From positions 1 through 36,117 of the forward strand of contig NZ_LYVQ01000039.1 of the NCBI RefSeq assembly GCF_001984095.1: 36,117 bases of DNA. The letters run 5' to 3'. Source of the stretch: Pelomonas sp. KK5. GTDB taxonomy: Bacteria > Pseudomonadota > Gammaproteobacteria > Burkholderiales > Burkholderiaceae_C. The translations under genes were made by a program, and so were the position numbers. A model generated the notes under the pieces. It made no database searches. It worked only from the letters and a program-made list of their open reading frames with translations, and had not been told where the DNA came from. This document shows positions 1 through 36,117 of the stretch, piece after piece (position 1 is the first letter of the stretch; every line of letters starts with the position of its first letter).

Positions 1-839
1 GCCCAGAAGAAGCGGTCCGGCACCACATGGCCCATGCCGGGGCGGAAGCCCGCGTCCAGCGACTGGTCCAGGAAGGACAGCGCCTCGCCGACGGCGGCAT
101 GGATCTCGGCGCCCACCGACAGCAGGGCGGCCAGCGCGGCCGACAGCGTGTCGCCGGCGCCGACGAAGCCCACCTCGAAGCGCTCGAACTTCTCGCCGGT
201 GATCGGGCCCTGCGCGGTGGCCAGCACGTTGTCCACGAACTGGTTGGGCAGGTTGATGCCGGTCACCAGCACGTAGGCGGCGCCGTGCTGCGCGGCGGCC
301 ACGGCGATCTCGCGCGGCGAGGCCGGGCGGTCGGCGTCCCACTCGGGCAGCAGGAAGTCGGTCAGGGTCTTGTGGTTGCCCACCAGCACCTGGGTCTGCG
401 GCAGGATCAGCTCGCGGAAGGCGTCGTGGTAGCTCTGGTGCTGCTCCTCGTCCAGCCAGGAGATCGCGGGCAGGTAGGAGACCAGCGGGGTGTCGGGGTA
501 GTCGCTGAGCACCTCGGCCACCGCGCTGACGCCCTCGGCCGAGCCCAGGAAGCCGACCTTCCAGGCGCCGACCGGCACGTCCTCGAGGATGTGGCGGGCC
601 TGCTCGGCGATGGTGTCGGCGTCCAGTTCGGTCTGCTCGAAGACCTCGGCGGTGTCGCGCAGCACGATGGCGGTGACCACCGGCAGGCAGTGCGCGCCCA
701 TCGCGGCGATGGTGGAGACGTCGCCGGCCGTGCCGCCGGCGCCGCTGGGTTCGGTGGCGTTGAAGCTCATCACGCAGGCGGGCGCCTCCTGGTCTTCGGC
801 GACGAGGTCTTGCTGGGGGGCGGGGTCGGTTTTGCTCAT
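1..839 (-). CDS. thiD: Hydroxymethylpyrimidine/phosphomethylpyrimidine kinase (ThiD-type), truncated at the window edge
   Basis: Ribokinase-fold kinase that by family would phosphorylate HMP and HMP-P in thiamine biosynthesis in the cytosol. The ATG is at 839-837 and 279 residues are visible before the frame leaves the window, so the C-terminus is missing. The N-terminal substrate segment (about residues 24-40, MSFNATEPSGAGGTAGD) resembles the ThiD glycine-rich motif. A C-terminal FVGAGDTLSAALAAL motif gives the GAGD anion hole and catalytic Asp expected of this fold. The gene diverges from the rubredoxin gene with 212 bp between them. The N-terminal motif differs somewhat from textbook ThiD (ATEPSGAGG rather than SDSSGGAG), so a PdxK/ThiD-like paralogue with another vitamin substrate cannot be excluded. 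Confidence 0.75.
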   Translation of the reverse strand, partial: MSKTDPAPQQDLVAEDQEAPACVMSFNATEPSGAGGTAGDVSTIAAMGAHCLPVVTAIVLRDTAEVFEQTELDADTIAEQARHILEDVPVGAWKVGFLGSAEGVSAVAEVLSDYPDTPLVSYLPAISWLDEEQHQSYHDAFRELILPQTQVLVGNHKTLTDFLLPEWDADRPASPREIAVAAAQHGAAYVLVTGINLPNQFVDNVLATAQGPITGEKFERFEVGFVGAGDTLSAALAALLSVGAEIHAAVGEALSFLDQSLDAGFRPGMGHVVPDRFFW

Positions 840-1008
840 GATCAGTGCGGCGCTAGGTCGGTTCTGGATCCGCGGGCCGCGGGCGGGCCACTCGTGTGTC
901 CAAACGTACGGGCGGGCAGGCTGTGAAATATGGCCGCAAGCGCGTGGTGTCGCGTGATGCGCCTGTTGCTTCCCTGCCTACGCTCCCATGCGGGCGACAA
1001 GAATGGCG

Positions 1009-1034
1009 TAGCTACAATCTTTGCATTGTAGTTA
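1009..1034 (+). promoter_or_regulatory. Dyad with embedded -10 box upstream of the rubredoxin gene
   Basis: CTACAAT (1012-1018) and ATTGTAG (1025-1031) form a perfect 7-bp inverted repeat around CTTTGC. Allowing one mismatch, the arms extend to 10 bp (TAGCTACAAT / ATTGTAGTTA). The left arm contains TACAAT (1013-1018), a good sigma-70 -10 box, 33 nt before the proposed GTG. No convincing -35 hexamer lies 16-18 bp upstream. The symmetry suggests an operator overlapping the promoter, but no known regulator motif is recognised. Confidence 0.45.
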
Positions 1035-1051
1035 GCAAACACCTATACATC

Positions 1052-1225
1052 GTGACCGACGCAAGTACCTGGATGTGCCTGATCTGTGGCTGGATCTACG
1101 ACGAGGCCGCTGGCGATCCCGAACATGGCATTGCTGCCGGCACGCGTTGGGCCGATGTGGACATGAACTGGGTCTGCCCCGAGTGCGGCGCGCGCAAGGA
1201 AGACTTCGAGATGGTGCGCATCTAA
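1052..1225 (+). CDS. Rubredoxin
   Basis: 57-residue cytosolic one-electron carrier with a single Fe(SCys)4 centre. The ligands are C9/C12 (CLIC) and C42/C45 (CPEC), with conserved aromatics W14, Y16 and W40 packing around the site. Length is normal for the family. The GTG at 1052 is chosen because it gives the usual short N-terminus; ATG at 1073 would start one residue before the first Cys and is unlikely. The gene stands immediately upstream of pilG. In Burkholderiales a rubredoxin commonly precedes the pilGHIJ block, but a functional link is not established. The redox partner cannot be told from the sequence. Confidence 0.93.
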   Translation: MTDASTWMCLICGWIYDEAAGDPEHGIAAGTRWADVDMNWVCPECGARKEDFEMVRI

Positions 1226-1245
1226 CTGATTATGTCGACGCAAGC

Positions 1246-1272
1246 CGGCCGGGCGTGATGAAGCGCCGGCCG
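1246..1272 (+). other. GC-rich hairpin between rubredoxin and pilG
   Basis: CGGCCGGGCG (1246-1255) can pair with CGCCGGCCG (1264-1272) with one bulged G and an 8-nt loop. No T-run follows, so it is not a classical terminator. It ends 10 bp before the AAGGAG ribosome binding site of pilG and could affect read-through or mRNA stability. Confidence 0.3.
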
Positions 1273-1294
1273 CGCGGCGGCAAGGAGATTCCGC

Positions 1295-1702
1295 TTGGAC
1301 GTTTCTGATGGCTCCGCAGGGAGCTCGGCCGCCGGTACCAGGGTGCTGGTGATCGACGACAGCAATACCATCCGCCGCAGCGCGGAAATCTTCCTGAAGC
1401 AGGGCGGCCACCAGGTCGTGCTGGCCGAGGACGGCTTCGACGCGCTCGCCAAGCTGAGCGACTTCATGCCCGACCTGGTCTTCTGCGACATCCTGATGCC
1501 GCGGCTCGATGGCTACCAGACCTGCGCCATCATCAAGCGCAATCCGCAGTTCGCCAAGGTGCCGGTGATCATGCTCTCGTCCAAGGACGGCCTGTTCGAC
1601 AAGGCCCGCGGCCGCATGGTCGGCTCGCAGGACTACCTGACCAAGCCGTTCACGAAAGAACAATTGCTGCAGGCCGTGCGACAGTACCGGCCTGTGCTCT
1701 AA
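1295..1702 (+). CDS. pilG: Twitching-motility response regulator PilG (stand-alone receiver)
   Basis: 135-residue CheY-like receiver without an output domain. After a Ser/Gly/Ala-rich N-terminus, the receiver runs from about residue 16 to 130. It has acidic pocket D21/D22, phospho-acceptor D65 (CDILMPRLDG), switch Ser S95/S96 and conserved K117 (LTKPF). TTG at 1295 is taken as the start because AAGGAG (1282-1287) lies 7 nt upstream; no in-frame ATG is better placed. It is the first gene of a pilG-pilH-pilI-pilJ-chpA operon. In Pseudomonas, PilG is phosphorylated by the Chp kinase and promotes pilus extension and cAMP signalling; the same role is inferred here. Confidence 0.9.
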   Translation: MDVSDGSAGSSAAGTRVLVIDDSNTIRRSAEIFLKQGGHQVVLAEDGFDALAKLSDFMPDLVFCDILMPRLDGYQTCAIIKRNPQFAKVPVIMLSSKDGLFDKARGRMVGSQDYLTKPFTKEQLLQAVRQYRPVL

Positions 1703-1717
1703 CTCACGAGCGCTCCC

Positions 1718-2083
1718 ATGCCCATCCACAACATCCTGCTGGTCGACGATTCCAAGACCGAGCTGGCCTATCTCACCGAGATGCTGACCAAGCGCGGCTA
1801 CGCGGTGCGCACGGCCGAGAACGGCGAGGAGGCCTTCAAGCGCCTGGCCGAGGAGAAGCCGGACCTGATCCTGATGGACGTGGTGATGCCGGGCCAGAAC
1901 GGCTTCCAGCTGACGCGCACCATCACCCGCGACGAGCGCTACACCGGCGTGCCGGTGATCATGTGCACCAGCAAGAACCAGGAGACCGACAAGGTCTGGG
2001 GTCTGCGCCAGGGCGCGCGGGACTATGTGGTGAAGCCGGTCAAGGCCGAGGAGTTGATGGCCAAGATCAAGGCGCTCGGATAA
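1718..2083 (+). CDS. pilH: Twitching-motility response regulator PilH (stand-alone receiver)
   Basis: 121-residue single receiver. The pocket residues are D10/D11, the phospho-acceptor is D54 (LMDVVMPGQNG), and T84/S85 and K106 (VVKPVKAEEL) complete the active site. Start ATG at 1718 lies 15 bp after pilG. The sequence VDDSKTELAYL...LMDVVMPG...QEKD/QETDKVWGLRQGA is typical of PilH rather than PilG. PilH is known as the second output receiver of the Pil-Chp system, often acting as phosphate sink or as the retraction-linked branch. No DNA-binding domain is present, so it acts through protein contacts. Confidence 0.9.
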   Translation: MPIHNILLVDDSKTELAYLTEMLTKRGYAVRTAENGEEAFKRLAEEKPDLILMDVVMPGQNGFQLTRTITRDERYTGVPVIMCTSKNQETDKVWGLRQGARDYVVKPVKAEELMAKIKALG

Positions 2084-2110
2084 CGCGTTACCTCCACGTA
2101 CGGAGTTCCA

Positions 2111-2653
2111 GTGAGCAATAAAGAGGCATTACGAGAACTCCAGCAGCGACTGGCGCAGCGCATGCAGGCCGCGCGCGAGCAGACGCAGGCGGCGAGCTGG
2201 CTGGCGGTGGAGTGCGCGGGCGTGGGCCTGCTGTTCTCGCTGAAGCAGGCGGCCGAGATCTTCACGCCGGTGCCGCTGAAGGCGGTGCCCTATGCACAGC
2301 CCTGGCTGGCGGGCGTGGCCAACCTGCGCGGCGGCCTGTTCACGGTGGTGGACCTGGCGGCCTTCCTGGGCCTGCGCGCGGCGCAGCGGCCCGAGGTGGC
2401 GGCGGCCGCGGCCCAGCAGGCGCGCTTCGTCTCGCTGAACCCCGAGCTGAACATCAACTGCGCGCTGCTGGTGGACCGCCTGATGGGCCTGCGCAGCGAG
2501 GATTCGCTGAGCCCCGAGCCGGCCGACCCGAACGCCGGGCCCCGGCCGCGCTTTGCCGGCGCCCGCATGCGCGATCCCTCCGGCCGCAGCTGGCAGCAGC
2601 TCGACCTGGAAGCGCTGTCGCGGCACGAGAAGTTCCTGCGGATTGTGGTGTGA
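2111..2653 (+). CDS. pilI: CheW-like adaptor PilI
   Basis: 180-residue cytosolic coupling protein expected to bridge the transducer PilJ and the kinase ChpA. A CheW fold (about residues 25-170) is suggested by the pattern LFSLKQAAEIFTPVPLKAVPYAQPWLAGVANLRG followed by VVDLAAFLGL. The latter resembles the CheW segment that contacts kinase and receptor. The start is GTG at 2111, 27 bp after pilH. Near its start the gene carries a TTA leucine codon (2129-2131), a codon otherwise almost absent from this gene block. A 66-bp gap separates it from pilJ. Confidence 0.88.
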   Translation: MSNKEALRELQQRLAQRMQAAREQTQAASWLAVECAGVGLLFSLKQAAEIFTPVPLKAVPYAQPWLAGVANLRGGLFTVVDLAAFLGLRAAQRPEVAAAAAQQARFVSLNPELNINCALLVDRLMGLRSEDSLSPEPADPNAGPRPRFAGARMRDPSGRSWQQLDLEALSRHEKFLRIVV

Positions 2654-2719
2654 TGCGTGCAGGCCAGGGGCTGCCCCGCTGCATGTTCGAAGACACGGTG
2701 TTGAATACACGAGGCTGAG

Positions 2720-5026
2720 ATGAGCTTGCTGGACAAAATCAAGAACCTGGGCACGCCGGACACCGGCGCCGACAGCGGCGCTGAACTGCTCGTGCGCGAG
2801 GGCCGCCCGTCGCAGCCGCCGGCCATGCGCGATGCGCAGGCGTCGCGCCACAGCGAATCCCCGTCGATCATCTCCGAGGCCCTGCCGACCGATGCGATGC
2901 CGCTGGCCACCGAGTTCGCCGAGAGCACCGGCGTGTTCGCGCAGTCGACCGTGGCCGCCGACAGCACGCTCGCCCCGGCGCGCCGCCAGCGCGATGCCAA
3001 CCAGGCGCGCAAGCAGATGATGCTGACCGGCCTGGTGGCGCTGGGCCTGATCGGCACCGCCGGCACGGTGAGCCTGAGCCTGGTCAGCGGCAACCGCAAC
3101 GCCGCCCAGGTGCGCGCCACCGGCCAGGCGCTGATGCAGTCGCAGCGGATGGCCAAGTCGGTCTCGTCCGCGCTGGTGGGCAACCCGGCCGCCTTCGCCG
3201 AGCTGCGCGAGAGCGTGGGCGCGCTCAGCGAGGTGGTCAACAACCTGCGCACCGGCGAAGGCTCGCTGGCGGTGGCGCCGGCCTCGGTGCAGCCTGACCT
3301 GCAGAAGGTGATGCCGCTGGTGCAGCGGGCCGAGAAGAACGGCAAGACGGTGCAGGGCCAGGAGAAGGTGCTGACCCAGGTCGGCCAGGCGCTGCGCGCG
3401 ATCAACAAGCAGTCCAGCGAGCTGCTGGAGAGCGCCGAGGCGGTGGCCGCCCAGTCGCTGGAGCGCGGCGGCTCGCCGGCCGAGATCTCGGCGGCCGGCC
3501 AGCTGGTGATGCTGACCCAGCGCATCGGCAAGAGCGCCAACGAGTTCCTGACGCAGGAAGGCGTCAGCGCCGAGGCCACCTTCATGCTCGGCAAGGACCT
3601 GAACTCCTTCAAGCTGATCAACGAGGCGATGCTCAGCGGCAGCGCCGACCTGCACCTCGCCCCCGCCAAGGACGCGCAGCTGCGCGAACGCCTGACCACG
3701 CTGCTGGCTCAGTACGAGCAGACGCGGGTGCAGGCCTCGGCCATCCTGTCCAACCTGACCGGCCTGGTGTCGGCCCGCGAGGCGCAGAACAGCATCCTGG
3801 CCGACAGCGAATCGCTGCGCAAGGGCCTGGAGCAGATCGCGGCCGACCTGGAAGGCGCCGGCGGCGCCAGCATCTGGCTGGTGCTGCTGATGCTGGCCTC
3901 GCTGGCGGCGCTGGTGGTCGGGGCCCTGGGCTTCCTGCGCCTGTACGTGGCGGACCAGAAGCAGCGCGCCGCCTTCGCCGAGGAGCAGAAGCGCCAGGCC
4001 GAGGCCGAGCAGCAGGAGGCCAAGCGGGTCAACGATGCCAACCAGGCGGCGATTCTGCGGCTGATGAACGAACTGCAGGCGGTGGCCGAGGGCGACCTGA
4101 CGCAGCAGGCCACCGTGACCGAGGACATCACCGGCGCCATCGCCGACTCGGTCAACTACACCGTGGAGGAACTGCGCACCCTGGTCGGCCAGGTGCAGTC
4201 CACCGCCGTGCGCGTGACCGACACGACGGTGCAGGTCGACCAGACCTCCACCGACCTGCTGGCCGCCTCCAAGGAGCAGCTGCACGAGATCCGCGCCACC
4301 GGCGAGGCGGTGCTGCAGATGGCCGGCCGCATCAACGACGTGTCCGGCGCCGCGCAGCAGACGGCCCAGGTGGCGCGCCAGTCCCGCGAGGCTGCCGAGC
4401 AGGGCCTGCAGGCGATGCAGAACAACATCTCCGGCATGAACTCGATCCGCGAGCACATCCAGGAAACCTCCAAGCGCATCAAGCGACTGGGCGAGTCCTC
4501 GCAGGAGATCGGCGAGATCACCGAGCTGATCTCCGACATTACCGAGCAGACCAACGTGCTGGCGCTGAACGCGGCGATCCAGGCGGCCTCGGCCGGCGAG
4601 GCGGGCCGCGGCTTCTCGGTGGTGGCCGAAGAGGTGCAACGCCTGGCCGAACGCTCCGGCGACGCCACGCGACGCATCGCCGCGCTGGTCAAGACCATCC
4701 AGACCGACACCCACGACGCGGTGGCCGCCATGGAGCGCTCGACGCTGGGCGTGGTGCAGGGCACCAAGCTCTCCGACGCGGCCGGCAAGGCGCTGGAAGA
4801 GATCGACGCGGTGTCGCGCCACCTGGACGAGCTGATCGCCCGCATCTCCGCGCAGGCGCTGGACGAAGCCCGCTCGGCCAACGAGGTGGCCTCCAACATC
4901 CAGCACATCTTCGCGGTGACCGAGCAGACCTCCGAGGGCACGCGCTCGACGGCGCTGATGGTTCACGAGCTGTCCCGCTCGGCCGATGCGCTGCGTTCCT
5001 CGGTGGCCCGCTTCAAGGTGAACTGA
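2720..5026 (+). CDS. pilJ: Type IV pilus methyl-accepting chemotaxis transducer PilJ
   Basis: 768-residue inner-membrane transducer. A roughly 95-residue Ser/Ala-rich cytoplasmic extension precedes TM1 (about residues 100-124). The periplasmic part (125-384) has PilJ-type helices, including QSQRMAKS and [14 protein letters not shown] repeats. TM2 is at about 385-410, followed by a charged coiled coil and HAMP region. The signalling domain has its hairpin tip at about residues 603-648 ([27 protein letters not shown]). By homology it senses pilus state and controls ChpA through PilI. Its stop codon lies 3 bp before the chpA start, indicating translational coupling. The C-terminus shows no obvious CheR/CheB-tethering pentapeptide. 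Confidence 0.93.
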
Positions 5027-5029
5027 TCG

Positions 5030-8000
5030 ATGAACAGCACCATGGACGCCCGCGATTCCGAGTTCCCCGCCGACCTGAGCCCGCTGGCCTGGGTCGAGGA
5101 GGAACTGCGCCGCTCGCTGGAGACGGTGCACAAGACGCTGCGCCGGCAACTGCGCGACGGCGACACCCGCATGTCCAGCTTCGCCGGCACGGAGCTGCAG
5201 CCCAGCGGCGCGCTGCAGTCCGCGGCGCAGCAACTGCACCAGGTGGCGGGCGTGCTGTCGCTGGTCGGGCTGCCGGCCGGCGCCACGCTGCTGCGCGCCT
5301 CTGAAGTGGCCGTCGAGAACCTGGCCGAGCATCCCGCCTCCGTGGACCTGCAGGCGGTCGAGACGATCGAGCGGGCCGACTTCGCGCTGATGTCCTACAT
5401 CGCCCGCGCGCTGGCCGGCAACAAGACATCCACGCTGGCCCTGTTCCCCGCCTACCGCGAGCTGCAGGCCTTCAACCACGCGGAGCGCGCCCATCCGGCC
5501 GACCTGTGGCAGAAGGAGTTCCGCTGGCTCGAGCTGCCGGCGGATTCGACCGCCCGGCCCCTGCCGGCCTCCGCGGCCCGTGCCGCCTTCGAGGCGGTGC
5601 TGCTGAAGGCGATGCGCGAGCAGAGCCCGACCGGCCAGGCCGTGCATGCCCGCACGCTGAGCGAGCTGTGCGCTGCGCTGGCCGCGGGCCTGCCGCCGGA
5701 GCAGCCCCGTTCGCGCACGCTGTGGCAATTGGCTGCCGCCGTCTACGAGGCCCAGTCGCTGGCGCTGCTGCCGGTGGATGCCTTCGTCAAGCGCCTCGGC
5801 TCGCGCCTGCTGGCCCAGCTGCGCCTGATCGCCCAGGGCGATGGCGGCATCTCCGAGCAACTGGCCGGCGACCTGCTGTTCTTCTGCGCCCAGGTGCAGG
5901 CCTCGCCGCAGGTGGCGCCGCGGCTGGCGGCCGTGCAGTTCACCTACGAGCTGGGCGAGGACGACCGCGGCAACTACGAGGACGACTCGCTGGGCCGCAT
6001 CGACCCGAACTGGGTACTGCAGGCGCGCCGCCGTGTCGCCTCGGCCAAGGAATCCTGGTCCAGCGCGGCCGAGGGCGATACCCATCGCCTCGCCGGCCTG
6101 GACGAGCAGTTCGCGCAGCTGAGCGAATCGCTGGCGCGCCTGTTCCCGCGCGGCGAGGTGCTGGGCGAGACGCTGCAGCGCGCCGTCGTCGGCACGCTGC
6201 GCTCCGGCAAGCCGCCGCATCCGGCGCTGGCGATGGAGGTGGCGACCAGCCTGCTCTACATCGACGCCGCACTGGACGATGCCGCCTTCGACCAGCCCGA
6301 GCAGGCCCAGCGGGTGGACCGCCTGGCGCGCCGGGTCGAGAACGTCGCCCATGGCGAGCCGCCCGAGGCGCTCGAAGCCTGGATGGAGGACCTGTACCGC
6401 CGCGTGTCCGATCGCCAGACCCTGGGCAGCGTGGTGCACGAGCTGCGTGCCAGCCTGTCCGAGATCGAGCGCGAGGCCGACGAATACTTCCGCACCCCCG
6501 CGCGCCGCGAGCTGCTGATCCCGGTGCCGGGCCAGCTGCAGGCGATGCGCGGCGTGCTGACCGTGCTGGGCCTCTCGCAGGCCGCGCAGGCCTGCCTGCG
6601 CATGCGCGACGAGATCGACGAGCTGGCCAACACCGAGGTCGACCCGCAGCTGCCCGGCCCGCGCGAGCTGTTCGAGCGCCTGGCCAACAACCTGGGCGCC
6701 CTGGGTTTCATGATCGACATGCTCAGCGTCCAGCCGGCGCTGGCCAAGCGCATGTTCCGCTTCGACGAGGCCAGCGGCCGGCTCGATCCGCTGATGGGCC
6801 GGCGCAGCGGTGCGCGCCGGGTGCCGGCCGTGGAGGAACCGGTCGAGGCCCAGGTCGAGGTGCTGGCCGAACCTGAATTGCTGGAAGAGGTGTATGCACC
6901 GGCGCCCGCCGCGCTCGAGCTGCCGCCGCTGCCGATCGAGCTGCCTTCGCTCGAACTGGATCTCCCGCCGCCGGCGCCCGAGCCTGCGCCGCAACCGGCC
7001 CCGGCCCCGTCCGTGGCCGCCGACCCCGAGATGCTCGAGATCTTCCTCGAGGAAGCTGCCGAGGTGCTGGGCAACGCCCGCGAGGCCATGGCCGTGCTGC
7101 GGCAGGATGGCAGCGACCGTTCCCGCCTGACCGACCTGCGCCGTGCCTTCCACACGCTGAAGGGCAGCGGCCGGATGGTCGGCCTCACCGAGTTCGGCGA
7201 GGGCGCCTGGGCCTGCGAGCAGCTGTTCAACGCCCGCCTGGCTGAGCCGGCGCCGCAGGCCGACGCCGCGCTGCTCGACTTCACCGGCAGCGCGCTGGAC
7301 TACCTGGGCAACTGGGTCGAGCAGATCGCCGGCCGCCAGGGCGGGCACTTCCTGCCCGACCCGCTGCGCCGTGGCGCCGACGCATTGCGCCTGCCGCCCG
7401 AGCCCCAGGAAGAGCCCGCGCCGGCCGAAGCCGTGATCGAAGTGCCCGAGGTGGCCGAGATCATCGAGCCCGCCGCACTCGACGAATTCCTGCCCGAACC
7501 CGCGCTGACGCTGGACCTGCCGCCGCTGTCCGATGCCGCGCCGGCGCCTGCGCCCGTCGTCGAAGCCGCGCCGCTGCCCGCCGAGGACGAGCCCTTCGTG
7601 CTGGACCTGACGCCGCCCGAGCTTCAGACGACGGTGGCCATGCACGAGACGGTGGACCTGCCGGACTTCACGCTGGACCTGGACATCGGCGAGCTGGAGC
7701 CGGCCCCGCCGGCGCCGGCGCCTGCGCCTCATCTGGCGCTGGTCCCGCCGCCCGAGCCGCAGCCCGAGCCCGTGGCCGCCGAAGCCGATGCCGAAGCGGC
7801 GGAAGAAGACGCCGATGCCTCCAGCGAGGATGGCATCAAGGTCATCGGCCCGCTGCGTATCAGCATCACGCTGTTCAACATCTTCCTCAACGAGGCCGAC
7901 GAGCTGTCGCGCCGCCTGGGGACGACGCTGGCCGAATGGGCGCTGGAGCTGTCGCGGCCGGTGCCGCCGGCGAGCGAATCCCTGGCCCATGCGCTGGCCG

Positions 8001-10732
8001 GCAATGCCGGCACGGTCGGTTACGACGACCTCTCCGCACTGGCCCGCGCGCTGGAGCATGCGCTGGGCCGCGCCCAGCACACCAGCCGCTACAGCGAGGC
8101 CGAGGCGCAGATGTTCGTGCGCGCCGCCGAGGACATCCGTCACCTGTTGCACCAGTTCGCCGCGGGCTTCCTGAAGCCGCACGATGCAGCCCTCGTGGCG
8201 CAGCTGAACGACTACGTGCCGGCGCCGGAGCCGCAGACCCTGTCCCCCGCGCCGGTGGACCTGCCGCCGGAAGCGGAAGCGGAACCCGAACCGGTTGCCA
8301 TGCAGGCGCCCTTGCTCGACATGCCCTCCGCCGATGCGGACGAAGTCGAGCCCGGCCTGCCCGACCAGATCGATCCCGAGCTGTTCCCGATCTTCGAGGA
8401 AGAGGCCCGCGACCTGTTGCGCGACCTGCACGGGGCGCTGCGCGAATGGGCGGCGCGCCCGGGCGACCAGGGCCGCGCGGCGGCCTGCATGCGCGCGCTG
8501 CACACCTTCAAGGGCGGTGCGCGCCTGTGCGGCGCCATGCGCCTGGGCGAACAGGCCCACGAGCTGGAATCGGCGATCGAGCGGGTGCTGGGCAAGGGCG
8601 ACGCCCAGGCCAGCGACCTGCATGCGCTCCAGGATGCCGGCGATGCCCTGGAGACCGGCTACGAGCACCTGAGCCAGACCTGGCACGCGGCTCCATCGGC
8701 GGCAGCCGTCGCCATCGAATTGGCCGAGCCCGAGCCGCTGGAAGACGGACACCTCGACATCGAGCTGGAGATTTCCCCGGAAGACGCGGCCGGCCCGCAG
8801 GTCGACTGGGCAGCGCTGGCCGAGACGCAGGGCGAGGAGCATGCGCCCGAGGTGGCGGCCGCCGGCCTGCAGGCGCTGGTGCGCGTGCGCGGCAGCCTGC
8901 TGGAGCGCATGGCCGCCCAGGCCGGTGAGGTGAGCATCCGCCGCTCGCGGCTGGAGTCCGAGCTGGCCCAGATGAAGAGCGCGCTGCTCGACCTGGACGA
9001 CAACCTCGACCGCCTGCGCGGCCAGCTGCGCGAGCTGGAAGTGCAGGCCGAGGCGCAGATGGGCCGCCAGCAGGAAGCTGCCGCCGCTGAATCCAAGGAC
9101 TTCGACCCGCTGGAGTTCGACCGCTACACCCGCTTCCAGGAACTGACCCGGATGCTGGCCGAGTCGGTCAACGACGTGGCCACCGTGCAGCGCAGCCTGC
9201 AGCGCAATGTGCAGCTGGGCGAAGACGAGCTGGCCGCGCAGTCGCGCCTGACCCGCGAGCTGCAGGACGACCTGCTGCGTACCCGCATGGTCGAGTTCGA
9301 CACCGCGATGGGCGAGCGCATGCACCGCGTGGTGCGCCAGGCGGCCCGCGATGCGGCGCGCCAGGTGAAGCTGGAGATCGTCGGCGGCCAGACCGAGCTG
9401 GACCGCTCGGTGCTGGAGCGCATGGCCGGCGCCTTCGAGCATCTGCTGCGCAACAGCGTCAGCCATGGCATCGAGCTGCCCGAGCTGCGCGCCGCCATCG
9501 GCAAGGAGGCCACCGGCACGATCCGCGTGCAGGTGCGCCAGGAAGGCAACGAGGTGCTGCTGGAGTTCGGCGACGACGGCCAGGGCCTGGACCTGGACCG
9601 CATCCGCGAACGCGGCCTGGCCCAGGGCCTGATCAAGCCGGACGAGACGCCCGACGAGAAGGCACTGCAGCAACTGATCTTCGCGCCGGGCTTCTCCACC
9701 GCCGGCAAGGTGACCGAGCTGTCCGGCCGCGGCGTCGGCATGGACGTGGTGCGGGCTGAGGTCAGCACGCTGGGCGGCTCGATCGAGACCGCGTCCACGC
9801 CGGGCCAGGGCACGCGCTTCCTGCTGCGCCTGCCGCTGACGACCGCGCTGACCCAGATCGTCGTGCTGCGCTGTGGCGAGCAGACGGTGGCCGTGCCGGC
9901 CAGCCTGATGGAATCCGTGCAGCGCCTGCCGGCCGAGCAGGTCGAGGCGGCCTATGCGTCCGGGCAGATGGAGCTCGGCGGCCAGACCCAGCCCTTCTAC
10001 TGGCTCGGCGGGCTGATGGGGCAGAGCGACCGCGGCGTGCCGCATGGCAAGACCCTGCCGGTGGTGCTGGTGCGCAGTGCCCAGCAGCGGCTGGCCCTGC
10101 ATGTGGACGAGGTGATGGGCAACCAGGAAGTGGTGGTCAAGAACCTCGGCCCGCAGCTGCACCGCGTGCCTGGCCTGGCCGGCATCAGCCTGCTGGCCTC
10201 GGGCGACGTGGCGCTGATCTACAACCCGGTGGCACTGGCCAGCTGGTACGGCGCCGCGGCGCTGGAACGGGTGCGGCAGATCCAGCAACCGGGCGGTGCC
10301 GAGGACGGCGAGGCCGTGCATGCGGCGATCGCCCCGCCGAAGCTGGCCCCGCTGATCTTCGTCGTCGACGACTCGCTGACCGTGCGCCGCGTCACCCAGC
10401 GCCTGCTGGAGCGCGAGGGCTATCGCGTGCAGCTGGCCAAGGACGGCATGGACGCGATGGAAAAGCTCGCCGGCGAGGAACTGCCGGCGCTGGTGCTGTC
10501 GGACATCGAGATGCCCCGCATGGACGGCTTCGACCTGGTCCGCAACATGCGCTCGGATCCGCGCCTGAACCGCCTGCCGGTCATCATGATCACCTCGCGC
10601 ATCGCGCAGAAGCACCGCGACTATGCGGGGCAGCTGGGCGTCGACCACTACCTCGGCAAGCCGTATGACGAGGAGCACCTGCTCGGCCTGATCCAGCGCT
10701 ACACCAGCCCCGAGCACCTGTCCGTGATGTGA
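5030..10732 (+). CDS. chpA: Hybrid chemotaxis histidine kinase ChpA/PilL with multiple Hpt modules
   Basis: 1900-residue cytosolic kinase of the Pil-Chp system. Hpt-like modules are seen around H70 (LHQVAGVL), Q504 (LQAMRGVL, where the phospho-His is replaced by Gln), H708 (HTLKGSG), H987 (HALAGNAG) and H1158 (HTFKGGA). Long Pro/Ala/Glu linkers join them at about 600-660 and 785-935. A dimerisation helix region precedes the CheA-type ATPase, with N-box LLRNSVSHG (N1475, H1479), GDDGQGLD and GRGVGMD. A CheW-like regulatory domain follows (about 1605-1740), then a C-terminal receiver with phospho-acceptor D1825 (LSDIEMPRMDG). ATG at 5030 is 3 bp after pilJ. It should phosphorylate PilG and PilH. 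No chpB or pilK methylation genes follow. Confidence 0.94.
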   Translation: MNSTMDARDSEFPADLSPLAWVEEELRRSLETVHKTLRRQLRDGDTRMSSFAGTELQPSGALQSAAQQLHQVAGVLSLVGLPAGATLLRASEVAVENLAEHPASVDLQAVETIERADFALMSYIARALAGNKTSTLALFPAYRELQAFNHAERAHPADLWQKEFRWLELPADSTARPLPASAARAAFEAVLLKAMREQSPTGQAVHARTLSELCAALAAGLPPEQPRSRTLWQLAAAVYEAQSLALLPVDAFVKRLGSRLLAQLRLIAQGDGGISEQLAGDLLFFCAQVQASPQVAPRLAAVQFTYELGEDDRGNYEDDSLGRIDPNWVLQARRRVASAKESWSSAAEGDTHRLAGLDEQFAQLSESLARLFPRGEVLGETLQRAVVGTLRSGKPPHPALAMEVATSLLYIDAALDDAAFDQPEQAQRVDRLARRVENVAHGEPPEALEAWMEDLYRRVSDRQTLGSVVHELRASLSEIEREADEYFRTPARRELLIPVPGQLQAMRGVLTVLGLSQAAQACLRMRDEIDELANTEVDPQLPGPRELFERLANNLGALGFMIDMLSVQPALAKRMFRFDEASGRLDPLMGRRSGARRVPAVEEPVEAQVEVLAEPELLEEVYAPAPAALELPPLPIELPSLELDLPPPAPEPAPQPAPAPSVAADPEMLEIFLEEAAEVLGNAREAMAVLRQDGSDRSRLTDLRRAFHTLKGSGRMVGLTEFGEGAWACEQLFNARLAEPAPQADAALLDFTGSALDYLGNWVEQIAGRQGGHFLPDPLRRGADALRLPPEPQEEPAPAEAVIEVPEVAEIIEPAALDEFLPEPALTLDLPPLSDAAPAPAPVVEAAPLPAEDEPFVLDLTPPELQTTVAMHETVDLPDFTLDLDIGELEPAPPAPAPAPHLALVPPPEPQPEPVAAEADAEAAEEDADASSEDGIKVIGPLRISITLFNIFLNEADELSRRLGTTLAEWALELSRPVPPASESLAHALAGNAGTVGYDDLSALARALEHALGRAQHTSRYSEAEAQMFVRAAEDIRHLLHQFAAGFLKPHDAALVAQLNDYVPAPEPQTLSPAPVDLPPEAEAEPEPVAMQAPLLDMPSADADEVEPGLPDQIDPELFPIFEEEARDLLRDLHGALREWAARPGDQGRAAACMRALHTFKGGARLCGAMRLGEQAHELESAIERVLGKGDAQASDLHALQDAGDALETGYEHLSQTWHAAPSAAAVAIELAEPEPLEDGHLDIELEISPEDAAGPQVDWAALAETQGEEHAPEVAAAGLQALVRVRGSLLERMAAQAGEVSIRRSRLESELAQMKSALLDLDDNLDRLRGQLRELEVQAEAQMGRQQEAAAAESKDFDPLEFDRYTRFQELTRMLAESVNDVATVQRSLQRNVQLGEDELAAQSRLTRELQDDLLRTRMVEFDTAMGERMHRVVRQAARDAARQVKLEIVGGQTELDRSVLERMAGAFEHLLRNSVSHGIELPELRAAIGKEATGTIRVQVRQEGNEVLLEFGDDGQGLDLDRIRERGLAQGLIKPDETPDEKALQQLIFAPGFSTAGKVTELSGRGVGMDVVRAEVSTLGGSIETASTPGQGTRFLLRLPLTTALTQIVVLRCGEQTVAVPASLMESVQRLPAEQVEAAYASGQMELGGQTQPFYWLGGLMGQSDRGVPHGKTLPVVLVRSAQQRLALHVDEVMGNQEVVVKNLGPQLHRVPGLAGISLLASGDVALIYNPVALASWYGAAALERVRQIQQPGGAEDGEAVHAAIAPPKLAPLIFVVDDSLTVRRVTQRLLEREGYRVQLAKDGMDAMEKLAGEELPALVLSDIEMPRMDGFDLVRNMRSDPRLNRLPVIMITSRIAQKHRDYAGQLGVDHYLGKPYDEEHLLGLIQRYTSPEHLSVM

Positions 10733-10737
10733 GTGCA

Positions 10738-10757
10738 GGGTGCCCCGCGGGGCACCC
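10738..10757 (+). terminator. Palindromic stem after chpA, possible terminator
   Basis: GGGTGCCCCG and CGGGGCACCC form a perfect 20-bp palindrome starting 6 bases after the chpA stop. It is followed by C residues rather than a T-run, so it is a weak intrinsic terminator at best. Its place between the long pil operon and a new promoter for the next gene favours a transcript-end role. Confidence 0.45.
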
Positions 10758-10771
10758 CCCACGTCCGCAAA

Positions 10772-10800
10772 TTGCCAAGGGTCAGGTCGACACCTACCGT
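10772..10800 (+). promoter_or_regulatory. Candidate sigma-70 promoter of the orphan receiver gene
   Basis: TTGCCA (10772-10777) is separated by exactly 17 bp from TACCGT (10795-10800). The -35 matches five of six consensus positions; the -10 keeps the T, A and final T. The expected start site is about 20 nt before the GTG at 10829. This would make the receiver gene a separate unit from the pil operon. Confidence 0.4.
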
Positions 10801-10828
10801 GCAGCCTTCGTTGTAGAGGGTTGCCGTT

Positions 10829-11272
10829 GTGAGAAGAGTGCTGATCGTCGATGACCACCCGGCCGTCCGTGCCGGCATGCGCGAGCTGATCCTGAGCGAA
10901 TGGCCGCTGGCCGAGGTGCTGGAGGCGCCGACGCTGGGCCGGGGCCTGGCGCTGGGGCGAAGCCGCCGCCCCGACCTGCTGGTGCTGGACCTCGCGCTGC
11001 CCGACGCCGCCGGCGTGGCCAGCGGCACCGAGGGCGTGACGCGCGTGCGCTGCCAGCTGGCCGGCGTGCCCATCCTGGTGATCACCGGCGAGGCCGAGCG
11101 CATCGAGGCCGCGCGCCTGCTGGCCATGGGCGTGGCCGGCTACCTGCCGCGTGCGCAGCGAGCGCTCGAACTGCTGCCGGCGCTGCGGCGGATGATGGCC
11201 GGCGGGCGCTTCGTCACCGCCGGCCTGGCGCAGCGATTTCCCGGCCTGCTGGTGGACCTTAACCGGCGCTGA
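10829..11272 (+). CDS. Orphan NarL/FixJ-type receiver protein without DNA-binding domain
   Basis: 147-residue response-regulator receiver. D8/D9 form the acidic pocket, D54 (LLVLDLALPD) is the phospho-acceptor, and T86 (VITGE) is the switch residue. The normally invariant Lys in the GYLPK position is Arg (R108). Receivers of this class continue after GGRFV...LAQR into a LuxR-type HTH; here the frame stops after about 15 further residues with no HTH. The start is GTG at 10829, with AGAGGG (10815-10820) 8 nt upstream. It follows chpA but seems to have its own promoter. It may act by protein interaction, possibly as an extra Pil-Chp output, or be a decayed regulator; neither is shown. Confidence 0.8.
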   Translation: MRRVLIVDDHPAVRAGMRELILSEWPLAEVLEAPTLGRGLALGRSRRPDLLVLDLALPDAAGVASGTEGVTRVRCQLAGVPILVITGEAERIEAARLLAMGVAGYLPRAQRALELLPALRRMMAGGRFVTAGLAQRFPGLLVDLNRR

Positions 11273-11334
11273 AGCGGCGTCGAAACCACGCCGAAACCAC
11301 GCTCCGGCACGCCGCCGCCCCAGGCGCCGTGCCC

Positions 11335-11340
11335 TAGAAT
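11335..11340 (+). promoter_or_regulatory. -10 box of yqgE, 7 nt before the start codon
   Basis: TAGAAT lies 7 nt before the yqgE ATG at 11348, which would put the transcription start at or next to the first codon. No recognisable -35 hexamer or ribosome binding site is present. This is one of several similarly spaced -10 boxes in the window. Confidence 0.45.
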
Positions 11341-11347
11341 CCGCTCC

Positions 11348-11926
11348 ATGCCCACGGACCGGATCGACCTGACCAACCAGTTTCTGATCGCCATGCCGGG
11401 CATGGTCGACGAGGCCTTTGCCGGCAGCGTCGTCTACATGTGCGAGCACAACGACAAGGGCGCCCTGGGCCTGGTCATCAACAAGCCGATCTCGCTGACG
11501 CTGGGCAACCTGTTCGAGAAGGTCGACCTCAGCCTTCCCTACGACGAACTCGCCGCCCGCCCGGTCTACTACGGCGGCCCGGTGCAGACCGAGCGCGGCT
11601 TCGTGCTGCACGAGCGCCTGGACGAGGAGGGCGGCCACTACAACGCCACGTTGAGCGTGCCCGGCGGCCTGGAGATGACCACCAGCCGCGACGTGCTGGA
11701 GGCGCTGTCCAATGGCGCCGGCCCCAAGCGCGTGATCGTCACGCTGGGCTACAGCGGCTGGGCCGCCGGCCAGCTCGAGGAAGAGATCGGCCGCAACGGC
11801 TGGCTCACCGTCGACGCCGCGCCGGAGATCATCTTCGACACGCCGATCGAGGAGCGCTACGACCGTGCGCTGGCGCTGCTGGGTGTGGACCCGCGCATGT
11901 TGAGCGCCGAGGCGGGTCACGCCTGA
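11348..11926 (+). CDS. yqgE: YqgE/AlgH family protein (UPF0301)
   Basis: 192-residue cytosolic protein of the YqgE/AlgH family. Typical motifs are LTNQFLIAMPGM at the N-terminus, VVYMCEHNDKGALGLVINKP, VYYGGPVQTERGFVLH, and LGYSGWAAGQLEEEI with NGWLTVDA near the C-terminus. Length is normal. The biochemical function of the family is not settled; in Pseudomonas AlgH has been linked to alginate regulation. It precedes yqgF and the pyrR-pyrB-pyrC' genes, the arrangement usual in betaproteobacteria. The ATG at 11348 begins the conserved N-terminus and has no Shine-Dalgarno sequence. Confidence 0.92.
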   Translation: MPTDRIDLTNQFLIAMPGMVDEAFAGSVVYMCEHNDKGALGLVINKPISLTLGNLFEKVDLSLPYDELAARPVYYGGPVQTERGFVLHERLDEEGGHYNATLSVPGGLEMTTSRDVLEALSNGAGPKRVIVTLGYSGWAAGQLEEEIGRNGWLTVDAAPEIIFDTPIEERYDRALALLGVDPRMLSAEAGHA

Positions 11927-11945
11927 GCAGGGATTGCGGCACGCT

Positions 11946-11951
11946 TAAAAT
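11946..11951 (+). promoter_or_regulatory. -10 box of yqgF, 8 nt before the start codon
   Basis: TAAAAT (preceded by another T) ends 8 nt before the ATG at 11960. No clear -35 and no ribosome binding site are visible. The spacing implies a leaderless or near-leaderless transcript for the yqgF-pyr operon. Confidence 0.45.
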
Positions 11952-11959
11952 GCCGCGCC

Positions 11960-12352
11960 ATGCCAACGAATACGCCAGCCTCCGCTCAGACCCCGCTGGC
12001 CTTTGATTTCGGCACCCGCCGCGTCGGCGTCGCCAGCGGCAACCGCTTCACCGGCACCGCCCGGCCGCTTACCTCCATCGCCCCCGATTTCGCCGCCGTC
12101 GAAAAGCTGATCCGCGAATGGCAGCCCGACGCGCTGGTGATCGGCGTGCCGCGCCATCCGGACGGCAACGAGCACGAGATGACCGAACGCGCCCGCAAGT
12201 TCGGCCGCCAGCTCTCGGGCCGCTTCCACCTGCCGGTCTACGAGGTGGACGAGCGCTACACCTCCGTCGAGGCCGAGAGTCATGGCGCCAAGGATGTCGA
12301 CGCCGCCGCCGCCGCCCTGATCCTCGAACAATTCTTCCGCGAGAACCCATGA
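11960..12352 (+). CDS. yqgF: Holliday junction resolvase-like protein YqgF/RuvX (pre-16S rRNA nuclease)
   Basis: 130-residue RNase H-fold protein. The N-terminal strand LAFDFGTRRVGVAS carries the first catalytic Asp (D16). LVIGVPRHPDG and VYEVDERYTSVEAE supply later family motifs including the acidic E, and GAKDVDAAAAALILEQF ends with the C-terminal Asp region. YqgF is known for maturation of the 5' end of 16S rRNA in E. coli; the resolvase role is by fold only. Its stop overlaps the pyrR start in an ATGA junction (12349-12352), showing translational coupling with the pyrimidine genes. Confidence 0.92.
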   Translation: MPTNTPASAQTPLAFDFGTRRVGVASGNRFTGTARPLTSIAPDFAAVEKLIREWQPDALVIGVPRHPDGNEHEMTERARKFGRQLSGRFHLPVYEVDERYTSVEAESHGAKDVDAAAAALILEQFFRENP

Positions 12353-12852
12353 GTACATTGCATCTCGACGCCGAAGCGCTCTACGCCGACCTGCTCGCCG
12401 GCGTGCGTCGCTTGATGGAGCCGAACACGGCCCTGGTCGGCATCTGGTCCGGCGGCGCCTGGCTGGCCGAGCGCCTGCACAAGGACCTGGGCCTCAGCGA
12501 GGGTCACGGCGTGATCTCCAGCTCCCTGCACCGCGACGACTTCGGCTCGCGCGGCATGAGCGCCAGCGCCGACCATACGAAGCTGCCCTTCGAGGTCGAA
12601 GGCCGGCCGATCCTGTTGATCGACGACGTGCTCTACACCGGCCGCACGACCCGCGCGGTCATCAACGAACTGTTCGACTTCGGACGCCCCGCCAGCGTCA
12701 CGCTGGCCGTGCTGGTGGACCGCGGCGGACGCCAGCTGCCGATCGAACCCGCCTTCTCGGCTGCGCGCGTGAGCCTGGCCCGGGAGCAGAACCTGCAGCT
12801 CGCCAAGGACGAGGCTGGCCGCTTCAGCTTCGACCTCAAGAAGGCTGATTGA
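12349..12852 (+). CDS. pyrR: Bifunctional pyr regulator / uracil phosphoribosyltransferase PyrR
   Basis: 167-residue type I phosphoribosyltransferase. The PRPP loop is [16 protein letters not shown], and the family-specific flexible segment [10 protein letters not shown] lies mid-protein. In Gram-positives PyrR binds pyr mRNA and attenuates transcription; in proteobacteria it sits at the head of pyrBC' operons, with its regulatory role less clear. The start ATG overlaps the yqgF stop by 4 nt, and its own TGA overlaps a possible TTG start of pyrB. I see no obvious PyrR-type antiterminator hairpin in the short junctions, so control by mRNA binding is not supported by this sequence. Confidence 0.93.
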
Positions 12853-12860
12853 ACAAAGAC

Positions 12861-13826
12861 ATGCTCAGCAAACGAAACCCCCAACTGAACAAGCATGGCG
12901 AGCTGGTCCACCTGCTCTCCATCGAAGGCCTGCCGCGGCCCGTGATCCACCAGATCCTGGACACCGCGGGCACCTTCCTCTCCGTCAACGACCGCGAGGT
13001 CAAGAAGGTGCCGCTGCTGCGCGGCAAGTCGGTGTTCAACCTGTTCTTCGAGAACAGCACGCGCACCCGCACCACCTTCGAGATCGCCGCCAAGCGCCTG
13101 TCGGCCGACGTGATCAACCTGGACATCGCGCGCAGTTCCACCGCCAAGGGCGAGACCCTGCTGGACACGGTGGCCAACCTCAGCGCGATGCATGCCGACA
13201 TGTTCGTCGTGCGCCACAGCGAGAGTGGCGCCCCGCACCTGATCGCCCAGCACTGCGCGCCGCATGTGCACGTGGTCAACGCCGGTGACGGCCGCCACGC
13301 GCACCCGACCCAGGGGCTGCTGGACATGTACACGATCCGGCACTTCAAGAAGGACTTCACCCAGCTGACGGTGGCCATCGTCGGCGACATCGTGCACAGC
13401 CGTGTCGCCCGCTCGGACATCCACGCGCTGAGCATCCTCGGCGTGCCCGAGATCCGCGCCGTCGGCCCCAAGACGCTGGTGCCGGGCGACCTGCGCGAGA
13501 TGGGCGTCAAGGTCTGCCACGACATGGCCGAGGGCATCCGCGACGCCGACGTGATCATCATGCTGCGCCTGCAGAACGAGCGCATGAGCGGCGCGATGCT
13601 GCCCAGCGCCGGCGAGTTCTTCAAGCACTTCGGCCTGACGCCGGAGAAGCTGGCGCTGGCCAAGCCCGATGCGATCGTGATGCACCCGGGCCCGATCAAC
13701 CGCGGCGTGGAGATCGCCTCCGACGTGGCCGACGGCAAGCAGAGCGTGATCCTGCCGCAGGTCACCTTCGGCATCGCGGTCCGCATGGCCGTCATGAGCA
13801 TCCTCGCAGGCAACGAAGCGTCATGA
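12861..13826 (+). CDS. pyrB: Aspartate carbamoyltransferase catalytic subunit
   Basis: Catalyses carbamoyl phosphate + aspartate to N-carbamoyl-aspartate, the committed step of pyrimidine synthesis. The carbamoyl-phosphate loop is [13 protein letters not shown], the substrate segment is [17 protein letters not shown], and LRLQNERM lies in the aspartate domain. ATG at 12861 gives 321 residues with an N-terminus ([25 protein letters not shown]) matching betaproteobacterial homologues. An alternative TTG at 12849, overlapping the pyrR stop, would add 4 residues and sits at better distance from AAGAAGG (12838-12844). No pyrI regulatory subunit follows; instead the inactive pyrC' does, as expected for class A ATCase dodecamers. 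Confidence 0.95.
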
Positions 13827-15136
13827 AAATCCTGATCAAGAACGGCCGGCTGATCGACCCGGCATCCGGCCTGGACCAGCTCGGCGACCTCGCCATCGCC
13901 GGCGGCCGCATCGTCGCGCTGGGCGAAGCCGTACCTAACTTCGAGCCCGAGCGCACCATCGATGCGACCGGCCTGATCGTCGCCCCCGGCCTGGTCGACC
14001 TGGCCGCGCGGCTGCGCGAGCCCGGCCACGAGCACGAGGGCATGCTGGAGAGCGAACTGGAGGCCGCGGCGGCCGGTGGCATTACCAGCCTGGTCTGCCC
14101 GCCTGACACCGACCCCGCGCTGGACGAGCCCGGCCTGGTCGAGATGCTGAAGTTCCGCGCCCGCAAGCTGAGCCTGTGCCGGCTGTTCCCGCTCGGCGCG
14201 CTGACCAAGAACCTCGACGGCGAAGCGCTGACCGAGATGGCCGAGCTGACCGAGTCCGGCTGCGTCGGCTTCTCGCAGGCCGAGGCGCCGGTGAAGGACA
14301 CGCTGGTGCTGATGCGCGCGCTGCAGTACGCCGCCACCTACGACTACACCGTCTGGCTGCGCCCGCAGGACGCCTGGCTGGGCAAGGGCGTGGCGGCCAG
14401 TGGGGCCGTCGCGACCCGCCTGGGCCTCGGCGGCGTGCCGGTGATGGCCGAGACGGTGGCCCTGCACACGATCTTCGAGCTGCTGCGCGCCACCGGCGCC
14501 CGCGCCCACCTGTGCCGCATCAGCAGCGCCGCCGGTGTCGAGCTGATCCGTGCGGCCAAGAAGGAAGGGCTGAAGGTCACGGCCGACGTGTCCATCAACT
14601 CCTTGCACCTGACCGACGTGGACATCGGCTACTTCAACCCGGCCATGCGCGTGACCCCGCCGCTGCGCCAGGGCCGTGACCGCGACGCGCTGCGCGCCGG
14701 CCTGGCCGACGGCACGATCGACGCGCTGGTCAGCGACCACATGCCGGTCGGTGCCGACGAGAAGAACGTGCCCTTCGCCGAGGCCACGCCGGGTGCGACG
14801 GGGCTGGAGCTGCTGCTCTCGCTGGCGCTGCGCTGGGCGCGCGACGAGCAACTGCCGCTGGCTCGCGCGCTGGCGGTGATCACTGCCGAGCCGGTGCGCG
14901 TGCTGGGCGCGGCGCTGGGATCGCTGGGCAACAGCGCGGGCCGGCTGGTGGCCGGCGGTGTGGCCGACATCTGCGTGTTCGACGCGGAGGCCGGCTGGGC
15001 CGTCACGCCGGACCAGCTGAAGAGCCAGGGCAAGCACACGCCCTTTGCCTTCGACATCACCGGCTTCGAGCTGCCCGCTCGCGTGCGCTACACGCTGGTG
15101 GCGGGCACGCTGGCCTACACGCGCGCCGAGGCCTGA
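13823..15136 (+). CDS. pyrC: Dihydroorotase-like protein PyrC' (probably non-catalytic)
   Basis: 437-residue amidohydrolase-fold protein whose start overlaps the pyrB stop by 4 nt (ATGA). The dihydroorotase scaffold is clear: [73 protein letters not shown]. In active enzymes the first strand reads DxHxH; here the two metal-binding His are Ala61 and Arg63. Pseudomonas PyrC' is known to be inactive in the same way and to be needed for assembly of the PyrB dodecamer, so a structural role is inferred. An active dihydroorotase must be encoded elsewhere. Confidence 0.88.
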
Positions 15137-15879
15137 TGCGCCTGCCCATCGCGATCTGGCGGCTGTGCCGCCTGCTGCTGCATGTGCTGCGCGGCCTGGC
15201 CATCGTGCACCTGCGCTTCGGCGGGCTCGATGCGGCCGGTCGGCAGCGGCACATCCAGGCCTGGTCGCAAGGGCTGCTGCGCGTGCTGGGCATCGGCTTC
15301 AGCGTGCGAGGCGACGCGCCCCAGCCCGGGCCGCGGCTACTGGTGGCCAACCACGCGTCCTGGCTGGACATCCCGGCCGTCCATGCGCTGCTGCCCGAGG
15401 CTCGCTTCGTCTCCAAGGCCGCGATCCGCGACTGGCCGGTGCTGGGCAAGCTGGTGGACGGCGCCGGCACCATCTACCTGGAACGCAGCAGCAAGCGCGA
15501 TGCGCTGCGCGTCGTCCACCAGGCGGCCGATGCGCTGAAGGCCGGCGATACGGTAGCCTTCTTCCCGGAGGGCACGGTGGGGCCGGGACAGGAACTGCTG
15601 CCCTTCCACGGCAATCTGCTGCAGGCGGCAATCAGTGCCGCGGCACCGGTGCAGCCGCTGGTGCTGCGCTGGCATGAGCCGGGGCAGTGGTTCAGCGCCT
15701 CGACCGAGTTCGTCGGCGAGACGACGCTGCTGCAGAGCCTCGGGCGCATCCTCTGTGCGCGCGGGCTGGCGATCGAGCTGACCGTGCTGCCGGTGATGCA
15801 GGCCGCCGAGGCCGATCGTCGTGCGATGGCCGAGGCGCTGCGCGAGCAGATCGGTGCGGTCCTTCAGCCGCAGTCCTGA
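15136..15879 (+). CDS. plsC: 1-acyl-sn-glycerol-3-phosphate acyltransferase
   Basis: 247-residue membrane-associated acyltransferase that by family converts lysophosphatidic acid to phosphatidic acid. Motif I is NHASWLD (H73, D78), motif II is near SKAAIRDWPVLG, motif III is FPEGT, and LPF marks the acceptor region. An N-terminal hydrophobic segment (about residues 5-25) can associate with the inner membrane. The start ATG overlaps the pyrC' TGA by one base (TGATG), so it ends the pyr operon. Its 3' end overlaps the convergent Cys-rich gene by 16 bp. It could be a hemolysin/ornithine-lipid-type acyltransferase instead; the motifs alone do not separate these. Confidence 0.87.
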   Translation: MRLPIAIWRLCRLLLHVLRGLAIVHLRFGGLDAAGRQRHIQAWSQGLLRVLGIGFSVRGDAPQPGPRLLVANHASWLDIPAVHALLPEARFVSKAAIRDWPVLGKLVDGAGTIYLERSSKRDALRVVHQAADALKAGDTVAFFPEGTVGPGQELLPFHGNLLQAAISAAAPVQPLVLRWHEPGQWFSASTEFVGETTLLQSLGRILCARGLAIELTVLPVMQAAEADRRAMAEALREQIGAVLQPQS

Positions 15880-16127
15880 TCGGCCTCGCTGGGCGGCGCA
15901 GGCAGGCCCATCACGACGGTGATCGGCACCAGATGGTTCTCCAGCTCGATCGCCACGCAACGGTTCAGGGCCACGGCCTCGGCCAGTTCCTCGTTCGTCG
16001 CGCAGAAGTGCACCTCCTGCTGGCAGTCGGCGCAGAAGCGGATGTTCCTGTCGGTCGTGCTCGTCAGATGCTGCCAGTTGAGCTTGCAGCGGAAGGCGAA
16101 CCGGCAGTTGCGGATGGCTGGCGTCAT
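15864..16127 (-). CDS. Small Cys-rich protein, probable zinc ribbon, unknown function
   Basis: 87-residue protein. Cysteines lie at positions 8, 14, 32, 35, 42 and 57, with a CADC pair and a following HFC that look like a metal-binding knuckle; W19, the conserved-looking R30 and a VHFC strand complete the fold. No signal peptide or membrane segment is visible. The ATG at 16127-16125 overlaps the TGA of the upstream 346-aa gene (ATGA), so the two are translationally coupled. A longer in-frame opening to 16322 exists but would overlap that gene deeply and is not used. I do not recognise a characterised family. The stop lies inside the 3' end of the convergent plsC. Confidence 0.72.
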   Translation of the reverse strand: MTPAIRNCRFAFRCKLNWQHLTSTTDRNIRFCADCQQEVHFCATNEELAEAVALNRCVAIELENHLVPITVVMGLPAPPSEADQDCG

Positions 16128-17164
16128 GCGCGCTTCTCCTGCTTCTCCTGTTCTTTCGGTGGGCGCGGCAGGGCCGTGCCGGACAGTGCTTCGTACAAGT
16201 TCCAGCCTGGGCCGGACTCCTGGGCGTAGCCCGGCAGTTCGCCGAGATCTGAGGCGGCGAGCACCCAGCGCCCGAACTTCTGCCACGGGTTGCCCAACAA
16301 TTCCCGCAGGGGTGCCCCGCACGGATCGCCGTGCCCTTCGATCCAGAGGTCGCCCCAGCCCATGCCTTCTTCGTACATGAGCAGTTCGCTGCCCCAGGCG
16401 TCATTGTCGACACGCCGGTTGGCCAAGTTGCACAGGGCCAGCGCCGCGCCCGGCGAGCAGCCCTGTTCGTCAGCACGCCGCCGCTGTTCGTTGCACATCA
16501 TTCGCAGCACGCGGTAGTCGTCGCCGGGGCGGTAGCTGACCGACTCGACCGCGGGTTGGAGGAGCAGCGATGCGAGTACGCCGTAGAAGCCGGCGGCGTG
16601 CAGTTCGGGACCCGGGCCGGCGCGCAGGAAGTCCGTTTGCCGGCGGATCGTCGCGAGCGGCCGGTACTGATGGGCGTGTTGCCCGGCCTGGATACGGCGC
16701 AGTTCATGATCCATCAGTTCGTCCGATCCCGGCAGGCCGGCCTTGGCCTCATCCACAGCCTGCATCAGTCGGGCGAGGAAGGCTCGTGTGTCGGGGCCCT
16801 CCCAGCGGTCGCGCCAGGCCTCATGCTCGGCCGGCGTGTCGTCGCCGAGCCATTGGAAGTGGCGATCGAACTCATCGAAAGACAGGTGAGCTTCCTCGCC
16901 GGCCCTTGGCCGGGAGGCTTCGTGCCACCACGGGGCGAGGCGGATCGGCAGGGCGGTCATCCGCACGTCGATGTGCTCCAGCAGATCGCCGGGGCGCTGG
17001 AGGCTCATCAGCTCGAACACACGGCTGCCCCGCCGCGCTGCATCGACCAGCGCGCGCACCGGTTCGCCATCCAGCAGCACGGCAAAAGTCTGCCCGATCC
17101 GGCCTGGGCGGAGCCGACCGAGGTCCAGCTCCAGGGTCCATGAGATCGTGTCTGCTCCGATCAT
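16124..17164 (-). CDS. Uncharacterised 346-aa protein, first gene of a coupled pair
   Basis: No family is recognised. The protein appears soluble, Trp-rich and acidic-to-neutral, with no signal peptide and no convincing transmembrane helix. It ends in a charged tail (PPKEQEKQEKRA). Notable segments are DEFDRHFQWLGDD (about 90-105), a central helical part with MDHELRRIQAGQHAHQYRPL, and a C-terminal WGDLWIEGHGDPCGAPL / NPWQKFGRWVLAASDLGELPG region. The start is taken at the second ATG (17164) because AAGGAG lies 6 nt before it; an ATG at 17170 directly abuts that site. It overlaps the Cys-rich gene by 4 nt. A gene for a Hyi-type isomerase lies 78 bp upstream on the same strand. Confidence 0.75.
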   Translation of the reverse strand: MIGADTISWTLELDLGRLRPGRIGQTFAVLLDGEPVRALVDAARRGSRVFELMSLQRPGDLLEHIDVRMTALPIRLAPWWHEASRPRAGEEAHLSFDEFDRHFQWLGDDTPAEHEAWRDRWEGPDTRAFLARLMQAVDEAKAGLPGSDELMDHELRRIQAGQHAHQYRPLATIRRQTDFLRAGPGPELHAAGFYGVLASLLLQPAVESVSYRPGDDYRVLRMMCNEQRRRADEQGCSPGAALALCNLANRRVDNDAWGSELLMYEEGMGWGDLWIEGHGDPCGAPLRELLGNPWQKFGRWVLAASDLGELPGYAQESGPGWNLYEALSGTALPRPPKEQEKQEKRA

Positions 17165-17242
17165 CCGCATCTCCTTGTTGGCGATGAACTTCGACGTTAT
17201 GTGTCGGATGGCTCATGGCGCGAGCCAGTGCCGGACGGACGT

Positions 17243-18019
17243 TCAGCGCCAGCGGCTTAGCCAGCTCAGGCCCTCGGACGTGCCGGCCCGCGGCCGGTAC
17301 TCGCAGCCGACGTGGCCCGCGTAGCCCAGCTCGTCGAGCAGGGCGAGCAGGTGCTCCACCCGCAGTTCACCCTCGTCGGGCTCGTGCCGGTCCGGCACGC
17401 CGGCGAGCTGGATGTGCTCCAGCACGCCGTCGGCAAAAGCGCGGCGCAGCTTGGCGCTGAGGTCGCCTTCGCTGATCTGGTAGTGGTACCAGTCCATCTG
17501 CAGGCCGAGATTCGCAGCGCCGACTGCATGAATCAACGCCAGCGCCTGCTGGTGGCGGTGCAGGAAGTAGCCGGGCATGTCGCGGCCGTTGAGCGGTTCG
17601 ATGCAGATGCGCAGATCAGCCGCTCGCTCGCAGGCCCAGCGCAGGTTGTCCAGCCACAGCGGCGTCACGTCCTCGCGCTCGGTGCCGGGCGGCAGCACGC
17701 CGGACATCACGTGGATTCGCGGAGAGCCTAACGCCCTCGCATAGCGGATCGCCTCATCCACGCTGGCGCGGAACTCGGCCTCGCGGCCGGGCAGGCAGGC
17801 CAGGCCGCGTTCGGCGGCGTCCCAGTTGCCCGGTGGCGCGTTCAGCAGTACCAGCTGCAGCGCATGCTCGCGAAGCTTCGCTGCGATCGCCTCGGGCGGA
17901 TGCTCGTAGGGGAAGAGAAACTCGACGGCCGTGAAACCGTCGGCCGCCGCTGCCGCAAACCTGTCCAGAAAGGCATGCTCGTTGTAGAGCAGAGTCAGGT
18001 TCGCGGCGAAGCGGATCAT
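17243..18019 (-). CDS. hyi: Hydroxypyruvate isomerase family protein (Hyi/OtnI-type)
   Basis: 258-residue TIM-barrel isomerase of the AP-endonuclease-2 superfamily. The expected metal and substrate residues are present: E141 (CIEPLNGRDMPGYFL), D176 (LQMDWYHYQ), Q204 (HIQLAG) and E240 (GCEYRP). The N-terminus MIRFAANLTLLYNE is characteristic of Hyi. By family it converts hydroxypyruvate and tartronate semialdehyde in glyoxylate metabolism; the closely related OtnI acts on 2-oxo-tetronate, so the exact substrate is open. No gcl, glxR or otn partners are nearby. It lies 93 bp downstream of gpmA on the same strand and upstream of the unknown pair. Confidence 0.88.
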   Translation of the reverse strand: MIRFAANLTLLYNEHAFLDRFAAAAADGFTAVEFLFPYEHPPEAIAAKLREHALQLVLLNAPPGNWDAAERGLACLPGREAEFRASVDEAIRYARALGSPRIHVMSGVLPPGTEREDVTPLWLDNLRWACERAADLRICIEPLNGRDMPGYFLHRHQQALALIHAVGAANLGLQMDWYHYQISEGDLSAKLRRAFADGVLEHIQLAGVPDRHEPDEGELRVEHLLALLDELGYAGHVGCEYRPRAGTSEGLSWLSRWR

Positions 18020-18064
18020 GTCTGCCCCTCGGTCAAGGAGTACCTTGCCCGATCCCCCGGGGGG

Positions 18065-18105
18065 ATGCGGGCCTGCTTGGGAGCGGCCCGGCGCTCGGCC
18101 CGCAT
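18065..18105 (-). other. Nested hairpin between gpmA and the isomerase gene
   Basis: ATGCGGGC (18065-18072) pairs with GCCCGCAT (18098-18105), and inside this GAGCG (18081-18085) pairs with CGCTC (18092-18096). It begins 8 bp after the gpmA stop. No T-run follows on the minus strand, so it may be a rho-assisted end or an mRNA-stabilising structure rather than an intrinsic terminator. Confidence 0.35.
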
Positions 18106-18112
18106 GGGAGGG

Positions 18113-18856
18113 TCAGGCCTTGCCCTGGTTGGCCACCGCGGCGGCTGCCTTCGCAGCGGCCTCGGCGTCGCCGAGGTAGTAGCTCTTGATCGGCTTCAGG
18201 TTGGCGTCCAGCTCGTAGACCAGCGGGATGCCGTTCGGGATGTTGACGCCCACGATCGCGTCGTCGGCGATGTCGTCCAGGTACTTGACCAGTGCGCGGA
18301 TGCTGTTGCCGTGGGCGGCGATGACGATGCGCTTGCCGTGCTTGATCGCCGGGGCAACGATCTCGTTCCAGAAGGGCAGCACGCGTTCGACCGTGTCCTT
18401 CAGGCATTCGGTCAGCGGCACGTCTTCCGGCTTGAGCTTGGCGTAGCGCACGTCGGCGCGCTCGCTGCGCGGATCGCTGGCTTCCAGCGAGGGCGGCGGC
18501 GTGTCGTAGCTGCGGCGCCAGACCAGCACCTGCTCGTCGCCGTACTGCTTGGCCATGTCGGCCTTGTTGAGGCCCTGCAGCGCGCCGTAGTGGCGCTCGT
18601 TGAGGCGCCAGCTGTGGATCACCGGCAGCCAGGTGCGGTCCATCTGGTCCAGCGCATGCCACAGGGTCCAGACCGCGCGCTTGAGCACCGAGGTGTAGGC
18701 CAGGTCGAAGTCCAGGCCGCTCTCCTTCAGCAGCCGGCCGGCCTGCTTCGCCTGCTCGACGCCGGTGGGCGTGAGCTCGACGTCGGTCCAGCCGGTGAAG
18801 CGGTTCTCGAGGTTCCAGGTCGATTCGCCATGGCGAATGAGCACGAGTTTGTACAT
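18113..18856 (-). CDS. gpmA: 2,3-bisphosphoglycerate-dependent phosphoglycerate mutase
   Basis: 247-residue glycolytic enzyme interconverting 3- and 2-phosphoglycerate. The phospho-His is H9 in [10 protein letters not shown]; the second active-site His is H182 ([11 protein letters not shown]), and the proton donor E87 lies in [14 protein letters not shown]. The C-terminal tail ends Ala/Lys-rich. Length is normal for dPGM. The ATG at 18856 has no clear Shine-Dalgarno sequence. It diverges from the rhodanese gene across 85 bp; TAGAAT on the minus strand (18893-18888) is a possible -10. Confidence 0.96.
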
Positions 18857-18906
18857 GGAGGGCGGGTCTCAGGATGGGGTTGCGGCGATTCTATCGACGC
18901 CCTTTC

Positions 18907-18912
18907 TATAAT
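18907..18912 (+). promoter_or_regulatory. -10 box of the rhodanese-grxC operon
   Basis: A perfect TATAAT lies 29 nt before the TTG start of the rhodanese gene. The best upstream TTG-type hexamer (TTGCGG, 18880-18885) is 21 bp away, too far for a standard spacer, so the -35 is unclear. Confidence 0.5.
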
Positions 18913-18941
18913 CCGCCCCTTTCACCTATCGGACGCAGCTC

Positions 18942-19349
18942 TTGAATTTCCTGATCGAAAACTGGATTCCGCTGGTCGCCGCCCTCGTTTCCGGTGGCTT
19001 GCTGCTGTGGCCCGTGGTGTCTCGCGGTACGGCCGGCCCGGGCGTGGACACGGCCGAGGCCGTGCGCCTGATGAACCGCGAGAAGGCCGTGCTGATCGAC
19101 GTGCGCGAGGCCGAGGAATACGCAGGCGGCCATGTCGCCGGCTCGCGCAACATTCCCTTAGCAGCTTTGGAAGGCTCGAAGTCGCTGCCCAGCAACAAGA
19201 CCCTGCCCATCGTGCTGGTGTGCCAGACCGGCGCACGCGCCGGCCGCGCCGCTGGCATCCTGCGCAAGCTGGGCTACGAGAGCGTCCAGTCCCTGGCCGG
19301 CGGGTTCAATGCCTGGCGGGAGGCAAATTTGCCTGTCCAGAAGAACTGA
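18942..19349 (+). CDS. Membrane-anchored rhodanese-like protein
   Basis: 135-residue protein with an N-terminal transmembrane helix (about residues 8-26, WIPLVAALVSGGLLLWPVV) and a single rhodanese domain. The domain carries VLIDVREAEEYAGGHVAGSRNIPL and the active-site loop starting at C94 (CQTGARAG), then LAGGFNAW. Such domains carry sulfur as a persulfide. The start is TTG at 18942; no ATG precedes the hydrophobic segment. A glutaredoxin and secB follow, an order well kept in Burkholderiales. With one helix, the domain side is probably cytoplasmic but this is not certain. Confidence 0.9.
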   Translation: MNFLIENWIPLVAALVSGGLLLWPVVSRGTAGPGVDTAEAVRLMNREKAVLIDVREAEEYAGGHVAGSRNIPLAALEGSKSLPSNKTLPIVLVCQTGARAGRAAGILRKLGYESVQSLAGGFNAWREANLPVQKN

Positions 19350-19367
19350 ATGGATTGAGCCTGATCT

Positions 19368-19634
19368 ATGCAAGCCGTGAAGATGTACACCACCCTGGTC
19401 TGCCCCTACTGCATCCGGGCCAAGAGCCTGCTGAAGCAGCGTGGCGTGCAGGCGATCGACGAGGTCCGCGTGGACCTGAACCCGACCGAGCGCGACGCGA
19501 TGATCGCGCAGACGGGGCGTCGCACGGTGCCGCAGATCTTCATCGGCGAGACCCACGTGGGCGGCTGCGACGAACTGATCGCGCTGGACCAGCGCGGCGG
19601 GCTGAAGCCCCTGCTTGAGGGCGCTTCCGCCTGA
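19368..19634 (+). CDS. grxC: Glutaredoxin 3
   Basis: 88-residue thioredoxin-fold oxidoreductase with dithiol active site CPYC (C12, C15). The glutathione-binding TVPQIFIG (cis-Pro) and GGCDEL motifs follow at the expected spacing. Length is normal for Grx3. It reduces disulfides and glutathionylated proteins in the cytosol using glutathione. It starts 18 bp after the rhodanese stop, probably in the same transcript. Confidence 0.95.
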
Positions 19635-19679
19635 AACAAGGCCGGGCAAGTCCCCACGCAGCCGTCACAGACGCTGCGC

Positions 19680-19685
19680 CATAAT
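19680..19685 (+). promoter_or_regulatory. Candidate -10 box for secB
   Basis: CATAAT in the 121-bp grxC-secB gap, 70 nt before the secB ATG. No clear -35 is visible. The gap suggests secB may have its own start of transcription as well as read-through from grxC. Confidence 0.35.
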
Positions 19686-19755
19686 CGCCCCAAGCCGCCC
19701 GCAGCGAGCACCGCTGACGGGCGTTTCTTTCGAATATTCCGCTTTTCTCATTGCC

Positions 19756-20217
19756 ATGGCCGACGAAACCAACGCCCCCGTGTTCCAGATCCAGCGCATG
19801 TACCTGAAGGACCTGTCGCTGGAGCAGCCCAATGCCCCGGGCATCCTGCTGGAACAGACCCAGCCGAAGGTGGACATCAACCTGTCGCTGGGCGCCGAGT
19901 CGATCGCAGACGGCATGTACGAGGTGACCGTCACCGCCACCGTCGCCACCACGGTCGGCGACAAGACGCTGTTCCTGATCGAGGCCAAGCAGGCCGGCAT
20001 CTTCGAGATCCGCAACGTGCCGCAGGAACAGACCGAGGGCATCCTGTCCATCGTCTGCCCGCAGATGATCTACCCCTACCTGCGTGCCATCGTCTCCGAC
20101 GTCTGCACCCGCGCCGGCTTCCCGCCGGTGATCCTGACCGAAGTGAACTTCCAGGCCATGTTCGAGGCGCGCCAGGCGCAGATCGAGCAGCAGGGCGGCA
20201 GCGCCGCGGTCAACTGA
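19756..20217 (+). CDS. secB: Protein-export chaperone SecB
   Basis: 153-residue cytosolic chaperone that holds precursor proteins unfolded and hands them to SecA. The family pattern is clear: [54 protein letters not shown], then [37 protein letters not shown]. The ATG at 19756 gives the conserved [13 protein letters not shown] start; a longer in-frame opening upstream is not used. The glutaredoxin gene lies upstream, gpsA downstream beyond a terminator. Confidence 0.97.
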
Positions 20218-20237
20218 TCGTTGCTTTCCTCTGAACG

Positions 20238-20274
20238 CGCCTCGCTGCGATGATGCAGCGAGGCGTTTCACTTT
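20238..20274 (+). terminator. Intrinsic terminator after secB
   Basis: CGCCTCGCTGC (20238-20248) and GCAGCGAGGCG (20255-20265) make a perfect 11-bp stem with a GATGAT loop, followed by TTTCACTTTT. It lies between secB and gpsA, so gpsA probably starts from its own promoter or by partial read-through. Confidence 0.85.
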
Positions 20275-20281
20275 TCGAGCC

Positions 20282-21277
20282 ATGAAGATCAGCATATTGG
20301 GCGCCGGCGCCTGGGGAACCGCGCTGGCGGTGCAGGCCGCGGCGCGGCACGAGGCGCTGCTGTGGGCGCGCGATGCGGCGGCCGTCGCGGAGATGGCCGC
20401 CACGCGGCGCAATGCGCGCTATCTGCCTGACGCGGAGCTGCCGTCGAACCTGGCCGTCAGCGCCGACCTCCAGGCGGCGATCGAACACGGGCGCGAGGGC
20501 CTGATCGTCGTCGCCACGCCGATGGCGGCGCTGCGCTCGATGCTGGCGCTGCTGCCGGACGGCGCCTCCGTGCTGTGGCTGTGCAAGGGCTTCGAGGCCG
20601 GCACAGGGTTGCTGGGCCACGAGATCGCCCGCGAGGTGCAGCCGCGGCTGCGGGCGGGCATCCTGTCCGGCCCGAGCTTCGCGCAGGAAGTCGCCGCGGG
20701 CCTGCCGACCGCGCTGGTCGCGGCCAGCGAGGACGAGGCGCTGACGCAGGCGGCCGTCGCGGCCTTCCACGGCGACAGGCTGCGCGTCTACACCTCGGCC
20801 GACCCGGTCGGCGTCGAGGTGGGCGGTGCGGTGAAGAACGTGATGGCGATCGCCGTCGGCGCGTCGGACGGCCTGAAGGCCGGCCTCAACGCCCGCGCCG
20901 CGCTGATCACCCGCGGCCTGGCCGAGATGCTGAGGCTGGGCCTGGCGCTGGGCGCGCGGGCGGAGACCTTCATGGGCCTGTCCGGCATGGGCGACCTGGT
21001 GCTGACCGCCACCGGCGACCTCTCGCGCAACCGACGCGTCGGCATGCTGCTGGCCGACGGCAAGGCGCTGCCGCAGATCCTTGCGGAACTCGGCCATGTG
21101 GCGGAAGGCGTCTACAGCGCACCGACGGTGCTGGCGCGGGCGCGGGAGCGCGGCGTCGAGATGCCGATCACTGAAGCCGTGGTGGCGGTGCTGGAAGGCC
21201 GGCTTGGCGCGGCCGACGCGGTCGACCTGCTGATGGGTCGCCAGGCCAGGCCGGAAGCTCAGCTGCCGCCGGCGTAA
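20282..21277 (+). CDS. gpsA: NAD(P)-dependent glycerol-3-phosphate dehydrogenase
   Basis: 331-residue cytosolic enzyme reducing dihydroxyacetone phosphate to sn-glycerol-3-phosphate for phospholipid synthesis. The dinucleotide motif GAGAWG is at residues 7-12, catalytic Lys K185 lies in [11 protein letters not shown], and [10 protein letters not shown] and [22 protein letters not shown] are family signatures. Length is normal. The ATG at 20282 lies just past the secB terminator without a clear ribosome binding site. Its 3' end overlaps the convergent trmL by 19 bp. Confidence 0.96.
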
Positions 21278-21732
21278 TCGTTCTGGCGCCAGGCCTCGAA
21301 GACGGCGACGGCCACGCTGTTGCTCAGGTTGAGGCTGCGCTGCCCGGGCCGCATCGGCAGGCGCACGCGCTGCGCCGGCGGGAAGAAGCCGTCGCGCAGG
21401 TCCGGCGGCAGGCCCGCGGTCTCCGAGCCGAAGACGAAGAAGTCGCCGGCCTGGTAGCGCGTGGCGCCGAAGGGCTGGCTGCCCTTGGTGGTGAAGGCGA
21501 ACATGCGCGCGGGGTCGGGCCTTGCCTCGGCCATGAAGGCGGCCCAGTCGGCATGGCGCTTGACGGCGGCGTACTCGTGATAGTCGAGCCCGGCGCGCTG
21601 CAGCAGCTTGTCTTCCATCGAGAAGCCCAGCGGTTCGATCAGGTGCAGGGTGCAGCCGGTGTTGGCGGCCAGGCGGATCACGTTGCCGGTGTTCGGCGGG
21701 ATCTCCGGCTGGACCAGGACGATGTGGAACAT
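21259..21732 (-). CDS. trmL: tRNA (cytidine(34)-2'-O)-methyltransferase TrmL
   Basis: 157-residue SPOUT-class methyltransferase that by family modifies the wobble ribose of two tRNA-Leu species. Signatures are [22 protein letters not shown] (motif 1), [11 protein letters not shown] (motif 2) and [19 protein letters not shown] (motif 3), which form the SAM-binding trefoil knot. Length is normal. It is convergent with gpsA and overlaps it by 19 bp; comF lies 41 bp upstream on the same strand. Confidence 0.95.
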
Positions 21733-21773
21733 GCAGCGGTCAGTGCAGATAGCGGGTTATTCGAGCGGACTGC

Positions 21774-22517
21774 TCAATCGGGCGTTCGGGCGACCACCCA
21801 GGCCTGCACGTCCACCGCGCCGGCCTGGCGCAGCACGCGGGCGCATTCGAACAGCGTGGCGCCGCTGGTCATCACGTCGTCCAGCAGGGCGACGTGGCAG
21901 CCGCGCAGGTCGCGCAGCTTGCGCGGCTCGATGGCGAAGGCGCCCTTGACGTTGGCGGCCCGCTCCTTCAGCGGCAGCTGGGCCTGCTGCGAAGTATCGC
22001 GCACGCGCAGCAGCAGTTCGCCGTCGCAGCGCAGCTTGCGCCGGCGGGCCAGTGCGCGGGCCAGTTCCCAGCTCTGGTTGTAGCCGCGCTCGCGCTGGCG
22101 CTGCACGGTCAGCGGCACCGGCAGCAGCCAGTCCGGCGCCTCGGCCTCGGCGATCGACAGCGCCTGGTTCAGCCGCTCCAGCAGCGTCTCGCGCAGGTCG
22201 ATCGCCTGGTGGAACTTGTAGTGCTGCAGCAGGCCGTCCCAGGGGAAGGCGTAGTCCAGCGCCGCGATCGTGCGAGACAGCGGCGGCGGGTTGCGCAGGC
22301 AGGCGCCGCACTTGGGCTCGCGGTGGCCGATGCGCTCCAGCGGCAGCCGCGCGGCGCAGGTCCAGCAGCGCGGGGCGGGGCGGGCATAGCGCATCAGGCA
22401 GTCGGTGCAGACGCGCTGGTCAGACCAGTTGCGGCAGACCGAGCACTGGCCCGGACAGCGGAGCAACACCCGTTCGACGAGACCGGGTTTGGCGGAACTC
22501 AGGGTTCTTACCGACAT
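21774..22517 (-). CDS. comF: ComF-family phosphoribosyltransferase-like protein
   Basis: 247-residue protein. The N-terminal third carries a Cys-rich zinc-binding region (CPGQCSVC, VCTDC, CWTC, CGAC). The C-terminal part is a type I phosphoribosyltransferase fold with PRPP loop VALLDDVMTSGATLFE (D213, D214). QRQRERGYNQSWELARALAR is the usual ComF segment. In competent bacteria ComF helps DNA uptake, and its enzymatic activity is not established. The presence of type IV pilus signalling genes elsewhere in the window fits competence but does not prove it. It starts at 22517, only 21 bp from the divergent methyltransferase-like gene; TATATT (22528-22523, minus) is a possible -10. Confidence 0.9.
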   Translation of the reverse strand: MSVRTLSSAKPGLVERVLLRCPGQCSVCRNWSDQRVCTDCLMRYARPAPRCWTCAARLPLERIGHREPKCGACLRNPPPLSRTIAALDYAFPWDGLLQHYKFHQAIDLRETLLERLNQALSIAEAEAPDWLLPVPLTVQRQRERGYNQSWELARALARRRKLRCDGELLLRVRDTSQQAQLPLKERAANVKGAFAIEPRKLRDLRGCHVALLDDVMTSGATLFECARVLRQAGAVDVQAWVVARTPD

Positions 22518-22522
22518 GCGTC

Positions 22523-22530
22523 AATATACT
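22523..22530. promoter_or_regulatory. Shared AT-rich core of divergent comF and methyltransferase promoters
   Basis: AATATACT reads as TATACT (22525-22530) on the plus strand, 8 nt before the ATG at 22539. It reads as TATATT (22528-22523) on the minus strand, 5 nt before the comF ATG. The two -10 boxes share bases, so the promoters are mutually exclusive at any instant, and both transcripts would be leaderless or nearly so. Confidence 0.45.
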
Positions 22531-22538
22531 GCCGCCCC

Positions 22539-23456
22539 ATGTCGGAAAGCATCATTGGTCGGGAGGAATCCCGCCCGCAGCACCTGGATACCCCTGCGGT
22601 CCTGCGCCACGCGCGGCGGCTGGCAGCCGCGCCCTCGGGCCCCTGGCTGCACGCCGAGGTGGCGCAGCGCATGGCCGAGCGCCTGGCCATCGTCAAGCGC
22701 CAGCCCGCGCGCTGGCTGCAGTGGTCGGCCTTCATCGGCAACAGCGGGGCCGCGCTGGCCGAAGCCTACAAAGGCTCAAGCCAGCTGTGGGTGGAGCCCA
22801 CGGCCGAACTGCTGGCGCGCAGCGCCGCAGCGGCGCGCGGCGGCTGGCTGCAGCGGCTGACCGGCGGCTCGAAGATCGCGGCCGCCGCACCGGCCGACGT
22901 GGCGCCAGGCCAGTTCGAGCTGCTCTGGGCCAATATGGCGCTGCATGCCCATGTCGACCTGCCGGCGCTGCTGGCGCAGTGGCAGCAGGCGTTGGCGGTG
23001 GACGGCTTCGTGATGTTCTCCTGCCTCGGCCCGGACAGCTTCGTCGAGCTGCGGCCGCTGTTCGCACGCCACGGCTGGGGGCGCACTGCGCCCGAGTGGT
23101 GGGATATGCACGACATCGGCGACCTGGTGGTGGGGGCGGGTTTTGCGGATCCGGTGATGGACCAGGAGCGCATCGAGCTGACCTGGACCGAGCCGCAGAA
23201 GCTGCTCGACGACCTGCGCGAACTGGGCGGCAACGTGGCGCCCGACCGCTTCACCGGCCTGCGCACGCCGCGCTGGAAGAAAGCCCTGCTGCAGGCGCTG
23301 GACCGCGAGCTGCGCGGACCCGACGGCCGCCTGCGCCTGACCCTGGAAATCGTCTACGGCCATGCCTTCAAGGCGGCGCCGAAACTGCGTGTCGACGCCG
23401 AGACCCGGGTCTCGCTGGAGCAGATGCGCGAAATGGTCCGCCGATCAAGTCAGTGA
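22539..23456 (+). CDS. BioC-like methyltransferase-fold protein
   Basis: 305-residue protein with a BioC-like layout: an N-terminal helical segment, then a Rossmann-like core ending in FELLWANMALHAHVDLPALLAQWQQALAVDGFVMFSCLGPDSFVELR. That stretch matches the post-motif part of malonyl-ACP O-methyltransferases. The SAM-binding motif I region (about residues 59-73, WLQWSAFIGNSGAAL) lacks the usual acidic residue and GxGxG. BioC methylates malonyl-ACP at the start of biotin synthesis; whether this protein binds SAM is uncertain. It lies between comF and the cox genes, a position shared in related genomes. No other bio genes are nearby. Confidence 0.7.
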   Translation: MSESIIGREESRPQHLDTPAVLRHARRLAAAPSGPWLHAEVAQRMAERLAIVKRQPARWLQWSAFIGNSGAALAEAYKGSSQLWVEPTAELLARSAAAARGGWLQRLTGGSKIAAAAPADVAPGQFELLWANMALHAHVDLPALLAQWQQALAVDGFVMFSCLGPDSFVELRPLFARHGWGRTAPEWWDMHDIGDLVVGAGFADPVMDQERIELTWTEPQKLLDDLRELGGNVAPDRFTGLRTPRWKKALLQALDRELRGPDGRLRLTLEIVYGHAFKAAPKLRVDAETRVSLEQMREMVRRSSQ

Positions 23457-23637
23457 ACACCCGGGGGTCAAAGTCTGTGCACCGAACCGGGACCGTCAAA
23501 GTGCTGGGCTAAACTCGGCGGTCGACTGAAGACGATGGCCTCGCGCGGGCCTTTCGTTTCCCTGGGAGAGCTGTCAGCTTCAGGGGTCGCGATCCAGGCC
23601 GGAGAGCCGGGCGCCGTCGATGGAATTCGAAGAATGT

Positions 23638-23666
23638 TGCGGCAGAGAACCCCAGTTCCTGCCGCA
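23638..23666 (+). promoter_or_regulatory. Strong hairpin in the coxB leader
   Basis: TGCGGCAG (23638-23645) pairs with CTGCCGCA (23659-23666), and inside, after one bulged A, GAAC (23647-23650) pairs with GTTC (23655-23658) around a CCCA loop. It sits 37 nt before the coxB ATG in a 247-bp intergenic region. No T-run follows, so a terminator for the upstream gene is unlikely; an mRNA leader structure is the simplest reading. Upstream, TAAACT (23510-23515) is a weak -10 candidate. Confidence 0.4.
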
Positions 23667-23703
23667 TTGTTCGTGGCTTGAATTTGAAACAGAAGTGACG
23701 ACC

Positions 23704-24888
23704 ATGATGATGACGAACATGCATCGAGCCGGCCGCAAATGGGGACAAGCGATCCTGGCCGCCGCTGCCCTGCTGGCCGCCCAGTCGGCGCTGGCGGTCA
23801 ATGACCTGCCCGGCGGCCCGGCGGTCAACCAGATCAATCTGCAGCCGCCGGTCACCCAGATCGCGCATGACCAGATGTGGCTGCACAACTTCATGCTCGT
23901 CATCTGCCTGGTGATCTTCATCGCCGTGTTCGGCGTGATGTTCTATTCCATCTTCAAGCACCGCAAGAGCAAGGGCGCGGTCTCGGCCACCTTCCACGAG
24001 AGCGTGGCCGTCGAGATCGCCTGGACCATCGTGCCCTTCATCATCGTGATCCTGATGGCCCTGCCGGCCACCAAGGTGGTCGTCGCGATGAAGGACACCA
24101 CCAACGCCGACATCACGATCAAGACCACCGGCTACCAGTGGAAGTGGGGCTACGACTACATCAAGGGCGAGGGCGAGGGCATCGGCTTCCTGTCCACGCT
24201 GGACGTGGCGCAGCGCGAGTCCTCCGACTCCGGCAAGCCCGAGGTGGTCGACAACTACCTGCTGAAGGTGGACAACCCGCTGGTCGTGCCGGTCGACAAG
24301 AAGATCCGCATCATCACCACCGCCAACGACGTGATCCACTCCTGGGGTGTGCCGGCCTTCGGCGTCAAGCAGGATGCGGTGCCCGGCTTCGTGCGCGACA
24401 CCTGGTTCAAGGCCGAGAAGGTCGGTGACTACTACGGCCAGTGCGTGGAGCTGTGCGGCAAGGAGCACGCCTACATGCCCATCCACGTGAAGGTGCTGTC
24501 TGCCGCCGACTACACCGCCTGGGTGGCCGCCAAGGCCAAGGAAGCCGCCGCCAAGGCCGACGATCCGAACAAGGTCTGGGAGATGGCTCCGCTGATGGCC
24601 CGCGGCGAGAAGGTCTACGCGTCCAACTGCGCCGTCTGCCACCAGCCCAACGGCAAGGGCGCCGGCCCGATCAAGCCGCTGGACGGCTCGCCCATCGTCA
24701 ACGACGAGGACAAGAACAAGCAGATCCTGACCGTGCTGCACGGCGCCGGCAACGGCGCGATGCCCTCGTGGAAGGCGCTGAGCGACACCGACCTCGCCGC
24801 GGTGATCACCTACACGAAGAACAACTGGTCCAACAAGACGGGCCAGATCGTCCAGCCCGCCGAAGTGCTGGCCGATCGCAGCAAGTAA
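23704..24888 (+). CDS. coxB: Cytochrome c oxidase subunit II with fused cytochrome c domain
   Basis: 394-residue subunit of the aa3-type terminal oxidase. A signal peptide (cleavage near ALA31) is followed by two transmembrane helices (about 60-82 and 100-122). The periplasmic CuA domain has ligands H212, C247, E249, C251, H255 and M258 (CVELCGKEHAYM). A C-terminal class I cytochrome c domain has heme motif C309-A-V-C312-H313 and axial Met M353. It accepts electrons from cytochrome c and passes them through CuA to subunit I. ATG at 23704 begins a normal signal peptide. It is first in the cox operon. Confidence 0.96.
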   Translation: MMMTNMHRAGRKWGQAILAAAALLAAQSALAVNDLPGGPAVNQINLQPPVTQIAHDQMWLHNFMLVICLVIFIAVFGVMFYSIFKHRKSKGAVSATFHESVAVEIAWTIVPFIIVILMALPATKVVVAMKDTTNADITIKTTGYQWKWGYDYIKGEGEGIGFLSTLDVAQRESSDSGKPEVVDNYLLKVDNPLVVPVDKKIRIITTANDVIHSWGVPAFGVKQDAVPGFVRDTWFKAEKVGDYYGQCVELCGKEHAYMPIHVKVLSAADYTAWVAAKAKEAAAKADDPNKVWEMAPLMARGEKVYASNCAVCHQPNGKGAGPIKPLDGSPIVNDEDKNKQILTVLHGAGNGAMPSWKALSDTDLAAVITYTKNNWSNKTGQIVQPAEVLADRSK

Positions 24889-24897
24889 GGAATCGAC

Positions 24898-26529
24898 ATG
24901 AGTGCAGTGATTGGCCACGACGACGTCCACGGTCACGACGACCACCACGACGATCATCACCATGCCCCGGCCGGCTGGCGCCGCTGGGTCTTCGCCACCA
25001 ACCACAAGGACATCGGGACGCTGTACCTGCTGTTCTCGTTCACGATGCTGATGATCGGCGGCATCCTGGCGCTGTGCATCCGCGCCGAGCTGTTCAAGCC
25101 GGGCCTGCAGTTCTTCAACCCCGAGCTGTTCAACCAGTTCACCACGATGCACGGGCTGATCATGGTGTTCGGCGCGATCATGCCGGCCTTCGTCGGCTTC
25201 GCGAACTGGATGATCCCGCTGCAGATCGGCGCCGGCGACATGGCCTTCGCGCGGATGAACAACTTCAGCTTCTGGCTGATGATCCCCGCGGCCATCATGC
25301 TGGTGGCGTCCTTCTTCATGCCCGGCGGCGCGCCCGCCGCGGGCTGGACGCTCTACGCCCCGCTGACGCTGCAGATGGGCCCGTCGATGGACGGCGGCAT
25401 CTTCGCGATGCACATCCTCGGCGCCTCGTCGATCATGGGCTCGATCAACATCATCGTCACCATCCTGAACATGCGCGCTCCGGGCATGACGCTGATGAAG
25501 ATGCCGATGTTCGCCTGGACCTGGCTGATCACCGCCTACCTGCTGATCGCCGTGATGCCGGTGCTCGCTGGCGCGATCACGATGACGCTGACCGACCGCC
25601 ACTTCGGCACCAGCTTCTTCAACCCCGCCGGTGGCGGCGACCCGGTGATGTACCAGCACATCTTCTGGTTCTTCGGCCACCCCGAGGTCTACATCATGAT
25701 CTTGCCGGCCTTCGGCATCGTGAGCCAGATCGTGCCGGCCTTCGCCCGCAAGCGCCTGTTCGGCTACGCCTCGATGGTGTACGCCACCGCGTCCATCGCG
25801 ATCCTGTCCTTCATCGTCTGGGCCCACCACATGTTCGCCACCGGCATGCCGGTGACGGGCCAACTGTTCTTCATGTACGCGACGATGCTGATCGCCGTGC
25901 CCACCGGCGTGAAGATCTTCAACTGGCTGGCCACGATGTGGCGCGGCTCGATGACCTTCGAGACGCCGATGCTGTTCGCCGTCGGCTTCATCTTCGTGTT
26001 CACGATGGGCGGCTTCACCGGCCTGATCCTGGCGATGGCGCCGGTGGACATCCAGCTGCAGGACACCTACTACGTCGTCGCCCACTTCCACTACGTGCTG
26101 GTGGCCGGCTCGCTGTACGCGCTGTTCGCCGGCGTCTACTACTGGGGCCCGAAGTGGACCGGCGTGATGTATTCGGAGACCCGCGGCAAGATCCACTTCT
26201 GGGGCTCGCTGATCTTCTTCAACGTCACCTTCTTCCCGATGCACTTCCTGGGTCTGGCCGGCATGCCGCGTCGCTATGCCGACTACCCGATGCAGTTCGC
26301 CAACTTCAACGAGATCGCCTCGATCGGCGCCTTCGGCTTCGGCTTCATGCAGGTCTACTTCTTCCTGTTCGTCGTCGTCCCGATGATGCGCGGCCAGGGC
26401 GAGAAGGCGCCGCAGAAGCCCTGGGAAGCCGCCGAGGGCCTGGAGTGGGAAGTGCCGTCGCCGGCCCCGTTCCACACCTTCGAGAACCCGCCGAAGCTGG
26501 ACCGCTCGGCGACCAAGATCATCGGCTGA
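24898..26529 (+). CDS. coxA: Cytochrome c oxidase subunit I
   Basis: 543-residue, twelve-helix catalytic subunit reducing oxygen and pumping protons in the inner membrane. Heme a ligands are H85 (TMHGLIM) and H398, and the heme a3 ligand is H396 (VVAHFHYV). CuB ligands are H261, H310 and H311, with cross-link Tyr Y265 and E263 in GHPEVY. The protein begins with a His-rich cytoplasmic stretch (8 His within residues 7-22), unusual compared with the plain N-termini of many homologues. It starts 9 bp after coxB. Confidence 0.97.
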
Positions 26530-26548
26530 GCCTGACGACGACCGCGCC

Positions 26549-26665
26549 ATGAGCACCACGCCCGAGCAACGCAAGAAGAACCTGACGCTGGCGCTGACGC
26601 TGGCCAGCGTCGCCGTGGTCTTCTTCGTCGGCTTCATCGCCAAGATCGCCCTGTACGGCTTCTGA
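26549..26665 (+). CDS. Small cytochrome oxidase assembly protein (38 aa, single transmembrane helix)
   Basis: 38-residue protein between coxA and ctaG. A polar N-terminus (MSTTPEQRKKNLTLAL) is followed by one hydrophobic helix (about 14-35, ending AKIALYGF). Small open reading frames with this layout at this position recur in betaproteobacterial cox operons and are described as oxidase assembly proteins; I infer the same role. It starts 19 bp after coxA and ends 8 bp before ctaG, so it fills a gap that would otherwise be empty. Confidence 0.82.
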   Translation: MSTTPEQRKKNLTLALTLASVAVVFFVGFIAKIALYGF

Positions 26666-26673
26666 AGAAGACC

Positions 26674-27276
26674 ATGAAGCTGGCACGCGCCCTGCGCCGC
26701 GACAACCTGGTGATGACCGGCAAGCTGCTGGTCGTCGTCGCGCTGATGGGCGGCTTCGGCTATGCGCTGGTGCCGCTGTACAAGGCGGTGTGCAAGTCGC
26801 TGGGCATCAACGTGCTGTCGCTGTCCGAGCTGCAGGGCGCGAATGCCGCCGAGCCGAAGAACCTGCAGGTGGACAAGAGCCGCAGCATCGAGGTCGAGTT
26901 CGACGCCAATGCCCGCGGCCCCTGGGAGTTCAAGCCGGCGGTGCGCCACCTGAGCGTGCATCCGGGCGAGCTGACCACGGTGATGTACGAGTTCCGCAAC
27001 GTGCAGCCGCGCACGATGTCCGCCCAGGCGATCCCGAGCTACGCCCCGGCCCAGGCGCAGGCGCACTTCACCAAGGTGGAGTGCTTCTGCTTCAACGAAT
27101 ACACGCTGAAGCCCGGCGAGAGCAAGCAGTGGCCGGTGGTGTTCTTCGTGGACCCGAAGCTGCCGAAGGACGTCAAGACGATCACGCTGTCCTACACCTT
27201 CTTCGAGGTGCCGGGCAAGGGCGGCGCCGGCAACGGCCAGGCCGCGGCGGTCGTGCTGGCGCCGAAAAAGCTATGA
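26674..27276 (+). CDS. ctaG: Cytochrome c oxidase copper-assembly protein CtaG/Cox11
   Basis: 200-residue protein inserted by one N-terminal helix (about residues 15-33), with a periplasmic Ig-like domain that delivers copper to the CuB site of subunit I. The Cu-binding motif CFCF has C137 and C139; C40 lies just after the membrane helix, as in Cox11. Conserved segments PLYKAVC and ECFCFNEYTLKPGE are present. Its stop overlaps the start of the next gene (ATGA). Confidence 0.95.
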   Translation: MKLARALRRDNLVMTGKLLVVVALMGGFGYALVPLYKAVCKSLGINVLSLSELQGANAAEPKNLQVDKSRSIEVEFDANARGPWEFKPAVRHLSVHPGELTTVMYEFRNVQPRTMSAQAIPSYAPAQAQAHFTKVECFCFNEYTLKPGESKQWPVVFFVDPKLPKDVKTITLSYTFFEVPGKGGAGNGQAAAVVLAPKKL

Positions 27277-27527
27277 CGGCCAGCGACGACAGGCCGGGCG
27301 AGGACCTCAAGCAGGCCGTGGCGCGGCCGGTGTCGTTCTGGCAGACGGTGCGGGCGGTGGCCTGGTCCTTCTTCGGCGTGCGCCGGGGTGCGGATCACGA
27401 GAAGGACATGGCGGGCCTGAACCCGGTCCACGTCATCATCGCCGGCGTCATCGGCGCGGCGCTGTTCGTGCTGGTGCTGGTGCTGCTGGTGCAATGGGTC
27501 GTCGGCAGCGGCGCGGCCGGCGGCTGA
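27273..27527 (+). CDS. DUF2970-type small membrane protein
   Basis: 84-residue protein with a charged N-terminus, a WQTVRAVAWSFFGVRRG segment and one C-terminal helix (about residues 53-77, VIIAGVIGAALFVLVLVLLVQWVV). The position between ctaG and coxC, together with the SFFGVR motif, matches the DUF2970 family, which has no assigned biochemical function. The 4-nt overlap with ctaG implies coupled translation and a role in oxidase assembly or stability. Confidence 0.85.
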   Translation: MTASDDRPGEDLKQAVARPVSFWQTVRAVAWSFFGVRRGADHEKDMAGLNPVHVIIAGVIGAALFVLVLVLLVQWVVGSGAAGG

Positions 27528-27588
27528 ATCCGAATACAGAATCGCTTAACCAAGATCACAGACTAGAGATCGATCGAGGAGTAGACAA

Positions 27589-28473
27589 ATGTCGTCATCG
27601 ACCACCCCGGGCCACGCCCCTTACTACTTCGTGCCGAGCCCGTCGCGGCATCCGGTGATGGCCGCCATCGGCCTGTTCTTCGTGATCCTGGGCGCCAGCC
27701 AGTGGGTCAACGGAGCCGGCTGGGGCGCCTACTCGGTGCTGTTCGGCCTGCTGTGGTGGGCCTTCGTGCTCAAGCAGTGGTTCGGCGACGCGATCCGCGA
27801 GAGCGAGGGCGGCCAGTACGGCGACCGCATCGACCTCTCCTACCGCTGGAGCATGGGCTGGTTCATCTTCTCGGAGGTGATGTTCTTCGGCGCCTTCTTC
27901 GGTGCGCTGTACTGGGCCCGCGTGCACTCGGTGCCCAACCTCGGCAGCCTCGAGAACTCGCTGCTGTGGCCCGACTTCAAGGGCCTGTGGCCCAGCGTCG
28001 CGGCAGGCCTGACCGCTTCGCCGGCCGGCACCACCGAGCCCTTCACCACCGTCGGCCCCTGGCCGCTGCCCACCGTCAACACGGCGCTGCTGCTGACCTC
28101 CGGCGTGACGCTGACGATCGCCCACCATGCGCTGCTGGACAACCAGCGCGGCAAGACGATCGCCTTCATGTGGATCACCGTGCTGCTGGGCATCGCCTTC
28201 CTGATCTGCCAGGGCGTCGAGTACCACCACGCCTACACCGAGCTGAATCTCAAGCTCAGCTCCGGCGTCTTCGGCTCCACCTTCTTCATGCTGACCGGCT
28301 TCCACGGCTTCCACGTGTTCGTCGGCATGATGATGCTGCTGTTCATCACGCTGCGCCTGATGAAGGGCCACTTCACCTCGGAGCGCCACTTCGGCTTCGA
28401 AGGCGCGGCCTGGTACTGGCACTTCGTCGACGTCGTCTGGCTGGGCCTCTACATCGTCGTCTACTGGATGTAA
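27589..28473 (+). CDS. coxC: Cytochrome c oxidase subunit III
   Basis: 294-residue, seven-helix integral membrane subunit that stabilises subunit I and its proton uptake. Typical stretches are YYFVPSPSRHPVMAAIGLF, MGWFIFSEVMFFGAFFGALYWAR, QGVEYHHAYTELNLKLSSGVFGSTFFMLTGFHGFHVFVG and AWYWHFVDVVWLGLYIVVYWM at the C-terminus. A good ribosome binding site (GAGGAG) precedes the ATG. The 61-bp gap before it is AT-richer than its surroundings, but I see no clear promoter in it. Confidence 0.97.
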   Translation: MSSSTTPGHAPYYFVPSPSRHPVMAAIGLFFVILGASQWVNGAGWGAYSVLFGLLWWAFVLKQWFGDAIRESEGGQYGDRIDLSYRWSMGWFIFSEVMFFGAFFGALYWARVHSVPNLGSLENSLLWPDFKGLWPSVAAGLTASPAGTTEPFTTVGPWPLPTVNTALLLTSGVTLTIAHHALLDNQRGKTIAFMWITVLLGIAFLICQGVEYHHAYTELNLKLSSGVFGSTFFMLTGFHGFHVFVGMMMLLFITLRLMKGHFTSERHFGFEGAAWYWHFVDVVWLGLYIVVYWM

Positions 28474-28495
28474 GGCATCCCGCCTGACCAGCGAG

Positions 28496-28527
28496 GGCGC
28501 CGCGGCGACGCGGCGCCTTTGTCTTTT
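28496..28527 (+). terminator. Intrinsic terminator after coxC
   Basis: GGCGCCGC (28496-28503) and GCGGCGCC (28510-28517) form an 8-bp stem with a GGCGAC loop, followed by TTTGTCTTTT. It closes the coxB-coxC operon just before the oppositely directed small membrane protein gene. Confidence 0.85.
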
Positions 28528-28740
28528 CTAACGCTGCTGCAGTTGCAGCCCGCCCGGCTCGATCCAGCCCATCTTCCAGCTCAGCAGGATGAACAGGAAC
28601 AGCGCCACCGACACGCCGATGCGCACCGTCAGCGCACGCGCCATGTTGCGCGTGCCGCGGCGGCTCTTCAGCATGAAGAAGCCGGCGGCCGCGAGGGCGG
28701 CCAGGATGCCGACGAGGGCCAGGGCGACGATCAGTTTCAT
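28528..28740 (-). CDS. DUF2909-type twin-transmembrane protein
   Basis: 70-residue membrane protein with two helices (about residues 3-24 and 40-58) joined by a basic loop (KSRRGTRNMARALTVR). The second helix ends in SWKMGWIEPGG. It matches the small DUF2909 proteins found beside SURF1 in betaproteobacteria; function is unknown. It is divergent from SURF1 with only 11 bp between start codons. CATAAT (28754-28749, minus) lies 8 nt before its ATG and overlaps the SURF1 start codon. Confidence 0.85.
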   Translation of the reverse strand: MKLIVALALVGILAALAAAGFFMLKSRRGTRNMARALTVRIGVSVALFLFILLSWKMGWIEPGGLQLQQR

Positions 28741-28751
28741 GGGCGGGCATT

Positions 28752-29471
28752 ATGGGTGAGGCACGGCGGCGCTTCCTGATCGTGACCGTGGCGGCGCTGG
28801 CGGCGGTGGCGCTGACCGCGCGGCTGGGCGTCTGGCAGCTCGATCGCGCGGCGCAGAAGCGCGCGATGCAGGCGGCGATCGATGCCGGTGGCCGTCTCGC
28901 GCCGCTGGGCAATGCCGACCTGCAGCCGGACGATTCGCAGCTGCACCGCGCCGTCCGCCTGCGCGGCCACTGGCTGGCGGACCGCACGGTCTACCTCGAG
29001 AACCGCCCGATGCACGAGCGCGTCGGCTTCTACGTCGTCACGCCGCTGCAGCTGGCCGATCGCTCCGAAGCCATCCTCGTGCAGCGGGGCTGGGCGCCGC
29101 GCGACGCGCGGGACCGCACGAAGCTGCCCGAGCTGCCCGCCGCTAACGGCGAGATCGAGCTGACCGGGCGCCTCGAGCTCGCGCCGACGCGGGTCTTCGA
29201 GCTGGGCGAGGCGGCCAGCGGGCCGATCCGGCAGAATCTGGCCTCCGCCGCCTTCGCGCAGGAGGCGCCACGGTTGAAGCTCCTGCCGCTGACCGTCTTC
29301 CAGACGCAGCCGGCAGGCGCGGGCGACGACCTGCCGCGCGACTGGCCAGCGCCGGACCTCGGCCTGTCCAAGCACTACGGCTACGCATTTCAATGGTTTG
29401 CGCTGAGCGCACTGTTCCTGGGTCTCTATGTCTGGTTCCAACTCATCCAACCCCGGCACCACAAGGCCTGA
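28752..29471 (+). CDS. SURF1-family cytochrome oxidase assembly protein
   Basis: 239-residue protein with two membrane helices, at about residues 8-27 and 211-233, enclosing a periplasmic domain. SURF1 signatures include GVWQLDRAAQKRAMQ, VRLRGHWLADRTVYLENRP, GFYVVTPLQL, ILVQRGWAPRD and HYGYAFQWFALS near the C-terminus. SURF1 helps insert heme a into subunit I. The start at 28752 leaves 11 bp to the divergent DUF2909 gene, so no room remains for a normal 5' leader with ribosome binding site. Its 3' end overlaps the next gene by 44 nt. Confidence 0.93.
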   Translation: MGEARRRFLIVTVAALAAVALTARLGVWQLDRAAQKRAMQAAIDAGGRLAPLGNADLQPDDSQLHRAVRLRGHWLADRTVYLENRPMHERVGFYVVTPLQLADRSEAILVQRGWAPRDARDRTKLPELPAANGEIELTGRLELAPTRVFELGEAASGPIRQNLASAAFAQEAPRLKLLPLTVFQTQPAGAGDDLPRDWPAPDLGLSKHYGYAFQWFALSALFLGLYVWFQLIQPRHHKA

Positions 29472-30135
29472 CCCCTTCGAGCTGACGGTGCACAGCCTGC
29501 CCGACCCGGTCGCCAGTGCCGAGCAGCAGCGCCGCCGCGGCCGGCTGGGCGTGGCGATGGTGCTGCTGGTCTGCGCCGCGCCGGTGATCGCCTCCTACTT
29601 CGCCTTCTACGGCCTCAAGCTCAGCGGTCGCGCGATCGGCGAGCTGATCGTGCCCACGGTCGACCTGCCGCCCGCGCTGAAGCTGACGGACCTGGATGGC
29701 CAGCCCGTCAAGGCCGAATCGCTGAAGGGCCAGTGGCTGCTGACCGTGGTGCAGGAGGCCGCCTGCGACGCGGCCTGCGAGAAGGCCTTGTTCGCCCAAC
29801 GCCAGCTGCGCGAGATGTTCGGCAAGGAGCGCGACAAGGTGGATAAGCTCTGGCTGATCCCCACCGACGACGGCGCCGTTCCCGCGCTGCGCCCCGAGCT
29901 GCGCAAGGCCGTCACCGAAGGCGTCCCGGTGACCGTGCTCTACGCGCCGCGCGCCGAGCTGCAGGCCTGGCTGAAGCCGGGCGCCGGGCATCAGCTGAAC
30001 GAACATTTCTTCGTCGTCGACCCGATGGGCCGCTGGATGCTGCGCTCGCAGCCCAACCCCGACCCGATGGACATCAAGAAGGACATGGACAAGCTGCTCA
30101 AGGCCAACGCCGGCTGGGACCAGCCCGGAAGATGA
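29428..30135 (+). CDS. Membrane-anchored SCO/thioredoxin-like protein
   Basis: 235-residue protein with a Pro/Ser-rich N-terminus, one transmembrane helix (about residues 41-61) and a periplasmic thioredoxin-like domain. The domain begins LTDLDGQPVKAESLKGQWLLTVVQEAAC; its Cys pair is C113-xxx-C117, the spacing seen in Sco copper chaperones. No Sco-type conserved distal His is evident; HQLNEHFFVVDPMGRW is at the matching place, so H residues there could serve. It lies between SURF1 and ctaA, where related genomes have a similar gene often left unnamed. A role in CuA reduction or metalation is inferred. ATG at 29428 overlaps SURF1 by 44 nt; a later start is possible. Confidence 0.8.
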   Translation: MSGSNSSNPGTTRPDPFELTVHSLPDPVASAEQQRRRGRLGVAMVLLVCAAPVIASYFAFYGLKLSGRAIGELIVPTVDLPPALKLTDLDGQPVKAESLKGQWLLTVVQEAACDAACEKALFAQRQLREMFGKERDKVDKLWLIPTDDGAVPALRPELRKAVTEGVPVTVLYAPRAELQAWLKPGAGHQLNEHFFVVDPMGRWMLRSQPNPDPMDIKKDMDKLLKANAGWDQPGR

Positions 30136-30140
30136 CCCAC

Positions 30141-30225
30141 CCCCGAAGCGCCTGCGGCGCTCCCCCTCAAGGGGGCGCACCCAGCGGCCTGGCGGAGCCA
30201 GTTCCGCGGGTGCCGCGCGACGGGG
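30141..30225 (+). repeat. REP-like intergenic palindromic element
   Basis: The gap between the SCO-like gene and ctaA holds a run of short hairpins: AGCGCC/GGCGCT (30147-30161), CCCCC/GGGGG around TCAA (30162-30175), and CTGG/CCAG further on, ending in a GC-rich stretch. I recognise this kind of sequence as a common intergenic repeat in Burkholderiales genomes. Only one copy is in the window, so repeat status is from memory, not seen here. Confidence 0.5.
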
Positions 30226-30243
30226 CGCTTTGAAATCGTGACG

Positions 30244-31338
30244 ATGGTAAGTACTGCTCCCTATGACCTTGCGCCGGCCGGCCAGTTGCTGGCCTTCGGC
30301 GCGCTGATCGCCGCCGGCCCGCTGCTGTGGTGGCGCCAGCGCTCGCGCGCGGCCACGCCGGCGGCCCGGCTGCGTGCGCTGACGGTGCTGACGCTGTTCC
30401 TGACCTTCGACCTGGTCCTGTTCGGCGCCTTCACGCGCCTGACCGATTCCGGCCTCGGCTGCCCCGACTGGCCCGGCTGCTACGCCCAGTCCAACCCGCT
30501 GGCGGCGCATGCCGAGATCCATGCGGCGCAGACGGCGCTGCCCAGCGGCCCGGTGACGCACAACAAGGCCTGGATCGAGATGATCCACCGCTACCTGGCC
30601 GGCGCCGTGGGTTTTCTCTGCCTGGTGCTGTGCGTGATGAGCTGGCGCCTGAAGGACCGCGGCGCGATCTCGCCCTGGTGGTCGACGCTGACGGCCGGCT
30701 GGGTGATGCTGCAGGGCGCCTTCGGGGCCTGGACGGTGACGATGAAACTGTTCCCGGCCATCGTCACGCTGCATCTGCTGCTGGCGCTGGGGCTCCTGGT
30801 GCTGCTCGCCTGGCAGGCCCAGGCCTATGAGCCGAAGCCGCTGAAGCTGCCCCTTGGCTTGCGCCGCGCGGGCTGGCTGGTGTTCGCGCTGTGCGTGCTG
30901 CAGGTGGCGCTGGGCGGCTGGGTCAGCACCAACTATGCGGTGCTGGCCTGCAGCGAGTTCCCGCAGTGCCAGGCGGGGGCCTGGTGGCCGGCCACCGATT
31001 TCGGCCAGGGCTTCACGCTGTGGCGGCACCTGGGGCAGGGCGCCGATGGCGGCTATCTGCCCTTCGCGGCGCTGACGGCCATCCACCTGTCTCACCGCAT
31101 CGGCGCCGCCGTGGTGTTCATCGCGCTGCTGGCCTTCGCCTGGCGCCTGTGGTCGAGTGAACAGGCCCGCCCCTGGGCCGTTCGCCTGCTGCTGGTGGCC
31201 GCCTGGCAGGGCGCCACCGGCATCTCCAACGTCGTGCTCGACTGGCCCATCGTCGCCGCCCTGGCCCACACCGGCGGCGCCGCGATGCTGCTGACCCTCC
31301 TGAGCTTTTTCCTCGCCCGCCTTCATCAGGCGCGCTGA
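30244..31338 (+). CDS. ctaA: Heme A synthase (CtaA/Cox15 type)
   Basis: 364-residue integral membrane protein with about eight helices that oxidises heme O to heme A. Conserved His regions are THNKAWIEMIHRYLAG, IVTLHLLLALG, AIHLSHRIGAA and LAHTGGAA. The two Cys pairs typical of type-1/2 enzymes appear as GCPDWPGC and ACSEFPQC. ATG at 30244 is chosen; an in-frame GTG at 30238 adds two residues, and neither has a clear ribosome binding site. It precedes ctaB, which makes the heme O substrate. Confidence 0.94.
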   Translation: MVSTAPYDLAPAGQLLAFGALIAAGPLLWWRQRSRAATPAARLRALTVLTLFLTFDLVLFGAFTRLTDSGLGCPDWPGCYAQSNPLAAHAEIHAAQTALPSGPVTHNKAWIEMIHRYLAGAVGFLCLVLCVMSWRLKDRGAISPWWSTLTAGWVMLQGAFGAWTVTMKLFPAIVTLHLLLALGLLVLLAWQAQAYEPKPLKLPLGLRRAGWLVFALCVLQVALGGWVSTNYAVLACSEFPQCQAGAWWPATDFGQGFTLWRHLGQGADGGYLPFAALTAIHLSHRIGAAVVFIALLAFAWRLWSSEQARPWAVRLLLVAAWQGATGISNVVLDWPIVAALAHTGGAAMLLTLLSFFLARLHQAR

Positions 31339-31359
31339 ATCCCGCTACGCTTGCCCGTT

Positions 31360-32265
31360 ATGTCCTCGACTTCCTCCGCCACCCATGCGCCCCTGAGCTC
31401 GCGCTGGCAGCAGTTCTATCAACTGACCAAGCCGCGCGTCGTGCAGCTGATCGTGTTCTGCGCGGTCATCGGCATGGCGCTGGCCATCCCCGGCCTGCCG
31501 CAGGGCCGCGAGTGGGGCGTGATCATCGCCGCCACCGTCGGCATCTGGCTGGTGGCCGGTGCTGCCGCCGCCTTCAACTGCCTGGTCGAGGAGAAGATCG
31601 ATGCGCGGATGAAGCGCACCGCCTGGCGCGCCACCGCGCGCGGCGAGCTGAGCCATGCGCAGACGGCGAGCTTCTCGGCGCTGCTGTGCGCCGTCGGCTC
31701 GGCCATCCTCTGGTTCTTCGTCAACCCGCTGACGATGTGGCTGACCTTCGCCACCTTCATCGGCTACGCGGTGATCTACACCGTGATCCTGAAGCCGATG
31801 ACGCCGCAGAACATCGTCATCGGCGGCGCCTCCGGCGCGATGCCGCCGGTGCTGGGCTGGGCCGCGGTGCGCGGGGACGTGGGCCACGAGGCCATGCTGC
31901 TGTGCCTGATCATCTTCCTGTGGACCCCGCCGCATTTCTGGGCCCTGGCCCTGTACCGCACCGAGGACTACCGCAAGTCCGGCCTGCCGATGCTGCCTGT
32001 GACCCACGGCGCCGACTACACCAAGCTGCAGATCGTCCTCTACACCTGGGTGCTGCTGGCCGCCACGCTGCTGCCCTACCTGACCGAGATGAGCGGCTGG
32101 ATCTACCTGGTCAGCGCCATCGTGCTGGGGCTGATGTTCTGCGCCTACGCGATCCGGCTGTGGCGCAACTATTCGGATGAACTGGCGCGCAAGACCTTCT
32201 GGTTCTCGATCTGGTACCTGTCCGCGCTGTTCGCCGCGCTGCTCGTCGACCACTACCTGCTATGA
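31360..32265 (+). CDS. ctaB: Protoheme IX farnesyltransferase (heme O synthase)
   Basis: 301-residue UbiA-superfamily membrane prenyltransferase converting protoheme to heme O. The first Asp-rich motif region is [15 protein letters not shown], in which Glu replaces the usual first Asp. The second is [16 protein letters not shown], with [12 protein letters not shown] before it. ATG at 31360 gives the familiar start before [22 protein letters not shown] at 31351 is not needed. TACGCT (31346-31351) ends 8 nt before the ATG, the same spacing as other -10 candidates here. The stop overlaps sco (ATGA). Confidence 0.95.
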
Positions 32266-32864
32266 AGAAACGCACCTTCCTGCTCGCGCTGTCCGCCCTT
32301 GCCCTGGCCGGCTGCGACAAGTTCAACGGCCCCGGCGGCAGCAACACGGCCTTCAAGGGCATCGACCTCACCGGCGCCGAGTACGCGCGCACGCTGAGCC
32401 TGCCCGACGCCGAGGGCCACATGCGCACGCTGGCCGACTTCAAGGGCAAGGTGGTCGTGGTCTTCTTCGGCTACACCCAGTGCCCGGACGTCTGCCCGAC
32501 CACGCTGGCCGAGCTGGCCGAGGTCAAGCGTTCGCTCGGCCCTGATGGCGACAAGCTGCAGGGCGTCTTCGTCACCATCGACCCCGCGCGCGACACGCCG
32601 GAGCTGCTGAGGACCTATGTCTCCAGCTTCGACAAGAGCTTTGTCGCGCTGCGCGGCAGCGACGAGCAGACGAAGGCGGCGGCCAAGGAGTTCAAGGTCT
32701 ACTACGCCAAGGTGGCCGGCAAGGACGAGGGCACCTACACGATGGACCACACGGCCGCGAGCTTCATCTTCGATCCGCAGGGGCGGGTGCGGATCTTCAC
32801 CCGCTACGGCTCCGGCGCGCAGGCGCTGGCGGACGACGTCAAGGCGCTGCTGGCCGAGAAATGA
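32262..32864 (+). CDS. SCO1/SenC-type copper chaperone lipoprotein
   Basis: 200-residue periplasmic protein with a lipoprotein signal (lipobox LAGC, acylated C18) and a thioredoxin-like Sco domain. Copper ligands are C74 and C78 (CPDVC) and H163 ([12 protein letters not shown]). It loads copper into the CuA site of CoxB. The ATG overlaps the ctaB stop by 4 nt. It is the last gene of the assembly block and ends 2 bp before a terminator. Confidence 0.95.
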
Positions 32865-32866
32865 AA

Positions 32867-32894
32867 AAGAGGCCCCACGGGGCCTCTTCTCTTT
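32867..32894. terminator. Bidirectional terminator between sco and rpoH
   Basis: AAGAGGCCCC (32867-32876) pairs with GGGGCCTCTT (32879-32888). It is followed by CTCTTT on the plus strand, and by TTTTTC on the minus strand just past the opposite arm. It can therefore stop transcription from both the sco operon and rpoH. Confidence 0.85.
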
Positions 32895-32908
32895 GACGGA
32901 TCGATGGA

Positions 32909-33826
32909 TCAGGCCTCGACGAGTGCCTTCTTCATCTTCTTCATCGCCGCCACCTCGATCTGGCGGATGCGCTCGGCCGACACGCCGTATTCGGCTGCCA
33001 GCTCATGCAGCGTCATGCCGCCGGAGGAGTCGTCGTTGACCTTCAGCCAGCGTTCCTCGACGATGCGGCGGCTGCGCGGGTCCAGCGTCTCCAGCGCGCG
33101 GGCGATGCCGTCGCCGGCCATCGCGTCGCGGGCCTGCGATTCGAGCACGCGGGTCGGCTCCTGCGACTCGTCGGCCAGGTAGGCGATCGGGGCGTAGCTC
33201 TCGCCGTCGTCGTCGGTCTGCGGCTCCAGGGCCACGTCGCCGCCCGACAGGCGCGTCTCCATCTCGAGCACTTCCTCGCGCTTCACGTTGAGCGTCGTCG
33301 CCACCTGCTCCAGCTGCGCCTCGGTGAGGCTCATGCGGTGCGTCTGGTCGTCGGCCACGCCTTCCTTCATGCTGTGCTTCATCGAGCGCAGGTTGAAGAA
33401 CAGCTTGCGCTGGGCCTTGGTCGTGGCGACCTTGACCATGCGCCAGTTCTTCAGGATGTATTCGTGGATCTCGGCCTTGATCCAGTGCATCGCGTAGCTG
33501 ACCAGGCGCACGCCCTGGTCCGGGTCGAAGCGCTTGACGGCCTTCATCAGGCCGACGTTGCCTTCCTGGATCAGGTCGCCCTGGGGCAGGCCATAGCCGA
33601 GGTACTGGCGCGAGATGGACACCACCAGACGCAGGTGGGACATCACCAGCCGGCCGGCGGCATCGAGGTCGCCGCTCTCGCGCAGCTTGCGGGCGGAGGA
33701 GGCTTCTTCCTCGGCGGTCAGCAGCGGCAGGCGGTTGACGGCGGAAATATAGGCATCGAGGTTACCGAGCGAGGGCACCAGCGCCCAAGGGTCCCGGACC
33801 GTCAGTGCAGCAGTTGGGTGAGACAT
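32909..33826 (-). CDS. rpoH: RNA polymerase sigma-32 factor RpoH
   Basis: 305-residue heat-shock sigma factor. Region 1.2/2.1 begins LGNLDAYISAVNRLPLLTAEEE; region 2 has SHLRLVVSISRQYLGYGLPQGDLIQEGNVGLMKAVKRFDP and YAMHWIKAEIHEYILKNW. The RpoH box is QRKLFFNLR, and the region 4 HTH is MTLHELAAEYGVSAERIRQIEVAAMKKM. ATG at 33826 matches the usual N-terminus but has a poor ribosome binding site. An in-frame ATG at 33871 would add 15 residues and lies 8 nt after the -10 box. A perfect CIRCE operator covers the promoter. Confidence 0.96.
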   Translation of the reverse strand: MSHPTAALTVRDPWALVPSLGNLDAYISAVNRLPLLTAEEEASSARKLRESGDLDAAGRLVMSHLRLVVSISRQYLGYGLPQGDLIQEGNVGLMKAVKRFDPDQGVRLVSYAMHWIKAEIHEYILKNWRMVKVATTKAQRKLFFNLRSMKHSMKEGVADDQTHRMSLTEAQLEQVATTLNVKREEVLEMETRLSGGDVALEPQTDDDGESYAPIAYLADESQEPTRVLESQARDAMAGDGIARALETLDPRSRRIVEERWLKVNDDSSGGMTLHELAAEYGVSAERIRQIEVAAMKKMKKALVEA

Positions 33827-33879
33827 CGTGGTCGTCGCTTTCTTTGGCAAACCGAACCTTGTGGGTTCCATGGGCACAG

Positions 33880-33909
33880 ATATTAGCACTCCGTCAGGAT
33901 GAGTGCTAA
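33880..33909 (-). promoter_or_regulatory. Core promoter of rpoH embedded in CIRCE
   Basis: On the minus strand, TTAGCA (33909-33904) and TAATAT (33885-33880) are separated by 18 bp. The -35 matches four of six consensus positions and the -10 is AT-rich. Both boxes overlap the two CIRCE arms, so bound HrcA would block polymerase. The expected start site is near 33873. Confidence 0.55.
33883..33909. promoter_or_regulatory. CIRCE operator (HrcA binding site) upstream of rpoH
   Basis: TTAGCACTC (33883-33891), nine bases, then GAGTGCTAA (33901-33909): a perfect match to the known CIRCE consensus, including the 9-bp spacer. CIRCE is the operator of the heat-labile repressor HrcA, normally found before groESL or dnaK. 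Here the only gene downstream is rpoH, whose promoter it overlaps. Confidence 0.95.
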
Positions 33910-33939
33910 GGCTCTGGGGTTTCCGGCGAGGCCTACGAT

Positions 33940-33950
33940 TTCAAGCGAGA
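33940..33950 (-). promoter_or_regulatory. Possible sigma-32 -35 element upstream of the CIRCE-controlled promoter
   Basis: On the minus strand TCTCGCTTGAA resembles the sigma-32 -35 consensus (CTTGAA preceded by a TCTC-type extension). At the 13-14 bp spacing only CCGGAA is found, a poor match to the CCCCAT-type -10. It may be a remnant or a chance match; if real it would give rpoH autoregulation. Confidence 0.25.
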
Positions 33951-34040
33951 TACAGCGATAGTGTTTACCAACTTACGAAGATTTGCCTGCGATTGTCGGC
34001 CGTCGATCCGGTTGCCTCGGAACGGCAAGTCGCGTGCCAG

Positions 34041-36117
34041 TCAGCGGGCCCGCCGGCGGTTCTGCACCCGCATGCCCTGGCGCAGCGGCAGCGAGACGGC
34101 GCAGGCCGAGCCCGGCGCGGCGGTGGTGCAGCTCTGGAAGTCCGCCTGCAGCAGCAGCCCGTCGCCGTTGCGGGCGTTCAGGCGCAGCTGCTTGAAGCTG
34201 CTGGCATCGAGGGCGGTGCTGCCCAAGGTGGCCGACAGCGCGGCGGTGAGCGCACCCGGGGCCACGGGCAGCGTCGCCAGGATCGAGCCGGTGTTGCACA
34301 GCGAGTCGGTGCACAGCTGGGCGGTGGAGAGCGCGGGCGGTGGGCTCGGCAGCGTCCAGCTGGCGCTGAGGTTGACCTTGGCCGCCGCCGCTCCCTTGAG
34401 GCCGGCCAGGGCGGTGGCGCTGGCGGTGGCCAGCGAAGGCCAGGGCTGGCTGGCCAGCGCGGTGGACAGCGGCGGCACCGCCGCCAGGTCCAGGCTGAAG
34501 GTGCTGGCCGGCGTGCTGCAGCTGTCGTCGCTGTACAGCGCCACCTTCAGCGAGTGGCCCACGGCGAAGTTGCGCACGAGCGCGTCGCCGTCGCTGCCGT
34601 CCGGCAGCGGGATCCAGCGGTCGTCGTTGCCGCGGATGGCGCCGGTCGTCGGGTCGCCGCTGAGCTGGCCGTTCACCGCGTCCACGGTCCAGATCGACAG
34701 GTTCGTCGATCCGGTGCCGGGCTTCATATAGGCGAGCGTCACGTCGCCGCCGTTCGGATCGGCCTGCGTGACGCGGGCGCACAGCGCGCCGGACAGCGTC
34801 GAGATGCCCACGCCGATGCTGCGCAGGTAACTGTCTACCTGAGCGCCACCGTCGACCCGGCGCAGGCGCTGCACGCGCACCTCGGCGCTGGTGGGGAAGG
34901 GCTGCGCGTCGCCATAGAACAGCCAGGTGCCGTTGCCCTGCCAGGCCACGGACTGGTTCTGAGCGAAGGTCAGCAGCGCGCCGGCGGGCGTCTGCGCCAC
35001 CATGCTGACGCGGCAGACGGGCGTGCTGCCGCTGAAGTCGCAGCGGCCCAGCTGCGGGGCCAGCAGCTTGGTGCCGTACTTGTAGGTGCCGTCGCTGAAG
35101 ATGCCGGTGCCGATCACATTGCACAGGCCGGCGCCGATGTCGGCGCCGGTGAAGGCGATGTTGGCCAGGTTCATGCGCGCGTTGGGCGCCATCAGGCCCG
35201 GCATGTTGGCGCTGCAGGCGCTGGCGGAGGCCATCGCGGCCGTCATCTGGGTGAAGAGGGTGCTGATGCCGGCCAGCGTCACGCCGGCGGCGCCGGCGTC
35301 GATGGTGAGCTCGCCGCCCACGCCGGTGCCGGTCAGTGTGACGATGCCGCCGCCCATCCGCGATTCGAGCTGCACATAGGGCGAGCCGTCCTGGCCGACG
35401 GTGACGGCCACGCTGTCCAGCAGCCGGTCATAGCCGCTGCGCGAACCGGCGGTCAGCGCGGTGGTGAGCAGGTCGGCGTTGGACGCCAGGCCGGCATCGG
35501 CCAGGGCCGGCGCCAGGGCCGTCTGCAACTGGCCCTGCGCCGCGGCCACCGCGGTGGCCGACAGGCCGGTCACCGCCCCGCTCATCGGGCTGCTCGGGTT
35601 GACGCCCGAAGCCAGCAGCACGACGGCGCTGGTCAGCGGCGTGATCTGGGCCGTGCCGCCGCTCTGCGTGACCGAGTAGAGACAGGTGTAACGGTCCACC
35701 GCGTAGCCGCAGGCGGCCAGCCGGAACGGGCCGGTGCCGCTGGCCAGCGCGATCGGGCCGTAGCTGCCGCTGGCGGGCACGCTGGTATTGCTGGCCATGC
35801 TCTTGCCGGTGGCGTCGAGGATGCTCAGCGTCACATTGCTCATCGCGATGCCGGCCGAGACCGTGCCCGAGACGGGCGTGGGCGGCGGGGCCGGCGATGG
35901 CGACGGAGAGGGGGATGGTGACGGTGAGGGAGAAGGCGACGGCGATGGAGACGGGCTCGGCGATGGCGAGGGAGACGGAGATGGTGAGGGAGAAGGGGCC
36001 GGCGAAGGAGAGGGTGATGGAGACGGAGACGGGCTCGGGCTCGGACTCGGACTCGGCGAAGGCGAAGGCGAAGGCGAAGGCGAAGGCGAAGGACTCGGCG
36101 TGGGCGACGGAGAAGGC
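34041..36117 (-). CDS. Exported Pro-Ser-repeat protein, N-terminus outside the window
   Basis: At least 691 residues; the frame is open to the right edge, so the start and any signal peptide or lipobox are missing. The visible N-terminal part is about 80 residues of almost pure Pro-Ser dipeptides (35874-36116), a flexible linker. It leads into an Ig-like start (VSGTVSAGIAMSNVTLSILDATG) and an ITPLTSAVVLLASG motif. Both features are usual in large Burkholderiales surface lipoproteins. The rest is rich in Ala, Gly, Ser and Thr with spaced Cys (for example ARVTQADPNGGDVTLAYM, DDSCSTPASTF, LCTDSLCNTGS), suggesting disulfides outside the cytoplasm. No enzymatic motif is recognised. rpoH follows on the same strand after 214 bp. 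Confidence 0.8.
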   Translation of the reverse strand, partial: PSPSPTPSPSPSPSPSPSPSPSPSPSPSPSPSPSPSPSPAPSPSPSPSPSPSPSPSPSPSPSPSPSPSPSPSPSPAPPPTPVSGTVSAGIAMSNVTLSILDATGKSMASNTSVPASGSYGPIALASGTGPFRLAACGYAVDRYTCLYSVTQSGGTAQITPLTSAVVLLASGVNPSSPMSGAVTGLSATAVAAAQGQLQTALAPALADAGLASNADLLTTALTAGSRSGYDRLLDSVAVTVGQDGSPYVQLESRMGGGIVTLTGTGVGGELTIDAGAAGVTLAGISTLFTQMTAAMASASACSANMPGLMAPNARMNLANIAFTGADIGAGLCNVIGTGIFSDGTYKYGTKLLAPQLGRCDFSGSTPVCRVSMVAQTPAGALLTFAQNQSVAWQGNGTWLFYGDAQPFPTSAEVRVQRLRRVDGGAQVDSYLRSIGVGISTLSGALCARVTQADPNGGDVTLAYMKPGTGSTNLSIWTVDAVNGQLSGDPTTGAIRGNDDRWIPLPDGSDGDALVRNFAVGHSLKVALYSDDSCSTPASTFSLDLAAVPPLSTALASQPWPSLATASATALAGLKGAAAAKVNLSASWTLPSPPPALSTAQLCTDSLCNTGSILATLPVAPGALTAALSATLGSTALDASSFKQLRLNARNGDGLLLQADFQSCTTAAPGSACAVSLPLRQGMRVQNRRRAR
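36055..36090 (-). repeat. (GGCGAA)6 perfect hexanucleotide array inside the Pro-Ser linker
   Basis: Six uninterrupted copies of GGCGAA on the plus strand encode Ser-Pro repeats on the minus strand. The unit is two codons long, so slippage would change linker length without breaking the frame. Degenerate copies of the same hexamer pattern make up much of 35874-36116. Confidence 0.92.

Follow-up and report, generated by a model that had tools for sequence, protein, structure and literature searches.

Is the transcription of rpoH, the gene of the heat-shock sigma factor sigma-32, controlled by the HrcA repressor? The question is raised by a CIRCE operator found just upstream of rpoH in the window, as the whole stretch of 36,117 nucleotides analysed here is called. 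The control of sigma-32 has been taught from Escherichia coli, where it is exerted mostly after transcription and where HrcA is absent. A first-pass annotation had proposed that the operator is a perfect CIRCE lying on the putative -35 and -10 elements of rpoH, and that the sigma-32 regulon is thereby placed under HrcA. From the analyses described here, a probability of roughly 0.85 is assigned to the reading that the site is a working HrcA operator coinciding with the rpoH core promoter.

The palindrome at 33883-33909, TTAGCACTC-N9-GAGTGCTAA, agrees with CIRCE at every position, as had been annotated, and is the sole CIRCE in the window at up to three mismatches; none of 100 dinucleotide-preserving shuffles of the window contained a match. 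On the minus strand the reading order is CIRCE, 56 nt and the rpoH ATG (Table 1). This ATG (33826-33824, protein MSHPTAAL...) was taken as the start; the longest possible frame would begin at an in-frame GTG at 33889, but that codon lies inside CIRCE. In the assembly (6.87 Mb, 619 contigs), two CIRCE were found at up to three mismatches, one at rpoH (no mismatch) and one at groESL (one mismatch), and a reversed control pattern gave no match at the same threshold. The core GCACTC-N9-GAGTGC led to the same two sites, with one match for its reversed control. Elsewhere, a minus-strand frame (34041-36116) leaves the window; its Ser-Pro run is encoded by a degenerate repeat of six-base units at 35869-36117.

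Table 1. Features of the rpoH upstream region, in coordinates of the window (arms and spacer are named in rpoH orientation)
Feature	Coordinates	Strand	Basis
rpoH, sigma-32, 305 aa	32909..33826	minus	NCBIfam TIGR02392, 393 bits against a cut-off of 323
CIRCE operator, perfect palindrome TTAGCACTC-N9-GAGTGCTAA	33883..33909	.	pattern match
CIRCE left arm	33909-33901		
CIRCE spacer ATCCTGACG	33900-33892		
CIRCE right arm	33891-33883		
Predicted -35, TTAGCA (4/6 to TTGACA), in left arm, 18-nt spacer	33904..33909	minus	deduced; one-sided arm change to TTGGCA in relatives
Predicted extended -10, sigma-70 type, TGC-TAATAT	33880..33888	minus	AT flank comparison, rpoH against groES
Predicted transcription start, 5' leader of about 47 nt	33872..33874	minus	deduced from -10 position

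Absence of hrcA from the genome had been named in the first-pass annotation as evidence against its proposal; one hrcA is present, with both the HrcA C-terminal and the DNA-binding Pfam domains. No CIRCE (up to three mismatches) precedes this gene, and the best sigma-32 promoter match before it has five mismatches, within the range of resampled sequence. Upstream of groESL, a sigma-32 type promoter, CTTGAAA-N13-CCCTAT, with one mismatch (equalled in 1 of 200 resamplings), is followed by CIRCE. This groESL CIRCE (L002, G000:C101:17913-17939) is followed by TAT, as at rpoH and unlike 34 other groES sites.

Relatives share the arrangement. Among 150 genomes from this family, counting that of the window, rpoH scored over the model cut-off in 146 and at least one CIRCE (up to three mismatches), usually two, was found in 149. 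Coordinates were compared for 37 further relatives of the 149, taken among the matches listed and excluding one genome with a CIRCE and no listed rpoH (G008). CIRCE precedes rpoH in 36 of these 37 relatives, among the matches listed, and thus in 37 of 38 genomes with the window's, the operator lying 91-154 nt upstream of the domain match for rpoH. Likewise, a CIRCE with up to two mismatches was present at all 30 rpoH loci fetched from the family, and a CIRCE at 33 of 34 from the order, these samples being non-random, since all 30 loci from the family and 30 of the 34 from the order were taken as the top-scoring matches to rpoH. For the single order locus lacking the operator (L065), hrcA was not found in the genome either.

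The distribution of the site was then surveyed over the class (beta plus gamma), using about one genome per family (140 genomes, 105 with hrcA). Outside the window's family, 129 rpoH loci from 128 genomes were examined, one genome (G296) having two loci and another (G378) being kept with an rpoH below cut-off; 10 of the 138 genomes had no usable rpoH and were not counted. In the interval from 450 nt upstream to 90 nt downstream of the approximate rpoH start, and with up to four mismatches allowed, CIRCE was found upstream of rpoH at 88 of 97 loci with hrcA in the genome (45 of them perfect) versus 5 of 32 without (Fisher p 2.5e-15, kinship ignored), leaving nine loci of hrcA genomes without the operator. 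The reversed pattern occurred at none of the 129 loci. An RpoH tree requires no fewer than 21 changes of hrcA and 19 of CIRCE; where its branches are well supported, five independent pairs gave a mean of 4.4 in the expected direction and 0.0 in the opposite one (median p 0.125, the pairs being too few for significance). A phylum sample provided 19 rpoH loci from hrcA-less class genomes, of which one belongs to the class survey as well; no CIRCE was found at these 19 loci, the best match having at least six mismatches.

Several individual loci illustrate how operator and repressor vary. Five loci (L198, L089, L154, L199 and L091) carry CIRCE with 0-3 mismatches before rpoH in genomes where no hrcA was found, which may be due to gaps in the assemblies or to the repressor having been lost recently. 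One hrcA-bearing genome (G491) has a symmetric variant, TTAGCAGTC-N9-GACTGCTAA, at rpoH; in its congener G487 (about 40 contigs, listed as 100% complete) hrcA was not found and the left arm has decayed. GGAACTT-N16-TCCAA is retained there, as are the right arm and the -10 extension that follows it. In family f60, one locus (L111) has TTAGCAGTC-N9-GACTGCTAA, with both arms changed symmetrically, and another (L086) has TTAGCAGTC-N9-GATTGCTAA; these changes suggest an altered HrcA specificity in that lineage. In a further genome (G330, contig C39), hrcA (148762-149427) lies about 2.6 kb upstream of rpoH (152037-152840) on the same strand.

The best surviving alternative is that the operator is inherited and idle, sigma-32 being controlled mainly through translation and stability, as in E. 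coli, with HrcA occupancy playing a minor part. The largely post-transcriptional control of sigma-32 in E. coli speaks for it. Against it, the CIRCE arms hardly vary from family to family, in contrast to the wider flanks and most positions of the spacer, and the site has mostly been lost where hrcA was lost; an idle operator is accordingly considered improbable.

Beyond the class, 40 rpoH loci were chosen among the matches listed, in two sets of 20. No CIRCE was found at the 20 loci of the first set, although 17 of those genomes have hrcA, and the second set (12 with hrcA) gave three sites. These three belong to relatives from a single family (L402, L405 and L409), by descent or convergence. 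Two outside-class loci from hrcA genomes (L119 and L120) have no CIRCE at rpoH. Because the site is rare in outside-class loci, its link to rpoH is mainly a feature of the class, together with Geobacter as described in the accessible part of PMC545781.

When the 93 class loci with the operator (88 with hrcA and five without) were aligned on CIRCE, which ends a median of 26 nt before the approximate rpoH start, three further conserved blocks appeared. The first, GGAACTT, occupies -16 to -10 relative to the left arm, its individual bases being found in 48-73% of the 93 loci; at that place 37 of the loci match with at most one mismatch and 52 with at most two. The second block comprises spacer bases 1-3, which are T (69%), A or C, and A (76%), and which with the TC ending the left arm form TCTAA or TCTCA, exactly 16 nt past GGAACTT. 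In the third block, A/T-A-T follows the right arm, giving TG-C-TAA(A/T)AT.

The third block, TGCTAA[A/T]AT, fits an extended -10 element for a housekeeping sigma factor of the sigma-70 type. Its AT, at the second and third base after the right arm, is present at 29 of 30 rpoH loci in the family, 25 of 33 in the order and 64 of 93 in the class, and at none of the 34 groES CIRCE of relatives (0/20 family, 0/14 class). An extension of the operator itself was ruled out as its origin, since AT in the mirror position, ahead of the left arm, is seldom seen at rpoH (4/93 class, 0/33 order, 0/30 family). The arms themselves also drift on one side: the third base of the left arm has changed from A to G, giving TTGGCA and thus a sequence nearer to the -35 consensus, at 28 of 93 class loci, against two with the mirror change in the right arm (p 9e-7, kinship ignored). 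The same bias holds in the order (10 versus 0 of 33) and in the family (6 versus 0 of 30), and at groES the counts are 0 versus 1 of 20 (family) and 1 versus 0 of 14 (class). Such one-sided drift is the expected product of a -35 element under the operator.

In the window, TTAGCA (33909-33904), 18 nt and TAATAT (33885-33880) with its TG extension together agree with the consensus at 8 of 12 positions, a weak match. The TGCTAA of this putative element is part of the CIRCE right arm, and TAT follows directly after the arm. The sigma-70 promoter scan of the window listed no site at these -35 and -10 positions. The support for a sigma-70 promoter under the rpoH CIRCE is therefore comparative. Of the annotated overlap of CIRCE with a -35 and -10, what stands is a compatible TTAGCA/TAATAT pair with conserved flanks; on the other side are the 8/12 match and the silent scan. 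For other sigma factors, the best sigma-32 promoter before rpoH in this genome has three mismatches, within the resampled range, and the best sigma-E type match (GGAACTT-N15/17-TCnnA) in the window also has three, at chance level.

Elsewhere in the class, the first two blocks together fit a sigma-E type promoter whose -10 element would start in the left arm, in roughly half of the loci. When 200 nt upstream were scanned for GGAACTT-N15/17-TCnnA and compared with resampled sequence, class loci with both hrcA and CIRCE gave 25 perfect matches of 88 and 47 with at most one mismatch (resampled 0.000 and 0.013). The corresponding counts were 4 and 20 of 34 in the order sample, 6 and 13 of 30 in the family, where spacing to CIRCE is looser, and 1 and 6 of 32 at class loci without hrcA (control 0.003 and 0.019). 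At the 19 hrcA-less loci of the phylum sample, G487 included, a 300-nt scan gave six perfect matches and ten with at most one mismatch, as raw counts. A pattern for the whole composite at fixed spacing matched at least 119 stretches in named genomes; among the 119 matches listed, rpoH lies directly downstream in 116, and the other three stretches end 9-230 nt past the site, too short to tell. The record titles include Ferrovum, Thauera, Accumulibacter, Thiomonas, Halothiobacillus, Granulosicoccus and Woeseia.

These flanks also bear on a second alternative, slightly less probable still than an idle operator, in which transcription starts upstream and CIRCE acts mainly in the leader RNA, its inverted repeat forming a hairpin that alters the stability or translation of rpoH mRNA. 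CIRCE does lie within transcribed leaders at some other operons, and TATAAT within 20 nt before CIRCE at 8 of 20 groES loci of the family (0/14 in the class) would place the operator there at or after the start. At rpoH, however, the same element was found, even with one mismatch, at 0 of 30 family loci, and the flanks are promoter-like on one side only. Furthermore, within the family conservation is low at most spacer positions, which would form the loop, the RNA predicted for the leader and the beginning of the coding region, from 33873 to 33700 (the CIRCE hairpin lying outside) is no better folded than shuffles (z +1.85), and a search of 33500-34200 for a known RNA element gave no Rfam match up to E 1. 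A chance palindrome at 33883-33909 is ruled out by the shuffles, the assembly scan and the class survey with its reversed control.

A CIRCE before rpoH is already known as a kind. Permina and Gelfand (2003), cited in PMC545781, reportedly surveyed beta- and gammaproteobacteria and may already list rpoH sites there. Another comparative paper is that of Rodionov et al. 2004. In its accessible part (PMC545781), a perfect CIRCE was predicted at -51 of rpoH in Geobacter sulfurreducens and HrcA control was proposed, groESL and hrcA-grpE-dnaKJ of this organism also having CIRCE. The precedent mentioned in the first-pass annotation is thus borne out in part, for a delta-proteobacterium and not for the betaproteobacteria named there. 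Geobacter sulfurreducens differs as well in being one genome of the set, and this part of the account (PMC545781) mentions neither promoter overlap, nor a sigma-E element, nor an hrcA-linked loss of the rpoH site.

For the sigma-E half, support comes from experiments on a betaproteobacterium, according to the accessible part of PMC3490749 (2012): the region upstream of rpoH (fam) in Bordetella bronchiseptica contains a sigma-E consensus, and SigE holoenzyme transcribes from it in vitro. Neither HrcA nor CIRCE occurs in the main text of that paper on B. bronchiseptica fam (PMC3490749). The composite of sigma-E element and CIRCE precedes rpoH on a metagenome contig labelled Bordetella parapertussis (L267). 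In E. coli MG1655, GAACTT-N16-TCTGA lies upstream of rpoH and matches in geometry the sigma-E element next to CIRCE. It is the sigma-E promoter P3 of rpoH, under names also used in PMC3490749. Unlike the class loci, E. coli rpoH has no CIRCE (best match seven mismatches), and E. coli, a control in the HrcA family profile search, was not among the controls that matched. The groESL CIRCE of relatives has the same operator and presumably the same repressor as the rpoH site, and differs from it in lacking the AT flank (34 of 34) and in the TATAAT that precedes it in part of the family. CIRCE before rpoH is not reported in the accessible part of PMC10696704, and neither HrcA nor rpoH occurs in the main text of PMC5343134. 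In the accessible parts of the openly available literature, no prior statement of a sigma-E/CIRCE overlap at rpoH surfaced and no earlier account of a class-wide, hrcA-linked, dual-promoter architecture was found. The class-wide, hrcA-linked and promoter-interleaved architecture is thus probably new.

With CIRCE on the likely start signal of rpoH, the two heat-shock systems look wired in series, and the proposed placing of the sigma-32 regulon under HrcA gains support from the presence of hrcA, from 36 of 37 relatives (among the matches listed), from the tracking of hrcA over the class and from the promoter-like flanks, HrcA repression itself being inferred. In other HrcA proteins, activity depends on GroEL. 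When free GroEL is ample or the temperature low, HrcA would bind the palindrome and keep RNA polymerase off the covered -35 and -10, so that little sigma-32 mRNA is made. HrcA of Campylobacter has been described as an intrinsic thermosensor in the accessible part of PMC8533110. Once GroEL is busy with unfolded proteins, or HrcA is inactivated by heat, HrcA would be released and rpoH and groESL derepressed together. Newly made sigma-32 would in turn drive groESL from its CTTGAAA-N13-CCCTAT promoter, and groESL would thus be raised twice, directly and through sigma-32. Such a circuit would form a coherent feed-forward loop, which GroEL closes by negative feedback. At about half of the loci in the class, the sigma-E type promoter would lie under this operator as well, and HrcA may there gate the envelope-stress input. 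Expression in Variovorax WDL1 within a consortium, with rpoH, hrcA, groEL and groES raised and grpE lowered (accessible part of PMC5911999), is compatible with HrcA-rpoH wiring and is no test of it.

A broader evolutionary reading is, on balance, mildly favoured. The ancestral beta/gamma rpoH promoter would have been a three-input node, with CIRCE interleaved base for base with sigma-70 and sigma-E promoters and HrcA gating both; the hrcA-less lineages, E. coli among them, would be derived, having lost HrcA and the operator, a number of them keeping the sigma-E promoter. Operator and promoter share bases, and therefore a few point changes can separate them and the question is easily tested. 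Should HrcA act on rpoH itself in most class members with hrcA, the transcription of the master regulator would be set directly by chaperonin load, and for these bacteria heat-shock models and the phenotypes of hrcA mutants would need rereading. If the three-input reading is true, HrcA would report chaperonin load and gate both the housekeeping and the envelope-stress supply of sigma-32, and the two separate heat-shock circuits of the textbook would be the exception.
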